From NCBI GenBank assembly GCA_944327295.1, contig CALVHF010000004.1, forward strand, positions 62,001-126,000: a stretch of 64,000 nt of DNA, given 5' to 3'. The notes below the pieces were generated by a model. That model ran no database searches and had not been told where the DNA came from. It worked only from the letters and a program-made list of their open reading frames with translations. The stretch comes from an uncultured Desulfovibrio sp. Lineage in GTDB: Bacteria; Desulfobacterota; Desulfovibrionia; Desulfovibrionales; Desulfovibrionaceae. Below, one piece after another: positions 1-64,000 of this stretch; position 1 is the stretch's first letter; each line of letters starts with the position of its first letter. The position numbers and the translations under genes were made by a program.

Positions 1-789
1 CACACCGTATTCCAGGGCGCGCTGCTGCAGGCGGGAGAGATTGAGGACTTCCTCGAACTGGGCACAGTCGCCGGCATCACAGCCGGCGCCGGGACGCAGG
101 GCATCGCCCAGGGACAGGGTGACATTGTGCTTGATGGCAATGTCGAGCAGGCGGTCAAAGTGCTCGATAAGGGGATTTTCCCTCTTGTTTTCCAGCATCC
201 ATCTGGCCAGCATGGAGCCGCCGCGGGAGACAATGCCCATGGCACGGCTCTTTTCGGCACCCATTCTGGCGCCGTCATAGGAGATGCCGCAGTGCACGGT
301 CATGAAGTCCACGCCCTGTTCGGCCTGCTTGCTGATTTCGCCAAAAAGTTCCTCCGGATCCATGGAGGAAATTTCCCGGCCGCTGTCCAGGATGTGCTGG
401 CCCACGGCATAGAGCGGCACTGTGCCCAAGGGGATGGAGCTTGCTTCCAGCATATGGACGCGGATTGTGTCCAGATCGCCTGCAATGGACAGATCCATGA
501 TGGTATCTGCGCCAGCCTGCTCGGCCACAAGCAGCTTTTCCCGCTCAAGCTCGTCATTGCTGCACAAAGGCGAGGTGCCGATATTGGCATTGACCTTGAT
601 GGATGCCGGCTGGCCAACCAGAATGGGTTTCAGGTTCTTGTGGGCGGGGTTGCCCAGCAAAACCATGGTGCCCTTGTTCAGGGCCGCGATGATGAGGTCT
701 TTGGAAAGGCCTTCGCGCTCGGCAAGTTCGTCGAGATGAGCGTCGCAGAGCGCTTTCAGGACTGCGTTCCTGGCAAGAATATCAGACAT
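1..789 (-). CDS. thiC: Phosphomethylpyrimidine synthase ThiC (5' part, runs off the window)
   Basis: ThiC converts aminoimidazole ribotide to the hydroxymethylpyrimidine phosphate of thiamine with radical SAM chemistry. The 263 residues visible match the N-terminal two thirds of the short (about 430-residue) ThiC form: VNANIGTSP near residue 70, then GADTIMDLS, IPLGTVPLY, HCGIS and SRGGS blocks, and LSLGDALRPG near the window edge. The C-terminal cysteine cluster that holds the iron-sulfur centre lies outside the window. The start is the ATG at 789, seven bases after AGGAG. A TPP riboswitch sits just upstream, which independently supports the call. The ORF is open to base 1, so it is truncated only by the window. 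Confidence 0.96.
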   Translation of the reverse strand, partial: MSDILARNAVLKALCDAHLDELAEREGLSKDLIIAALNKGTMVLLGNPAHKNLKPILVGQPASIKVNANIGTSPLCSNDELEREKLLVAEQAGADTIMDLSIAGDLDTIRVHMLEASSIPLGTVPLYAVGQHILDSGREISSMDPEELFGEISKQAEQGVDFMTVHCGISYDGARMGAEKSRAMGIVSRGGSMLARWMLENKRENPLIEHFDRLLDIAIKHNVTLSLGDALRPGAGCDAGDCAQFEEVLNLSRLQQRALEYGV

Positions 790-792
790 GAT

Positions 793-807
793 GCTCTCCT
801 GAAGAGC
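793..807 (-). promoter_or_regulatory. Shine-Dalgarno-masking hairpin of thiC
   Basis: On the minus strand the five-base arms GCTCT and AGAGC enclose part of the AGGAG ribosome site of thiC, immediately before the ATG. Such a hairpin downstream of a TPP aptamer is the usual output of a translational riboswitch. The arms are seen in the sequence. The switching role is inference. Confidence 0.5.
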
Positions 808-840
808 GTTGCAGGGCACATGCCAGGATGAAATGGTACA

Positions 841-932
841 TGCTTTCCTCCGGCAGCGTGAACTGCATCAGGTTCAAAGGGTCTGGCACAAGGCCACTCT
901 CAGCTGCTCATGGCAGCTCCCCCAGCGTGACA
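841..932 (-). promoter_or_regulatory. TPP riboswitch (THI element) of thiC
   Basis: Read on the minus strand, this leader holds the signature parts of the thiamine pyrophosphate aptamer in order: a GGGGAGC arm, a CTGAGAG core, then ACCCTTTGAACCTGATGCAG followed by GCTGCCGGAGGAA. It lies about 50 bases upstream of thiC in the sense orientation. When thiamine pyrophosphate is abundant it should lower thiC expression. A short hairpin over the ribosome site (793-807) suggests control at translation. Edges are approximate. Confidence 0.93.
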
Positions 933-1558
933 GGGCAGGAACCATACGGTCTGCCTGCATGAAACCCTAGCTGTTTCGGAGAAATTAGGCAAGGAAACTC
1001 CGGGGGAAAAGTGCACTCTTCCTTTTCCAAAAAAGTGCCTTGCAGAGATATTGTATAAATGGCCTTGCAAGTGTATAGCTGCTTGCAGCTTTGCAAGAGC
1101 TGTTCTTTTTGCAGAGGTTCCTCTGGCAAAGGCCGGCAGAGCCTGCGAGGACTATTGGGAGGCTGTCTGCATTCCTCCTGATTTCGCATGCCCTGCGTCC
1201 CATTTCTCCCGAATAAAGAGAAGGCTGCCGCCCATGCTCTCGCGGTTGCCTTTTTCCTGCAGGAGAAGCCTTCTTCCTCTTGTACCAAAGAGCACAGCGT
1301 TTCTCTGCCACGCATCCCCCTCTCCCCCAGGGAAGCTTTGGGCCCGCACAGTCCCGGGCCGGAGACTGCTGTCCTGCGCCGTACCCATAGTAAGGTACAA
1401 GCCCCAGCTGCATGGACGGTCATTCCCTGCGGAGCGCCGTGTCCCCGAGACCTCTGCCCCTTTTGTACAGCTATAGAGAGAGTCCCCCGGCTAGTATTGC
1501 CTCTGTGTTTTGATCACGTTGTCTGCAAAGAGATTCTAGACACGCAAGAGGTTTTATC
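933..1558. other. Gene-poor divergent spacer between thiC and gdhA
   Basis: No convincing gene: overlapping open frames occur on both strands, all lack good ribosome sites and look like low-stop-density artefacts. The stretch must hold the promoters of the thiC leader (minus) and gdhA (plus). An AT-richer patch around 1040-1080 with TTGCAA-like and TATACA-like hexamers on the minus strand is a candidate for the thiC promoter. Upstream of gdhA a weak TTGATC (1510-1515) stands 17 bases before ATTCTA. Neither is strong. Confidence 0.4.
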
Positions 1559-2911
1559 ATGAGCTATACTTCCCGCGTCATCGCTGATGTGGAACAGCGC
1601 TGCGCCAGTGAGCCGGTTTTCATTCAGGCATGCAAAGAAGTGCTTGAAACCCTGCAGCCCTTCCTGGATGCCAACCCCAAGTACGAAGCAAACGCCATTC
1701 TTGAGCGCATTGTCGAGCCCGAGCGCATTGTACAGTTCCGTGTGTCCTGGACCACGGACAAGGGCGAACTCAAGGTGAACCGCGGCTACCGTGTGCAGTA
1801 CAACTCTGCCCTCGGACCCTACAAGGGCGGCCTGCGCTTCCATCCCAGCGTCAACCTGGGCATTCTGAAGTTCCTGGGCTTTGAGCAGATCTTCAAGAAC
1901 GCCCTGTCCGGCCTGTCCATCGGCGGCGCCAAGGGCGGCAGCGACTTTGATCCCAAGGGCCGTTCCGATGCAGAAATCATGCGTTTCTGCCAGGCCTTCA
2001 TGACCAAGCTTGTGCCCTTCATCGGCATGCGCACTGACGTGCCCGCCGGCGACATTGGCGTGGGCGGTCGTGAAATCGGCTACCTCTACGGTGCCTACAA
2101 GCACCTCACCAACCGCTACGAAGGCGTGCTCACCGGCAAGAACCTGCTCTTTGGCGGTTCCCTCGCCCGTACCGAAGCCACAGGCTACGGCTGCGTCTAC
2201 TTTGCCGAAAACATGCTGGCCTCCCGCGGCCTTGATTTCAAGGACAAGGTCTGCACCGTGTCCGGCGCCGGCAACGTGGCCATCTACTGCTGCGAAAAGC
2301 TGCATCAGCTCGGCGCCAAGCCCGTGACCGTGTCCGACTCCACCGGCATGGTCTACGATGCCGACGGCATTGATGTGGCCGTTCTGCGTCAGGTCAAGGA
2401 AGTGGAACATGCCCGCCTGACCCGTTACGTGGAACTGCGCCCCTCTGCCAAGTACACCCCTGCCACCGACTACGCTGCCGGCCGTCATGCCGTGTGGGAT
2501 GTGCCCTGCTTTGCCGCCTTCCCCTGCGCCACCCAGAACGAAATCAGCGGCGAGGATGCCAAGGCCCTGCTGGCCAACGGCTGCCAGTGCGTGTGCGAAG
2601 GCGCCAACATGCCCTCCACCCCCGAAGCCATTGCCCTCTACCTTGAAAACGGCATTCTCTACGGTCCCGCCAAGGCTGCCAATGCCGGCGGTGTGTCCGT
2701 GAGCCAGCTGGAAATGGCCCAGAACGCCAGCATGGTGCACTGGACCTTCGAGGAAGTGGACAGGCAGCTGCACAACATCATGAAGAACATCTATACCCGC
2801 GCAGCCACCACGGCCAAGGAGTTCGGCGATCCCAACAACCTGCTCATGGGCGCCAACGTCTCCGCCTTCCGCGAAGTGGCCGATGCCATGATTGCCCAGG
2901 GCATGTACTAG
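1559..2911 (+). CDS. gdhA: Glutamate dehydrogenase (probably NADP-type)
   Basis: Catalyses reductive amination of 2-oxoglutarate with ammonium, linking nitrogen assimilation to central carbon metabolism in the cytoplasm. The 450-residue protein has the length of the hexameric bacterial enzyme. The catalytic lysine segment GPYKGGLRFHP lies near residue 85, followed by GGAKGGSDFDPKG and DVPAGDIGVGGREIGY. The nucleotide-binding fold starts with SGAGNVA near residue 238, and the C-terminal ANAGGVSVS segment is present. The start ATG follows GAGG by about eight bases. It stands alone: thiC is divergent and a miniature insertion plus a rho-independent terminator follow at once. Its TAG stop is part of the insertion's target duplication. 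NADP rather than NAD preference is inferred from family resemblance only. Confidence 0.95.
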   Translation: MSYTSRVIADVEQRCASEPVFIQACKEVLETLQPFLDANPKYEANAILERIVEPERIVQFRVSWTTDKGELKVNRGYRVQYNSALGPYKGGLRFHPSVNLGILKFLGFEQIFKNALSGLSIGGAKGGSDFDPKGRSDAEIMRFCQAFMTKLVPFIGMRTDVPAGDIGVGGREIGYLYGAYKHLTNRYEGVLTGKNLLFGGSLARTEATGYGCVYFAENMLASRGLDFKDKVCTVSGAGNVAIYCCEKLHQLGAKPVTVSDSTGMVYDADGIDVAVLRQVKEVEHARLTRYVELRPSAKYTPATDYAAGRHAVWDVPCFAAFPCATQNEISGEDAKALLANGCQCVCEGANMPSTPEAIALYLENGILYGPAKAANAGGVSVSQLEMAQNASMVHWTFEEVDRQLHNIMKNIYTRAATTAKEFGDPNNLLMGANVSAFREVADAMIAQGMY

Positions 2912-3065
2912 GTCGTGTTGACAAAATCAAAATCCGGCAGTGGCAACCGGCATATGCCGATATAAATGAGGCGCACCGACTTCCATTAGAGCTCATTGTC
3001 GCACCATGACCCCGTCTGAAATCAGGCCAGATCAGGGCGACACCTAATTTGTCAACACGCCCTAG
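2908..3065. mobile_element. Miniature inverted-repeat element (IS5-like ends, CTAG duplication)
   Basis: A non-coding 150-bp element (2912-3061) has terminal inverted repeats of about 16 bp that agree at 14 positions: GTCGTGTTGACAAAAT on the left against the complement of the right end, GGCGTGTTGACAAATT. It is bounded by a perfect four-base duplication, CTAG, at 2908-2911 and 3062-3065. CTAG-type duplications and GTGTTGAC-like ends are known for the IS5 family, so this is probably a deletion derivative moved in trans. It lies between the gdhA stop codon, which it shares, and the gdhA terminator. No transposase fragment is recognisable inside. The family assignment is inference. Confidence 0.75.
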
Positions 3066-3096
3066 AACCTGTACGTATTCAGAGTAATTAGGAATG

Positions 3097-3140
3097 ACAG
3101 GGGTATCCGCTCACCCGGGCGGGTATCCCTGTTTTTTTCT
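3097..3140 (+). terminator. Rho-independent terminator of gdhA
   Basis: A 14-bp stem, allowing two G-T pairs, with arms ACAGGGGTATCCGC and GCGGGTATCCCTGT and an eight-base loop, is followed by seven T. It now sits about 185 bases after the gdhA stop because the miniature element separates them. Confidence 0.88.
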
Positions 3141-3281
3141 GGCTGCACAAGGGCCATCCCGGGCCCGGCGGCCTTGTCAATACCCGTACCATGTCTTATT
3201 TTTCCATCGCACGGGTATCCTTATGCTTCTTTTTTCTCCCTTCTGATCCGTGCTGTTTGCTTCACTCTTGAAGGAGTTTTC

Positions 3282-5963
<2,682 letters not shown>

Positions 5964-5974
5964 GGCATTTTTCC

Positions 5975-6003
5975 CTTCAGGGCCTTGTGACAAGGCCCTG
6001 AAG
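5975..6003. other. Perfect 13-bp hairpin after secA
   Basis: Arms CTTCAGGGCCTTG and CAAGGCCCTGAAG flank a TGA loop 11 bases after the secA stop. There is no T tract, so it is more likely a 3'-end protecting or pausing hairpin than a terminator by itself. Confidence 0.6.
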
Positions 6004-6016
6004 GAGAGAAGACAAG

Positions 6017-6064
6017 GACAGCAAAAAAGACAGGAACCGCATGATTCCTGTCTTTTTTGCTGTC
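6017..6064. terminator. Bidirectional terminator between secA and the PHP gene
   Basis: A perfect 20-bp inverted repeat (6017-6036 and 6045-6064) with an eight-base loop. Its inner A6/T6 segments give U tracts on both strands. It separates convergent secA (plus) from the PHP-domain gene (minus). Confidence 0.92.
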
Positions 6065-6110
6065 TTCTTCTTTTGTGGTCAGGGGCTTTTGCCCGCAACG
6101 GACTCGTGTT

Positions 6111-6977
6111 TCAGCAGGGCAGTCCCTGTTCCTCGCGCCAGTGCTTGAGCAGGGCAAAGGCATCCGTGGTGACCATGAGGCTTCCGTAGCCTGTGCCAAG
6201 CTGTATGCGCGGCTTGTTGAGCCCATGATAGTCGCTGCCGCCGGAGACGCACAAATGGTAGCGCCTGGCAATGCCGATGCAGCTGCGTGCATCCGCGTCC
6301 GTGTGTTCACTGTGCCAGGCTTCTATGCCGCACAGGCCGAAGGGCAGCAGCCGCTTGACAAATTCGTCGATCCAGCCCGGAGGGTAGGGCTTGAGCATGG
6401 GGTGGGCAATGATGACCGAGCAGCCTATGCGCGACATGATGGAAACGGCCTGCTCGGGCTCCATGACATCCTTGGGGATGTAGGCCTTGCCCGTGGAGCC
6501 GAGATAGAGGTCAAAGGCCTGGGTAATGCTTTTCACATAGCCCTTGGCCTGCAGGGCCATGGCAATGTGCGGCCGGCCGATGCTCTCTCCGCCTGCCTGA
6601 GCCAGCACTTCCTCCATGTCGAGATGGACGCCCAGGGTGTCCAGCTTGTCCAGAATGCGCTGATTGCGCTCTCCGCGGCGTGCCCGCATTTCGACCAGGG
6701 CCTCTTCCAGGGGGCCTGCGTCTTCCGGCACCCACAGTCCCAGAATGTGCATCTCGCCCTGTTCCGTTCCGGTGGAGACTTCGACGCCGCGCACAAATTC
6801 GATGTCCCCCAGCCTGTCCGCCGTGGCCTTGCCTTCTGCCAGTCCGCAGAGGGTGTCGTGGTCGGTCAGGGCAACGGCTTTGAGACCGGCCGCACGGGCC
6901 TTGGTGACAAGTTCGGCCGGTGTGTCCGTGCCGTCGGAGGCATTGGAATGGGTGTGCAGGTCGACACGCTGTATCAT
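6111..6977 (-). CDS. PHP-domain phosphoesterase (RNase AM / YciV-like)
   Basis: Members of this PHP family are metal-dependent phosphatases or exonucleases such as E. coli YciV (RNase AM), which hydrolyse 3',5'-nucleoside bisphosphates or short RNA. The 288-residue protein begins with the PHP metal motif DLHTHSNASDG at residues 6-16. TDHDT lies near residue 40, GVEVST near 65, GRPHIA, IIAHP and the C-terminal SGSDYHG follow, so all the usual metal-binding histidines and aspartates appear to be present. The frame is open ten codons further up, but the ATG at 6977 has GGAG eight bases upstream and begins directly before the PHP motif. It is last in a minus-strand run after the amino-acid ABC importer, 54 bases from it, and faces secA across a shared terminator. 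The exact substrate cannot be told from sequence. Confidence 0.88.
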   Translation of the reverse strand: MIQRVDLHTHSNASDGTDTPAELVTKARAAGLKAVALTDHDTLCGLAEGKATADRLGDIEFVRGVEVSTGTEQGEMHILGLWVPEDAGPLEEALVEMRARRGERNQRILDKLDTLGVHLDMEEVLAQAGGESIGRPHIAMALQAKGYVKSITQAFDLYLGSTGKAYIPKDVMEPEQAVSIMSRIGCSVIIAHPMLKPYPPGWIDEFVKRLLPFGLCGIEAWHSEHTDADARSCIGIARRYHLCVSGGSDYHGLNKPRIQLGTGYGSLMVTTDAFALLKHWREEQGLPC

Positions 6978-7031
6978 GAACAAACTCCAGACATGTCCTT
7001 GTGGCACACGATGTGCCAGGTTTTGTGCGTG

Positions 7032-7700
7032 CTAGTGGCTGCCGAATCCGGGGATGCGGTAGCGCTTTTCAAGCCAGTTCAAAAGCCAGGTGGCCAGGGT
7101 GACCATGACCAGATAGTAGGCACCAACGGCGATGAAGACTTCCGTGAAGCGGAAGGTATCCGAAGCTACCACCTTGCCTTCGCCCATAAGCTCCATGCAG
7201 GTGACAAGATAGGCCAGGGAGGAATACTTGATGAGATAGATGATTTCGTTGCCGCAGCCGGGCAGGGCCCTGCGTGCGGCCTGCGGGGCCACAATCCATA
7301 GAACGGTCTGCAGCGTGTTGAAGCCGAGCGCTCTGGCTGCCTTGATCTGGCCCTGGCTTATGGAGAGCAGGGCACCACGCACGTATTCGGAATGGTAGGC
7401 TGCCGAGCAGATGATGAAGCTCAGCAGGGCTGCGCCGTAGGGCTCGAAGTAGATGCCAAGCTTGGGCAGGGCAAAGTAGATCATCATGAGCTGCACGGCC
7501 AGGGGAACACCGCGGACAATGGCTGTGTAGCAGTCGCCAAGGCGGCGCATCCAGGGCGCGCCAAAGCCGCGCAGGCAGCCGATGGCAAGTCCGCCCAGGA
7601 AACCCAGGATGGAGGCAGGCACAATGAGGGCAATGGAGACAAGGAGGCCCCGGTTGAGCGCCGGCAGAAGTTCCTCGAAGACAAACTCGGGATCGAACAT
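7032..7700 (-). CDS. Polar amino-acid ABC transporter permease (second)
   Basis: A 222-residue inner-membrane permease of the His/Glu/Gln/Arg ABC importer family (HisM/GlnP type). It has about five hydrophobic segments, a conserved IVRGVPLAVQL segment near residue 65, and the ATPase-coupling loop with SEYVRGALLSISQGQIKAA then ALG near residue 105-125. It begins five bases after the ATPase stop, with the end of the ATPase gene (GGAGAG) serving as its ribosome site. It probably pairs with the other permease (8462-9151) as a heterodimer around a central ATPase dimer. Confidence 0.92.
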   Translation of the reverse strand: MFDPEFVFEELLPALNRGLLVSIALIVPASILGFLGGLAIGCLRGFGAPWMRRLGDCYTAIVRGVPLAVQLMMIYFALPKLGIYFEPYGAALLSFIICSAAYHSEYVRGALLSISQGQIKAARALGFNTLQTVLWIVAPQAARRALPGCGNEIIYLIKYSSLAYLVTCMELMGEGKVVASDTFRFTEVFIAVGAYYLVMVTLATWLLNWLEKRYRIPGFGSH

Positions 7701-7705
7701 GAGGC

Positions 7706-8461
7706 CTACTCTCCGTCGGACAGAAGCTTGGTGAAGAAGTCCCTGGTCCTGGTCTCTGCCCCCTCGGCCAGAAGGGCTTGCGGAGTGCCCTGCTCGATGA
7801 TGACGCCGTTTTGCATGAAGAGGATTTCATTGGCCAGGGCTCTGGCAAAGTCCATCTGGTGCGTGGCCATGACCATGGTCATGCCGTTCTGGGCCAGATC
7901 GCGGATGACGGCGAGCACTTCGCCCACGAGCTCCGGATCCAGGGCGCTGGTGGGTTCGTCGAGGAGAATGACGGTCGGGTCCATGGCCAGGGCTCTGGCA
8001 ATGGCCACGCGCTGCTTCTGGCCGCCCGAGAGTTGGGCCGGGTAGAGCAGATAGCGGTTGGCCAGGCCCACGCGCCCGAGTTCTTCCATGGCGCGGTCGC
8101 GGGCGTCCTTGGCATTCATGCCGCGCACCTTGCGCAGGGCAATGCTCACGTTGTCAATGGCCGTGAGATGATCAAAGAGGTTGAAGTCCTGGAAGATCAT
8201 GCCCACCCTGGCTCTGAAGGCGCACAATTCCCTGGTGTTCTCGGGGTTGAGTTTGGTGCCCTCGAGAATGATTTCTCCGGAGTCTGGAGGAATGAGGCAG
8301 TTGATGCACTGCAAGAGCGTGCTCTTGCCGGCACCTGAGGGGCCTATGAGCACCTTGAGTTCGCCTCTGGCCACCTTGAGGGAGCAGTCCTTCAAAATGT
8401 CCTTGCCACCTAGATTCTTGGAAATGTTGCGAATATCCAGAACAATATCTTGCTGTGCCAT
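7706..8461 (-). CDS. Polar amino-acid ABC transporter ATP-binding protein
   Basis: The ATPase powers import of a polar amino acid. In its 251 residues I see Walker A GPSGAGKST near 38, the Q-loop in FQDFNLFDHLT near 90, the ABC signature LSGGQKQR near 144, Walker B VILLDEPTSALDPE near 165 and the switch histidine in MATHQMDFA near 199. This arrangement is typical of the GlnQ/HisP group. The ATG directly abuts the stop codon of the upstream permease (TAA-ATG, no gap), so the two are translationally coupled. Confidence 0.95.
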   Translation of the reverse strand: MAQQDIVLDIRNISKNLGGKDILKDCSLKVARGELKVLIGPSGAGKSTLLQCINCLIPPDSGEIILEGTKLNPENTRELCAFRARVGMIFQDFNLFDHLTAIDNVSIALRKVRGMNAKDARDRAMEELGRVGLANRYLLYPAQLSGGQKQRVAIARALAMDPTVILLDEPTSALDPELVGEVLAVIRDLAQNGMTMVMATHQMDFARALANEILFMQNGVIIEQGTPQALLAEGAETRTRDFFTKLLSDGE

Positions 8462-9151
8462 TTATGCCCCCTTCAGTGCCGCCGATCCATGTGTCCCGTA
8501 GCCGGGAACGCGCACCTTTTCTTCCAGTTTTTGCAAAAGCTTCAGAACGATGAGTGTCAGAACGAAGTAGATGACGCCTGCTGTGGCATACAAGGCCAGG
8601 TGTTCATGGGTACGGGCAGCAATGGCAGCAGTTCTGGCCATGATTTCCTGCGTGCCGAGGACATAGCAGACAGCACTGTCCTTGAGGAGAATGGAGAATT
8701 CATTGGCCCAGCCTGGGATGGACAGGCGCAGTGCCTGGGGCAGGATGATGAAGCGTATGGTCTGTCCGTCCCGCATGCCAAGGGCACGGCCGGCCTTGAG
8801 CTGTCCCGAGGGCAGGGACTGTATGGCACCGCGAAAGATTTGCGACTGATAGGCCGTGCTTGTGCATCCCATGACAAGACAGGAAATGACAAAAGGGTTG
8901 ACGGGCAGGCCTATGCTCAAGAAGAAGCCGTAGAAGAGGAAGAGCAGAACCAGAATGGGAATGCCGCGGAAAAACCAGACGTACAGGGCCACAAGGCGGC
9001 GCAGCAGGGGTGGACCGTAGACCTGTGCCACGGCAAAGGGCACACCTAGGCACAATCCCATGGCCAGGGCTGCGCCCACAGCACCCACGGTGACAAAGGT
9101 GCCGCCCAGAATGTAGGGCAGGGCATTGATGATGACTGAAAGAGAATCCAT
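8462..9151 (-). CDS. Polar amino-acid ABC transporter permease (first)
   Basis: A 229-residue inner-membrane permease of the polar amino-acid ABC family, with the FFRGIPILVLLF segment near residue 60 and the coupling loop SQIFRGAIQSLPSGQLKAG followed by RALGM. The frame is open about 40 codons further upstream, but that part is low-complexity and crosses the T-rich terminator. The ATG at 9151 (MDSLSVIINAL) matches family starts. It is separated from the binding-protein gene by a hairpin with a T tract, which probably lowers its expression relative to the binding protein. Confidence 0.9.
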   Translation of the reverse strand: MDSLSVIINALPYILGGTFVTVGAVGAALAMGLCLGVPFAVAQVYGPPLLRRLVALYVWFFRGIPILVLLFLFYGFFLSIGLPVNPFVISCLVMGCTSTAYQSQIFRGAIQSLPSGQLKAGRALGMRDGQTIRFIILPQALRLSIPGWANEFSILLKDSAVCYVLGTQEIMARTAAIAARTHEHLALYATAGVIYFVLTLIVLKLLQKLEEKVRVPGYGTHGSAALKGA

Positions 9152-9252
9152 AGAAAATCCGCAAAAGGTGGGGCCCCTGAATGCAGGACAGGCGCGGGGC
9201 AGACTGTACGTCGGAAGAGGAGGCGGGCTCTGAAAGGGCTTTTTTTGAGCCG

Positions 9253-9297
9253 AAAAAAAAAGAAAAAGGAGCACGGAAAGGAGAGGCTCCTTTCCGT
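9253..9297 (-). terminator. Terminator or attenuator between binding protein and permease genes
   Basis: On the minus strand a perfect 11-bp stem (arms ACGGAAAGGAG and its complement, loop of three) at 9273-9297 is followed by a T-rich run, T5-C-T9, down to 9253. Placed just after the binding-protein gene, it would give the excess of binding protein usual in such importers. Confidence 0.82.
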
Positions 9298-9314
9298 ACC
9301 CGCAAAAAAGATGC

Positions 9315-10058
9315 CTACTTGCTCAGATACTTGTTTTGCAGTTCCTTCCAGTAGGGATCTGCCTTAAGCAGCTTGTAGCCTTCATTGATGAGCTTGATGA
9401 GGTCCGTGTCGCCCTTGCGCACGGCCACGCCGAAGTCGTCCGGCACACCGTGGGTGCCGGCAATCTTCACGGCACGACCCTTGGAGATGGCGTCATTGGC
9501 AGGCAGGCTGTCCATGAGGGCAGCTTCGATGCGGCCGTTGAGCAGATCTTCCACAGCCAGGGGGCAGGAGTCGTAGGCACGGATTTCAAAGGGATACCCC
9601 TTTTCCTTCTTTTCGGTGCGAATGGCTTCGGCCTCGGAGGTGCCGCGCTGCACGCCCAGCTTGATGGGCTTGGAGAGAATGTCCTTGGGGGTGAGGCTGG
9701 AGTTGGCCGGCACCAGGAAGACTCGGGAGACCTGCCAGTAGGGATCACTGAAGTCCACCTGCTTGCGGCGCTTGTCGGTGATGCTCATGCCGGAGCCGAT
9801 CATGTCAATCTGCTTGGCCAGCAGGGAGGGAATGATGCCGTCCCAGGCCATGGGCTTGTGCTCGATGGTGATGTTCAGCTTCTTGGCGATCCAGTTCAGG
9901 GAATCCACATCAAAGCCGGCGGGCTGGCCGGTCTTTTCGTCAACGTAGGCGAAGGGAGGATAGTTCGGATCGATGCCGTTGATGTAGGTTTTTTTGGCAA
10001 GGGCAGGGCTTGCGCAGAGCAACAGGCCGAGCAGGGCAAGGACAAGAAGTTTTTTCAT
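9315..10058 (-). CDS. Periplasmic polar amino-acid binding protein
   Basis: This family-3 solute-binding protein captures an amino acid in the periplasm for the ABC importer encoded downstream. It has 247 residues. A signal peptide at 1-21 (MKKLLVLALLGLLLCASPALA) is cleaved after ALA. The mature part has the family hallmarks: YPPFAYVDEKTGQPAGFDVD near 34, DMIGSGMSIT near 84, RRKQVDFSDPY near 98, and a C-terminal GYKLLKADPYW. The start ATG at 10058 follows GGGAGAA; the open frame extends 34 codons further but those residues do not look like a signal peptide. The ligand (glutamine, arginine, cystine and others are possible) cannot be decided here. Confidence 0.93.
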   Translation of the reverse strand: MKKLLVLALLGLLLCASPALAKKTYINGIDPNYPPFAYVDEKTGQPAGFDVDSLNWIAKKLNITIEHKPMAWDGIIPSLLAKQIDMIGSGMSITDKRRKQVDFSDPYWQVSRVFLVPANSSLTPKDILSKPIKLGVQRGTSEAEAIRTEKKEKGYPFEIRAYDSCPLAVEDLLNGRIEAALMDSLPANDAISKGRAVKIAGTHGVPDDFGVAVRKGDTDLIKLINEGYKLLKADPYWKELQNKYLSK

Positions 10059-10274
10059 AAAGATTCTCCCGCGAAGAAACTGTTGGGTTTCGATGGGCTC
10101 CCCTCCGGGGAAGGCAGCAAAGAGCGTGAAAAAAATAGCCCAATATGCGAGTCTGCGCAAGAAGAAGACGAAAAGAGCCTCGTGACAGCTTGCCCTGCTC
10201 TTCCCTTGTGGACAGCGAAGGGACGTTTCCTTGGCGTGCCCGTCCTCCGAGCTTTTTGGTCCGTTCCCTTTGTC

Positions 10275-10733
10275 CTAGGGCCTGTTGGCAATGGCTGCGG
10301 AGATCTGGGCTTCGCAGGCCAGCTTGCCGTCCACAAAGGCCTTGGCATCCAGCTTGCAGAGTTGCAGCTTGCGGCGCAGGTTGGAGCAGTGCAGTTCCAG
10401 CCTGTCACCGGGCACGACCTGGCGGCGGAACTTGACGCCTTCAAGGCCTGTGAAGAGGAAGAGCTTTTTCTCGAGATCCTCGCCCTTGGCGGACAGGGCC
10501 AGCAGGCCGCCGGTCTGGGCCAGGGCCTCCAGAATCAGCACGCCGGGCATGACGGGCGTGCCGGGAAAGTGCCCCTGGAAGAAAGGTTCGTTGATGGAGA
10601 CATTCTTGTAGGCAATGATATGGTCCCCGGGCACGCATTCGATCACTCTGTCCACCAGAAGAAAGGGGTATCTGTGGGGAAGCAGGGACATGATTTTTGC
10701 AATATCCATAGCCTGAGCAACGTTTTCTTCCAT
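10275..10733 (-). CDS. fabZ: 3-hydroxyacyl-ACP dehydratase FabZ
   Basis: FabZ removes water from 3-hydroxyacyl-ACP in the elongation cycle of fatty-acid synthesis. Its 152 residues show the family signature LLPHRYPFLLVDR at 17-29, the catalytic histidine in FFQGHFPGTPVMPGVLILEALAQ near residue 56, and the catalytic glutamate in that same helix. The ATG at 10733 has AAGGACGG upstream. An alternative is the internal ATG at residue 9, which would match shorter homologues. It follows skp, but a good terminator lies between (10794-10823). In related genomes skp and fabZ flank lpxD/lpxA; those genes are not present here. Confidence 0.95.
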   Translation of the reverse strand: MEENVAQAMDIAKIMSLLPHRYPFLLVDRVIECVPGDHIIAYKNVSINEPFFQGHFPGTPVMPGVLILEALAQTGGLLALSAKGEDLEKKLFLFTGLEGVKFRRQVVPGDRLELHCSNLRRKLQLCKLDAKAFVDGKLACEAQISAAIANRP

Positions 10734-10787
10734 TTTGGACCGTCCTTGGAAACAAAGGGTTGAGGGGGAATGGGGGCTTTTGTCAAC

Positions 10788-10823
10788 GAAAAAGGGCCTC
10801 CGCCTGAACAAGGCAAGAGGCCC
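10788..10823 (-). terminator. Terminator after skp
   Basis: On the minus strand GGGCCTC/GAGGCCC arms (10794-10800, 10817-10823), with inner GCCT/AGGC pairing, are followed by TTTTTC. It lies 28 bases after the skp stop and 60 before fabZ, so fabZ either has its own promoter or relies on read-through. Confidence 0.82.
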
Positions 10824-10851
10824 GAGCTTTTTGAAAGAAAGTGTGTGGTCG

Positions 10852-11421
10852 TTACTTGCCGCTCTTTGCAGGCTGATCAGCCTTCTTGTCGGCGGCCTTC
10901 TTGCTGCCCTGTTCCTTGAAGATCTTGTTGACTTCGGCCAGGACATCCTGGGTCAGATCCATGCTCTGTTCGGCATAGAGAACACCACCGGCAGTGACAT
11001 CGACGACAAAGTTGAAGTTCTTGCGCTGGGCCACGGCATAGGTCGCATTGAAGACCATGGTCACCATTTCCTGACGCAGCTTCACTTCGTCCTGCTCGAC
11101 CTTGCGCATGAAGGTGCGGGTCTTCTGGTCGAGCTCCTGCTTGGCACGCAGGAAGGCAAGCTTGCTTTCTTCAGAAGCCTTGGGATCCTTGAGCTTCTCG
11201 GCTCTCTTGCGGAGTTTTTCACCCTCGCTCTCAAGCTGTCCGCGTTCCTTGCCGTACTTCTTCTCCATCTCATCCCTGCCGGCCTTGGCAGGATCACTCT
11301 GGGTGGCAACGGTCTGCATGTCGACCACGCCAATCTTCAGTGCAGCGGCGTTGTCAGCTGCACAAACCGAACTGGCCATTGCGAACAGAGCCACGAGGGT
11401 CAGCACCAAAAACTTACGCAT
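10852..11421 (-). CDS. skp: Periplasmic chaperone Skp (OmpH family)
   Basis: Skp escorts unfolded outer-membrane proteins through the periplasm to the BAM complex. The 189-residue protein has a signal peptide at 1-22 ending SSVCA-A, then IGVVDMQTV at the start of the trimerisation core. A long charged helical region follows (about 50-120, rich in Lys/Glu), as in the tentacles of Skp. The C-terminal core contains FNFVVD and a lysine-rich tail. The ATG at 11421 is chosen because it begins the signal peptide. The bamA gene is in the same orientation about 5.6 kb upstream; in many relatives the two are adjacent. Confidence 0.92.
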   Translation of the reverse strand: MRKFLVLTLVALFAMASSVCAADNAAALKIGVVDMQTVATQSDPAKAGRDEMEKKYGKERGQLESEGEKLRKRAEKLKDPKASEESKLAFLRAKQELDQKTRTFMRKVEQDEVKLRQEMVTMVFNATYAVAQRKNFNFVVDVTAGGVLYAEQSMDLTQDVLAEVNKIFKEQGSKKAADKKADQPAKSGK

Positions 11422-11839
11422 GAAAATCTGTCTCCTTCCCTTGCTGTGGGACCAGGCGCTCACCATCTCTTTGGCAAACGTCAAAAAGGGATTGCACCGA
11501 AGAAAATCTGGCCATTTCTCTTACAGAGCTTGTCGGAAAAGTCAAGATCTAAGTACTTTGCAGACAAGGCTTTTCGCGCCTGTTCCCGTACCTTGTCATG
11601 GAAGGACGGAAAAATTGTGCGAGCCTGAAGCAAGAGCATCCGGCATACGATGGGCGGTCCCTGAAGGCGTGTCCCGGAAGACCTCTCTTGAACAACGCGT
11701 GCTCCCTGGCTCAGGGCTGCCCCGGACAGGGAGTCTGCGGACGGAAGGTGGCGAACACAAGACGGCCCTGCCGGTTTTCACGGGGCAGGGCCAGGGATCT
11801 CTGGGGCACAGCATGCCCCTGGGCACGAGGAAGAAAAGC
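11422..11839. other. Spacer between amidase and skp genes, with a hairpin
   Basis: No gene is supported. A GGCCCTGCC/GGCAGGGCC stem at 11764-11782 lies about 57 bases past the amidase stop and is probably its terminator, though the following tract (GTCTTGTGTT on the minus strand) is only weakly T-rich. The rest should contain the skp promoter. Confidence 0.4.
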
Positions 11840-13639
11840 CTACTGAATAGTCGTGCGCCGTGCGGCCTTGCCTTCGGCCGTGAGGCGGCCAAGGCTGCGG
11901 TCGCGGTAGGCCATGATGCCTTCGGCCAGTCCCTCGGCTATGGCCTGTCTGTAGGCCACGGTTTTGAGCAGATCCGCTTCGCGCTCGTTGGTGCAGTAGC
12001 CGATTTCGGCGAGCACGGAAGGCATCTCGGCTGTGGCCAGGACAAAGAAGGGGCCTGTCTTGACGCCCTTGGAGCGCACGGCATAGCCGTTGCGGCGCAC
12101 CCGGCTCACCAGATTCTGCTGCATGTCCCGGGCAAGCTTGCGCGATTCGAGGATGCGCCTTGTGAGCCCCACCTTGCGCACGGCCAGCCTTTTTCTTGTG
12201 CCGTTTTCGCGGTCTGCCACGGCCACGGAGGAGGCGCCCGTATCCAGGTAGTAGATTTCAACACCATTGATGCCCGGCTTGTGATGGGCATTCACATGGA
12301 TGGAAACAAAGAGGTCCGAGCGGTTTTCGTTGGCAATTTCCGTGCGCCTGGCCAGGGAGATGGTCCTGTTGCTCTTGCGGGTGTAGATGACGCGAAAGCC
12401 GTTGTCCGTGAGCAGACGGCCAAGGCGCAGGGCCACGTCCAGGGTGATCTTGCGCTCGACGACACCGTTGTGCAGGGTGCCTGGATCAATGCCGCCGTGA
12501 CCGGCATCAATGGTCACGACGCGAACGGCACTGTCCTGCAGGGCGATGGCTGCCGTGCGTGCGGATCCGTAGGGGAGTCCCCCTCTTCTGGCCGTTCTTG
12601 TGCCCGTGTCCTGCACGGTCAGGACCAGGGCGTCCTTGCTTGTCTGCACCTTGTAGGATTTCACCTTGGCAAAGGAGAGAACAAGCTTTGTACTCTTGCG
12701 TCCCTGCTGTACCTGCACGGACTTGAGCGGGGAATCCTGGACCTTCAGTCCGCGCCGGATTTCACTGACAACCTCGGTGTCGCCCAGATCCATGACAATG
12801 AGATCCGCGTTCTTCTTGCGCACAAGGCTCGTCTTGGCCTGCACCCTGCTGGTAAAGTCCAGGCGCACTTCCACGAAGGACGCACTGCCAGGCTTCCAGG
12901 TCAGGTTGTTGAGCACGGGCTGCTGTGTGCCTGCCGGGACAGCCTGCACAGCTCCCTTGCCGTTCAGGGACGCTGCCAGTTCCCTGGCAGGCGCTGCTGC
13001 ATCGCCTGTGGCATAGCTTTTTTCAATAAGCCCCAGGTAGTTCAGGGCGCCGTGGCGGTCGTTCAGGTTTTTGGCTGCTATGCGGGCACAGGCAAGAAGG
13101 GCATCGTCGGCACGCACGCTCTTGGGAAAGGCCTTTGACACAGCCTCGTAGAGGCCAAGGGCCATGCGGTAGTCCTCGCCAAGATGCGAACAGCGGGCCA
13201 GTGCCTCCTGACATTCGCCCGCTCTGAAGACCGACTGTGCCGCGATATGGCCTGAAGGCATGGAAATGGCAATGCTCAAAAAGGTGTCGCGCAGCTCTTC
13301 CCAGGGCTGACGCCAGCAGGAGCGCACCTTGTGCTCGCGCAGGGCGTCCATGTCTTCCTTCGCCTTGTTGTAGGTCTCGCGCAGGGTATCGGTCTTGAGG
13401 CAGCGCAGGGATCCGAAGCGGGACTTGTCCATGTCTATGGCGCAGGAGGCAAAGCCCTTCTGTATGCGTGCGGACGTGGCCGGTGCAGCACCGGCATTGT
13501 ACACGGCGCACACAAGCCAGGCCGCGCACAGGACAAGCACAAGGAGGGAGCGTGTGCACAGCAGCATCAGCCGTTTCGCGGCTGGGGACAGCTGGGCGGG
13601 AACGTTCGCTGCAAGGTAGGGAAGAAGCTGAGCCCTCAT
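11840..13639 (-). CDS. amiC: N-acetylmuramoyl-L-alanine amidase with AMIN domain
   Basis: This enzyme cleaves the bond between peptide stems and muramic acid during daughter-cell separation. The 599-residue protein begins with a hydrophobic signal or anchor segment (about 25-47). A helical, tetratricopeptide-like region follows (roughly 60-230), then an AMIN septum-targeting domain (about 240-350, starting NNLTWKPG). The Amidase_3 domain has zinc ligands in TIDAGHGG, the glutamate of VVERK, SIHVNAHH, and the catalytic glutamate of SVLAEIGY. The ATG at 13639 follows AGGAC and precedes the signal segment; the frame is open 83 codons more with no credible start. The TPR-like stretch before AMIN is not in E. 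coli AmiC and resembles the Desulfovibrio form. Confidence 0.93.
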   Translation of the reverse strand: MRAQLLPYLAANVPAQLSPAAKRLMLLCTRSLLVLVLCAAWLVCAVYNAGAAPATSARIQKGFASCAIDMDKSRFGSLRCLKTDTLRETYNKAKEDMDALREHKVRSCWRQPWEELRDTFLSIAISMPSGHIAAQSVFRAGECQEALARCSHLGEDYRMALGLYEAVSKAFPKSVRADDALLACARIAAKNLNDRHGALNYLGLIEKSYATGDAAAPARELAASLNGKGAVQAVPAGTQQPVLNNLTWKPGSASFVEVRLDFTSRVQAKTSLVRKKNADLIVMDLGDTEVVSEIRRGLKVQDSPLKSVQVQQGRKSTKLVLSFAKVKSYKVQTSKDALVLTVQDTGTRTARRGGLPYGSARTAAIALQDSAVRVVTIDAGHGGIDPGTLHNGVVERKITLDVALRLGRLLTDNGFRVIYTRKSNRTISLARRTEIANENRSDLFVSIHVNAHHKPGINGVEIYYLDTGASSVAVADRENGTRKRLAVRKVGLTRRILESRKLARDMQQNLVSRVRRNGYAVRSKGVKTGPFFVLATAEMPSVLAEIGYCTNEREADLLKTVAYRQAIAEGLAEGIMAYRDRSLGRLTAEGKAARRTTIQ

Positions 13640-13993
13640 GGTCTTGTCCTCAAAGAAAGGGGGGAATGATGCGTGTCCGACTGATTTCGGAGGACACGGT
13701 CCTTTTCCCTGCTTATCGGCAGACCACAAAAAAAATTGAGGGCTCATTCCTGCTGCAGAAAGGCTTAGGCAGGATCCCTGCAAAAGCGCTCTCCAGTGAA
13801 CACCCGCAGCACCCAGCAGCTTCGGGATGTGTCCAGGTCCCGGGCAGGAGCCCTGCTGCACGGGAGGAAGCGTTGCAAGGGCGAACATCTTGGGCTATAG
13901 GCTTGCCCATCGCTGTACAGGGCAGCAAGCATTTTCAGCCGGTTATGTCCTTGCACGGCCGTCTTTTCATCCTGTCTTTTCCTGGGGACATTC
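13640..13993. other. Divergent spacer, amidase / UPF0104 gene
   Basis: A 354-base stretch between divergently read genes. It must carry both promoters, but I find no convincing -35/-10 pair, repeat or small gene in it. Confidence 0.3.
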
Positions 13994-14935
13994 ATGAAAC
14001 ACCGCTGGCGGACCTTTTTCTCCCTTCTGCAATGGGGGCTCGGCATAGCTTCCCTTCTCTGGGCGCTGAGCGATGTCGATCTCTCGGTCTTGTGGGCTGC
14101 CCTGAAGGGCTACAGCCTGTGGGCCATGCTGCCCGTCTTCTTCTATGCCCTCGTGGACTATGTGTGCATGGGCTACAGGCTGCGCTTTCTTCTGCCAGCT
14201 GATGTGGGCTTTGGCCCCAGCATGAAGGCAAGCCTCCTCTGCGTGGGCATGAACTGCCTGCTGCCGGCCAAGGCGGGCGATGCCTTGAAGATTCTCTATC
14301 TGACCAGGACCACGAACCACTCCTTTGTGACCATCAGTTCCGTGGTCATCTGGGAGCGCCTGTGCGACGTCATCTTCCTGGCCTCTCTCATGCTCTTTTC
14401 CTTCATGGCCATGGACGGCGACAAGCACGGCATGAACATTGTTCTGCCCGTGGCTGTCCTTTTGGCAGGCGGTGCGGGCTTTCTGGCCCTGCGGCACTGG
14501 TCGCAGTTCTTTCACGCCCTCTATGCGCGCTTTTTGCCCTCCAGGATTGCCAGTCCCCTCTCGCATCTGCACACCTGCATCGTGGATCAGGTCTCCGTTC
14601 CCTGGGTGGCCCGGGGCCTTTTCTGGTCCCTTGGCACCTGGGGCACCTACTTTCTGAGCTTTGTCTATGCCCTGTACATGGCAGACATTCATATCGGGCT
14701 GACACCCATGATTGTGGCCTTCACCGTGGCAAGCCTTGGCACGGCCATTCCCTCCCTGCCAGGTGGCATAGGCCTGTTCGAAGGCGCCATGGTCCTTGGG
14801 CTTTCCTGGTACGGTGTCGAGAGTTCTCAGGCCCTGGGCGTGGCCTTCTTCTTCCATGGCGTGCACTTTCTGCCTCTGGCTTTGGCAGCCGTGTGCATCA
14901 ACGGTCGCGCCAGATACTGGCAGCAGACGGTCTGA
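13994..14935 (+). CDS. UPF0104 / LPG-synthase-like integral membrane protein
   Basis: A 313-residue polytopic protein of the UPF0104 family, which corresponds to the flippase half of lysylphosphatidylglycerol synthases and to AglD-like proteins. It has about seven to eight hydrophobic helices. Family-typical features are LLPAKAGDALKILYLTR near residue 90 and the C-terminal AIPSLPGGIGLFEGA motif near 255. It lacks the soluble aminoacyl-transferase domain, so it is not a full MprF. The likely role is lipid or glycolipid translocation at the inner membrane, which is inference. The ATG follows CTGGGGAC at a good distance. It is monocistronic with its own terminator. Confidence 0.85.
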   Translation: MKHRWRTFFSLLQWGLGIASLLWALSDVDLSVLWAALKGYSLWAMLPVFFYALVDYVCMGYRLRFLLPADVGFGPSMKASLLCVGMNCLLPAKAGDALKILYLTRTTNHSFVTISSVVIWERLCDVIFLASLMLFSFMAMDGDKHGMNIVLPVAVLLAGGAGFLALRHWSQFFHALYARFLPSRIASPLSHLHTCIVDQVSVPWVARGLFWSLGTWGTYFLSFVYALYMADIHIGLTPMIVAFTVASLGTAIPSLPGGIGLFEGAMVLGLSWYGVESSQALGVAFFFHGVHFLPLALAAVCINGRARYWQQTV

Positions 14936-14975
14936 GCATTCCCTATTGTCCGAACGTTTCGTCCCATGATTTTCT

Positions 14976-14997
14976 GGCCCTGCAGGGCCTTTTTTTG
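14976..14997 (+). terminator. Terminator of the UPF0104 gene
   Basis: The palindrome GGCCCTGCAGGGCC (14976-14989) is followed directly by a run of seven T, about 40 bases after the stop codon. Confidence 0.85.
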
Positions 14998-15061
14998 TGC
15001 TGTCACAAGGGGCGGGCTGACCTGCAGAGCCTTTCTTGAGGCGGATTTTGTGGCTGGCAGC

Positions 15062-15094
15062 AAAAAAGGGGAGGCGCTCTAGGCCCCTCCCCTT
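15062..15094 (-). terminator. Terminator of the NSS transporter gene
   Basis: On the minus strand, arms AAGGGGAGG and CCTCCCCTT (15066-15074, 15086-15094) are followed by a run of six T. It lies 88 bases past the transporter stop. The intervening 15095-15181 contains a short AT-rich patch with repeated GATATAT. Confidence 0.85.
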
Positions 15095-15181
15095 AAATGC
15101 ATTTAGATATATTGATATATAGATATGTCTTTGGAGCAGCCCGTCCCTCTCGCGAGAGGTGCAGGCGTCCGGCTCCTCCGG

Positions 15182-16561
15182 CTATTTGAAGAATCCCGAG
15201 AACTTGTCGATGTAGCCCTGAACAAAGAGAATGAAGACCACAAAGGGCAGCACCCAGGTCAGATAGGCGCGCATCCAGGCCGGGAACTTGATGCCGTTCC
15301 CTTTGTCTGCCTCGGCCAGGAAGTTCTTCCAGCCCCAGCCGTAGCGGCAGGTACAGAAGATGAGAATGGTGAGCGAACCAAGGGTCAGGATGTTGTTGCT
15401 GACAATAAAGTCTTCTACATCCAGGATGGTGCTGCCGGGGCCGAAGGGGGTGATGAAGGACCAGACGTTGAAGCCCAGAATGCAGGGCAGCATCAGGATG
15501 GTTAGGCCTATGGCATGCACAATGGTGGATTTCTTCCTGCTCCAGCCCCAGACATCCATGCTGTAGGAGATGATGTTCTCCACCACGCCGATGACCGTGG
15601 TGACACCGGCGCAGCCCATGAAGACAAAGAAGAGGCTGCCCCAGAAGCGTCCGCCTTCCATGGCATTGAAGATATTGGGCAAGGTGATGAAGATGAGGCT
15701 CGGGCCGCTGTCGGGCTTCACGCCAAAGGAGAAGCAGGCCGGAAAGATGATGAGGCCGGCCGTGAGGGCCACAAAGGTGTCCAGAATGACAATGAGGATG
15801 GATTCGCCGGTCAGGCTGCGCTTGTTGTCGAGGTAGCTTCCGAAGATCATCATGCCGCCCATGCCGATGGACAGGGTGAAGAAGGACTGGTTCATGGCCG
15901 CACTGACGGCATTGAGGATGCCTGCCTCCTTCATGCGCTCAAAGTTCGGCGCAAGATAGAAGGAGAGGCCTTCCGAGGCCCCGTCCATGGTCAGGGAGCG
16001 GATGGCCAGGCCTACCATGACGATGAGCAGGCCGAGCATCATGTACTTGACCACGGGCTCAAGGCCCTTGCGCACGCCAAGGGCACAGACGCAGAAGCTC
16101 AACACCAGCACAAGAGTTGCCCAGGCCGTCATGCTCCAGGGATCCTGCAGAATGCTGCCAAAGAAGAGCTTCACCCCTTCCGGCGGCAGGGCTGCCAGTT
16201 CCCCTGATCCCATGTACCAGCAGTAGGAGATGAGCCAGCCGCAGACCGGGATGTAGAACATCATGATGCAGTACCCGCCAATGAGCGGGAACCAGCCAAT
16301 GGCATGCCAGCGTGTGCCCTGCGGCTCCAGATAGCGCAGGGCATGGCCCATGTTGCGCCTGGACGCCCGGCCTATGGCAAATTCCATGGTCAGAATGGGC
16401 ACTCCCATGACCAGGAGGAAGAAGAGATAGACCAGCACAAAGAGCGCGCCCCCGTATTCGCCGGTGATGTAGGGGAAGCGCCACACATTGCCAAGGCCTA
16501 TGGCACAGCCTGCGGAAAGGAGAAGAAAGCCGAGTCGGCTGGCCAGACGCTCACGAGCCAT
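15182..16561 (-). CDS. Neurotransmitter:sodium symporter family transporter
   Basis: A sodium-dependent importer of the NSS (SNF) family, probably for a neutral or aromatic amino acid, as with LeuT, MhsT and TnaT. The 459-residue protein has the hallmark first helix SAGCAIGLGNVWRFPYI at about 13-29, the sodium-site residues in that segment, and about 11 predicted helices, the usual number in bacterial members. A TTG six codons upstream is in frame, but the ATG at 16561 has AGGAG seven bases before it and is the better start. It is flanked by terminators on both sides. The substrate is not deducible from sequence. Confidence 0.93.
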   Translation of the reverse strand: MARERLASRLGFLLLSAGCAIGLGNVWRFPYITGEYGGALFVLVYLFFLLVMGVPILTMEFAIGRASRRNMGHALRYLEPQGTRWHAIGWFPLIGGYCIMMFYIPVCGWLISYCWYMGSGELAALPPEGVKLFFGSILQDPWSMTAWATLVLVLSFCVCALGVRKGLEPVVKYMMLGLLIVMVGLAIRSLTMDGASEGLSFYLAPNFERMKEAGILNAVSAAMNQSFFTLSIGMGGMMIFGSYLDNKRSLTGESILIVILDTFVALTAGLIIFPACFSFGVKPDSGPSLIFITLPNIFNAMEGGRFWGSLFFVFMGCAGVTTVIGVVENIISYSMDVWGWSRKKSTIVHAIGLTILMLPCILGFNVWSFITPFGPGSTILDVEDFIVSNNILTLGSLTILIFCTCRYGWGWKNFLAEADKGNGIKFPAWMRAYLTWVLPFVVFILFVQGYIDKFSGFFK

Positions 16562-17014
16562 GAGGAACTCCTTGCTCAAAACGCTTCCTGCACGGTCCTT
16601 GCCGGAGAGTCACCCGGAACGTCATGCAGGGCGGTGGGGCAGGCATGCTGCCTGCCACAAAAACGGGGCTGCTTTTGTGCGGCAGACCCTTGGGGGAATG
16701 AAAAAGCACGGTCCTCTGGACCGTTGCCGTGATTCTTTGCCTGAAGTCGCTTGTCTGAATCATGCGCCAGAAAGGCCCCAGGGCTCGGGACGTGCCTGCT
16801 GGCAGAACTTGGAGAGACTCCTGGAGAAGAGCGGCACGAGTGTTGCCGGAAAACATCTTTGCGGGGGAACGGAGCAGTACCGTACGGTCCCCGGAAGAGC
16901 CTCAGAAAAGAGCCACAGAAAACAAAGAATCTCCCCCGTGAGAGCCGCCAAGCACCGACAGAGGAGATTACCCATGTATGCGAAGAGCCTAGTAGCACAT
17001 GCTTTCGTGATTTG
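16562..17014. other. Spacer upstream of the NSS transporter
   Basis: No gene is supported in these 453 bases: open frames on both strands are overlapping and lack ribosome sites. It should contain the transporter promoter (minus strand). I see no repeat or strong promoter hexamers. Confidence 0.3.
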
Positions 17015-17049
17015 CAAAAAGGAGAGCAGGCATGCAGAACCTGCTCTCC
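17015..17049 (-). terminator. Terminator of bamA
   Basis: On the minus strand, arms GGAGAGCAGG and CCTGCTCTCC (17021-17030, 17040-17049) are followed by TTTTTGC, 36 bases after the bamA stop. Confidence 0.88.
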
Positions 17050-17084
17050 CTGAGAGATGCTTTTTTGTCTGATGGGGGCGCTTT

Positions 17085-19874
17085 CTAGAAGAACTGGCCC
17101 ATGCTGAATTCCAGACGGCCGGTTTCGCGTTCGCCGTCAAAGTCCTTCTTCAGCGGGATACCGTAGGCTATGCGCAGATCGCCCATGGGCGAACGCCAGC
17201 GCAGTTCCAGGCCTGCGGAGTAGACCCAGTGATCGTCGAAGTCGAACTTCAGCTTCTGCCCGTCGTCCGAGCTGTAGTTGAAGCCGATATCGAAGAAGGG
17301 CACGATGGCAAGGCCCATGTCCTTCTGGAAGGTCCAGACGTATTCGAAGTTGGCCACACCCATGCGGTCACCGCCGATGACGTCGTTGTCATAGCGCGGA
17401 TCCGTGGAACGCGGCGAGGCATCCCGGTAGGAGTAGCCGCGCACCGTGTCCATGCCGCCCACGTAGAAGCGTTCAAAGACGGGGATTCTGGATCCGGTGT
17501 TCTGGAAGACGGCACCCAGGCGGGCACGAACGTGGATGGTATTGGTGGGATTGAAGGAATAGAAGCCCTGCCAGTCGCCGACCACCTTGACAAAGTTGTC
17601 GGTACCGCCGAGGCCGCCACCGCCCCATTCACCCCAGATACGGGCAATGGTGCCGCGGGTGGGCCTGTCACGGTCGTCCGTGGTGTCTCGGGTAATGCGG
17701 GCACCAAAGGCACTGGTCCAGTTGATGCCCTTGTAGTCCGTGATGTAGGGCGAGGCGTTGTCCTCCACATCGTAGATTTCGTATCGTTCCAGACGGTAGC
17801 TCACGCCGACCGAGGTGTATTCGCCGATGGGGTAGGCAAAGCGGATGGTGTCACCAATGGTGTCACGGGTGAAGCTGTCCCAGTAGTCGTGCAGGTAGTA
17901 GAGGTCGTTGCCGAAGGACAGGTCCGTGTCGTAGACGCGGGGGTTGTTGAAGGTCAGCGTGCCCGAGGTGCGGCGCCAGGAGAAGAAGCCGCTCAGGGCC
18001 AGCTGATAGCCGCGGCCGAACAGGTTGCGCTCCATGATGGAGGCGTTCACGCCCACGTCAAAGTAGGTGGAGTAGCCGATACCGGCCATGAGGGCACCGG
18101 TATTGCCTTCCTTGACCTTGACCTTGAGGTCCACCTGATCCTCGGATTCCGTGGGCACAAGTTCGGTATCCAGGGCGGAGAAGTAGCGCAGGCGGTTCAG
18201 GCGTTCCGTGGAGCGGCGCAGTTTGGCGCCTTCGTAGGCATCACCGTCACCAAGGCGCATTTCGCGCAGGATGACGTTATCCCTGGTCTTCTGATTGCCT
18301 TCGACGAGCAGCCGTCTGATGAAGATCTTCTGGCGCTTGTTGATGACGTAGCAGACATTGACCGTGTCGGGCTTGTCATCGGGCTTGACCACGCGGGTGT
18401 CCACCTCGGCGTAGGCATAGCCCATGTCGTTGTAGTAGTTCTGCAGGCGCTTGGCGTCTTCCTGCATGACGGTGAGCGAGAAGTACTCGTTCTCGTTCTT
18501 CCACTCGTCTATTTCCACCAGCTTTTCCATGTTTTCCTGGGTATCCAGGACATCGCCGGCAAAGCTGACTTCGTTGATCTTGTAGCGGGGGCCCTCGCTC
18601 ACCGGGAAGATGATGTGGATGCCGTCTTCCCGGTAGTCCACTTCAGGAGCACCCACCTGCATGTCCACATAGCCTTCGTTGAGGCCGTAGGCGGCAATGG
18701 CATTGGTGTCGCGCTCAAGGTACTCTTCCTTGAGCACGCCGGAGCCGGTGATCCAGGAGAAGATGCCGCGCTCGCGCAGGGCCATGTACTTGGTCATGTC
18801 GTCCTGGTCCAGTTCCTTGAGACCATCGACCTTGACTTCGGTGATGTAGAGCTTGTTGCCTTCCTTGATGTTGATGAAGAGGATGTTGCCGCGGCGATCC
18901 GGGCGGTCCTCGATGCGGTAGGAGGGCTTGGCAAGGTAGTAGCCTTCCTTGCGGTAGAGCTCGGTGATGCGCTGCAAGTCCTCGGCAAGAGTCTGCTCGT
19001 TGAGGACGTTGCCCTTGCGCGTGGTCATGGCAGCCAGGATGTCTTCCTGGTCTATGGCATCGGCGCCCTCGATGATGACGTTGTCGATGCGCGGTTTTTC
19101 CACCACGTCAAAGACGAGCACATTGCCTTCCATATGGGCCTGCACGTCGGTGAAATAGCCCATTTCCCAGAGGCGCTTGACTTCTTCGTTGATGGCATTG
19201 GCATCGGGGGCATCGCCCTTGCGTATGGTCATGCGCATGAGCACGACTTCAGGATCCATGTTCCTGAGGCCGCGCACCTGCACGTCGGCAAGGCCGCCGG
19301 TGGAGAGGCGCATGGGCACAAGCTGCGGCGAGGCCGGTCTGGCAGGCTCGGGAGTGGGAGCAGGAGCAGCTGCGGGTTCCTGGGGCTGCACGGGATTGAG
19401 GGCCACTTCGGCCCTGGCAGCCAGGTGTGTGGTTACCTCGCCAAGGTCCGACATGTTGGGACGCTCGAAGCGGGCCGGAACGGGACTGGCGCCGGACACG
19501 GGCACAAGGCGGGTGTCCATGGTAAAGCCGCGGTCCTTCTGGGTGAAGGCACCGTAGATGACGAGGTCGGCACCGGCCTGCACGCCCAGCTCCCTGGCTG
19601 CCGCAAGGTCAATGCTCTTGAGGCCGGAGGCCTGGAAGAGGCTGTTGGCACGCTGCATGGCTATGGGACGGAAGCCCCGGGCCGCCAGTTTTTCCACAAT
19701 GGTCTGCGGGACAACACGGGGGCCGTCTGGCAGTTCAGGCCCTGCCTGGACGGCAAAGGGGAGCACCAGAACGGTTTTTCCCGCTGCCTGCGCCGGCTGT
19801 ACTCCAACAAGCACAAAGAGCAGGGCACTGATGACCCAGAGAGAGAAGAGTCTGCTTCGCAAAAGTCTTGTCAT
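17085..19874 (-). CDS. bamA: Outer-membrane protein assembly factor BamA with extra N-terminal domain
   Basis: BamA inserts beta-barrel proteins into the outer membrane. At 929 residues it is over 100 longer than E. coli BamA (about 810). A signal peptide (1-30, ending AQA) is followed by an additional globular domain (about 32-160) starting TVLVLPFAV, with LGVQAGADLVIYG later. This resembles the N-terminal fold of TolB/CsgG/LpoB-like proteins. A Pro/Ala linker (about 161-185) then leads into five POTRA repeats (about 190-585; first DVQVRGLRNMDPEVV) and a 16-strand barrel. The barrel has the loop-6 VRGYSY motif and a terminal phenylalanine, as required for recognition. The ATG at 19874 starts the signal peptide; its ribosome site is weak. 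It follows lolD with a 411-base gap containing a 20-bp palindrome. Confidence 0.95.
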   Translation of the reverse strand: MTRLLRSRLFSLWVISALLFVLVGVQPAQAAGKTVLVLPFAVQAGPELPDGPRVVPQTIVEKLAARGFRPIAMQRANSLFQASGLKSIDLAAARELGVQAGADLVIYGAFTQKDRGFTMDTRLVPVSGASPVPARFERPNMSDLGEVTTHLAARAEVALNPVQPQEPAAAPAPTPEPARPASPQLVPMRLSTGGLADVQVRGLRNMDPEVVLMRMTIRKGDAPDANAINEEVKRLWEMGYFTDVQAHMEGNVLVFDVVEKPRIDNVIIEGADAIDQEDILAAMTTRKGNVLNEQTLAEDLQRITELYRKEGYYLAKPSYRIEDRPDRRGNILFINIKEGNKLYITEVKVDGLKELDQDDMTKYMALRERGIFSWITGSGVLKEEYLERDTNAIAAYGLNEGYVDMQVGAPEVDYREDGIHIIFPVSEGPRYKINEVSFAGDVLDTQENMEKLVEIDEWKNENEYFSLTVMQEDAKRLQNYYNDMGYAYAEVDTRVVKPDDKPDTVNVCYVINKRQKIFIRRLLVEGNQKTRDNVILREMRLGDGDAYEGAKLRRSTERLNRLRYFSALDTELVPTESEDQVDLKVKVKEGNTGALMAGIGYSTYFDVGVNASIMERNLFGRGYQLALSGFFSWRRTSGTLTFNNPRVYDTDLSFGNDLYYLHDYWDSFTRDTIGDTIRFAYPIGEYTSVGVSYRLERYEIYDVEDNASPYITDYKGINWTSAFGARITRDTTDDRDRPTRGTIARIWGEWGGGGLGGTDNFVKVVGDWQGFYSFNPTNTIHVRARLGAVFQNTGSRIPVFERFYVGGMDTVRGYSYRDASPRSTDPRYDNDVIGGDRMGVANFEYVWTFQKDMGLAIVPFFDIGFNYSSDDGQKLKFDFDDHWVYSAGLELRWRSPMGDLRIAYGIPLKKDFDGERETGRLEFSMGQFF

Positions 19875-20285
19875 AGAGAAAACCAGCGCGGGAGTTGCCC
19901 CTGAAGGCCTTCAGGGGAGGAGCGCTGTACCTCCCAGGTTAGGTTGAAACGCCGCATCCCGTTTGGGACCAGGTTCCTCCGGGAGTCTCTTTTCGGGAAT
20001 CCTGCCGGAGAAGGCGGCGTGTCGGGGATGAGGGTATGAAAAGTCGCAAGTTGGTGAAGTTGCAAACGGCGGAAGGTCGGATTCGACCAGATGCACTCTG
20101 ATTCGGACGGGATCTGCCGCGCCTGAAATTCGGGAGCTGGTCTCAAGTTTTCCCGAAAGTGGCCGAAGAGGATCGATCAGGAGGACTGTACCGAAACGCC
20201 AGCCCCGTTGGTCCAAAGAGCGCGTGCAGGGACGACAGTCAGGAAAAGCCGACAAGCCCGGCAGGCCCCTTGCGGGGCGTCCAGG
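19875..20285. other. Spacer between lolD and bamA
   Basis: No gene is supported. The only clear structure is the perfect palindrome at 19898-19917, in the bamA leader. A separate bamA promoter is likely here but no convincing hexamer pair was found, and no terminator for the lysS-lolC-lolD run is evident. Confidence 0.35.
19898..19917 (-). promoter_or_regulatory. Perfect 20-bp palindrome in the bamA leader
   Basis: CCCCTGAAGGCCTTCAGGGG reads the same on both strands and ends 24 bases before the bamA start codon. In RNA it would fold as an eight-base-pair hairpin with a GGCC loop; there is no T tract, so it is not a terminator. It may be an operator or an RNA element affecting bamA translation; the role is unknown. 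Confidence 0.5.
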
Positions 20286-20957
20286 CTAAAGCAGGAGTCC
20301 TGAGCGCAGTTCCAGGCTGCGGTCAAGGCTGCGCGCAAGATCGCCGTTGTGGGTCACAATGACCATGGTCATGCCGAATTCACGGTTGAGATCGCGCAAA
20401 AGATCGGCCACCTGATTGCCTGTCCGCTCGTCCAGATTGCCGGTGGGCTCGTCGGCCAGAAGCACCTTGGGACGCAGAAGCAGAGCCCTGGCTATGGCCA
20501 CGCGCTGGCGTTCGCCGCCGGAGAGGTTGGTGACATGGCTCTGGCACTTGCTGCCAAGGCCCACCCGATCCAGCATGTCCCTGGCTGCTGTCTCGACTTC
20601 GTGACGGGGCAGGCCGGCAATGATGCCCGGCATGGCCACGTTCTCCTCGGCCGAGAATTCGGCGAGCAGATGGTGGAACTGAAAGACATAGCCGCAGGTT
20701 CTGTTGCGAAAGTGGGCCTGTTCCTCGGGCGTGAGGCTGGCGAGATCGCGTCCCTGGAAGGAAACGGAGCCTGAGGTAGGAGTATCAATGGCGCCCATAA
20801 GATGCAAGAGGGTGCTCTTGCCCGAGCCTGAGGCTCCCACTATGGCGAGCTGCTCGCCCTCCTCAATGGACGTGGTGACGCCCTTGAGGATTTCCAGGGT
20901 CTTGCCGCCTTCCTCGTAGGTCTTGACCACGTTCTCGAAGGTGTACAGTGCGCTCAT
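20286..20957 (-). CDS. lolD: Lipoprotein-releasing ATPase LolD
   Basis: The ATPase of the LolCDE complex, which extracts outer-membrane lipoproteins from the inner membrane for transfer to LolA. In 223 residues it has Walker A GASGSGKST near 40, the Lol-type Q-loop FQFHHLLAEFSAEENVAMP near 93, the signature NLSGGERQRVAIARALL near 143, Walker B VLLADEPTGNLDE near 166 and the switch histidine in IVTHN near 202. The FHHLL segment is typical of LolD rather than other MacB-class ATPases. Its ATG overlaps the lolC stop (ATGA), showing translational coupling. Confidence 0.95.
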   Translation of the reverse strand: MSALYTFENVVKTYEEGGKTLEILKGVTTSIEEGEQLAIVGASGSGKSTLLHLMGAIDTPTSGSVSFQGRDLASLTPEEQAHFRNRTCGYVFQFHHLLAEFSAEENVAMPGIIAGLPRHEVETAARDMLDRVGLGSKCQSHVTNLSGGERQRVAIARALLLRPKVLLADEPTGNLDERTGNQVADLLRDLNREFGMTMVIVTHNGDLARSLDRSLELRSGLLL

Positions 20958-22183
20958 TCGTACCTCAAGGCCTCGGCAGGCTTGAGGCGCGAGGCCTGGC
21001 GTGCCGGATAGAGGGTGGACAGAAAGCAGAGAAGCATGGCCGAGGCGCCGATGATGAGGACATCCGGCACGGTGATGATGATGGGCAAATGATCCAGGGT
21101 ATAGACGTTTTCCGGCAGCTTGATGAACTGGTACTTCTTGAGCAGGTAGCCGACGCTCAGACCCAGGGCATAGCCGAGCATGGTGCCCACGAAGCCTATC
21201 ATGACACCCTGGTACATGAAGATGCGCCTGATCATGCCCCTGGTTGCGCCCATGCTCATCATGACGGCAATGTCCTTGGTCTTTTCCATGACCAGCATGA
21301 CCAGCGTCGCCACGATGGAGAAGGAACCTATGAGCACAACCATGGCGAGCAGGATGAACATGCCTATCTTTTCCAGCTTGAGGGCGGCAAAGAGGTTGGC
21401 ATTCATGTCCATCCAGCTGCGGGCGTAGAATCGGTAGCCGACCCGTTCGTTGAGGGCGGCCGTGACCGTGTCGGCCTTGAACAGATCGTCCACGGTGATT
21501 TCTATGCCCGAGAGGTAGCCGGGATCAAGACCCAGGAGATCGCGGCAGGCGGACAGGGAGAGAAAGGCCATGGATGAATCGTATTCATACATGCCTGTCT
21601 TGAAGATGCCGACAACGGTAAAGGGACGGATGCGGGGCTGAAAGCCTGTGGAGGAACGCTGACCCGAGGGGGAGAGGAGATTGATGCGGGAACCCAGGGC
21701 AAGCCCCAGGCGTTTGGTCAGCTCCTCGCCCAGGATGATTCCGGGAGGGGAGGTTTGGTTGGCAAGATCGGCCACAGACCCGCGCTTGATGGTCTGCAGC
21801 ATGGAGAGCACCTTTGGGGCGCCGACAGGATCGATGCCGCGCAGGATGAGGCCCTTGACGCCTGTGCCTGCGCTGAGCATGACTTCGCTGTAGATGAAGG
21901 GAGTGGCGCCCTTGACGCCTGGCGTGTCCAGGATGCGGTCCATGACCTCCGGATCCAGGCTGAATCCGTCGGGCAGGGAGCTTAAGACCACGCCGTGGGC
22001 ATTGGCCCCGAGAATCTTCTCGCGCATGTCCGTGGTAAGTCCGTTGTACACGCCCAGGACCACGACCAGGGCCGCAACGCCCAGGGCAACCCCGAGCACG
22101 GACATGAGCGAAATGACGTAGATGAACGCCTGCTTCTGCTTGGAAAAGAGGTAGCGTCTTGCGACGAAGAATTCAAAACTCAA
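20954..22183 (-). CDS. lolC: Lipoprotein-releasing permease LolC/LolE
   Basis: The membrane subunit of the lipoprotein release complex; only one such permease gene is present, so it probably acts as a homodimer or with a partner elsewhere. The 409-residue protein has an N-terminal helix (about 19-45) opening RRYLFSKQKQAFIYVIS and the LGVALGVAALVVVLGVYNG segment. A large periplasmic domain (about 50-265) follows, then three C-terminal helices with the FtsX-type sequence KTKDIAVMMSMGA. The start is TTG at 22183, preceded by AGGAG five bases upstream; no in-frame ATG fits better. It lies 27 bases after lysS. Confidence 0.92.
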   Translation of the reverse strand: MSFEFFVARRYLFSKQKQAFIYVISLMSVLGVALGVAALVVVLGVYNGLTTDMREKILGANAHGVVLSSLPDGFSLDPEVMDRILDTPGVKGATPFIYSEVMLSAGTGVKGLILRGIDPVGAPKVLSMLQTIKRGSVADLANQTSPPGIILGEELTKRLGLALGSRINLLSPSGQRSSTGFQPRIRPFTVVGIFKTGMYEYDSSMAFLSLSACRDLLGLDPGYLSGIEITVDDLFKADTVTAALNERVGYRFYARSWMDMNANLFAALKLEKIGMFILLAMVVLIGSFSIVATLVMLVMEKTKDIAVMMSMGATRGMIRRIFMYQGVMIGFVGTMLGYALGLSVGYLLKKYQFIKLPENVYTLDHLPIIITVPDVLIIGASAMLLCFLSTLYPARQASRLKPAEALRYE

Positions 22184-22210
22184 GGGCTCTCCTCTTGGTT
22201 CGTGCCAAGT

Positions 22211-23803
22211 CTAGACCTCGGGCCGCAGGAGCGGGAAGAGGATGACTTCGCGGATGCTGGCAGAATCCGTCAGCAGCATGACCAGGCGGTCGATGCCGAA
22301 GCCTTCGCCTGCGGCCGGCGGCATGCCGTATTCCAGGGCGCGCAGGAAGTCCTCGTCCATGCAGTGGGCTTCCTCGTCGCCGGCAGCGCGTTCGCGGACC
22401 TGTTCCTCGAAGCGGCCGCGCTGATCAATGGGATCGTTGAGTTCGGAGAAGGCATTGGCCAGTTCCCTGCCGGTCATGAACAGCTCGAAGCGATCCACAA
22501 GCTGCGGGTTTTCGTTGTTGCGGCGCGACAGCGGGGAAATCTCTATGGGATATTCGTAGATGAAGGTGGGCTGGATGAGCTTTTCCTCCACGTCGAGGTC
22601 GAAGAGCTCGGCATGAAGCTTGGGCAGGGGCTCGTTGTCGGGCAGCTTGACCCCCCGTTCCTGCAGATAGGCCTTCACCTTGCCGTAGTCGTTGTAGAAT
22701 TCGGGGTTGTGCTTGCCAATCTGTTCCAGGGCTTCGTAGAAGGTGATCTTGTGCCAGTGGCCGGGTGTCAGATCGATGGTCTCGCCCTGATAGGGCACAA
22801 GGGTAGTCCCGCAGACCTTCTCGGCCACGCGGCCGAACATTTCCTCGGTCATGTCCATGAGATCGTGGAAATTGGCATAGGCCCAGTAGAATTCACAGGA
22901 AGTGAACTCGGGGTTGTGCCGTGTGTCTATGCCCTCGTTGCGGAAGTTGCGGTTGAGCTCGAAGACCTTCTCGAAGCCGCCCACAAGTAGGCGCTTCAGG
23001 TAGAGCTCGGGCGCTATGCGCATGTAGAGCTCGAGATCCAGGGCATTGTGCTTTGTTATGAAGGGCTTGGCCGCAGCACCGCCGGGGATGGGATGCATCA
23101 TGGGCGTTTCCACTTCCATGAAGCCCTTTTCCTCCAGGAAATGCCTTATCTCGCTGACAATGAGGCTGCGCTTTGTGAAAATTTCGCGAGCCCTGGGGTT
23201 CACGATGAGATCCACGTAGCGCTGGCGGTAGCGGGTCTCGGTGTCCTTGAGGCCGTGGTACTTTTCGGGCAGGGGACGCATGGACCGAGTGATCAGCTTG
23301 ACCGAGGTGCAGGACACGGTGAGTTCGTCGGTCTTGGTGCGGAACATGTGGCCGGAGAGGCCCACGATGTCGCCCACGTCAAGCTTTTTCACGATGGCAA
23401 AGGCCTCGCCCAGGTGTTCCTTCTGGGCATAGCACTGAATGCGGCCTGTTTCGTCCTGCAGGTGAAAGAAGATTACCTTGCCGAAGGAACGCAGGGATAC
23501 AATGCGGCCGGCAATGGCAACGACATCGCCCTGCTGCTCCAGTTCTTCCCCAGAAAGGGACGAGTAATTGTCCAGGATCCAGGAGACAGAATGCTCTTTG
23601 CGGAAATCATTGGGGAACAGGGGAATGCCTGCATCAAGAAGATCACAGGATTTGACAACTCTGCTCTTGATGACTTCATTGAGATTGCCCCGTTCGGCAA
23701 AGCTTTCCAGCATAGGCATGAAATAGGCAGCATGGCTGGACTTTGTGCCAAGCTTGATCTTCGGTGCTGCCTTGGTGTGGTTTTTTTCCCTCGTCTCTTC
23801 CAC
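22211..23803 (-). CDS. lysS: Lysyl-tRNA synthetase (class II)
   Basis: Charges tRNA-Lys. The 530-residue protein has a non-family N-terminal 45 residues or so, an OB-fold anticodon-binding domain (about 85-185; VAIAGRIVSLRSFGKVIFFHLQD), motif 1 around FMEVETPMMHPIPGGA, motif 2 FRNEGIDTRHNPEFT near 288, and motif 3 GFGIDRLVMLLT near the C-terminus. The start is GTG at 23803 with AGGAG eight bases upstream. A later ATG (MPMLESF, near residue 29) would shorten the protein nearer to family length. The same lysS-lolC-lolD order is common in Desulfovibrio-type genomes. Confidence 0.96.
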   Translation of the reverse strand: MEETREKNHTKAAPKIKLGTKSSHAAYFMPMLESFAERGNLNEVIKSRVVKSCDLLDAGIPLFPNDFRKEHSVSWILDNYSSLSGEELEQQGDVVAIAGRIVSLRSFGKVIFFHLQDETGRIQCYAQKEHLGEAFAIVKKLDVGDIVGLSGHMFRTKTDELTVSCTSVKLITRSMRPLPEKYHGLKDTETRYRQRYVDLIVNPRAREIFTKRSLIVSEIRHFLEEKGFMEVETPMMHPIPGGAAAKPFITKHNALDLELYMRIAPELYLKRLLVGGFEKVFELNRNFRNEGIDTRHNPEFTSCEFYWAYANFHDLMDMTEEMFGRVAEKVCGTTLVPYQGETIDLTPGHWHKITFYEALEQIGKHNPEFYNDYGKVKAYLQERGVKLPDNEPLPKLHAELFDLDVEEKLIQPTFIYEYPIEISPLSRRNNENPQLVDRFELFMTGRELANAFSELNDPIDQRGRFEEQVRERAAGDEEAHCMDEDFLRALEYGMPPAAGEGFGIDRLVMLLTDSASIREVILFPLLRPEV

Positions 23804-24218
23804 GAAATGCGCTCCTGGCCCCAGTAGGGGGCAATAGAATGAGGGGATACGGTAAGCCTAACTTGTCTGCTCGTCAAGAAGCGAGCGCATGAGGCCCATG
23901 TCCCCGTCAGCCCTCAACTCTTTGAGACTGCTTGCGAGATGCGGGCTGTCAGAGACCATGGACAGGCCCCTGCAGAAAAGATAAATCCCCACTTTTTTGC
24001 AGGCAGGGCCTGCGCGAAAGAGTATCACATTTTGACTTTTCACTTTCTGTATGAGATAGGGCCGTCTTGCCGCAGGACGTGCAGGAAGGCCTCTGTCGCG
24101 ATCCTGTTCTGTCGCGGACCCCTGTGCCGCGAACACAGCCTGCCGCATCCTGCTGCTCCGGCAGCGTTACGCCCGTTACCCCTCCTTAGAGTACCATATA
24201 TTATAAGGATGCCTTGTC
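23804..24218. other. Divergent spacer, lysS / ACT gene
   Basis: A 415-base spacer. A 96-codon open frame on the minus strand (23858-24148) has no family resemblance and no ribosome site that I trust. Just before the ACT gene, TATATTATAAG (24197-24207) is an AT-rich box that could serve as part of a -10 element, followed by the AAGGAT ribosome site. Confidence 0.35.
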
Positions 24219-24782
24219 ATGCAGAAGCTTTCCATTTCCTTTCTCGGAAAAGACGGTCCTGGCATTGTTGCCACAGTCAGTCAGGGACTCAGTGACAACA
24301 ACTGCAATATCCTGCAGGTGACCCAGACTATTCTCGGAGCAGAGTTCGCAGCCATTTTCATCGTGGATGCCCCGGACGAACTGACCATAAACTTTCTGCA
24401 GGACAAGCTCGAGCAGGCCCTGGGCAGGGATCAGCATGACATTTCCGTCCTGATTCGCCAGGCCTCTCACGGTGCCTGGAGCAAGCAGGTGTCCTGCCAG
24501 CCCTACGTGGTGACCACGGACGGCACCGATCAGCCGGGTCTTATCAGCACCATGGCCCGTGTCTTTGCCCGCCACAACATTAATATCGAGAACCTGAAGG
24601 CCGTCCTCGGCCACGGTGGCGAGGACCACGCGCTCTTCGTCTTCGAGATAGAAGTGCCAGAAAACGAGGATATCGGCCGTCTCAACAGGGAAATTCACAG
24701 TGCCGGCCGTTCGCTCAAGCTCAATGTCTCCATGCAGCACCGCGACATCTTCGAGGCCATGCACCGCATCACGGATTTCTAG
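24219..24782 (+). CDS. ACT-domain protein (GcvR-like), partner of UPF0210
   Basis: A 187-residue protein made of two ACT domains (about 4-80 and 95-175). Both start with the GPG- or QPG-type turn: LGKDGPGIVATVSQ near 8 and TDGTDQPGLISTMARVF near 105. ACT domains bind amino acids and regulate enzymes. Two-ACT proteins of this type resemble GcvR, the glycine cleavage repressor, and short homologues are often encoded beside UPF0210 proteins, as here. The ATG follows AAGGAT eight bases upstream. The gene is 48 bases before the UPF0210 gene and almost certainly cotranscribed with it. A role as an amino-acid sensor for the UPF0210 protein is inference. Confidence 0.85.
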   Translation: MQKLSISFLGKDGPGIVATVSQGLSDNNCNILQVTQTILGAEFAAIFIVDAPDELTINFLQDKLEQALGRDQHDISVLIRQASHGAWSKQVSCQPYVVTTDGTDQPGLISTMARVFARHNINIENLKAVLGHGGEDHALFVFEIEVPENEDIGRLNREIHSAGRSLKLNVSMQHRDIFEAMHRITDF

Positions 24783-24830
24783 TCGGCCCGCAATCACAGG
24801 AAGGCGCAAGAGCGCTGCAGGAAGGTCAAC

Positions 24831-26213
24831 ATGCTTTCGGAACGTGAAGTCATCAGTACACTTGATATGGTGCGCAACGAGCATCTCGATGTGCGCACAG
24901 TCACCCTGGGCATCAGTCTCTTTGACTGTGTCAGCCACGACGTGGAACTCTTTATCGGCAATGTGCGGGCCAAGATAGCCCAGTATGCCAGCAATCTTGT
25001 GGCCGTGTGCAACGAAGTCGGCGACAAGTACGGTATCCCTGTCGTCAACAAGCGCATCAGTGTCAGCCCCATTGCCGCTGTGGCTGCTCCCTTCTCCCCC
25101 AGGGATATGGTGCGTGTCTGCCAGGCTTTGGACGAGGCGGCTTTCGAGGCCAAGGTGGACTTTATCGGTGGCTTTTCCGCGCTCGTGGAGAAGGGCTTTG
25201 CCCGCGGGGACTGCGCCCTCATAGAATCCATCCCAGAGGCTCTGGCCACAACACAGCGGGTGTGCTCGTCCATCAATGTGGCAAGCTCCCGTTCCGGCAT
25301 CAACATGGATGCCGTGGCCCTCATGGGCCGGCAGATCCTGGCCACGGCCGCCGCCACAGCCGACAAGGGCGGCTTCGGCTGCACCAAACTCGTGGTCTTT
25401 GCCAACATCCCGCAGGATGTGCCCTTCATGGCCGGCGCCTACCTTGGCATAGGCGAGCCGGATGTGGTCATCAACGTGGGCGTCTCCGGCCCCGGCGTGG
25501 TCAAGAAGGCCATTGACAGGGCCATCGAGAAGGGCCGCAGCAGCGGCAGACCCCTGAACCTTCTGGACGTGGCCGAAGTCATCAAGAAGACGGCCTACAA
25601 GGTGACCCGCGTAGGCGAGATGATCGGCAACGAAGTGGCCCGCAGGCTGAACATTCCCTTTGGCGTGGCCGATCTCTCCCTGGCACCCACCCCCGCAGTG
25701 GGCGACTCCGTGGGCGAGATCTTCCAGAGCTGCGGTCTGTCCGTCATGGGCGCTCCCGGCAGCACGGCCGTGCTGGCCATGCTCAACGATGCCGTGAAGA
25801 AGGGCGGCTCCTTTGCCTCTTCCTCCGTGGGTGGTCTGTCCGGCGCCTTCATTCCCGTGTCCGAAGACTCGAGCATAGAAGCTGCAGCCACTTCCGGCTT
25901 TTTGAGCATGGAAAAGCTGGAAGCTCTGACCAGCGTGTGCTCCGTGGGCCTCGACATGATAGCCATTCCCGGCGACACTCCGGCCACGACCATTTCCGGC
26001 ATCATTGCCGACGAAATGGCCATAGGCATGATCAACCACAAGACCACGGCCGTGCGTCTCATTCCCGTGCCCGGCAAGGGGGTCGGCGAGAAGGTCTCCT
26101 TTGGCGGTCTGCTTGGCGAAGCCACCATCATTCCCGTGCCCAGAGGCGATGCCTCGGGCTTCATCTCCCTTGGCGGACGCATCCCGGCTCCCATCCACAG
26201 CCTCAAGAACTAG
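24831..26213 (+). CDS. UPF0210 (DUF711) family protein
   Basis: A 460-residue member of UPF0210, structurally related to the glycyl-radical pyruvate formate-lyase fold but, as far as the family is known, without an assigned reaction. Conserved blocks seen are [12 protein letters not shown] near 78, the RSGINMDAV segment near 158, [12 protein letters not shown] near 220, [14 protein letters not shown] near 283, and [19 protein letters not shown] near 380. The length matches the family (about 450). GGAAGG lies about eight bases before the ATG. It follows the ACT gene and is closed by a long hairpin. Confidence 0.9.
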
Positions 26214-26256
26214 CGCAAACACGTCCTGCTCCCCTTGCGAGGGGAGACAAAACGAG

Positions 26257-26294
26257 AACGGGCACGGATCATGATTCCATGATCCGTGCCCGTT
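26257..26294. terminator. Hairpin terminator between UPF0210 and the darP-like gene
   Basis: A perfect 17-bp stem (arms at 26257-26273 and 26278-26294, four-base loop) lies between convergent genes. T tracts are weak on both sides (TGTGCATTGTG on plus; CTCGTTTTGTC on minus), so termination may be partial, but position and stem strength fit a bidirectional terminator. Confidence 0.7.
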
Positions 26295-26326
26295 TGTGCA
26301 TTGTGTCCTTGTTCTGTGTCCTGTTT

Positions 26327-26659
26327 CTAGCGGATGGAGGAGGGCAGCCGGCCCTCCCTGAAGAGGGCCACGGCTTCCTGCAGCCGTTTGGTGTCGTCTT
26401 CCTCGCGCATGAGGCGGCCAATGTACTGCATCTGACGGCGTTTTGCCTCTCTTGAGGTAATGCGCCTCAACTCCCTGAAGGCCGTGAGCAGATCTGGGGC
26501 AAGGTCGAGCTGTTCAAGCTCGCTCATGGGCAGGGCCGAGAGTTCCTGGCCGAGTTCCTGCAGGGCAGCGCTGTCGCGCTTGCGCTGGGAACGGCTGACG
26601 CGTTCGGGTTCGGGCAGGTCGGATGAGGAATCAAACTGATATTTCTTCTTGCGTGGCAT
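26327..26659 (-). CDS. DarP/YjgA-like ribosome-associated protein (short form)
   Basis: DUF615 (DarP, formerly YjgA) proteins bind late 50S precursors and aid ribosome assembly. This 110-residue protein keeps the family start: a lysine-rich MPRKKKY, a SRSQRKRDSAALQELGQEL helix, then LDLAPDLLTAFRELRRITSREAKRRQMQYIG with the expected RRQ(M/L)Q(Y/F)IG block. E. coli DarP is about 180 residues, so this one ends shortly after that block and lacks most of the C-terminal half. I see no frame break; relatives may simply be short. The ATG follows GGAAA. Confidence 0.82.
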   Translation of the reverse strand: MPRKKKYQFDSSSDLPEPERVSRSQRKRDSAALQELGQELSALPMSELEQLDLAPDLLTAFRELRRITSREAKRRQMQYIGRLMREEDDTKRLQEAVALFREGRLPSSIR

Positions 26660-27066
26660 CTATCGTTTCCGTGCAGACGGTGCTGTCCTCAAGGAGGGGC
26701 AGCCGTCTCATGTTTTCAAGTCTCAAGGAAAGGGGCAGCTTCTCTTGTGCACAGGCCAGGGGCACAAGGGGCCGCCGCAGGGCACAGATACCTAGCAGGA
26801 GCAGGCCTCTCTGACAAGCAGGCATCCGCAAGGCACCCTCATGCCCAGGATGCGTCAGGCTCTTCCTTCGCCCACGTGAGCCACAGGAGCAGAAGGGCAT
26901 GCCACGCCGAGGCAGGCACATGCACTTTTCGCCTGCGCCTTTTGCGTGTACACTTTTCTTGCATGAAGATTTTCTGTGCAGGAGTCTCCCGTCTCAGGGT
27001 CCGCCGTGGCCGCGAGTGCCGGGGCTGCCCGCACGACAGTCTTGTTTTCAAGAAACGGAGAAATTC
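26660..27066. other. Divergent spacer, darP-like gene / queF
   Basis: A 407-base spacer without a credible gene. I looked for a preQ1 riboswitch upstream of queF and did not find its compact hairpin plus A-rich tail. No strong promoter pair is visible. Confidence 0.3.
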
Positions 27067-27570
27067 ATGGAAACACGCAGTACGGATATAACCGAAGGCC
27101 TGCATGCGCTCGGCAAGGGCGGATCCCCTGTGCCGCAGCAGTCCCCGGGCATTGATATTCTCGAGGCCTTCCCCAACCGCTTTCCCAGCAGGGACTACAT
27201 CATCAGCATCTCCTTTCCGGAGTTCACCTCCCTGTGCCCGGTTACGGGGCAGCCGGACTTCGGAACCATAGTCCTCGAGTACATACCCCATGAGCGCTGC
27301 GTGGAGTCCAAGAGCTTCAAGCTCTACATGTTTGCCTACCGCAACCACCACTCCTTCATGGAGACCATCACCAATACCGTGCTGGAAGACATCTGCACCC
27401 TGCTCAACCCCAACTGGGCCCGAGTCAGAGGCCTCTTTGTGCCCAGGGGCGGAACAAGACTCCATGTCTTTGCCGAAGAGTACAGAAAAGATCTCGATGA
27501 CGAGCATCGTGCACGGGTCAAAGAGCTTGTGCGCGAGTGGAAGTCCGAACCCGACCCGCACAGGGTGTGA
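27067..27570 (+). CDS. queF: NADPH-dependent preQ0 reductase QueF
   Basis: QueF reduces 7-cyano-7-deazaguanine to preQ1 in queuosine synthesis. The 167-residue protein is the single-domain (YkvM-type) form. It has the catalytic cysteine in EFTSLCPVTGQPDFGTI near residue 58, the conserved aspartate seven residues later, and the QueF signature ESKSFKLYMFAYRNHHSFME near residue 80, which also carries the NADPH and substrate glutamate and histidine. The ATG at 27067 follows ACGGAG; the open frame runs 56 codons further up without a good start. Next downstream are an unknown membrane protein (78 bases) and ftsY. Confidence 0.95.
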   Translation: METRSTDITEGLHALGKGGSPVPQQSPGIDILEAFPNRFPSRDYIISISFPEFTSLCPVTGQPDFGTIVLEYIPHERCVESKSFKLYMFAYRNHHSFMETITNTVLEDICTLLNPNWARVRGLFVPRGGTRLHVFAEEYRKDLDDEHRARVKELVREWKSEPDPHRV

Positions 27571-27647
27571 CGCTCCTCTTCTTCGATGAAGAAGTACAGG
27601 GTTCTCGCGTATACGTCTCTTACTGATACTGTCCTGGGGGAGGCGGC

Positions 27648-28292
27648 GTGACTGCTCCGGCACAGGCCGGAACGGACATGCCGAAGGTGCTCATGGAAGT
27701 GGAACACAGAAGTGTCTGCCGCTGGCTCGGCGTCTGGATTTGTCTTGTCTGCGGCCTGACCGTGCAGAGCTCTTTGGACCTGCATCTGCTCACAGAGGAA
27801 ATGGATCGGTCGGTCCGGGCCGAGGCAGCCCTTCAGGCGCAGCTTCTGGCCATCAGGGTGCTGTCGGATCGCGCCCTTGCGAACACGGAGCTTGACGAGG
27901 TCCTTGCCAGGCCCCTGGTCTTCGACATGATGGAAAACAGGAAGATCAGGGCCTGTGCCGTCCTGACAACGGAGCGTTTTCTGGAAGCCCAGGTACGTCA
28001 GCCGGACGGCAGTCTTGTGCCTCTGGCAGGAGACTTTCCCTCCACTGTCTGGACCGGTCAGGCACTGCTGGAAGACGGGCAGGAGATTCTTGGCAAGGTA
28101 CTGGTGGAGCTTGATCACAGGCCCCTGGAACTGCGTCTGGAGCACATGCGCTCAAAGGCGCTCTGGCATCTGGTCTTCACCAGCCTTGGCACAGGCGTCC
28201 TCGTGCTTGTCCTGAACGTGGTCTTCACGCTCATGGGCCGCAGGCGCGCAAGAAAGCCCGAGCCTGTGCAGAAGCTGGAACTCAGGGAGTGA
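27648..28292 (+). CDS. Unknown two-TM membrane protein with a periplasmic domain
   Basis: I do not recognise this 214-residue protein. It has a hydrophobic helix at about 24-42, a hydrophilic domain of roughly 125 residues (45-168) with FLEAQVRQPDGSLVPLAG in its centre, then a second helix (about 171-196) and a basic tail (RRRARKP). This is the layout of a membrane-bound extracytoplasmic sensor with no output domain. The start is GTG at 27648 after GGGGGAGG; an ATG ten codons later is possible. It lies between queF and ftsY, 78 and 123 bases from them. Confidence 0.7.
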   Translation: MTAPAQAGTDMPKVLMEVEHRSVCRWLGVWICLVCGLTVQSSLDLHLLTEEMDRSVRAEAALQAQLLAIRVLSDRALANTELDEVLARPLVFDMMENRKIRACAVLTTERFLEAQVRQPDGSLVPLAGDFPSTVWTGQALLEDGQEILGKVLVELDHRPLELRLEHMRSKALWHLVFTSLGTGVLVLVLNVVFTLMGRRRARKPEPVQKLELRE

Positions 28293-28415
28293 GCAGATCA
28301 CCGGTTCCCTTGTCTCTGTGGCGTTGCGATCGTATGCGGACAAGCATTTCGCGCACTGAACGCCTGGAGTCTTTCAGACATTGCATTTTCTCTACAAGCG
28401 TACCTGGAGGGATAT

Positions 28416-31130
28416 ATGGGCTTTTTTTCCAAGATAAAGAAGATCTTCGGCTCTTCCGAGCCAAAGCCTGAACAGAAACAGGACGAAGAACAGCAGCCTG
28501 CCGGGGAAGCGGCTGCTGCATCAGGAGTCGAGACTGCCGAAGGTTCTGCCCAGGAACAGGCTCCCGGGAAGCAGGCAGAGGAACCGTCTTCTGACAAGCC
28601 CGAACAGGGGGGTGACAGGGACGTGCCTGCCAAGGAGACAGATGCAGAGCCCCAGGCTGCAGAGAAGAGCGCAAGGGCCGCCGCAGAGCCCGAGCAGACC
28701 ACTGGACAATTTGCAGATCTGGCCGCTGATCAGGGCTCCGAGTCTGGCAAGTCGTCTGACTCGACGGCAGAGGTGGACGTTGTCCTGACAGAGGTCGTGG
28801 GCAGCACGTCTGCCACCGTGTCTGCCGATCCTGAAGAAGAGTCCGGGCAGGCCCGCACAGAGACAGTCGGGACGGACAGGGCACAGACAGAACAGGCTGG
28901 TACAGAGACCGCGCAGGCTGCGGAGTCTGAGCCCGTAGTCGTCACCGAAACAGTCAGCGAGACGGTCACTGCAACTGTGACCGAGCCTGTTTCTTCCAGG
29001 GAAGAGGACAAGGTGCAGGCCGAAAGCACGGAAGGTGACACGAAGGAAGTCCCCCAGGATCCCTGGGCACTCTTTGCGGCGCCCCGTGCCCAGAAAAAAG
29101 CTGAAGAACAGCCTGCCGGCGAGCCGGAAGAACAACCTGCAGCTGTTGTGACAGAGCCTGCCGCTGAAGCTGCCCCGGAAACTGTCTCCGCAGCTCCGGT
29201 GGACGCCGAAGCTGCGAGCGAGGAAGCCGATCAGAAGAAGGCAGAGGCTGCAAGCGAGCCTGCCCCCGAACCTGTACCCGGCACTGTCACCGAACCTACC
29301 ACGGAGCAGACCTCCGAGGCAGTCATTGAACTCGTCGTCGAGACCGTCACGGAAGCAGCTCCGCAGACTGCTGCCGTGACTGCCCCGACTGATCAGGGAG
29401 AGCAGTCTGCTGACAAGGCTTTCAACGAAACGGCCGACAAGGCTCAGGCCGAGAGCAAGGAAGAAGCACAGCCTGAAGCTGTGCACGACCCCTGGGCGCT
29501 CTTTGCTACACCCCGTGCGCGGGAGACGTCTGAAGAAAAGTCGGAAGAAAGATCTGAAGACAAGCAGGAAGAAAGGCCGGAAGAAAAGCCCGCAGACAAG
29601 ACTGAAGAAGTTCCTGCAAAGAAGTCCGAAGACAGGGGCGAGGACAAGGCGGAAGAAAAGCCTGAAGCTTTGGCTGAAGCCTGTGAGGAAGCCGGAGAGC
29701 AGGGGGCTGCCGGTGCTGCCAGTACAGGCGGACAGGACAGTGCGCCTGTGACCGAGCTTGGCACCCATGCCGATAAAGCAGCCGGCAGGGAAACAAAGTC
29801 CGAGGCTGTCGAGACGACCGGTGAAGACGAGGAAGAACTGGTCATTGATCTGGGGGCTCCCCTGCCCGAGGACTGGGAAGAGGAAAAGCCCGCCGAGGAG
29901 GCTGCCACGGCTCAGGCGGCCAGTCTGTCCGATCCGATCTATCAGGAACTCACGGCGCGCCTGCGCGATGCCGAGGCCAAGCTTTCCGTCTGGCTCGACA
30001 TTGTCCTGGACGGCGTGACCGAGGCAGGCCCTGCCCTCAACGACAGGGTGCCCTTCCTGTTGCGGACCCTTGAGGCCCCGGAAAACGAGGCCGAGGAATT
30101 TGTGCAGGACTTTGCCTCCTGGCTTGAGCGCATGGAGTACCGCTCGCTCGACGAATTCCGTTCCGAACTGCAGTACCGCCTGGCTCTGGCCCTGGAACTG
30201 GAGGACGAAGAGGACGAGCGCAACCGGCTCTTCCTGAAGCTGACCGACAGCCTGGCCAAGACCAGGGCCCAGTTTGCCCGCCATTTTGAAAACCTCATTT
30301 CCAGCCACGGCGAGCTGGACGAGGACTTCTGGCAGGAGCTGGAGGAAGTCTTCATCATGTCCGACCTGGGCGTCGAGGCGGCCATGGAGCTCACAGAACG
30401 GTTGCGCAACCGGGCCAGGCAGGAGAAGGTCACGACCTCCGAGGGGGCGAGGGAACTCCTGCGCCAGGAAATCCGCGCCATCTTTACACGGCCCAGGCAC
30501 ATTGTGGGTGTCACTCCGCCGGAAGTGGTGCTCATGATAGGCGTCAACGGTGCCGGCAAGACCACGACCATTGCCAAGCTGGCCTACAGGGATCGCATGC
30601 AGGGCAAGAAGGTCATGATTGCCGCGGCAGATACCTTCCGTGCGGCAGCCATTGATCAGCTCAGAGTCTGGGCCGAGAGGGTCGGGGCGATCTTCCATGC
30701 CAAGACCCCCGGATCCGATCCCGCTTCCGTGGCTTATGAGGCCATGGATCGGGCCATGAACGAGGGGGTGGATGTGCTCTATGTGGATACGGCCGGCCGT
30801 CTGCAGACCAAGGTGAACCTCATGGACGAGCTCTCCAAGATCCGCAACGTCATTGCCCGCAAGCATCCCGGCGCCCCGCACAGGACAGTGCTTGTGCTTG
30901 ATGCGACCACAGGCCAGAACGCCCTCTCCCAGGCCAAGCTCTTCAAGGAGTCGGCCGGTGTGGATGAACTTATTCTCACCAAGCTGGACGGCACGGCCAA
31001 GGGCGGCGTGGCCATTGCCGTGGCCATGCAGCACAAGCTGCCCATAAGCTATGTGGGCCTGGGCGAAAAGGTGGAGGATCTGAGGCCCTTCAACGGCGAC
31101 GACTATGCCGATGCCCTGCTGAAGAACTAG
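28416..31130 (+). CDS. ftsY: Signal recognition particle receptor FtsY with very long acidic N-terminus
   Basis: FtsY receives SRP-ribosome complexes at the membrane and hands them to SecYEG. Residues from about 590 to 904 form the NG GTPase: a four-helix N domain, G1 [10 protein letters not shown] near 709, the [11 protein letters not shown] block, DTAGR, and [10 protein letters not shown]. The protein is 904 residues against 497 in E. coli: the A domain is about 510 residues of Glu/Ala/Thr/Pro-rich low-complexity sequence. It starts with a short amphipathic [12 protein letters not shown] membrane-targeting helix. Within the A domain a DPWALFA(A/T)PRA motif occurs twice, near residues 215 and 358. 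The ATG follows GGAGGG. No frame break is seen along it. Confidence 0.95.
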
Positions 31131-31140
31131 ACTGCGTACA

Positions 31141-31179
31141 CGGATTGCGGAGGCCCGGTCCCTCGGCCTCCGCAATCCG
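31141..31179. other. Perfect 15-bp hairpin after ftsY
   Basis: Arms at 31141-31155 and 31165-31179 pair perfectly around a nine-base loop, 11 bases after the ftsY stop. No T tract follows, so it may stabilise the ftsY 3' end or work with Rho rather than being a classical terminator. Confidence 0.6.
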
Positions 31180-31282
31180 AAGCGTGCTGCTGCGATGCCC
31201 CCGGCCATGAAGCAGCGGCGCCCTGAACACGGAGTTCCGAAGAGCTAGGGATGAGGTCCTTGCGGCTTTCGGTGTCCTTCCC
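31180..31282. other. Short spacer before the S10 promoter
   Basis: About 100 bases between the ftsY hairpin and the AT-rich tract upstream of the promoter. Nothing recognisable. Confidence 0.3.
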
Positions 31283-31332
31283 AAAAAATTTTGTAAAATT
31301 TTCTTGACAGACCATGGGGCATGGTCTATCAA
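31283..31332 (+). promoter_or_regulatory. Strong promoter with UP-like tract and dyad spacer (S10 leader)
   Basis: A consensus TTGACA (31304-31309) stands exactly 17 bases before TATCAA (31327-31332). Directly upstream is an A/T tract (31283-31303) alternating A and T runs like an UP element. The 17-base spacer itself is a perfect dyad: GACCATG, GGG, CATGGTC. Transcription would start near 31339. It is the best promoter in the window and reads toward rpsJ. The dyad suggests an operator for a dimeric regulator, which is inference. Confidence 0.8.
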
Positions 31333-31830
31333 AACCTTCGCCCCTGATTCAGGGGAATCCCTGTACGGCAGGGAAGGACGATGCAAATCGTCCTGCAGTA
31401 CCGGCCTTTCCCAAAACAGGCCGGTTTGACAAGTGCAGGCGTTGCCAAATGCCGACTTGATCGAGCCGTACCAGCCCACCTACGGATCCCACACCGCCCG
31501 GTGTGCCCGGGGCTGTAAAGGTTTTTGGGGGGACACTTACCCCCGTTTGGTAACCCTGCGGGACCATCCTCACTGGTACGTTCTGTACCATCTGGGGCGT
31601 GGAGAACGCCGGGAGCGTCACGGAATCGTGGATAGCCAGGCGCGTTACTCACGCCCACCTCTCTTGCTTTCCCCTTCTCAAGACAATTTGCGTCACTGCG
31701 ATGTGCTCCCGAAAAAGTTCGTTCCCTCTGGGTCAGGCCAGCTAGGGCCTCCTTTTGTACGGCCCGAGCCGCGAGGATCCCGCGTCTCCCCACTGACACG
31801 GGCGTTTTTTCATGGAGCAGGTATATAACA
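31333..31830 (+). promoter_or_regulatory. Structured S10-operon leader (about 490 nt)
   Basis: There is no credible ORF between the promoter and rpsJ. Four successive hairpins begin at the predicted start of transcription: 31341-31355, 31358-31374, 31375-31394 and 31400-31425, all perfect or nearly so. Later there is a GGGGG/CCCCC stem at 31528-31544 and a TGGTAC/GTACCA hairpin near 31575. A stem at 31779-31802 (one mismatch) is followed by T6 (31805-31810), 20 bases before rpsJ, and looks like an attenuator. E. coli controls this operon by L4-dependent attenuation in its 172-nt leader; whether this leader works alike is unknown. Confidence 0.6.
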
Positions 31831-32148
31831 ATGACGACAGTTAGCAGCGAATGCATTCGGATAAAGCTCAAGGCTTACGATTTTCGCATCCTGGACAAGG
31901 CTGTAGCGGAAATCGTGGACACTGCGCGGAACACCGGTGCCGGAGTGGCCGGGCCAATCCCCCTGCCTACACGATTCCACAAGTTTACGGTTCAGCGTTC
32001 TGTGCATGTGGACAAGAAGTCTCGTGAGCAGTTCGAAATGCGCGTTCATAAAAGGCTCATGGACATCCTTGAGCCCACGCAGCAAACCGTGGACGCCCTG
32101 GGCAAACTTTCCCTGCCCGCAGGCGTTGACGTAGAAATCAAGCTCTAG
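31831..32148 (+). CDS. rpsJ: 30S ribosomal protein S10
   Basis: First gene of the S10 operon; S10 sits in the 30S head and, as NusE, joins the antitermination complex. The 105-residue protein has [46 protein letters not shown] split across the middle, and the C-terminal [11 protein letters not shown] few extra residues (MTTVSSEC) precede the usual start. The ribosome site GGAGCAGG is somewhat distant from the ATG. It is 12 bases ahead of rplC. Confidence 0.97.
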
Positions 32149-32160
32149 TGTGAGGCAATC

Positions 32161-32790
32161 ATGGCTGAAAAAATCGGAATTTTGGGCCGCAAGCTTGGCA
32201 TGACCCGCATCTTTGGTGATGACGGCGCTGCTGTGCCCGTGACGGTCATTCAGGCCGGGCCTTGCCCCATCACTCAGGTGAAGACCACTGAAACTGATGG
32301 CTACAATGCCCTTCAGATCGCATATGTTGATGCAAAGGAAAAGCACGTCAGCAAGGCCATGCAGGGCCATTTTGCCAAGGCTGGCACAGGTCTGTTCCGC
32401 ACTCTGCGCGAAATCCGCCTGCAGGGCGCTCCCGAACAGCAGGCCGGTGACACGCTGACGGTTGAGCTTTTCTCCGTGGGCGAGGTTGTCAAGGTAACTG
32501 GCAAGAGCATTGGTAAGGGCTATCAGGGCCGCATGCGCCGCTGGAACTTCCGTGGCTGCAAAGACACCCACGGTGATGAAAAGGTCCATCGTAACAACGG
32601 TTCCATTGGCAATAACACCTTCCCCGGCCACGTTATCAAGGGCCGCAAGATGGCCGGTCACTGGGGCAACGAAACAGTGACCCAGCCCAGCGCTCTCATT
32701 GTGGCCGTGCGCCCCGAAGACAATGTGATTCTTGTCAAGGGTGCTGTGCCCGGACCCAAGAACGGCCTTGTGTTCGTTCGCAAGCAGTAA
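32161..32790 (+). CDS. rplC: 50S ribosomal protein L3
   Basis: L3 binds near the peptidyl-transferase centre and is one of the first proteins in 50S assembly. The 209 residues show [13 protein letters not shown] at the start, the [14 protein letters not shown] segment and the extended-loop region [27 protein letters not shown]. The spacing to rplD is 12 bases to its ATG. Confidence 0.97.
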
Positions 32791-32802
32791 CAGGTGGAAA
32801 AC

Positions 32803-33435
32803 ATGCCTACCATTACAGTATATAATCAGGAAAAACAGGAAGTCGGCACTGTGGAGCTGTCCGCCGAAGTCTTCGGCGTTGACGTCCGCCCCGAGATCCT
32901 GAACCTGGTCGTGCGTGCCCAGCAGGCTGCCAAGCGTGCCGGAACCCATATGGCCAAGACCCGTGCCTATGTGTCCGGCGGCGGCGTCAAGCCCTGGAAG
33001 CAGAAAGGTTCCGGTCGTGCCCGTGCGGGCTCCCGTCGTTCTCCTATCTGGCGCGGTGGTGCCGTTATCTTTGGACCCCAGCCCAGAGACTATTCCTTCA
33101 AGGTGAATGCCAAGGTGCGTTCCCTGGCCATGCGCATGGCCCTGTCCTCCCGCGCTGCCAGCGAAAGCCTGATGGTTGTGCGCGGCATCGAGCTGCCTGA
33201 AGCCAAGACCAAGCACTTTGCCAAGGTGGCCAAGGACCTTGGTCTGAACCAGGCCCTGCTCGTGGTGAGCTCCAAGAGCGAGACTCTCGACCGCAGCTCC
33301 CGCAACCTGCCCGGCATCACTCTGACTACTCCCGAGAACCTGAGCGTGTACGAAATCCTGAAGAACAAGCAGCTCGTTCTGCTTGAGGATGCCATTGCTC
33401 CTGTTCAGGCTCGCTTCGAGAAGAAGGGGAAGTAA
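32803..33435 (+). CDS. rplD: 50S ribosomal protein L4
   Basis: L4 lines the exit tunnel and in E. coli represses its own S10 operon. It is 210 residues long, with the tunnel-loop region GGGVKPWKQKGSGRARAGS near residue 60 and IFGPQPRDYSF. An in-frame GTG lies three codons earlier (32794), but its codons overlap the AGGTGG ribosome site for the ATG at 32803, so I use the ATG. One base separates its stop from rplW. Confidence 0.95.
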   Translation: MPTITVYNQEKQEVGTVELSAEVFGVDVRPEILNLVVRAQQAAKRAGTHMAKTRAYVSGGGVKPWKQKGSGRARAGSRRSPIWRGGAVIFGPQPRDYSFKVNAKVRSLAMRMALSSRAASESLMVVRGIELPEAKTKHFAKVAKDLGLNQALLVVSSKSETLDRSSRNLPGITLTTPENLSVYEILKNKQLVLLEDAIAPVQARFEKKGK

Positions 33436-33436
33436 C

Positions 33437-33730
33437 ATGGAACTCACTCAAGTCCTCATCAAGCCCCTTGTGTCTGAAAAGAACACCGCTCTGCGCGAAG
33501 TCGTGAATGAACGTGTGGTCTTTATGGTGCACCCCGATGCCAACAAGGCCGAAATCAGCCGCGCTGTTGAAACGGTCTTCGGCGTCAAAGTCGTCAAGGT
33601 CAACGTTGTGCGCGCCAAGGCCCGCGAATATCTGCGTCAGGGCCGTCGTCTGTGCCATGCAAGCGGCTACAAGAAAGCCTATGTGACCCTGGCCAAAGAC
33701 CAAAAGATTGAATACTTCGAGGGAGCATAA
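33437..33730 (+). CDS. rplW: 50S ribosomal protein L23
   Basis: L23 lies at the tunnel exit and docks trigger factor and SRP. The 97 residues include VLIKPLVSEKN at the start, DANKAEISRAVETVFGVKV, and the C-terminal KKAYVTL. The ATG at 33437 follows GGGGAAG inside the rplD end; the frame runs further up in the L4 gene but without family match. Confidence 0.96.
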   Translation: MELTQVLIKPLVSEKNTALREVVNERVVFMVHPDANKAEISRAVETVFGVKVVKVNVVRAKAREYLRQGRRLCHASGYKKAYVTLAKDQKIEYFEGA

Positions 33731-33733
33731 GTC

Positions 33734-34564
33734 ATGGCAGTTCGTAAGCTGAAACCGACTTCTGCAGGTCGTCGCTTCCAGACGGTCTCCGATTTCAAGG
33801 AAATCACCCGTTCGAAGCCCGAAAAGTCCCTGACTGTGGGTCTGACCAAGAAGTCCGGTCGCAATAACCATGGTCGCGTGACCAGCCGCCGTCGCGGTGG
33901 CGGTGTCAAGCGTCTGTACCGTATCATCGACTTCAAGCGTGAGAAGCGTGACATCGAAGCCACCGTTTCCCACATTGAATACGATCCCAACCGCACTGCC
34001 CGCATTGCTCTGCTGACCTATGCTGACGGCGAAAAGCGCTACATCATCGCCCCCGTCGGCCTGAAGCAGGGCGATAAGGTCCTGTCCGGCGACAAGGCCG
34101 ACATCAAGCCCGGCAATGCCCTGGCCATGGGCCGCATCCCCGTGGGCACAGTGCTTCACAATATCGAACTCTACCCCGGCAAGGGCGGTCAGCTCTGCCG
34201 CGCAGCCGGCACCTATGCCCAGCTCGTGGCCAAGGAGAACAAGTACGCCCTGCTGCGCCTGCCTTCCGGCGAAGTGCGCAAGGTCCTTGCTACCTGCACA
34301 GCCACCGTTGGTCAGGTGGGCAACATCTCCCACGAGAATGTTTCCCTGGGCAAGGCCGGTCGCAACCGCTGGCTGAACCGTCGCCCCAAGGTGCGCGGTG
34401 TCGCCATGAACCCCATCGACCATCCTCTGGGCGGTGGTGAAGGCAGAAGCTCCGGTGGCCGCCATCCCGTGTCCCCCTGGGGTATGCCTGCCAAGGGCTT
34501 CAAGACCCGTGACCGCAACAAGCCCTCTGGACGCCTCATTGTCAAGGCTCGCGGCAAGAAGTAG
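33734..34564 (+). CDS. rplB: 50S ribosomal protein L2
   Basis: L2 is needed for subunit association and peptidyl transfer. The 276-residue protein has [18 protein letters not shown] near residue 40, the SH3-like RNA-binding core, and the C-terminal [18 protein letters not shown] segment with the conserved histidine. Three bases separate it from rplW and nine from rpsS. Confidence 0.97.
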
Positions 34565-34573
34565 GAGTGAGAC

Positions 34574-34852
34574 ATGCCTAGATCTCTGAAAAAAGGACCG
34601 TTTGTTGACGGTCACCTGGTTAAAAAGGTCGAGGCTGCTCAGGCGAACAATGATCGCCGCGTAGTCAAGACCTGGTCCCGTCGCTCCATGATTCTGCCCG
34701 AAATGGTGGGCATGACCTTTGCCGTGCATAATGGCAAGAAGTTCGTGCCCGTGTTCGTGACAGAAAACATGGTTGGACATAAGCTCGGCGAATTTTCTCC
34801 CACCAGGACTTTCCACGGCCATACTGCCGAGAAGAAAGCCTCGTCTCGCTAG
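34574..34852 (+). CDS. rpsS: 30S ribosomal protein S19
   Basis: S19 contacts the 30S head and bridges to the 50S. It is 92 residues long, with [12 protein letters not shown] at the N-terminus, [15 protein letters not shown], and the terminal [13 protein letters not shown]. It lies 18 bases before rplV. Confidence 0.97.
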
Positions 34853-34870
34853 GTCTAAGGAGAAGAAGTA

Positions 34871-35206
34871 ATGGAAGCGAAAGCTATCGCCAAATTCCAG
34901 CGCGTCTCTCCCCGTAAAACCCGCCTGGTGGCCCGCAACGTTATCGGGCTGGGAATAGAAGACGCCATGAACCTGCTGCAGTTTACGCCCAACAAGCCGG
35001 CAGGGATTCTGTACAAAGTGGTGAAGAGCGCTGTCGCCAATGCCAGCAGCATTGCTGTCAACGTGGAGGCCATGTTCGTGAAGGAAATTCGCGTGGACGA
35101 CGGCCCCGTGTGGAAGCGCTTCATGCCGCGCGCCCAGGGTCGTGCCACTCGCGTCCGCAAGCGTACAAGTCATATCACCGTCATTCTCGCCGAGGAGCAG
35201 GAATAG
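34871..35206 (+). CDS. rplV: 50S ribosomal protein L22
   Basis: L22 forms part of the exit tunnel. Its 111 residues show [19 protein letters not shown] and the tunnel hairpin and C-terminal segment [18 protein letters not shown]. The stop is one base before the rpsC ATG. AAGGAGAAG precedes its own ATG. Confidence 0.97.
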
Positions 35207-35207
35207 C

Positions 35208-35873
35208 ATGGGTCAGAAAGTTCATCCGTATGGCATCCGTGTGGGCTATAACAAGAACTGGCTCTCTCGCTGGTTCTCCACAAAGGAGTATCCTGCCTTC
35301 GTTCTGGAAGACAGCAAGATCCGCAAGTTTGTGAAAAAGCACAGCACGACGGATGCCGGCATCGCCCGTATTGAAATTGAAAGAGCTGGCGGCAAGGTGC
35401 GCCTCATCATTTCCACCTCCCGTCCCGGTGTGGTCATCGGCCGCAAGGGCGTGGAAATCGAAAAGCTGCGTGCCGACCTGCGCAAGGAATTCGGTCGCGA
35501 GTTCTCCATCGAGGTCAGCGAAATCCGCCGTCCCGAAGTGGAAGCCCAGCTTGTGGCCGAAAGCATTGCCCAGCAGCTTGAGCGCCGCGTGGCCTTCCGC
35601 CGCGCCATGAAGCAGACCGTGACCCGCGCCCGCAAGTTCGGCGGCGAAGGCATCAAGGTGTCCTGCGCCGGCCGTCTCGCCGGAGCCGAAATTGCCCGCA
35701 GCGAATGGTATCGTGACGGCCGCGTGCCGCTGCAGACCCTGCGTGCGGACATAGACTACGGTTTCGCGGAAGCCAGGACGACCTACGGCATCATTGGTGT
35801 CAAGGTCTGGATCTACAAGGGAGAAATCCTCGACAGAGAGGGAGAACAGAATGTTAGCGCCCAAAAAGGTTAA
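35208..35873 (+). CDS. rpsC: 30S ribosomal protein S3
   Basis: S3 forms the mRNA entry site of the 30S subunit. The 221 residues contain [18 protein letters not shown], the KH domain loop [12 protein letters not shown] near residue 80, and the C-terminal [21 protein letters not shown] split by the usual variable tail. The final eight codons overlap the start of rplP by 23 bases in a different frame, an unusually long overlap for this operon. Confidence 0.97.
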
Positions 35874-36264
35874 GTACCGCAAATGGCAAAAAGGCCGCCT
35901 GCGTGGCCTGGCTTACCGTGGTTCCTCCCTTGCTTTCGGCGATATCGGTCTGAAGACCACCCAGCACGGTCAGCTCTCCAGCCAGCAGATCGAAGCTGCC
36001 CGTATCGCCATGATGCGTCACATCCGTCGTGGCGGCAAGGTTTGGATCCGTATCTTCCCTGACCGTCCTGTCACAGCGAAGCCTCTGGAAACCCGTCAGG
36101 GTTCCGGTAAGGGTGCTCCTGTGGGCTGGTGCGCGCCGGTCAAGCCCGGCCGCATCCTGTACGAAGTGAAGGGCGTTCCGCTGGATCTCGCCCGCAGGGC
36201 TCTGACGCTCGCAGCCCACAAGCTGCCCGTTAAGACCATCATCGTGACCAGGGAGGGATTCTAA
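35851..36264 (+). CDS. rplP: 50S ribosomal protein L16
   Basis: L16 organises the tRNA and antibiotic-binding region of the 50S subunit. It is 137 residues, opening [16 protein letters not shown] and with [19 protein letters not shown] and [15 protein letters not shown]. The ATG at 35851 lies inside the end of rpsC and follows GGGAG. One base separates its stop from rpmC. Confidence 0.97.
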
Positions 36265-36265
36265 G

Positions 36266-36505
36266 ATGGCTGACAGGAAAAAGGCCAACAACCGCGAAAC
36301 TGCGGCTGAGCTGCGCAACCTGACCGTCCAGGAACTCACCGAAAAACTGTCCGAGCAGCGTACTGAACTTCTGCACGCCCGCTTCAAGGTTGCCACTGCC
36401 CAGCTGGCACAGGTGAGCGAACTGAAGGCTATGCGCAAGCAGGTGGCGCGTATCAGCACCATCCTCAAGGAAAAGGCAAGAGAGGATATCCATGCAGGCT
36501 CTTGA
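36266..36505 (+). CDS. rpmC: 50S ribosomal protein L29
   Basis: L29 lies beside L23 at the tunnel exit. The 79-residue protein has the typical helical pair: [20 protein letters not shown] and [14 protein letters not shown]. It carries a longer-than-usual charged N-terminal start ([14 protein letters not shown]) and overlaps the rpsQ start by 14 bases. Confidence 0.95.
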
Positions 36506-36755
36506 TCATGTAAAGGGCAGGACCCTGACCGGCATTGTCATCAGCGACAAGAACGACAAGACCATCGTTGTCCGTGTCGAAACCCTGGTCAAACATCCCC
36601 TGCTCAAGAAATATATCCGGCGCCGCAAGAAGTTCACTGCGCATGATCCGCTGAACGAGTGTGGCATCGGCGATAAAGTCAAAATCGTGGAATACAGAAG
36701 GCTTTCGCACAACAAGCGCTGGCATCTGGTCTCCATCATCGAAAAGGCTGTATAG
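36492..36755 (+). CDS. rpsQ: 30S ribosomal protein S17
   Basis: S17 is a primary 16S rRNA binder with an OB fold. The 87 residues show [19 protein letters not shown] and the [21 protein letters not shown] segment with the conserved GD turn. It overlaps rpmC by 14 bases and lies nine before rplN. Confidence 0.97.
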
Positions 36756-36764
36756 GGTGAGCCA

Positions 36765-37133
36765 ATGATCCAGGTAGAATCCACACTTCAGGTAGCCGAC
36801 AACTCGGGTGCCAAAAAGGTCGCCTGCATCAAGGTACTCGGCGGTTCCCACCGCCGCTATGCCACCGTTGGCGACATCATCATGGTTTCCGTCAAGGAAG
36901 CCATTCCCCATAGTAAGGTGAAGAAAGGCGACGTGATGCGCGCGGTCATCGTGCGCACAGCCAAGGAACTGCGCCGTCCCGACGGCAGCTACATCAAGTT
37001 CGATGGCAACGCTGCCGTGCTGCTCGGCAACAACGGCGAGCCCGTGGGTACCCGTATCTTCGGACCCGTGGCCCGTGAACTGCGTGCAGCCAACTTCATG
37101 AAGATCATCTCTCTTGCCCCTGAAGTGCTGTAA
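36765..37133 (+). CDS. rplN: 50S ribosomal protein L14
   Basis: L14 forms an intersubunit bridge and is the binding target of RsfS. The 122 residues are the canonical length, with [19 protein letters not shown], the [13 protein letters not shown] core and [13 protein letters not shown] near the end. It is the first gene of the classical spc set here, without a visible promoter. Confidence 0.98.
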
Positions 37134-37144
37134 GGAGTCAATCA

Positions 37145-37480
37145 ATGACGAATTTTCGTATTCATAAGGGCGACAAGGTCATGATCATCACGGGCAAGGA
37201 CGCCGGCAAGATCGGCAAGGTCCTCAAGATCATGCGCAAGCACAACAAGGTGCTGGTGGAAAATGCCAACATCGCCAAGCGCAGCGTGCGTCCCAACCCC
37301 TACACCCAAACCTCCGGCGGTATTGTCGACAAGGCAATGCCCGTGCACATTTCCAACGTCATGGTTGTCTGCTCCGCCTGCGCCGAACCCACCCGTATCG
37401 GCTACCGCTACGTCGAAGAGGCGGAAGGCAAGCTGAAGAAGGTGCGCTTCTGCAAGAAGTGCAATGAAGTAATGGAATAA
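37145..37480 (+). CDS. rplX: 50S ribosomal protein L24 (with cysteine pairs)
   Basis: L24 starts 50S assembly. The 111 residues contain the KOW motif [19 protein letters not shown] near residue 8 and HISNVMVVC. Two cysteine pairs (CSAC near 78 and CKKC near 104) could bind zinc, a feature of some bacterial L24 forms and absent from the E. coli protein. Confidence 0.96.
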
Positions 37481-37489
37481 GGTGTTGCT

Positions 37490-38029
37490 ATGACCCGCCT
37501 TGAAAAAATATACAAGGAAAAGGTGGTTCCGGCCCTGCAGAAGGAGTTCAATTACAAGTCTCCCATGCAGATGCCCGGGATTACCAAAGTTTCCCTCAAT
37601 ATCGGCCTTGGCGCTGCCACCCAGAACAACAAGCTCATGGAAGAGGCAGTGGCCGAACTGACCGCCATCGCCGGGCAGAAGGCCGTGGTGACCCGTGCAC
37701 GCAAGTCCATCGCAAACTTCAAGTTGCGCGAAGGCATGCCCATCGGCGTGCGTGTGACCCTGAGAAAGGACCTCATGTGGGACTTCCTCGACAAGTTAAT
37801 GAACTTTGCGCTTCCCCGTGTGCGTGACTTCCGTGGCATTGTCGATCGCGGTTTTGACGGGCGCGGCAATTTTACCCTGGGTATCAAGGAACACACCATC
37901 TTCCCCGAAATGGAAGCTGACCGTGTCGAGAACCCCAAGGGCATGAACATAACCATCGTGACGACGGCCAAGACCGACCGCGAAAGCAAGATGCTTCTTG
38001 ACCAGCTCGGCATGCCGTTCCGCAAGTAA
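37490..38029 (+). CDS. rplE: 50S ribosomal protein L5
   Basis: L5 binds 5S rRNA in the central protuberance. It is 179 residues long, with [20 protein letters not shown], a [16 protein letters not shown] segment and the C-terminal [11 protein letters not shown]. It lies ten bases before rpsN. Confidence 0.97.
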
Positions 38030-38039
38030 GAGGTTTTTC

Positions 38040-38225
38040 ATGGCTCGTCTCGCTCTCAAGATCAAGGCTACCCGCAAGCCCAAGTTCAGCACCCGTGAAT
38101 ACAACCGCTGCCCCATCTGCGGTCGTCCCCGTGCTTTTCTGCGCAAGTTCGGCCTGTGCCGTATCTGCTTCAGGAACATGGCTCTGCGCGGAGAGCTGCC
38201 CGGTGTCCGCAAGTCCAGCTGGTAA
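38040..38225 (+). CDS. rpsN: 30S ribosomal protein S14, zinc-binding type
   Basis: S14 in the 30S head. At 61 residues it is the short type Z form, with zinc cysteines CPIC and CRIC near residues 24 and 40, and the terminal [15 protein letters not shown] precedes the ATG at 38040. A 181-base spacer to rpsH follows, by far the largest gap within this part of the operon except those around secY and rpmJ. Confidence 0.97.
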
Positions 38226-38406
38226 AGCGAAGTTCTTGCGAAAGACACATATTTTCTGACTTGTCGTCGTAAGCCCTGCGGCATTTTCACCTGCCATGGG
38301 GATTGCGGCGGCAACGTCATTGTGATAGAGGTTGCTGATTGACCTCGTTTGCAGGTGTGGGTGCATTGTGTGCCCACTCTCTTTTATTGGTTTTCAGGAG
38401 TTTTTC
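38226..38406 (+). promoter_or_regulatory. Structured spacer between rpsN and rpsH
   Basis: A 181-base gap where most operons have almost none. CACCTGC (38288-38294) pairs with GCAGGTG (38351-38357), enclosing a GCAAC/GTTGC stem with a loop ending in GATAGAG. This could be an autoregulatory target for an operon protein such as S8, whose gene follows, or hold a promoter; neither is proven. Confidence 0.4.
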
Positions 38407-38787
38407 ATGGTCACAGATCCTATTGCGGACATGCTTGCGCGTATCCGCAACGCACATTTGGCCCTCCATAAGGAAGTGAATGTGCCGCGCTCGAAGATGA
38501 AAGCGTCGCTGGCCAACATCCTCAAGCAGGAAGGATACGTCGAAGACGTGTCCATAGACGATGGCGGCATCAAGATCACCCTCAAGTATCGCAACGGCAA
38601 ACCTGCCATCACTGGTCTGCGTCGTGTCTCCACCCCCGGACGTCGTGTCTACGTGGGTGCCGGTGAGATCCCCCGCGTGCAGAATGGCCTCGGTATTTGC
38701 ATCCTTACTACCTCCTCCGGTGTCATGGACGGTGACAGCGCCCGCGAAAAGAGAGTAGGTGGCGAACTTCTGTGTGAAATCTGGTAG
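38407..38787 (+). CDS. rpsH: 30S ribosomal protein S8
   Basis: S8 binds the central domain of 16S rRNA and is the spc-operon translational repressor in E. coli. Its 126 residues have TDPIADMLARIRNAHLA at the start and the terminal GGELLCEIW typical of the family. The ATG follows CAGGAG. The upstream frame is open 25 codons into the structured spacer but without family match. Confidence 0.97.
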   Translation: MVTDPIADMLARIRNAHLALHKEVNVPRSKMKASLANILKQEGYVEDVSIDDGGIKITLKYRNGKPAITGLRRVSTPGRRVYVGAGEIPRVQNGLGICILTTSSGVMDGDSAREKRVGGELLCEIW

Positions 38788-38798
38788 GTGGTGCTGTC

Positions 38799-39338
38799 AT
38801 GTCTCGAATCGGAAAAATGCCCGTTACAGTGCCTGCCGGTGTGGAAGTGACCATCGGCGAGCACACCATTGATGTGAAGGGCCCCAAGGGACAGGTGTCC
38901 ACGCCTGTCTGCCCCCTTCTCGACTACGAAATGAAGGACGGCCACATTCATCTGACACGCAAGGATGACACTCGCGAATCCAATGCTCAGCATGGCCTGC
39001 GCCGCACCCTGCTCAACAACTGCATTCTCGGTGTGACCCAGGGCTTCACCAAGTCTCTCGAAGTCATTGGCGTGGGCTATCGTGTCAATGTGAAGGGTCC
39101 CATTATCGAATTGCAGGTTGGCTTCTCCCATCCCGTTCTTGTTGACGTGCCCGACGGCATCACTGCCTCCGTTGAAGGCAATGTGCTCAAGCTTTTCGGT
39201 GCTGACAAGGAAAAGGTCGGTGAATTTGCCGCCCAGATCCGCCGCATCCGCAAGCCTGAACCTTACAAGGGCAAGGGCATCAAGTACACAACCGAGATTG
39301 TCCGCCGCAAGGTTGGCAAGTCCGGCGGCAAGAAGTAG
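38799..39338 (+). CDS. rplF: 50S ribosomal protein L6
   Basis: L6 lies near the factor-binding site. The 179 residues have [15 protein letters not shown], two similar folds, and the C-terminal [16 protein letters not shown]. It lies 11 bases after rpsH and 11 before the rplR ATG. Confidence 0.97.
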
Positions 39339-39349
39339 AGGTGGAAGAA

Positions 39350-39709
39350 ATGGCTATTAGCAAGAATCAAGCGCGCCTCAGCCGCAAAATCCGCATTCGC
39401 CGCAAGGTCAACGGGACTGCCGAACGTCCCCGTCTGGTTGTGTTCCGCAGCAATGAGCACATCTACGCCCAGGTCGTCAATGACGAAAGCGGCGTGACGC
39501 TTGTGAGTGCTTCCACTCTCTCCATGTCCCGCTCTCAGGCCGGTGTCCATGGCAACGTGGAAGGCGCCACCACAGTGGGACGTGAAATTGCCCGCCTGGC
39601 CAAGGAAAAGGATATTACCCGCGTGGTGTTTGACCGTAACGGCTACCTGTATCACGGACGCATCAAGGCCGTTGCCGACGGTGCCCGCGAAGGCGGACTG
39701 GAGTTCTAA
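39350..39709 (+). CDS. rplR: 50S ribosomal protein L18
   Basis: L18 binds 5S rRNA with L5. The 119 residues show [29 protein letters not shown] and the terminal [21 protein letters not shown] region. A GTG three codons upstream is in frame, but it lies in the AGGTGG ribosome site, so the ATG at 39350 is used. One base separates its stop from rpsE. Confidence 0.96.
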
Positions 39710-39710
39710 T

Positions 39711-40220
39711 ATGCGTGAGAAAGTAGAAGCTCCCGTGAACGAACTGGGAGAAATCGAGAAGGTTGTGGCGCTCAACCGTGTGGCCAAGGTCGTCAAGGGT
39801 GGCCGCCGTTTCAGCTTCTCCGCCCTTGTGGTGGTCGGCGACGGCAACGGTCATGTGGGCTTTGGTCTTGGCAAGGCTCAGGAAGTTCCCGAAGCCCTGC
39901 GCAAGGCCACTGAACGTGCCCGCAAGAACCGTGTTTTCATCCCCCTGGTGGACGGCACCCTGCCTTACGAAGTGACCGGCATCTTCGGCGCCGGCCGCGT
40001 GCTGCTCAAGCCTGCTTCCGAAGGTACCGGCATCATCGCCGGCGGCGCTGTCCGTGCCATCATGGAAGCCGTGGGTGTGCGCGACGTCCTTTCCAAGGCC
40101 ATTGGCACCAACAACCCCCACAATGTTCTTCGTGCCACTCTGCAGGGCCTCATGTCCCTGCGCAGTGCCGAAGAGGTCTCCGCTCTGCGCGGCAAACAGC
40201 TTGAAGCTCCGAGGAAGTAA
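39711..40220 (+). CDS. rpsE: 30S ribosomal protein S5
   Basis: S5 takes part in decoding fidelity and mRNA unwinding. The 169 residues contain the double-stranded RNA-binding fold [18 protein letters not shown], the [14 protein letters not shown] turn, and [14 protein letters not shown]. The frame is open far into rplR, but the ATG at 39711 begins the true N-terminus. Confidence 0.97.
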
Positions 40221-40223
40221 GTT

Positions 40224-40403
40224 ATGGCTGAACAGATCACCATCATGCTTGTCCGCTCCCGTGCCGGATGCACTCCCGCACAGAGGAAGTGCCTGGACGC
40301 CCTCGGCCTCAGACGTCGTGAAGTGCGCAGGACCATCACCGACAGTCCTGCCGTGCGCGGCATCATCAACAAAGTTCCGCACCTTGTGGCCATTGTGAAG
40401 TAG
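40224..40403 (+). CDS. rpmD: 50S ribosomal protein L30
   Basis: L30 is a small 50S protein. The 59-residue product reads MAEQITIMLVRSRAGCTPAQ at the start, then LGLRRR and a terminal NKVPHLVAIVK, all as expected for the bacterial form. It begins three bases after rpsE, whose end supplies GAGGAAG as ribosome site, and ends 24 bases before rplO. Confidence 0.96.
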   Translation: MAEQITIMLVRSRAGCTPAQRKCLDALGLRRREVRRTITDSPAVRGIINKVPHLVAIVK

Positions 40404-40427
40404 CAGGGCCGCATTAAGGAGACATCC

Positions 40428-40889
40428 ATGCATTTGCATACACTTTACCCCTTCCAGGAAGAGCGCAAGACCCGCCGTCGCGTGGGCCGCGGCGCCGCTT
40501 CCGGCCTTGGCTGCACTGCAGGCAAGGGTCACAAGGGTCAGAATGCCCGTGCCGGCGGCGGTGTCCGTCCCGGTTTCGAGGGCGGCCAGATGCCCCTGCA
40601 GCGTCGTCTGCCCAAGCACGGCTTCAAGAACTATCCTTTCAAAGTTACCTATTCCGTTATCAATCTCGGTGACCTGCTGGCCCACTTCCCCGGTGCGGAA
40701 AGCATCACCCTGGAGCAGATTTACGAACGTGGTCTGGCCAAGGCCGGCACACCTGTGAAGATCCTCTCCGACGGTGACGTGACCGCTCCCGTGAGCATCG
40801 AAGCCCACAAGTTCTCTGCTGCTGCAGCAGAAAAGATTGCCAAGGCTGGCGGAAAGGCCTCTGCCTTGGAGCAGGGAGCAGCCGAGTAA
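40428..40889 (+). CDS. rplO: 50S ribosomal protein L15
   Basis: L15 is a late 50S assembly protein. The 153 residues have a glycine-rich N-terminal tail (GRGAASGLGCTAGKGHKGQN and RPGFEGGQMPLQRRLPKHGF) and the C-terminal core with VTAPVSIEAHKFSAAA. AAGGAG precedes the ATG. A 167-base spacer to secY follows. Confidence 0.97.
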   Translation: MHLHTLYPFQEERKTRRRVGRGAASGLGCTAGKGHKGQNARAGGGVRPGFEGGQMPLQRRLPKHGFKNYPFKVTYSVINLGDLLAHFPGAESITLEQIYERGLAKAGTPVKILSDGDVTAPVSIEAHKFSAAAAEKIAKAGGKASALEQGAAE

Positions 40890-41056
40890 ACTGACGCTTA
40901 ACGACTCGCAGCTTCCCGCTGTCTCGAAAAAGGGGAAACTGCGGGTCTTCTCCTGTTTCTCAGCTGTGCGCCTTTGTTTGGAAAACATTCTTTCCGAGCA
41001 AAGGCGCTTGTTTAGCACCCTGCATCTATACGTCGGGTCAAGCAGAAGGGTTTTTC
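40890..41056 (+). promoter_or_regulatory. rplO-secY spacer with two hairpins
   Basis: The first hairpin is an 11-bp stem with one mismatch (CGCAGCTTCCC with GGGAAACTGCG) near 40910-40943, followed by a pyrimidine-rich tract. The second has arms GCGCCTTTG and CAAAGGCGC (40968-40976, 40999-41007) with an inner GGAAA/TTTCC, followed by TTGTTTAG. Either could attenuate transcription into secY so that the translocase is made in smaller amounts than the ribosome. Confidence 0.5.
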
Positions 41057-42373
41057 ATGGCTCAACCTAAAGATCTTACCCCAGGGCAAGCCAGCCTGGC
41101 CAAACGCCTTGGCTGGACGCTCTTCTTACTCTGTTGTTACCGCGTGGGCGTACACGTTCCCATTCCAGGCGTAGACGCTCAGGCCATTGCCTCCTTTTTC
41201 GAGCAGATGAGCGGGACAATCTTTGCCCTGTTCGACATCTTCTCCGGCGGTGGTCTCTCCAACGTCTCCATCTTTGCGCTTGGCGTGATGCCCTACATCT
41301 CGGCGTCCATCATCATGCAGCTTCTGCAGGTGGTCAGTCCGACAATCAAGCGCCTCTACAAGGAAGAAGGGCAGGCGGGCCGACGCAAGATAACCCAGTA
41401 CACTCGCTACCTGACCGTGGTCATCACCCTGATTCAGGGCCTTGGCATTGCCGTGGGACTTGAACGCATGACCAGTCCGGCCGGACTGCCGGTTGTCCTG
41501 CATCCCGGCATGAACTTCCTCATAGTGACCATGCTCACCTTCTGCGCAGGTTCCATCCTGATCATGTGGATAGGTGAACAGATCACGGACAAGGGCATAG
41601 GCAACGGCATTTCCCTCATCATCTTCTGCGGCATTGTCGTGGGCATTCCCCGCGGCATCATCCAGTCCGTGGAACTGATCAGGACCGGTGACATCTCCCT
41701 GTTCCTGGCCATCTGCATTCTTCTGCTCATGGCCGCAGTGGTGGTTTTCATCGTTTTTGTGGAACGGGCCCAGCGCCGCATTCCCATTTCCTATGCCAAG
41801 CGCCAGGTTGGCAAGAAGATCTTTGGTGGCCAGAATACCCATCTGCCCCTGCGTCTGAACACAGCCGGCGTCATTCCGCCCATCTTCGCCTCCTCCCTGC
41901 TGCTCTTCCCGGCCACCATCGGCCAGTTCAGCCAGAACGAGTATGTGCGTCAGGTGACGGATTTCTTCGCCCCCATGGGCCTTGTCTACAATATCTTCTA
42001 CGTAGCACTCATCTTTTTCTTCTGTTATTTCTACACCGCCATTATTTTTGATCCCAAGGACATGGCCGAGAATCTGAAAAAGAACGGCGGCTTTATCCCT
42101 GGCATCCGTCCCGGTGAGAACACCCAGAACTACATTGATACCGTTCTCTCCCGTCTCACCCTTTCTGGCGGCATCTATATTGCCGGTGTGTCCCTGCTGC
42201 CCATGCTGCTCATTGCCCAGTTCAACGTGCCCTTCTACTTTGGCGGCACGAGCCTGCTCATTCTCGTGGGCGTGGCAATGGACTTCATGAACCAGATTGA
42301 GTCTCATCTCATCAACAGCCAGTATGCAGGACTTATGGAAAAGGCTCGCAAGACCGGCCGTCTTGCCCGCTAA
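41057..42373 (+). CDS. secY: Protein translocase channel SecY
   Basis: SecY is the pore of the Sec translocon, partner of SecA encoded at the start of this window. The 438 residues include about ten transmembrane helices, opening with LAKRLGWTLFLLCCYRVGVHVPIPGVD, the plug-region segment FSGGGLSNVSIFALGVMPYI, QVVSPTIKRLYKEEG, and the cytoplasmic loop RRIPISYAKRQVGKK used by SecA and the ribosome. The ATG is preceded by GAAGGG. It lies 12 bases before map. Confidence 0.98.
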   Translation: MAQPKDLTPGQASLAKRLGWTLFLLCCYRVGVHVPIPGVDAQAIASFFEQMSGTIFALFDIFSGGGLSNVSIFALGVMPYISASIIMQLLQVVSPTIKRLYKEEGQAGRRKITQYTRYLTVVITLIQGLGIAVGLERMTSPAGLPVVLHPGMNFLIVTMLTFCAGSILIMWIGEQITDKGIGNGISLIIFCGIVVGIPRGIIQSVELIRTGDISLFLAICILLLMAAVVVFIVFVERAQRRIPISYAKRQVGKKIFGGQNTHLPLRLNTAGVIPPIFASSLLLFPATIGQFSQNEYVRQVTDFFAPMGLVYNIFYVALIFFFCYFYTAIIFDPKDMAENLKKNGGFIPGIRPGENTQNYIDTVLSRLTLSGGIYIAGVSLLPMLLIAQFNVPFYFGGTSLLILVGVAMDFMNQIESHLINSQYAGLMEKARKTGRLAR

Positions 42374-42385
42374 GGACAGAAACTC

Positions 42386-43204
42386 ATGAAGAAATACCAG
42401 GGCGTTTTCATCAAAAATGCACGGGAACTCGCCAATCTGCGCGAGGCAAATCGTCTTACAGCCAATATTCTTGATGCCATTGGCGACGAAATTCGACCTG
42501 GCATTTCTACAATGCATCTCGAGAACATCGCCCGACGCATGTGCGAAGAGTATCACGTGCGTCCGGCCTTTCTCGGGTATTCGGGCTTTCCCTATGCCAT
42601 CTGCTGCTCGGTAAACGAAGTTGTCGTGCACGGCTTTCCCTCTTCCTCCAGAATTCTGCAGAAGGGGGACATTGTCAGCGTTGACTTCGGAGTCGAGTAC
42701 AATGGCATGGTGGGGGACTCTGCCAGGACCTATCCTGTCGGAGAGATCTCCGAGGTTGCAGACCGGCTTCTCTACATTACCGAAGCCGCTCTGTACGTCG
42801 GGATCAATGAAGCACTGCCCGGCAAGGACGTGCATAGCATAGGGACAGCCATTCAGCGCTTTGTGGAAGCCCGGGGCTTCGGCGTCGTCCGTCGCTTCGT
42901 AGGCCACGGTGTTGGGGCAAACATGCACGAAAAGCCCGAGGTGCCCAACTTTGATCCCGGTGTCCGGGGAGTGACCCTGCAGCACGGCATGGCCATTGCC
43001 ATAGAGCCCATGGTCACGGAAGGCAGTTACGATGTGGAAATCCTTTCGGACAAGTGGACCACTGTGACAAAGGATCGCAGGCTGGCCGCCCACTTCGAGC
43101 ACAGCATCGCGATTACCCCCCACGGCCCGCAGATTCTGAGCGTAGGTGACAGAGGCATTGTTCGTTACAAAGTGCAGTACCCTGCGAACAAGGAAAGTTT
43201 TTAG
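42386..43204 (+). CDS. map: Methionine aminopeptidase, type I
   Basis: Removes the initiator methionine from nascent proteins. The 272-residue protein has all five metal ligands in expected contexts: VDFGVEYNGMVGD (two aspartates) near 97-110, GHGVGANMHE near 173, IEPMV near 205 and EHSIAIT near 237. The length is slightly above the usual 250-265. It follows secY at 12 bases, the common secY-map pair. infA and adk, often found next, are not here. Confidence 0.97.
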   Translation: MKKYQGVFIKNARELANLREANRLTANILDAIGDEIRPGISTMHLENIARRMCEEYHVRPAFLGYSGFPYAICCSVNEVVVHGFPSSSRILQKGDIVSVDFGVEYNGMVGDSARTYPVGEISEVADRLLYITEAALYVGINEALPGKDVHSIGTAIQRFVEARGFGVVRRFVGHGVGANMHEKPEVPNFDPGVRGVTLQHGMAIAIEPMVTEGSYDVEILSDKWTTVTKDRRLAAHFEHSIAITPHGPQILSVGDRGIVRYKVQYPANKESF

Positions 43205-43480
43205 GGAGAACCCTATACCAGCCTGTCACCTGGTATTTGACAGAACTATGAAAAAAGGGTAGCAAACTTGGCTCACACTCTCCGAGCGGGGTGAGATTCT
43301 TTGCCTGTGCCAAATCTTTGGCAGGGCAGGGGTGCAGCTTGTCCATGACAGGCTGATATCCGCATTTCTCCCCTCGACGGGCATGTGTGCTTTTCCCGGC
43401 AGTCCTGTGACCTCAAGGCCCAGACCGTCCGGGAACGGCTGGAGTCGCTCTATTTTTCCTATGATAGGGAGCTAAATACA
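43205..43480 (+). other. map-rpmJ spacer with a hairpin
   Basis: 276 bases without a gene. An ATACCAG/CTGGTAT hairpin lies just after the map stop (43215-43236) with no T tract. An internal promoter for the alpha operon would be expected here but no clear hexamer pair was found. Confidence 0.35.
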
Positions 43481-43594
43481 ATGAAAGTCAGACCTTCCGT
43501 CAAGAAAATATGCCCCAAGTGCAAGGTGATCCGGCGCAAGGGTGTTCTTCGGGTCATCTGCGAAAACCCCAAACATAAGCAGCGTCAGGGATAG
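43481..43594 (+). CDS. rpmJ: 50S ribosomal protein L36 (zinc-binding)
   Basis: L36 is the smallest 50S protein. The 37 residues read [20 protein letters not shown] and end in NPKHKQRQG, with the zinc ligands of the C+ form: two in CPKC, one in VICENP, and the histidine of NPKH. The ATG follows AGGGAG about ten bases upstream. Confidence 0.96.
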
Positions 43595-43609
43595 GCAGGA
43601 GGACAGACA

Positions 43610-43978
43610 GTGGCAAGAATTGCAGGCGTTGAGCTTCCCCGCGGCAAGCGCGTGGATATCGCTCTGACGTATATTTATGGAATCGGCCGGACAACTGCCC
43701 TCCAGATCTGTGATACCGTGGGTATCAACTGGGAGCGCAACATTGACGATCTGTCCGCAGACGAAGTGAACGAGATCCGCAAGGAACTCGAAAGCAACCA
43801 CAAGGTGGAAGGCGACCTGCGCCGCGAAGTGAGCAGCAGCATCAAGCGTCTCATGGACATCGGCTGCTACCGCGGTCTGCGTCATCGTCGTGGTCTGCCC
43901 GTGCATGGACAGCGTACCCATACCAACGCCCGTACCCGCAAGGGGCCCCGTCGCGGCCTGGTTGGCAAGAAAAAGTAA
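43610..43978 (+). CDS. rpsM: 30S ribosomal protein S13
   Basis: S13 contacts the P-site tRNA and the 50S from the head of the 30S. The 122 residues have [21 protein letters not shown] split by the usual helix, [12 protein letters not shown] and the C-terminal [13 protein letters not shown]. The start codon is GTG at 43610, with AGGAGG seven bases upstream; no ATG is available in register. Confidence 0.96.
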
Positions 43979-44074
43979 TCGCGAACCTGCTGTCCACAGG
44001 CTTTGCCCAGACAGTGTCTGGAGCAGAACAGCTCTGTGCAGCGCCGCTTTGCAGAAATTTCTATTGGAGAAAAG

Positions 44075-44464
44075 ATGGCCAGAGCATCCAAGGTCACTCG
44101 CAAGAAGGAGCGCAAGAATATCGCTGTGGGCATTGTCCACATTGATGCTACCTTCAACAATACCATCGTTACCTTTACGGACACCCACGGCAACACCGTG
44201 AGCTGGGCCTCTGCCGGTCAGTCCGGTTTCAAGGGCTCCCGCAAGTCCACCCCCTTTGCCGCCCAGGTTGCGGCTGAAACGGCAGCCCGCAAGGCGCAGG
44301 AAAACGGCATGCGCACCGTGGGCATCTATGTCAAGGGACCGGGTTCCGGTCGTGAACAGGCCATGCGCGCCGTTGCCAACACCGGCATGCGTGTTGCCTT
44401 CATCCGTGACATTACTCCCATTCCCCACAACGGTTGCCGTCCGCCCAAGCGTCGCCGCGTGTAG
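44075..44464 (+). CDS. rpsK: 30S ribosomal protein S11
   Basis: S11 lies on the 30S platform near the exit-site mRNA. The 129 residues contain [18 protein letters not shown], the [14 protein letters not shown] segment, and the terminal [18 protein letters not shown]. The ATG at 44075 follows TTGGAG. A 96-base spacer with a CCAGACA/TGTCTGG hairpin separates it from rpsM. Confidence 0.97.
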
Positions 44465-44487
44465 GGCGTCTAGAAGGAATAAGATTC

Positions 44488-45120
44488 ATGGCAAGATATA
44501 CTGAAGCCAAGTGTCGTATCTGCCGCCGCGAAGGAGCCAAACTCTTCCTCAAGGGCGATCGCTGCTTCACTCCCAAGTGCGCTATGGACAAGGCCCAGCG
44601 TGCCGTTGCTCCCGGTCAGCATGGCCGCGCTCGCAAGAAGGTGAGTGAATACGCACTGCAGATGCGTGAGAAGCAGAAGACACGTCGTACCTACGGCCTG
44701 CTCGAACGTCAGTTCCACACCTATTTCACCAAGGCCGACAGGCAGAAGGGCGTTACCGGTACCAACCTGCTCGTCATGCTCGAAAGCCGTCTCGACAACG
44801 TCGTGTACCGTCTCGGCTTTGCCAACTCCCGCAACCAGGCCCGCCAGTTTGTGCGTCACGGCCTCTTCACCCTCAATGGCCACAAGGTGAACATCCCCTC
44901 CCTGCTGGTCAAGGTGGGCGATATCATTGAGATTCCCGAAAAGCGCCGCAAGATCAAGGCCTTTGCCGATGCAGCCGAGACTGTGGGCCGTCGTGGCACC
45001 CCGACCTGGCTGGAAGCCGACTACGCTGCTTTCAAGGGTACGGTCAAGGCCATGCCGCAGCGTGACGACATCCGCATGGACGTCAACGAACAGCTGATCG
45101 TCGAACTCTACAGCAAGTAG
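44488..45120 (+). CDS. rpsD: 30S ribosomal protein S4 (zinc-type)
   Basis: S4 nucleates 16S rRNA folding and in E. coli represses the alpha operon. The 210 residues begin [19 protein letters not shown] with zinc cysteines near 9, 12, 26 and 31. The S4 RNA-binding core with [16 protein letters not shown] lies near 95. AAGGAAT precedes the ATG at 44488. Confidence 0.97.
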
Positions 45121-45133
45121 TCCCGGAGGAAGC

Positions 45134-46183
45134 ATGCTTATCAAACAGGGCGATCGTCTCATCAATGCGCGGAACTGGTCGGAGCTTGTCAAGCCCGGAA
45201 AGCTTGTCCGCGACGACGAAGAGTCGGACGGTATGCATGGACGTTTTATCTGCGAACCACTGGAGCGCGGATTCGGAACGACCATTGGTAACGCCCTGCG
45301 GCGTGTCCTGCTCTCCTCGCTCCAAGGCGCGGCCTTTGTCTCCGTCAAGATTACCGGAGTTCAGCACGAATTTACCACCATCCATGGCGTGCTTGAGGAC
45401 GTCACCGACGTCATTCTCAATTTGAAACAGGTCCGCATGGCCATGGATACGGACGCTCCGCAGAGGCTCACCCTGCACGCCGAGAAAAAAGGCGATGTGA
45501 CCGCTGCCATGATCCAGGCCAACCAGCACGTGCTCATCCTCAACCCCGAGCAGCATATTGCCACTCTGACCGAGGATGTCGAACTGGACATGGAACTCGA
45601 AGTGCGCATGGGTAAGGGCTATGTTCCCCACGAAATGCACGAAGGGCTCGACGATGAAATCGGTCTGATCGCCCTTGACTCAAGTTTCTCGCCCATCCGG
45701 CGGGTGAGTTACACCATTGAGCAGGCTCGCGTGGGACAGATGACGAACTACGACCGCCTCATCCTTGAGGTCTGGACTGATGGTTCCGTCAAGCCCGAGG
45801 ACGCTATTGCGTATGCCGCCAAGATCATAAAGGACCAAATTACTGTTTTCATCAATTTCGATGAACGTGCCGGAGGCGAATTCGGCTCCGGTGCTTCCGG
45901 CGTAGCCGACATGAACGAGAATCTCTTCATGTCCATTGATGAACTTGAGCTTTCCGTCCGTGCCACCAACTGCCTGCGTTCGGCCAATATCTCCACTGTG
46001 GGCGAACTTGTGCAGCGTACGGAAAACGACATGCTCAAGACCAAGAACTTCGGTCGTAAGTCTCTGGACGAAATCAAGAATCACCTGCTCAGCATGGGCC
46101 TTGATTTCGGTCTGAAGATCGACAATTACGACAAAAAATACCAAGAATGGAAGAAACAGAAGGAACAGCAAAATGAGGCATAG
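45134..46183 (+). CDS. rpoA: RNA polymerase alpha subunit
   Basis: Alpha dimerises to start polymerase assembly and its C-terminal domain binds UP elements and activators. The 349-residue protein has the N-terminal domain start with [20 protein letters not shown] near 40 and the helix-hairpin-helix C-terminal domain [20 protein letters not shown] near 275. It is about 20 residues longer than E. coli alpha, with a charged KKQKEQQ tail. GGAGGAAG precedes the ATG; the end overlaps rplQ by 11 bases. Confidence 0.98.
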
Positions 46184-46637
46184 CAATTCCGGCCGGAAAC
46201 TTTCGCGGACGCCCTCGCACCGCAAAGCCCTGATGCGCAATCTTGCCAAGGCGCTCATCACACATGGCAGAATCACGACGACTGAAATGAAGGCCAAGGA
46301 ATTGCGCCGTGTGGTGGAACCCCTGGTGACTCTGGCCAAGGCCAACACCGTCGCTGCTCGCCGCAGTGCCTATCGCGTGCTCAACGATCTCAAGCTGGTC
46401 AAGCGTCTCTTTGATGTCATCGGCCCCGCCTACGCAGGTGTGGCTGGCGGCTACACAAGAGTTCTGAAGCTGGCCATGCCCCGCAAGGGCGACAATGCCC
46501 CCATGGCTGTCATCGAATTCGTGAAGAAGGAAGCTGCAGCAGCTGCCAGCGTTGCACCTGCTGCTCCTGTTGTCGAAGCAAAGCCTGCTGAAGCTCCTGT
46601 TAGTGAAGAGCCTGCAGCTGAACAGCCCAAGGCCTAG
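46173..46637 (+). CDS. rplQ: 50S ribosomal protein L17 with Ala-rich tail
   Basis: L17 lies at the tunnel exit region. The core (1-117) has [20 protein letters not shown] at the start and the [15 protein letters not shown] segment. A further 35-40 residues rich in Ala, Pro and Glu form an extension not present in E. coli L17 (127 residues). It overlaps rpoA by 11 bases and ends the ribosomal block at a terminator. Confidence 0.96.
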
Positions 46638-46666
46638 TTTTTTCGCAAGATTTTTACAAGTCTCTG

Positions 46667-46698
46667 AAGGGAGGGATTCTCTGAATCCTTCCCTTTTT
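46667..46698 (+). terminator. Terminator of the ribosomal block
   Basis: A 13-bp stem with one G-T pair (46667-46679 and 46683-46695, three-base loop) runs into a T5 tract, 30 bases after rplQ. Confidence 0.88.
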
Positions 46699-46917
46699 CA
46701 TATTGTGCACTATCTTTTGTTGACAGGCATGCCTGTTCAGAGCCGCTCAACCGCAAGACACGATGCATGGTTCGCCCTTGCTCGTCCCGGATCTGCACAC
46801 AGCCTCGGGCTGAGTGTCTGCCTGGCTCGAAAAGTGTGTCGGAAAGAAGACGCTGCGGTTGGCTACCTGCTGTTTCTCTTGCCCAAAAGCCTGAATAAGT
46901 GTATTCTCTTGAGCCTT

Positions 46918-47002
46918 GCGAAAGTGGCGGAATTGGTAGACGCACTGGACTTAGAATCCAGCGCCTTCGTGCGTGGGGGTTCAACTCCCCCCTTTCGCAC
47001 CA
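46918..47002 (+). tRNA. tRNA-Leu (anticodon UAG)
   Basis: An 85-nt tRNA with a perfect seven-base acceptor stem (GCGAAAG with CTTTCGC), D-arm GGCGGAATTGGTAGACGC, an anticodon stem CTGGA/TCCAG around loop CTTAGAA giving anticodon TAG, a long class II variable arm, a GGTTCAA T-loop and an encoded CCA. The class II shape and anticodon both mean leucine. It lies 22 bases before tig and may be cotranscribed. Confidence 0.97.
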
Positions 47003-47024
47003 AATGAACTGAAGGAGATCCCCT

Positions 47025-48380
47025 GTGAAATACACCAAGGAAGAGCTTTCCACTACAAAGCTCAAGATTGCTGTCAGTGTTGAAGCCGAAGAAATCAATG
47101 CTGCCATCTCTGCTGCCGTAAAAATGCAGCAGCAAGGCATTACCCTTGCCGGTTTCCGCAAGGGGCACGTGCCGGAAAGTCTGATTGAAAAGCGTTTCAA
47201 GGGTCAGATCTACGCTGACGCCGCAAGGGATCTTGTCAATGTCCATTTGAATCAGATTCTTGCCGAACTTGATGTCATTCCCTGCACCGGCATCAACGTG
47301 GACCCCACTCCCCTGCCCATCGAGCGCGACAAGGGTGCCGAGTACACGGCCGAGTTTGAACACATGCCCGTGTTCGATCTGCCCGACTACGAAGGCATGG
47401 AAATCAATCAGACCCGTGCCACTGAAGTGAGCGACAAGCAGATGGAGGCCTTCCTGACCCGCATGTCCATGGAAGGCGCCCACCTTGTGCCCGTGGACAG
47501 CGATGGTCCTGCCGAGGATGGTCAGTATGTCAACATCGACCTCACGGTCACCGTGGACGGCAAGGTCGAATCCGATGCCCACGGCATGGACTACGAAGTG
47601 GGTCAGGCCGGCACCATGCCCGAGCTCGATGCCTTCATCAAGACCCTCAAGGTGAATCAGGAAGGCGAGACCGAGATCACCTTCCCCGAGGACTTCTTCC
47701 AGGCTTCCCTGCAGGGCAAGACTGCCACCATCAAGGTCCATGTCTATGCCATCAAGAAGCTCTCCAGGAAGAGCATCGAAGATCTGGTGAACCAGTTCAA
47801 GCTCAAGGACGAGGCCGAGCTGCGCGCACGCGCCGCCGAGGTAATCTTGAGCCAGGTGAACAAGCTCTATCGTGACGAGGCCCAGACAGCCCTTCTGCAG
47901 ACACTGCTCGACAAGGTCGACTTTGAACTGCCTCAGGTGCTCGTGGACAACGAACTCAATGTCTTCGTGGAGCGCGAGCAGGGCAAGGCCATGCGTGTGG
48001 GCAAGGCCCTGTCTGCCGAACAGATTGCCGAAGTCCGCGAAAAGAATCTCGAGACAGCCCGCAAGAATGTGAAGACCTACATCCTGCTGCTGGCCGTGTC
48101 CAAGAAGGAAGGCCTTGAGGTCACCGAACGCGAACTGCAGACCCAGATTGGCTTCATCGCCCAGCAGATGCGCGATGTGAACAACAAGCCCGTCAATCCC
48201 CAGGATCTGTACAAGCTCTATGCGGAAAACGGTACCCTGTACACCATCCGCGACGAAATTCTCATCAATAAGGCCATGCAGGCTGTCTATGCCAAGGCCA
48301 AGGTGACCATGGTTGCCCCCAAGAGCGAGGCTGAAGCGGCCGCCGAGGCTCCTGCCGAAGAAGCCAAGCCTGCAGAGTAG
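47025..48380 (+). CDS. tig: Trigger factor
   Basis: A ribosome-bound chaperone and prolyl isomerase that meets nascent chains at L23 and L29. The 451-residue protein has the ribosome-docking signature GFRKGHVPESLIEKRF near residue 43 and an FKBP-like domain (about 155-250; the PPIase loop is degenerate). A long C-terminal helical chaperone region follows, ending in an Ala/Glu-rich tail. The start is GTG with AAGGAG seven to eight bases upstream; no ATG is nearby. It leads the tig-clpP-clpX group, a widespread order. Confidence 0.96.
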   Translation: MKYTKEELSTTKLKIAVSVEAEEINAAISAAVKMQQQGITLAGFRKGHVPESLIEKRFKGQIYADAARDLVNVHLNQILAELDVIPCTGINVDPTPLPIERDKGAEYTAEFEHMPVFDLPDYEGMEINQTRATEVSDKQMEAFLTRMSMEGAHLVPVDSDGPAEDGQYVNIDLTVTVDGKVESDAHGMDYEVGQAGTMPELDAFIKTLKVNQEGETEITFPEDFFQASLQGKTATIKVHVYAIKKLSRKSIEDLVNQFKLKDEAELRARAAEVILSQVNKLYRDEAQTALLQTLLDKVDFELPQVLVDNELNVFVEREQGKAMRVGKALSAEQIAEVREKNLETARKNVKTYILLLAVSKKEGLEVTERELQTQIGFIAQQMRDVNNKPVNPQDLYKLYAENGTLYTIRDEILINKAMQAVYAKAKVTMVAPKSEAEAAAEAPAEEAKPAE

Positions 48381-48400
48381 TCGTTTCCAGCGTTTGATGC

Positions 48401-48479
48401 GAAGATACATTCTGTATCTTCTCTTGAGAGGAGGGCAGGAAGATACGGCAAGTCACTTGCCTGCTTCCTACCCTCTCCT
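48401..48479 (+). promoter_or_regulatory. Two hairpins in the tig-clpP spacer
   Basis: A perfect dyad GAAGATACA-TTC-TGTATCTTC (48401-48421) is followed by a long imperfect hairpin (about 48426-48479) with GGCAAG/CTTGCC at its tip and AGAGGAGGG paired to CCCTCTCC at its base. The second may act as a partial terminator; the first could be an operator or RNA hairpin. They lie between tig and clpP. Confidence 0.5.
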
Positions 48480-48553
48480 TGTTCCATGTGGCGTAAATTC
48501 TTTCGACGATACTTCTCCCGACGATACATCGTTCTTCACGAGGAGCGTACCTC

Positions 48554-49162
48554 ATGCCATATACCGTACCCATTGTCATTGAAAACACAGGGCGCGTCGA
48601 GCGCTCCTATGACATTTATTCCAGACTGCTCAAGGATCGCATTGTTCTTCTGGGCACTGAAATAGACGATACCGTTGCCTCGCTCATCTGCGCGCAGCTG
48701 CTCTTCCTGGAAAGCCAGGATCCGGAGAAGGAGATCAATCTCTACATCAATTCTCCCGGAGGCTCCGTGTCCGCTGGTCTCGCCATCTACGATACCATGC
48801 GCTACATCTCCGCCCCCGTGGCCACCCTCTGCATGGGCACAGCCGCCAGCATGGGTGCCTTCCTTCTGGCCGCAGGCACAAAGGGCATGCGCTATGCCCT
48901 GCCGCACAGTACAATCATGATTCACCAGCCCTTGGGCGGCTTCCGCGGCCAGGCCAGTGACATCGAGATCCATGCCAGGGAAATCAAGCGCATCAAGACC
49001 ATGATGAATACCATCCTGTCCGAGAACACGGGCCGCAGTGTGGAAGAAGTCACCGCAGCCTGCGAGCGCGACAACTTCCTGACTCCTGAGGAAGCCCTTG
49101 AATTTGGTCTCATTGACAAGGTTCTGACTTCCCGCAAGGAGATGGGGACAAACAATGGCTAA
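48554..49162 (+). CDS. clpP: ClpP protease subunit
   Basis: The peptidase barrel that degrades proteins unfolded by ClpX or ClpA. The 202 residues have the catalytic serine in GTAASMGAF at about 99 and histidine in MIHQPLGG at about 124. The oxyanion and substrate strand INSPGGSV lies near 67 and the aspartate follows at about 173. AGGAG is eight bases before the ATG. Its end overlaps the clpX start by eight bases, so the two are coupled. Confidence 0.98.
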
Positions 49163-50420
49163 CAGAAATGATGTGGAAGACGGCGTGAGATGCTCCTTCT
49201 GCGGGCGCAGCCAGTATCAGGCGAACAATCTCATCCAGGAAAACGGCGTTGCCATCTGCGACAGATGCGTCCGTTCCTGCTACGCTCTGCTCGCAAAGTA
49301 CGAGACCTCCCAGGCCGAGCCCGCCCAGGGGGGCGTGAGCAAGTGCGAAAAGCCTCTGCTCACTCCGCAGGAGATCAAGGCCCGCCTCGACGATTATGTC
49401 ATAGGCCAGGAAGAGGCCAAGAAAATCCTGGCCGTGGCCGTGCACAACCACTACAAGCGCATTGCCTATGCAAGCTCTGCCGGCAGCGATGACGTGGAGA
49501 TTGAAAAGAGCAATATCATGCTGGTCGGGCCTTCCGGCAGCGGCAAGACTCTGCTGGCCAAGACTCTTGCCAGGGTGCTCAATGTGCCCTTTGCCATTGC
49601 CGACGCAACCACGCTGACCGAAGCAGGCTATGTTGGCGAGGACGTGGAAAATGTGCTTGTCCAGCTGCTTCAGAACGCGAACTACGACATCGAGGCAGCC
49701 AGCCGGGGCATTATCTACATCGACGAAATCGACAAGATTTCCCGCAAGAGCGAAAGTGCCTCCATCACCCGCGACGTGTCCGGCGAGGGTGTGCAGCAGG
49801 CCCTGCTCAAGATTGTGGAAGGGACCCTGGCCAACATTCCTCCCAAGGGCGGCCGCAAGCATCCCCAGCAGGAATTTCTGCGCCTTGATACGACCAACAT
49901 TCTCTTTATTGTGGGCGGCGCTTTCATAGGCCTCGACAAGATCGTGGAAAGCCGCATGAGCGGTTCGGTCATGGGCTTTGGCGCCAAGGTACGCACGGCC
50001 AAGGAAATGCCCCTCTCCGAACTCCTGGAGAAGATTCAGCCCCAGGACCTGGTCAAGTTCGGCCTTATCCCCGAATTTGTAGGCCGCATCCCCGTGATCA
50101 CCCATGTAGACGATCTTGACGAGGAAAGCCTCATCCGCGTGCTCACCGAGCCCAAGAATGCCTTGGTCAAGCAGTACCAAAAGCTCTTCGATCTGGAACA
50201 GGTGCGGCTGGAATTTACGCCCGAGGCCCTGCGTGCCGTTGCCAGACAGGCTCTCGAGCGCAAGACCGGCGCCCGCGGACTGCGCAATGTCATTGAGCAC
50301 ACTATGCTCGATATCATGTACCGTCTGCCCTCCATGTCCGATGTGACCCAGTGCATCATCACCGATGCCGTCATCGAGAAGGGCGAGGAACCCAAGCTTG
50401 TGCGTGGGGAAAAGGCCTAG
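49155..50420 (+). CDS. clpX: ClpX ATPase
   Basis: A hexameric AAA+ unfoldase that feeds ClpP. The 421 residues contain an N-terminal four-cysteine zinc domain (CSFC near 14, CDRC near 36), Walker A GPSGSGKT near 120, the pore loop GYVGEDVEN near 160, Walker [10 protein letters not shown] near 190, and the arginine finger/sensor region toward the C-terminus ([15 protein letters not shown]). It overlaps clpP by eight bases. Confidence 0.98.
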
Positions 50421-50573
50421 AGAGCTTTACCTTTTAAAGTTATACATCAGTATCGGAGTTGATGGCGATTTCAAGGCGTTCAGCTACGCCCCATGTAAGC
50501 TTGGACATAAAACCGCTCTAGGCTCTTTTCTCTTTTCGCGACAAGCCCCACAACAAGTCCTGGAAGAGAACGG

Positions 50574-50627
50574 AACACAACAAAAAAACTCCCGCCTTGT
50601 CACAAAGCGGGAGTTTTTTGTTGTGTT
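50574..50627. terminator. Bidirectional terminator, clpX / cdaR
   Basis: Arms of 22 and 21 bases (50574-50595 and 50607-50627) pair with one bulge. The inner A7/T6 run gives U tracts in both directions. It closes clpX (plus) and the ftsH-cdaR operon (minus). Confidence 0.93.
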
Positions 50628-50697
50628 TTGAGTGTGCACGGAAAGGGGGCGCTGCAGGGCAAAAGCCCCTGAGTCTTCCGAAGTTTCGGAATACTGG

Positions 50698-51633
50698 CTA
50701 GTCCCGAAGGTAGATGCGCACGGAAGTGGGCTTGGGCGGCAGGATGCTCATGCCATCCGGTATGCGGTAGTGCAGGGGCACATCCACCTTTTCTCCGGGC
50801 TTCATATCCATGGGTGGCAGGACACTCAGGTGGAGTCCGTTCAGGTAGGAAGCGCTTTTTGCCAGGGCCTCGGGCACTTCCACGGAGAGCTTCACCTCGC
50901 CTGGCTCAATGGCATACCTGCCGGGCTTTTCCGAGGATATACCTATGTGGTAGCGCCGCTCGGTCACCGTGCGGCGGCTTGTGATGGTATAGGAGACGCG
51001 CACGTTCTTGGGGGTGACGGTCACAAGGCCAGGCGAATCCAGGGGCAGGGTCTGGCTCACAGTCGTTCCCGCAGCCTTGGGGTCAAGGACTATGGGCAGC
51101 CGCAGGCTGGTGATTTCGGAAATGACGCTCTCCGGTCCCCACAAGGTGACGGAAGAAGGCTCGACGCTCACCTTTTCCACCGTGAGGGCACCACTGCGCA
51201 GCGGCGAGGTGATCACGGGCTGTACGGGCACGGCACGCTCCACAATGACGTCCGCCTTGACCACAATGCGCGGCGGCTGCACGTCAAGCAGTTCAAAAGC
51301 CCGGTAATAGCCTGCCAGGCGCTCCGTGGTCAGGGGCACGATGGTGACGCCCTTCTTGATGAGAGAGAGGTCTATCTGCTGGTTGAGGTGCTGGGTATTG
51401 AGCGAGCGCAGCAGGGTTTCCGGACCGCGCATGCGTACGGTGATCTTGTTGATGAGACCGTCCGTGACAATGAGATTCTTGGGAATACCCGTGTAGTCTA
51501 TGCTGACGTCGAACTGCGCTTCTATGCGGTCCCGCACGCTGACCGTGTACCACATGGCCGTGGCAATGACGACGGAAATGAGGATGGAGACAAGATGCGG
51601 GGTGATGGATTTTTTCTTGCTAGAGAAGCTCAT
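50698..51633 (-). CDS. cdaR: YbbR-domain protein, regulator of CdaA
   Basis: CdaR (YbbR) binds and modulates the diadenylate cyclase CdaA. The 311-residue protein has one N-terminal membrane helix (about 12-30, LVSILISVVIATAMWYTVSV) and three extracytoplasmic YbbR repeats, each with the typical PxxVxVxGP pattern (for instance VEPSSVTLWGPESVI near 158). Its ATG overlaps the end of cdaA by 14 bases. In many genomes glmM follows; it does not here. Confidence 0.9.
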   Translation of the reverse strand: MSFSSKKKSITPHLVSILISVVIATAMWYTVSVRDRIEAQFDVSIDYTGIPKNLIVTDGLINKITVRMRGPETLLRSLNTQHLNQQIDLSLIKKGVTIVPLTTERLAGYYRAFELLDVQPPRIVVKADVIVERAVPVQPVITSPLRSGALTVEKVSVEPSSVTLWGPESVISEITSLRLPIVLDPKAAGTTVSQTLPLDSPGLVTVTPKNVRVSYTITSRRTVTERRYHIGISSEKPGRYAIEPGEVKLSVEVPEALAKSASYLNGLHLSVLPPMDMKPGEKVDVPLHYRIPDGMSILPPKPTSVRIYLRD

Positions 51634-52354
51634 TGAGTGCGCTCCTCAGTTTGTTCGAGTTCAGATTGCGGGTCAGGATGCCTTTGCGGGCCAGGGAAAT
51701 TTCGCCACGCTCCTCGCTGACCACGACAACAGTGGCATCGCTTTCTTCCGTGATGCCCAGGGCTGCCCTGTGGCGTGTTCCGAAGGCCTGTCCCTTGACC
51801 TCGGCCAGGGGCAGAATACAGGCCGCAGCCGCAATGCGGGCATGGCTTATGATGACGGCTCCGTCATGCAGGGGCGCCTTGGGATAGAAGATGTTCTTGA
51901 GCAGCTGTCGGGAGAGCTTGGCATCAATGGACACGCCCTCGCGCTTAATCATGTCGTCAAGGCGCATGTTGCCCTCTATGACAATAAGGGCGCCAATGCG
52001 GGCCTTGGCCATGTCTTCGCAGGCACAGACCACTTCCTCCATGCCCGAGGCCTTGATGGATTTTCCCCTGAAGAAGGAGGTGGCACCCATTTCCCCCAAC
52101 GCGTGCCGTATGTCCTGCTGGAAGATGACCACGATGACCAGGAAGAGCGAGGAAAAGACGTGGTCTAGAAGCCAGGTCAGGGTATAGAAGCCGAAGATCT
52201 TGCTGATGGTGAAGAGAATGGCGAGAAAGAAGAAGCCTGTCAGGACAGCCAGGGCTCGGGAACCGCGCAGAAGCTGGATGACCTGATAGAGCAGAAAACT
52301 GACAAGAGCTATGTCGAGGATGTCTCTCCAGTCCACAAAGAGGTGATCAAGCAT
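51620..52354 (-). CDS. cdaA: Diadenylate cyclase CdaA (c-di-AMP synthase)
   Basis: Makes c-di-AMP from two ATP. The 244-residue form starting at the ATG 52354 (MLDHLFVDWRD) has three N-terminal membrane helices (about 10-75), then a DAC domain with LIVIEGN, KAPLHDGAVII (DGA motif) near 175 and FGTRHRAALGI (RHR motif) near 205. Both active-site motifs are intact. Starts further up (52378 or 52414) lie within folP; GAGG eight bases before 52354 decides. It overlaps folP by eight bases and cdaR by 14, so folP, cdaA and cdaR are translationally coupled. Confidence 0.93.
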   Translation of the reverse strand: MLDHLFVDWRDILDIALVSFLLYQVIQLLRGSRALAVLTGFFFLAILFTISKIFGFYTLTWLLDHVFSSLFLVIVVIFQQDIRHALGEMGATSFFRGKSIKASGMEEVVCACEDMAKARIGALIVIEGNMRLDDMIKREGVSIDAKLSRQLLKNIFYPKAPLHDGAVIISHARIAAAACILPLAEVKGQAFGTRHRAALGITEESDATVVVVSEERGEISLARKGILTRNLNSNKLRSALNELL

Positions 52355-53213
52355 GGGGAACGCCTCGGGAAAGTGCATGAACAAGCCTGAGGGTGCGGCT
52401 GGTGTCTGCCACATGGTGCACCCTGTGCCAGTGATAGCCTCTGGTACAGGTCAGTGCCGTGGCCACCTGGGTGGCACAGGCCCGCTCTTCGGTGGGAAGC
52501 TGCAAAAGATCGCCAAAGACGGATTTCATGGAGCAGGCCATGAGGGAAGGGCGTCCAAGGAAGGCCCAGGCTTCAGGGTGGGCCATGAGGGCAAGGTTGT
52601 GGTCCATGCGTTTGCCGAAGCCTATGCCAGGGTCGAGCACGACCCTGTTTTCCGGCAGCCCTGCGCGGACGAGGCTTGCAAGTTTTTGTTCAAAGAAGTC
52701 TGTCACTTCCTGCACGACGTCCGCATAGACTGGATGATCCTGCATGTCCCTTGGCCGTCCCTGGCAGTGCATGAGCACATAGCCCGGCTTGTACTGGACA
52801 AGGACATCGAGAAGTTCTGGATCAAAGCTGCAGGCCGAGATGTCGTTGATAATCTGCACGCCATGGTCCAGAACGGCAGCGGCTGTCCGGGCATGGTAGG
52901 TGTCCACGGAGAGGACGGCCTGCGGCGCCTGTGTCCTCAGGGCATCGATGACGGGCACAAGCCGCTCAAGTTCCGTTTGCGGGCTTACAGGCTCGGATCC
53001 TGGACGGGAGGACTCGGCTCCAAGGTCGATAATGTCGGCGCCCTCGTCAAGAAGGCGCAGGGCTCTGGCAACGGCAGCGTCGGTGGCAGAGCACCGGCTC
53101 TGGGCGAAAAAGGAGTCCGGGGTCAGGTTGACAATGCCCAGGATGCCTGCAGACCCTGCATGTTCAAGAGGACCTGTGGAAATGTGCCAGTCAGGTTCGG
53201 CAGTGTCAGTCAT
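52347..53213 (-). CDS. folP: Dihydropteroate synthase
   Basis: Condenses p-aminobenzoate with the pterin pyrophosphate in folate synthesis; the sulfonamide target. The 288 residues show GIVNLTPDSFF near 25, DIIDLGAESSRPGS near 60, SVDTYHA, NDISA, the GIGFGKRMDHN segment, and C-terminal HRVHHV. The usual SRKS motif reads SMKS here: the lysine and both serines are kept but the arginine is methionine. The ATG at 53213 begins the family alignment; the open frame extends 62 codons more without match. It follows ftsH at 286 bases. Confidence 0.94.
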   Translation of the reverse strand: MTDTAEPDWHISTGPLEHAGSAGILGIVNLTPDSFFAQSRCSATDAAVARALRLLDEGADIIDLGAESSRPGSEPVSPQTELERLVPVIDALRTQAPQAVLSVDTYHARTAAAVLDHGVQIINDISACSFDPELLDVLVQYKPGYVLMHCQGRPRDMQDHPVYADVVQEVTDFFEQKLASLVRAGLPENRVVLDPGIGFGKRMDHNLALMAHPEAWAFLGRPSLMACSMKSVFGDLLQLPTEERACATQVATALTCTRGYHWHRVHHVADTSRTLRLVHALSRGVPHA

Positions 53214-53399
53214 GGCGGCCCCCGTGAGGAGAAGAAAAGCAGGAGTGAAGGCAGCAGCATGGGGCTCTGCCCGGGGAAGGAAGGCGATGCGCCTGGTGCT
53301 TGCGCTGGAGCGCAGGAGAAACGTCGGGAAGACGCACAGAGGGCACAAAACGGCAGCCCGCCGGAAAAGGCGGACTGCCCCTACAGTGTGTGCGGACAA

Positions 53400-53499
53400 A
53401 AAACCTAATGTCTAATTTTAAAAGTATGTCATGATATCTAGACAATGAAATGTAGTACTTTCAACTAGATGTAAGTAGACGAATTTATCAATTTAGACA
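53400..53499. other. AT-rich patch between ftsH and folP
   Basis: About 100 bases with strikingly high AT content in a GC-rich region, ending at the ftsH stop. It carries TGTCTAATTT (53409-53418) and its near inverse AATTTAGACA (53490-53499), plus inner TAGACA or TAGAC copies at 53439 and 53476. It could be a regulator-binding cluster or a remnant insertion; nothing decides. Confidence 0.35.
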
Positions 53500-55623
53500 C
53501 TAGTTCCTGTCCGTATCCGTCTTTTTGTCAGTCGGACGTGCGGCTTCTTCAGGCTCGAAGGTAAAGTCTGCGGCCGTGCTTTCTTCGGGCCTGGTCTTCT
53601 GTCCAGCCGGCTCGCCGGTCTTGTCCCCCTGAGCAGGGGCTGCAGACGTGTCCTGTGCGGACGTGCTGCCGTCAGAAGCCTGGTTCCTTGCTGGAGCCTC
53701 GGAAGAGGGGGCAGAAACCGCATCAGGGACAGCAGTGGCTGTGGCAGAACCCTTCGCAGAGCTGTCGGATGCGTCGCTGCTGCCGGACTTGGCCTGGCCG
53801 CTGGGCTGGTCTTCGGGCAGGGGCGGCAGGTCCCTGCCTGCCAGCAAAAGGTCAAGATCCTCGCCGGAGATGGTCTCGCGCTCGATGAGAGCTCGGGCTA
53901 TGCGGTGCAGGACCTCGATATTTTCGGTTAGCAGGGTGCGACAGCGGTCATGGGCTTCCTCGATGAGGCGCTTGACTTCGGCGTCCACGATCTGGGCCGT
54001 GTCCTCGCTGTAGTTCTTGTTCTGCACCCATTCGCGGCCGATGAAGACTTCCTGGCCCGTTTCCCCAATGGCAATGGTGCCGATGACGTCGCTCATGCCC
54101 CATTCGCAGACCATCTTGCGGGCAATATTGGTGATTCTTTCGATGTCGTTGGAAGCACCGGTGGTGTAGTCCTCGAAGATGAGTTCCTCGGCCACCCGGC
54201 CGCCAATCATGATCACCATGTTGTTGCGCAGGAAATCCCTGGAATAGCCGTGGCGGTCCTCTTCGGGCAGCTGCATGGTCACGCCCAGGGCCTGGCCGCG
54301 GGGGATGATGCTCACCTTGTGTACGGGATCAGAGCCTGGCAGGAGCTTGGCAGCCAGGGCGTGACCACCTTCGTGGTAGGCCGTGATGCGCTTTTCCTCG
54401 TCGGAGAGGATGAGGCTTCTGCGCTCGCGGCCCATGATGATCTTGTCCTTGGCGTACTCGAAGTCGCGCATGAGCAGCTGATCCCTGCCTGTGCGGGCCG
54501 CCTGCAGGGCTGCCTCGTTGACCAGGTTTTCGAGGTCTGCTCCAGAGAAACCAGGTGTGCCGCTGGCAATGACTTCCAGGTTCACATCCTTTGCGAGCGG
54601 AGTCTTCTTGGTATGAATGAGCAGAATCTGCTTGCGGCCCGGACGATCGGGCGTGGCCACCACGACCTGGCGGTCAAAGCGGCCCGGACGCAGCAGGGCC
54701 GGGTCCAGGACGTCGGGACGGTTGGTGGCCGCAATGAGGATGACGCCTTCGTTGGACTCGAAACCGTCCATTTCCACAAGCAGCTGGTTCAGGGTCTGTT
54801 CGCGTTCGTCGTTGCCGCCGCCGAGGCCTGCGCCGCGCTTGCGGCCCACGGCATCGATTTCGTCAATGAAGATGATGCAGGGGGCGTTCTTCTTACCCTG
54901 CTCGAAGAGGTCGCGCACGCGGGAGGCACCCACGCCCACAAACATTTCCACAAAGTCCGAACCGGAGATGGAGAAGAAGGGCACGCCGGCCTCGCCGGCC
55001 ACAGCGCGGGAGAGCAGGGTCTTGCCTGTGCCAGGAGGGCCCACAAGGAGGACACCCTTGGGAATGCGTCCGCCAAGGCGGGTGAACTTCTTGGGGTTGG
55101 AGAGGAATTCCACCACTTCCTGCAGTTCGTCCTTGGCCTCGTCCACACCGGCCACGTCGGCAAAGGTGACGCGCTGTTTTTCGTTCTGGTTGAGCAGCTT
55201 GGCCTTGGAACGGCCGAAGGACATGGTCTTGCTGCCCCCTCCACCCTGCATCTGGCGCACGGCAAAGAACCATATGGCTATGAGCAGGAGCATGGGGAAC
55301 CAAGAAGCCAGGACGGAGATGTACCAGGGCTGGTTGTCCAGGGGCTCGGCCTTGACCTCAACCTTCTTTTCCAGCAGCAGGGGGACAAGCTTGTCGTCCC
55401 TGGGAATGAATGTGTAGATGGTCTGGCCGTCCGTGGTTGTGGCCGTCAGATCCTGGCCCTGTATGGTCACTGCCGCAATCTGTCCGCTTTCCACGCGGGA
55501 AAGCAGATCGGAATAGGAAATTGACTGCTTGTTCTGCTGTGGTTGCTGGAACATGTTGAACAGCATCATCATGCCCAGAATGATGACAGCCCACACTACC
55601 ATGTTGCGTGAGAACTGATTCAA
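53500..55623 (-). CDS. ftsH: ATP-dependent zinc metalloprotease FtsH
   Basis: A membrane-anchored AAA+ protease that degrades damaged membrane proteins and regulators. The 707 residues have two membrane helices (about 8-26 and 105-125), Walker A GPPGTGKT near 200, Walker [13 protein letters not shown] near 255, the [23 protein letters not shown], and the zinc motif HEGGH (usual form HEAGH) near 420. A low-complexity Ser/Ala/Glu tail of about 100 residues follows the protease domain. The start is TTG at 55623 (MNQFSRN) with GGAGG ten bases upstream; an ATG seven codons in would cut into the first helix. It heads the ftsH-folP-cdaA-cdaR run. Confidence 0.96.
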
Positions 55624-56667
55624 TGTATCTCAACCTCCGAGAGGGAATGTGGCAAGGGTGCCTTGAGGAAGGAAGGTGCCTGGATGAGCCTCCTGCGCCT
55701 TTGTCCGGCAGACTGCGTGTGCGCGGCTTTTTCGTCCGGGCTGTCAGCCTCGTATGGTGCGGGTGGCAGTGACAGAAGGGCCTTTTTGCAGCTTGGCGAG
55801 CCGCAGGATTCTGAGGCACATTCCTCATGAATCAACTAAACTTTTACAGAAAGAAATTCAAGATCAATCTGCAAAAGAGCTGCATGCCCTGTGTTTGCAA
55901 ATGCGATCTGAAGAGGATAAATTTTGTTTATACAGGAAAGGAGTCTTTCTTGAACAAAGAATCATATGCAGTTCTGCTCATGGAACAACCAGCAAAATGG
56001 AGCATGTACAAACAGACTGCAAGGACCATTTTCAGGTATATAAAGGAAAATTTTTCTAAGATGACTTCACTCTGGCTGGAAAAGCATGAAGTCCCCTGAA
56101 AAAGAAGCTGGAGCTCCCTGTCGTTTGCAGGGCGATGGCGAGCTCCTGGAACTTCTCAAAGATCTGTCCGGCCCTCTTTCGGAGTGCCTGGGAAAGCATG
56201 AGAAGCAGGCAAGAGGACAAACAGAAAGTGGGTCCCGAAAGAGAGAAGTCAAGTGAAGAGTCCTGTTCAGGCACTCGTTCGTCAGTGCCGTTCTGCTCCC
56301 GCGCAGTCTGTTCGCAAGACGCTTTGACAGGCCTCTTCCGGAGGGGCTCTCGACTTTTTCTCACTTGTGCTTTCTGCCGTTTGTCGCAGGTTCCGCTTTG
56401 CCCTGTCCCGTGCGGATCATGCGGCAGAGCGCTTGTGGACCGGGCGTTGCGTGCATGCTGCAGGCTGTTTTTCTCTCGGATCTTCTTGCTTTTTCGGAAA
56501 CACGTCTCTAAGTTACCCCTGTGCTTTCGAGACAGTCCCTTGCAGAGAACGGCCTGTGTGCCGCAAGGGGACAGGACGAAAGACCGCGCGGACGCGTGGG
56601 CTCCAGGGCACTGGGAAGAGCCCGTGCGCTTGTTCCAGAGAACCCTTAATCCCCCAAAAATCAGAGC
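55624..56667. other. Gene-poor kilobase between ftsH and the c-di-GMP cluster
   Basis: The two flanking genes are divergent. 55820-56060 is clearly AT-rich. It contains one possible small gene (see the entry at 55950) and a GACTTCA/TGAAGTC hairpin around 56061-56092. 56100-56667 returns to high GC; its open frames on both strands look accidental. No promoter could be fixed. Confidence 0.35.
55950..56099 (+). CDS. Possible 49-residue protein (doubtful)
   Basis: Within an AT-rich patch, a TTG at 55950 has AAAGGAG seven bases before it and a TATACA box about 17 bases further up. It opens a 49-codon frame with the start MNKESYAVLLMEQPAKW and a basic, helix-prone middle (KQTARTIFRYIKENF). The same frame extends up to an ATG at 55827 without a good ribosome site. 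I know no family like it; the good ribosome site is the only support. A GACTTCA/TGAAGTC hairpin overlaps its end. Confidence 0.25.
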   Translation: MNKESYAVLLMEQPAKWSMYKQTARTIFRYIKENFSKMTSLWLEKHEVP

Positions 56668-57768
56668 ATGAACACGTCAGAACAGGCAAAGACGCTTTTG
56701 ATAGTCGATGACAGCGAAATCACCCGCGAGATACTCAAGAATACCTTTGCTCCCTACTACACCATAGACGAGGCGGAAAACGGCGAGGTCGGACTGGAAA
56801 AGATCCTGGCCTGCCCCGAGGCCTACTGTGCCGTGCTGCTGGATGTGGTCATGCCCGGCAAAAGCGGGCTTGAAGTGCTGCGAGTCCTGCATGAGCGCGG
56901 TCTGACAGCCCAGATTCCCGTGTTCCTCATTACCAGCGAGGCGAACAATGACGTCATGCGCGAGACCTTTGCCCTGGGGGTCATGGACGTCATAGGCAAG
57001 CCCTTTGTGGCCTATGTGCTAACACGGCGCGTGCAGTCCGTTGTGGAGCTGTTCGAGACAAGGAAGAGCCTCTCCAACAGGGTGGTGCAGCAGGAACGCA
57101 GGCTTTCCCGACAGGAGACGCAAATTATGGAGCTGCAAAACGGCCTCATTGCCTCCCTGTCCACAGCCATCGAATTCCGCAACGGCGAGTCCGGCGAGCA
57201 CGTTCAGCGCATTCACGACATTACCCTCTACATGCTCACGAAGACAGAGTTCAGCCAGTACATCTCACAGGAAGATGCCACCTATATTGCCCTGGCCTCC
57301 ATCATGCACGACGTGGGCAAGATTGCCATTCCCGATGCCATCCTGAACAAGCCCGGGCGTCTCACGGCCGAAGAATACGAGATCATGAAGACCCACAGCG
57401 TGCAGGGTGCCCGTCTGCTTGAAAACATTCCCCAGCTGCGCCAGCACAGGGCCTATCAGTATGCCCACGACATTGCCCTGCACCATCATGAGCGCTGGGA
57501 TGGCCGGGGCTATCCGGACGGCCTCAAGGGCGATGAATGCTCCATTGCGGCCCAGATAGTCTCTCTGGCCGACGTCTACGATGCCCTGCTCAGCAAGCGG
57601 GTCTACAAGGATGCTGTGGCGCCTAAGGAGGCCCTGGACATGATTGCCAACAACGAGTGCGGTGTCTTCAACCCGAAGCTGCTGGAAGAATTCTTTGCCA
57701 TCGAGGGCGATCTGCGCACCCGGATTTTCAGACCCGGGCAGGCAGGCGGCGCAGGAATGCAGCCGTGA
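56668..57768 (+). CDS. Response regulator with HD-GYP phosphodiesterase domain
   Basis: Likely hydrolyses c-di-GMP under control of a sensor kinase not encoded nearby. The 366 residues hold an N-terminal receiver (about 9-125) with acidic pair D14/D15, phosphoacceptor D59 in LLDVVMPG and the IGKPF lysine. A coiled linker (130-160) leads into an HD-GYP domain (165-350) with EHVQRIHD, IMHDVGKIAIPD, IMKTHSVQGARLL, ALHHHERWDGRGYPDGL and SLADVYDAL. All metal residues and the GYP motif are intact. The ATG at 56668 has only a weak ribosome site (AGAG). Confidence 0.93.
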   Translation: MNTSEQAKTLLIVDDSEITREILKNTFAPYYTIDEAENGEVGLEKILACPEAYCAVLLDVVMPGKSGLEVLRVLHERGLTAQIPVFLITSEANNDVMRETFALGVMDVIGKPFVAYVLTRRVQSVVELFETRKSLSNRVVQQERRLSRQETQIMELQNGLIASLSTAIEFRNGESGEHVQRIHDITLYMLTKTEFSQYISQEDATYIALASIMHDVGKIAIPDAILNKPGRLTAEEYEIMKTHSVQGARLLENIPQLRQHRAYQYAHDIALHHHERWDGRGYPDGLKGDECSIAAQIVSLADVYDALLSKRVYKDAVAPKEALDMIANNECGVFNPKLLEEFFAIEGDLRTRIFRPGQAGGAGMQP

Positions 57769-58137
57769 ACAGTGTGCATGGTGCAGGGTAGAGGCGCAGG
57801 ACAGAAGAACATGCTGGACAGGCAGGAATATGGACAGTACAACGTTGTGAAAAAATTTCAAAAAGTGGACAGAGACAGCTGAAGAAGCCCTTGAAGAAAA
57901 ACTGGCACAAATGTAGTCTGCATTACATGTCTGGAACACGTTTCTGACGGAAATTTGTGTGCCGCCTCCTGCTTCATGTCTGCCGCAGGATGTGCCCGAG
58001 TCTTTCTTGCGCATGCCTCTGGGTGACTCGCAGATCCTTCCAGGGAACTGTGCGGATCACAAAGCCTTGGAGCTTCGAGGGCTGGCCCGTCTTTCAGGTC
58101 GTTTCGGACCAAACCTCCTGTTTTTTGAAGAGGCACT
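57769..58137. other. Spacer before the GGDEF gene
   Basis: 369 bases without a gene. A TGGCAC box at 57903 recalls half of a sigma-54 promoter, but the -12 GC is missing. A small ATGTA/TACAT dyad follows. Nothing else is recognisable. Confidence 0.3.
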
Positions 58138-59475
58138 GTGAGCAAGCCAAACAGCATCTTCCGGGCCGTTATGGCTCATGACCATGAACTTGTCCTGCTC
58201 ATCAACTGCAAAAGCGAGCGCTACTCCTGCTGTCACGCGACCCGGGACTACGAGAGCCTGCCCGGGCAGGGGGACTATCACGAGGCCCTTATCACAGCCA
58301 GTGAGCAGATAGTCTATCCGTCGGATCGCAGACACTTTCTGCATTCGCTCAAGCTCGAAGCCCTGAAGGACGCCCTGGAACGCAGCGAACAGCGCGTGCT
58401 CTTCCGCAGGTTTACCAGAGAGGGGCATATTGTCTGGGTGGAAACCAGATTCTTCGCCCATGCCGAAGGCAAGGAAATTGTACTCACCTGCACGCCCAAT
58501 TCCCCGCCGCAGGCCGTCAGCGAGAAAAAGGCCGGGACGCCGGACATCGCACCCTACCAGAGGGACATGCAGATGGGCGACAATATCATGTTCACGAACT
58601 TTCTTGTCGCAGATCTTGCAAGCGACAGGTTCAGCAGGGCACCTTTGCCTGATCCGAACGTGTCCGTGCCCGGATCCTTCACGGAACAGATACAGTGGTT
58701 TGCCGACAACGTCCTTGTGCCCGAGCAGAGGGAGCACTACCTGCAGTTCTTTGATCCCGCACATCTTGTGCCCCTGCTGCGCAGGAACAGAGGGTATTAC
58801 TGCGCCCATTTCACCCTGCAGCTGAGCAGGGAGCGCCACGACATTGCCAATGTACTGGGACTGCTGCCCGATCCTGGAGATCCGGACCGGGAACTGCTCT
58901 TCACCTACGCCCTGGACATTACCAGCATGCAGGAACTGCAGGAGCGCAGTTTGGAGCTTCTGCAAAAGACCAGGCTTGATGCGCTCACAGGCATAGCCAA
59001 CCGCCAGAGCGCCGAAAATGATATTGCCCATTTTCTGCACGTGCAGCCCGAGGACGAAAGTAGCCTGCTCCTCATTCTGGACATCGACTACTTCAAACGC
59101 TTCAACGACGACTATGGACACGAAGTCGGCGACAGGGTGCTGACCTATATTGCCAGGACGCTGAAGTCCACCTTCCGCAACGAGGACATTGTGGGGCGCT
59201 GGGGCGGGGACGAGTTCCTGGTCTTTCTCAAGAATTTTCGTTCCATGGAGGCCGTCACCAGGCGTCTGCGCACATTGTGTGCCACCCTGGAGGCCTTTGT
59301 GGACGAGGGGCTCAACCTGCCCATCAGCCTGAGCATAGGCGGCGCCGTGGCCACAGGCACGCAGAGCTGCGTGCAGGAGCTCTTCCGTCTGGCCGACACA
59401 GCTCTCTACATCGTCAAGCGGGAAGGCCGCAACGGCTTTGTCTATTTCACAGATGCCTATGTGCGAGGCTACTGA
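58138..59475 (+). CDS. PAS-like/GGDEF diguanylate cyclase
   Basis: Likely makes c-di-GMP. The 445-residue protein has no membrane helix. Its N-terminal 270 residues contain two PAS-like regions (about 10-120 and 145-270; the second ends FTYALDITSMQELQERS, a typical PAS exit). The GGDEF domain (about 285-440) opens LDALTGIANRQSAENDI. RWGGDEF is near residue 356, and an RNED inhibitory site lies five residues upstream, so activity should be feedback-regulated. The start is GTG at 58138 after GAGG; an ATG at 58171 is an alternative. It lies between an HD-GYP and an EAL gene. Confidence 0.92.
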   Translation: MSKPNSIFRAVMAHDHELVLLINCKSERYSCCHATRDYESLPGQGDYHEALITASEQIVYPSDRRHFLHSLKLEALKDALERSEQRVLFRRFTREGHIVWVETRFFAHAEGKEIVLTCTPNSPPQAVSEKKAGTPDIAPYQRDMQMGDNIMFTNFLVADLASDRFSRAPLPDPNVSVPGSFTEQIQWFADNVLVPEQREHYLQFFDPAHLVPLLRRNRGYYCAHFTLQLSRERHDIANVLGLLPDPGDPDRELLFTYALDITSMQELQERSLELLQKTRLDALTGIANRQSAENDIAHFLHVQPEDESSLLLILDIDYFKRFNDDYGHEVGDRVLTYIARTLKSTFRNEDIVGRWGGDEFLVFLKNFRSMEAVTRRLRTLCATLEAFVDEGLNLPISLSIGGAVATGTQSCVQELFRLADTALYIVKREGRNGFVYFTDAYVRGY

Positions 59476-59638
59476 GAACACAAGGACGCTGCCACACGGC
59501 GCACCGGGGGCTGCTTCTCGGGAAAGAGTCCTGGTTTCCTGAAAAAGGTGCCGTACACATATCTGCCGCTCTGCTCCATGATACGATCCATGATCTGATT
59601 CATAAGAGCACCACTTTGTTCTTCAACTTGTCCGAGGT

Positions 59639-59675
59639 CATTGCGTGTTTCGGTCCATGGCCAAAACACGCAATG
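59639..59675 (+). promoter_or_regulatory. Hairpin enclosing the probable start codon of the large c-di-GMP gene
   Basis: Twelve-base arms CATTGCGTGTTT (59639-59650) and AAACACGCAATG (59664-59675) pair perfectly around a 13-base loop. The last three bases of the second arm are the ATG of the upstream reading frame at 59673. It may sequester the start of translation; no T tract is present. Confidence 0.5.
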
Positions 59676-62600
59676 AATAATTATGAAGACTGGAGAGTCA
59701 TCCACAACGAGCAGAAAATACTGGCAAAGGCTGAGAGTTCTCAGCGAGCATACAACCAGGGATTTTCTGTCAGGTCTTTTGAACAGGGCTACAGCCACTG
59801 AATACATTGAAGCATGTCTCAAGAACATGCCTCAGAACGAGATGTGCGCCCTTTTTGTTGTTGATCTGGACAATCTGAAACTGATCAACAACACATATGG
59901 TCGCGAATTTGGTGATGAAATCATCCAGAAGGCGGCAAGGAAGCTTGCGTGCTGCTTCAGAGGGACAGACATTGTTGGCAGGTATGACAGCGACGAATTC
60001 TTTGCCCTGCTTGCCGGCAGGATCTCCAGGCAAATGATCCTGGATCGGGCCAGGGCTCTTTGCAAAAGCCTGCAGTTCCCCATAGGTGTCGGCAGCGAAC
60101 AGCGTGTCACGGCCAGCATAGGTGTGCATATTGCCAGGGAAAGCATGCCATTCCATGAGCTCTACGCCAGGGCCAATGCAAGTCTTGTGCGGGCCAAGCT
60201 GGCTGGTCGCTGCCGCGTTCAGGTGAGCGAGGATGGCATGTTGGCGGACGGGGCGCCCATGAGAGCGAACGATGCGGACGCTGCCGGCAGCCTGCCGCTG
60301 TCCGCCCGGACCCTGCTTGCGCACATGAACGAAGGTGTGGCACTTTTGAGCTTGGAACCTCCTGTCCGTGTGCTCTACCTGAGCCCCGTGCTGTACAAGA
60401 TCCTGCGCGTGCAGGAAGGCAACGAGGTCCGTCTTCCCTGCGCCCTGTCAGACATTGTGCAGATACACCCGGAGCATGCGGAGGAGTTTTCCAGCCTGCT
60501 TGGCACGCCCCCGGCAGGCAACAGGGAAAGAGAATATGACTTGCGCTTTTGCGTGAAGGGCAGTCACGAGTGGCGCTGGTATCATCTGAAGTTGCTGCAG
60601 GGCCCTGTGCTGGACAACGGGGAGCGGACACTGCTTGTTTTTTGCACGGACATCTCTGCGGACAAAAAGCTTCAGGCTGCCATGCTGGAAGAAAAGGAGC
60701 TCCTGCGTCTGGTCCTTGGACAGCGCGACTGCTTTTTTTGGTCCGTGGACCTGCAGGCCAGAACGTTCACCCTGTTCAATCCCCGCCTCGACACGCAGCA
60801 GACAGGCGTTCGCCTGAAGAACTTTCCGGAAAGCATCATAGAACACGGCTGGGTGCATCCATCTTCCGTGGACAGGTTCAGAAAGTTTGCCAGGGAACTT
60901 TTGCAGAGCAGCACCAGCGGCTGCGCCCTGGCCCTGCGCAACGCGGTGGGCAGAAAGTACCGCTGGTTCTCCGTGTACAGCTGCCTGCTGCCCGAGACCA
61001 TCGGCCTTGCTCCAAGGGTTGTCGGGGTCCTCGAACCCCTGTCCAGCCTGTCTTCACCGGAAGGTCTTTCGGGCATGAACCATTTGTGGGAAGCGTTGCG
61101 CCCCTCGCTCAATCTCTATCTGCACGCCAATCTTTCACAAAAACGCGTTGAGACTCTGTGGAGAGATGGGCAAAAGCACAGGCAGCAGAATCTCTCCTAC
61201 GCCCAGGCCATTGAGCTTGGCAAAGCCAGGATTTTCTTTCCCGAGGAAGTCCGGGCGTTCCAGCAGCAGTTCGATCGCACAACCCTGCTGGAAGACTTTG
61301 TGAACGGAACCTGCTGGATTGTCCGGGAGTTCAGGCGCGTGGACGACGGCGGCACCATCAGCTGGAATGCCTATACAGCCATTCTTTTCGCCTCTTCCGA
61401 GACAGAGGATGTGCATCTCTTTCTTTTCGTGCAGAATACGGACCTGCGCCACGAGTGGGAACAGGCGCTGCCGGAACAGCCCGTGCTGACACCGGAGGGC
61501 CTCTATGACCGCAGGACGGCACGGACTCTGGCCTGCATGATCATGGACAGGGACGCCTCGGGAAAGCCGTTTGGGTTGCAGGCACTGATGGTCGTTCGCT
61601 TTGACTGCTGGAACGAGGACTGCCAGGACGATGCAGGCAGGGAACCTGCTTTCAGGGACAGGCTGCGTTCCATTGCCCGGGCAGTCTCGCTGTACGGGGG
61701 AACAAACTGTATTGCGGGCGACCTTGCTCCCGACAGGATGACGCTTTTCTTCCCTCAGGTGGCCTCAAGAAACTTCCTGCGTCAGCAGACGGACCGGGCG
61801 ATAAGCTTTGTGCGTACAGCTCTTGGGATGGGCTTCCGGCAGCAATCGTCCCGCTTTGTCTGCGTGGTTGTCTGTGACAATCTTGTGAGTGCGGACTACG
61901 ATAGGCTGCTTGAGCAGGCGAACCACCTCTGCGAAGCATGCCAGGATGAGCCGGACGACGAGGTGCTCTACTTTACCAGAGAACAGCTGGAGAAGGAGCA
62001 ACATTTTCAGCATGCCATCCCCTCCCCGTTGTCCGACTCTGATCCGGTCCTTGTGCCGGAGGCAGGCAGGGAACAGACGGAGGACTTTGTCTATGAGTGT
62101 CTGGATGCCATCATCATGGCCGATTCCCCGGACAGTGCCCTTGCGGATATTCTGGCGCGCACAGGCCATCACTTTGGAGCGGACAGGGTGTACCTGCTCT
62201 CCATGCCCGCAGGCTGCCAGCATGTGATCGTGACGAGCGAGTGGTGTCGCGATACCAAGCCGAGTATCAGGAGCTTCATTTCCGGAACCGGGCTGGACAA
62301 GCTGCCCTTGGTCCAGACCTGTTTTGAAAAGGACACTCCCATGTTCGTGAACCGAGGCCGGCACAGTCAGGAAAAGCCAGACGAGCCGAAAGGCAGAGGC
62401 AGGGAGCTGGCATGGAACTACTCCATCTTTCCCCTCCATCTGCCAGGCAGCGGGGTAGTCCATGGCTTCCTTTGTCTGGAAAACGTGACGCAGGCCGGAG
62501 ACGAGATCCGGGGACTCAGTCGTCTTCTGCCCTACATCGTGCGCGTTAATCAGAGGTTCATGACCACTACGGAGGGGCAGAACTCCTTCCTGGATGCACT

Positions 62601-63789
62601 GACCGGCATTGCCAATGTGCAGGCCTACAGAAGAACCGTGCACGGGCTGACGGCGGATGCGTACAGTTCCATGGGCGTGCTCACTCTTGACGTTCCCAAT
62701 GTGGACACGGAGGACGAGTTCCAGGGCAGCAACAGCCCGAGGATGCTTTTGTACATTGCTGGCGTGCTGAAGACGGTCTTTGACCGGAAGTTCATCTTCC
62801 GCACCAGCCTGTCCGAATTTGTCATGTTCTGCCCCAATACCACCCAGGACGTATTCCTTGGCAGAGTCCTGCGAGTGCAGTCTGTCCTGCAGCGCCGCTA
62901 TCAGAAGAACCTGCGCTTGGGCTACACATGGGCCGAGGGCTATTTCTTCGGAGAGCGGCTGGTGCGCGAGGCACGGCGCATCATGCAGTCCGAAGACAGG
63001 GAGCAGCCGTTTCGGGGCAGCACAACCGCTCCTGTCGGCGTCACGGACTGGCAAAAGCACTTTGTGGTCTATCTTCAGCCCAAGGTCGACATGCAGACCG
63101 GCCATGTCTTCAGTGCAGAGGCCTTGGTACGGGGGGTGGACGACGAGGGCACCATCATTTCGCCCCTGCAGTTCATCGAGGCCATGGAAAAGCTCGGGTC
63201 CATCAGGGACCTGGATCTTTTTGTCCTGACCGAGGTTCTGAAATACCTGGATGTCTGCCGGCAGCGCGGGGCGCCCCCTCTGCCAGTGTCCGTCAACTTC
63301 TCCAGGGTGACCTTCTTCAATCCGTCCACGCCAGGGGCTGTGCTCGCCATCTTGAGCCGCTATCCCGATGTGGAACCGGGACTCATCGAGATAGAAATCA
63401 CGGAAACGGCGGGCGATGTGGAGAGCACGACCCTTGAGCGCACCATGGACCACTACCGCAATTTTGGCCTGCGCTTTGCCCTGGACGACTTCGGGTCCCG
63501 CTATTCCAACTTCTCCATGTTCGCCAATGTCCGCTTCGATACGATCAAGATAGACCGAAGCTTGACCAGGGAAGTTTCCTACAATCCGGTGTGTCGATCT
63601 CTTGTGGGCAATATTGCCCGTATCTGCAGCACGCAGGGCATACAGTGCGTGGCTGAGGGCGTGGAAACGCAGGCCCAGGTGGACGTGCTCCTTGAGGAAG
63701 AGTGCAGCCTAGGCCAGGGCTTCTACTACAATGCCCCCATCCCCATGAACGATTTCTGGCACAGATACCAGGTGTCTGCCTTCTGCTGA
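59673..63789 (+). pseudogene. Large PAS/GAF/GGDEF-like/EAL protein with an apparent N-terminal frameshift
   Basis: A c-di-GMP phosphodiesterase candidate of about 1,370 residues. One frame from ATG 59673 encodes 28 plausible coiled residues (MNNYEDWRVIHNEQK...) that join smoothly to RDFLSGLLNR, the usual GGDEF entry, in the next frame if one C at 59756-59757 is dropped. As it stands, the main frame opens only from ATG 59683, with no ribosome site. By position in that frame: GGDEF-like 1 (about 27-180, YDSDEF), PAS-like regions (about 205-335, 345-455, 480-600), degenerate GGDEF 2 (605-780), GAF-like (800-960), GGDEF 3 (965-1110, SLSEF) and EAL (1125-1368). The EAL keeps EALVR, VNFS, EITE, DDFG, KID, EGVE and GQGF. 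No cyclase motif is intact, so hydrolysis is the likely activity. Whether the product is made in the sequenced strain is uncertain. Confidence 0.8.
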
Positions 63790-63863
63790 GACTCCCCGAC
63801 TTCCAGACGCCGGAAGGCAAAAGCTCAGGGCGGCCTGTCGGCTGATCTTGACCGAGCCTAACT

Positions 63864-63905
63864 CGCCTGCGCATGCCCCATTCGTAAGAGTGGGGTAAGC
63901 AGGCG
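63864..63905. other. Two-step hairpin after the large EAL gene
   Basis: CGCCTGC pairs with GCAGGCG (63864-63870, 63899-63905), with an inner CCCCA/TGGGG stem. It lies about 75 bases past the stop and only a weak T-rich stretch follows, so termination is possible but unproven. Nothing else is recognised in 63790-64000. Confidence 0.45.
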
Positions 63906-64000
63906 CCGTTTAGCCTGTTTCTGCTCCCATGGCTGATGAGCTGGTGCAATTTTTGTGTCTGCTCTTGAGGGAGACGCAGTCAAGCCGTTTCCGGGCGTCT

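Follow-up and report, generated by a model that had tools for sequence, protein, structure and literature searches.

In gammaproteobacteria, the S10 operon lies behind a structured leader of ~170 nt, and its control in Escherichia coli, where attenuation mediated by ribosomal protein L4 takes place before rpsJ, is a textbook example of feedback from ribosome supply. The leader described below precedes the same operon, is likewise structured, and is proposed to attenuate before rpsJ; it differs from the gammaproteobacterial leader in being longer (~490 nt) and pseudoknotted. A role for NusA in S10 attenuation is mentioned in PMC2965389. In PMC11109978, the rpsJ motif RLC-47-1 is described as a candidate leader RNA upstream of rpsJ in three Peptostreptococcaceae genera only, and PMC7247131 mentions a Firmicutes S10 ribosomal-protein leader (r-leader) and a deltaproteobacterial L20 r-leader whose regulated gene is given as rpsT (Table 1 of that paper).

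The DNA that we analyzed is a stretch of 64,000 nt from an uncultured Desulfovibrio sp., hereafter called the window. The S10-operon leader RNA that it shares with other Desulfovibrionaceae is apparently undescribed and is probably a new member of the ribosomal leaders. We found no report of a Desulfovibrio S10 leader in the open-access literature searched, as far as its text was accessible, and the accessible parts of PMC5701242, PMC2965389, PMC11109978, and PMC7247131 do not report one. By description, the leader is like RLC-47-1 in being a lineage-specific candidate before rpsJ. The Firmicutes r-leader is also named for S10 and belongs to a different phylum, and the Rfam searches given below matched the Desulfovibrio core to no family. 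The L20 r-leader is a ribosomal leader of the old Deltaproteobacteria, and its regulated gene in that table is rpsT and not rpsJ. Searches of Rfam 15 with positions 31100–32200 of the window and with four relatives returned no match at the gathering score, and the handful of hits with E values of up to 1 miss the core of the RNA. On the lack of a core match in these five sequences, we reject membership in a known RNA family; with respect to the gammaproteobacterial S10 leader, the lack of a match counts only if Rfam includes that leader.

The nearest matches of the window's S10 protein among named genomes are from Desulfovibrio, and the open reading frames after rpsJ look like the remainder of the S10 operon, the later ones having been named by visual inspection. 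Upstream of the leader lies ftsY (28416–31130). Its product is 904 aa long and is matched by the FtsY model only over approximately residues 634–902, the very long N-terminal region having an abundance of Ala, Glu, and residues like them. Just 3′ of ftsY is a long perfect inverted repeat (31142–31178; GGATTGCGGAGGCC...GGCCTCCGCAATCC) that is not followed by a T-run, has a single copy in the genome, and may mark where the ftsY transcript ends. The elements of the promoter upstream of rpsJ are as follows.

31283–31303, + strand: UP-like A/T-rich tract, AAAAAATTTTGTAAAATTTTC, before the −35 hexamer; most relatives are A-rich at the same place
31304–31309, + strand: −35 hexamer TTGACA, from sequence and conservation
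31310–31326, + strand: 17-nt spacer, a perfect 7+3+7 dyad by exact-match check, unconserved (perfect in 2 of 67 spacers)
31327–31332, + strand: −10 hexamer TATCAA, from sequence

A first-pass annotation of this DNA had read a near-consensus promoter here, and the letters and spacing, read directly from the sequence, are as it described them. Conservation bears this reading out. Among 72 leaders of relatives that contain rpsJ, the set used for all promoter, spacer, and terminator counts, 67 have TTGACN-17-TANNNN at the corresponding place, compared to 10 of 1420 in a shuffled-region control, and three more have an 18-nt spacer. The hexamers, their spacing, and the A-rich upstream tract are kept across the genus; hexamers, a spacing of 16–18 nt, and conservation are together what marks a sigma-70-type promoter. 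A generic promoter scanner passed over the site, because its rule requires the −10 hexamer to end in T, and we consider conserved position and spacing in relatives to be better evidence for a promoter than such a scanner. By this conservation, a real promoter at this place is well supported, and the usual distance rule from the −10 hexamer would put the transcription start at ~31338–31340.

The spacer of this promoter, GACCATGGGGCATGGTC, is an exact inverted repeat (GACCATG-GGG-CATGGTC), as the first-pass annotation had also noticed, and it was there proposed as an operator. A dimeric regulator would then be seated between the hexamers, perhaps in no species but this one and its sister, a reading that we consider highly improbable. 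In its favor, an intergenic Markov model gives any one 17-mer a chance of ~6.8e-5 of being a perfect 7+3+7 dyad, and the arms are unchanged in the sister genome (G030), whose spacer differs by one central base; this agreement says little, because the sister is ~98% identical over the region. A perfect dyad is thus unusual for one chosen spacer and ordinary for the whole window, which holds 12 of them, against 4–13 (mean 5.9) in 10 Markov sequences. The genome search that had been proposed for GACCATG-N3-CATGGTC in other promoters found the exact pattern only once in the whole genome; with ≤2 mismatches, it occurs at 10 places, compared to five for the reversed control pattern, and there is no clear family of dyad sites.

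Comparison of the orthologous promoters points the same way. The dyad is perfect in two of the 67 17-nt spacers, those of the window genome and of G030, and the remaining 65 match at 0–5 of the seven arm positions, so that the spacer sequence diverges freely while the flanking hexamers stay. A dyad that is not conserved in close relatives was the very observation that the first-pass annotation had named as telling against its proposal. Because the dyad is neither conserved in relatives nor exactly recurrent in the genome, we reject it as an operator. Five leaders of a single clade (L112, L116, L122, L123, and L124) carry a partial dyad of different sequence, CAAG...CTTG, in the same spacer, with matches at five of the seven arm positions. 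These partial dyads are the best remaining hint for an operator, and we judge them to be near chance expectation, given 59 distinct spacers. The spacer palindrome looks like a lineage-specific coincidence. It has no part in the explanation that we favor and is a distraction beside the regulatory RNA that appears to be encoded downstream. The wider expectation of the first-pass annotation, that this ribosomal-protein operon is under special control, is probably right, with the evidence pointing to that leader RNA and not to a DNA operator. From the putative transcription start to the first gene of the operon, the leader is laid out as follows.

31339–31830, + strand: S10-operon leader, a putative 5′ UTR of ~490 nt, from sequence, DNA search, and folding (z −3.8)
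31340–31355, + strand: 5′ hairpin, kept in position and variable in sequence among aligned relatives
31358–31374, + strand: near-invariant hairpin UCCCUG-nACGG-CAGGGA, from the 70-leader alignment
31375–31394, + strand: covarying hairpin AGGAC.../...GUCCU, with several pairs changed on both sides
31425–31561, + strand: core domain R1, comprising helices P1, P2, and P3, with the pseudoknot helix PK outside the model; from covariance model and alignment
31561–31656, + strand: second domain, a probable three-way junction, with a hairpin at 31574–31590 and a stem of 31595–31601 with 31650–31656
31745–31765, + strand: GGGCC/GGCCC hairpin upstream of the terminator-like stem, from sequence
31779–31810, + strand: terminator-like hairpin with six T after it, immediately upstream of the rpsJ ribosome-binding site, from a stem scan
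31831–32148, + strand: rpsJ, which encodes ribosomal protein S10 and opens the operon, from the open reading frame list and a profile match

A plain DNA search matched the leader in 75 of 198 relatives. For the alignment, we used 70 of 73 leader ranges, leaving out L032 and L034, which were taken as duplicates of other genomes, and L127; L156 had been dropped from the ranges for its lack of a matched 3′ end. In the aligned leaders, invariant blocks alternate with variable stems, and conserved segments reach on toward the ribosome-binding site. The consensus fold of the 70 leaders has an energy of −56.1 kcal/mol, compared to −2.5 kcal/mol (sd 2.0) for column-shuffled alignments, and the window leader by itself folds better than its shuffled versions (z −3.8). 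In the near-invariant hairpin, the four inner pairs are unchanged in all 70 leaders, the outer U-A pair in 68, and the last G-C pair in 69.

The second domain appears to consist of a closing GGAC/GUCC helix, a variable apical hairpin, a GCnUG/CAnGC stem that occurs in C-G, G-C, and A-U versions, and a GCAUCA/UGAUGC helix. These helices were chosen by visual inspection and counted afterward, in an alignment of 39 of 49 ranges from which the 10 most divergent-looking were left out. We hold this domain, probably a three-way junction, less firmly, because its automatic consensus fold is weak (−4.5, where 100 column shuffles have a mean of −0.5 and a lowest value of −4.6). An open reading frame of 131 aa (31433–31828) was considered as a coding leader and set aside, since insertions and deletions in relatives break its frame.

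The core, R1, was found in 86 of the 198 relatives, specifically in 75 of 79 members of the genus, in 11 of 40 genomes from elsewhere in the family, and in none of 79 outside the family. When 297 genomes were sampled evenly across the phylum, eight had an R1 match, all of them in the genus. When 26 loci were searched with filters off, weak matches appeared in L218 (E 0.00097) and L220 (E 0.012); these matches in other genera are also upstream of rpsJ. Of 87 core copies, 84 precede an rpsJ gene of the same strand by 140–537 nt and so lie at the 5′ side of a ribosomal-protein operon, where an r-leader is expected. The other three sit close to the ends of contigs that lack rpsJ.

Such a distribution bears on whether the RNA belongs to the operon at all. 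Its size and complexity resemble those of stand-alone RNAs, and in the window, the core ends ~270 nt before rpsJ. A separate noncoding RNA, encoded before rpsJ by chance or processed from the leader and acting in trans, could have these properties, and we nevertheless regard it as unlikely. The core keeps its place before rpsJ although the gene on its other side varies (ftsY in the window, EF-G in L205), and there is one copy per rpsJ: the single genome with two copies, G066, has two rpsJ genes, each with its own leader (contigs C1 and C3). The conserved segments that continue toward the ribosome-binding site also argue against a separate RNA, as does the location of 6S RNA, which lies elsewhere in all four genomes tested; by the same result, we reject a misidentified 6S RNA. 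G066 may be a mixed assembly. In L224, which comes from another family and is without the leader RNA, EF-Tu abuts rpsJ.

Four members of the genus have no R1 copy (G010, G036, G014, and G034). In G014 and G034, rpsJ was likewise not found. In G010 (L184) and G036 (L213), rpsJ is present, the leader RNA is absent, and ftsY ends 163–176 nt before rpsJ, leaving no room for it. The leader RNA is therefore not essential, as two genus members with rpsJ lack it. L035, from Candidatus Desulfovibrio kirbyi, looks the same as G036.

Within the core, the alignment of 50 non-redundant sequences out of 73 (with near-identical cores removed, L156 dropped, and four ends reset by hand) yields the following helices.

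31434–31451 with 31544–31560, + strand: P1, long closing helix (5′ and 3′ strands), from alignment and covariation
31426–31433 with 31456–31464, + strand: PK, pseudoknot helix (5′ and 3′ strands), from alignment and covariation
31472–31515, + strand: P2, stem CAGCCC/GGGCUG with an inner hairpin, from alignment, with a compensated change in L208
31527–31544, + strand: P3, hairpin GGGGG/CCCCC, from alignment, which is loose here (62.5% paired)
31438–31453, + strand: alternative hairpin GGCGUU-GCCA-AAUGCC, which excludes P1 (99.7% of cells paired)

P2 and P3 sit inside P1. PK has its 5′ strand just outside P1 and its 3′ strand inside it, which makes the fold a pseudoknot, and its outer part occurs in three versions that differ by compensating changes, as judged by eye in the alignment table. 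The core model with the pseudoknot has 92.6% of cells paired in the 50 cores, and its covariation score was reached by none of 500 shuffles, in keeping with the conserved, covarying secondary structure by which an r-leader is recognized. Within the genus, six core pairs have changes on both sides, which is not above shuffles (mean 6.7), and the changes in P1 are mostly one-sided (e.g. G-C to G-U). A stronger test than this within-genus covariation comes from 13 sequences, 12 of them outside the model alignment. When the partner strands of P1 were swapped among these sequences, no permutation of 5000 paired as well as the true combination, and for PK, 28 of 5000 did; the 13 sequences are hand-chosen R1 hits, a set that leans toward P1 because R1 contains P1. 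L209 and L218 pair poorly in P1, which counts against the helix.

The alternative hairpin is kept in most of the distant members, with shuffled sets never as stable in 1000 tries, and is weak in L206 and L220. It and P1 are mutually exclusive, since both use the 5′ strand of P1. Conservation of both pairings suggests a two-state element, and it may also reflect a constraint on the sequence alone.

Two mutually exclusive conserved pairings, together with long invariant unpaired stretches and a pseudoknot, count in favor of a riboswitch for a small molecule or an alarmone tied to growth rate, in place of a ribosomal-protein leader. Riboswitches usually control several metabolically linked operons, whereas the core is found only before rpsJ, and we consider this reading improbable. 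We also doubt, to much the same degree, that the Desulfovibrionaceae S10 leader is a new class of two-state switch, alternating between pseudoknot plus long helix and local hairpin, and responds directly to a small molecule or growth signal. If it were, the largest ribosomal-protein operon of sulfate reducers would have its output set by a direct-sensing switch and not by an ordinary feedback leader.

For a structured, pseudoknotted leader that is confined to the head of the S10 operon, the simplest account is a ribosomal-protein leader, and the reading that we favor, with some confidence, is that the promoter drives a structured leader of ~490 nt that acts as a ribosomal-protein feedback switch on the S10 operon. 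The conservation of this leader, its structure and covariation, and its exclusive place before rpsJ are observed; that it is transcribed, what it binds, in which direction it controls, and what its terminator-like stem does are matters that we infer. The conserved promoter would fire into the leader, which would fold as a large structured RNA, in order the 5′ hairpins, the pseudoknotted core, the second junction domain, and the terminator-like hairpin, followed by the rpsJ ribosome-binding site. The core would toggle between the long helix P1 and the local hairpin that excludes it. A ribosomal protein of the operon, when in excess, would bind the folded core; by analogy with E. coli, L4 heads the candidates. 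Binding would shift the balance toward premature termination or masking of the start, and the supply of ribosomal proteins would in this way limit their own operon. Imitation of an rRNA binding site is common but not universal in r-leaders; the leader shares no 9-mer or longer word with E. coli 16S or 23S rRNA, in a word search of a kind that would miss the often only structural mimicry.

With respect to premature termination, a terminator-like stem of ≤−10 kcal/mol with a U-rich tail is present in 45 of the 72 leaders, compared to 17 of 144 controls; 27 leaders are without one, and the stem in the window is weak (−7.3 kcal/mol). A terminator-like stem near the gene would also suit a leader that loads an antitermination complex, with S10 itself, which is NusE, as the sensed factor. 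The role of S10 in antitermination noted in PMC11109978 speaks for such loading. Against it, an unsystematic look at the conserved blocks noticed no boxA-like element, and we think it quite unlikely.

As a feedback leader, the RNA offers a testable two-state pairing, and G010 and G036 are natural absences within the genus for comparison. Ribosomal leaders differ between lineages, and a large, well-conserved one is found here in Desulfovibrio, which are gut and environmental sulfate reducers.
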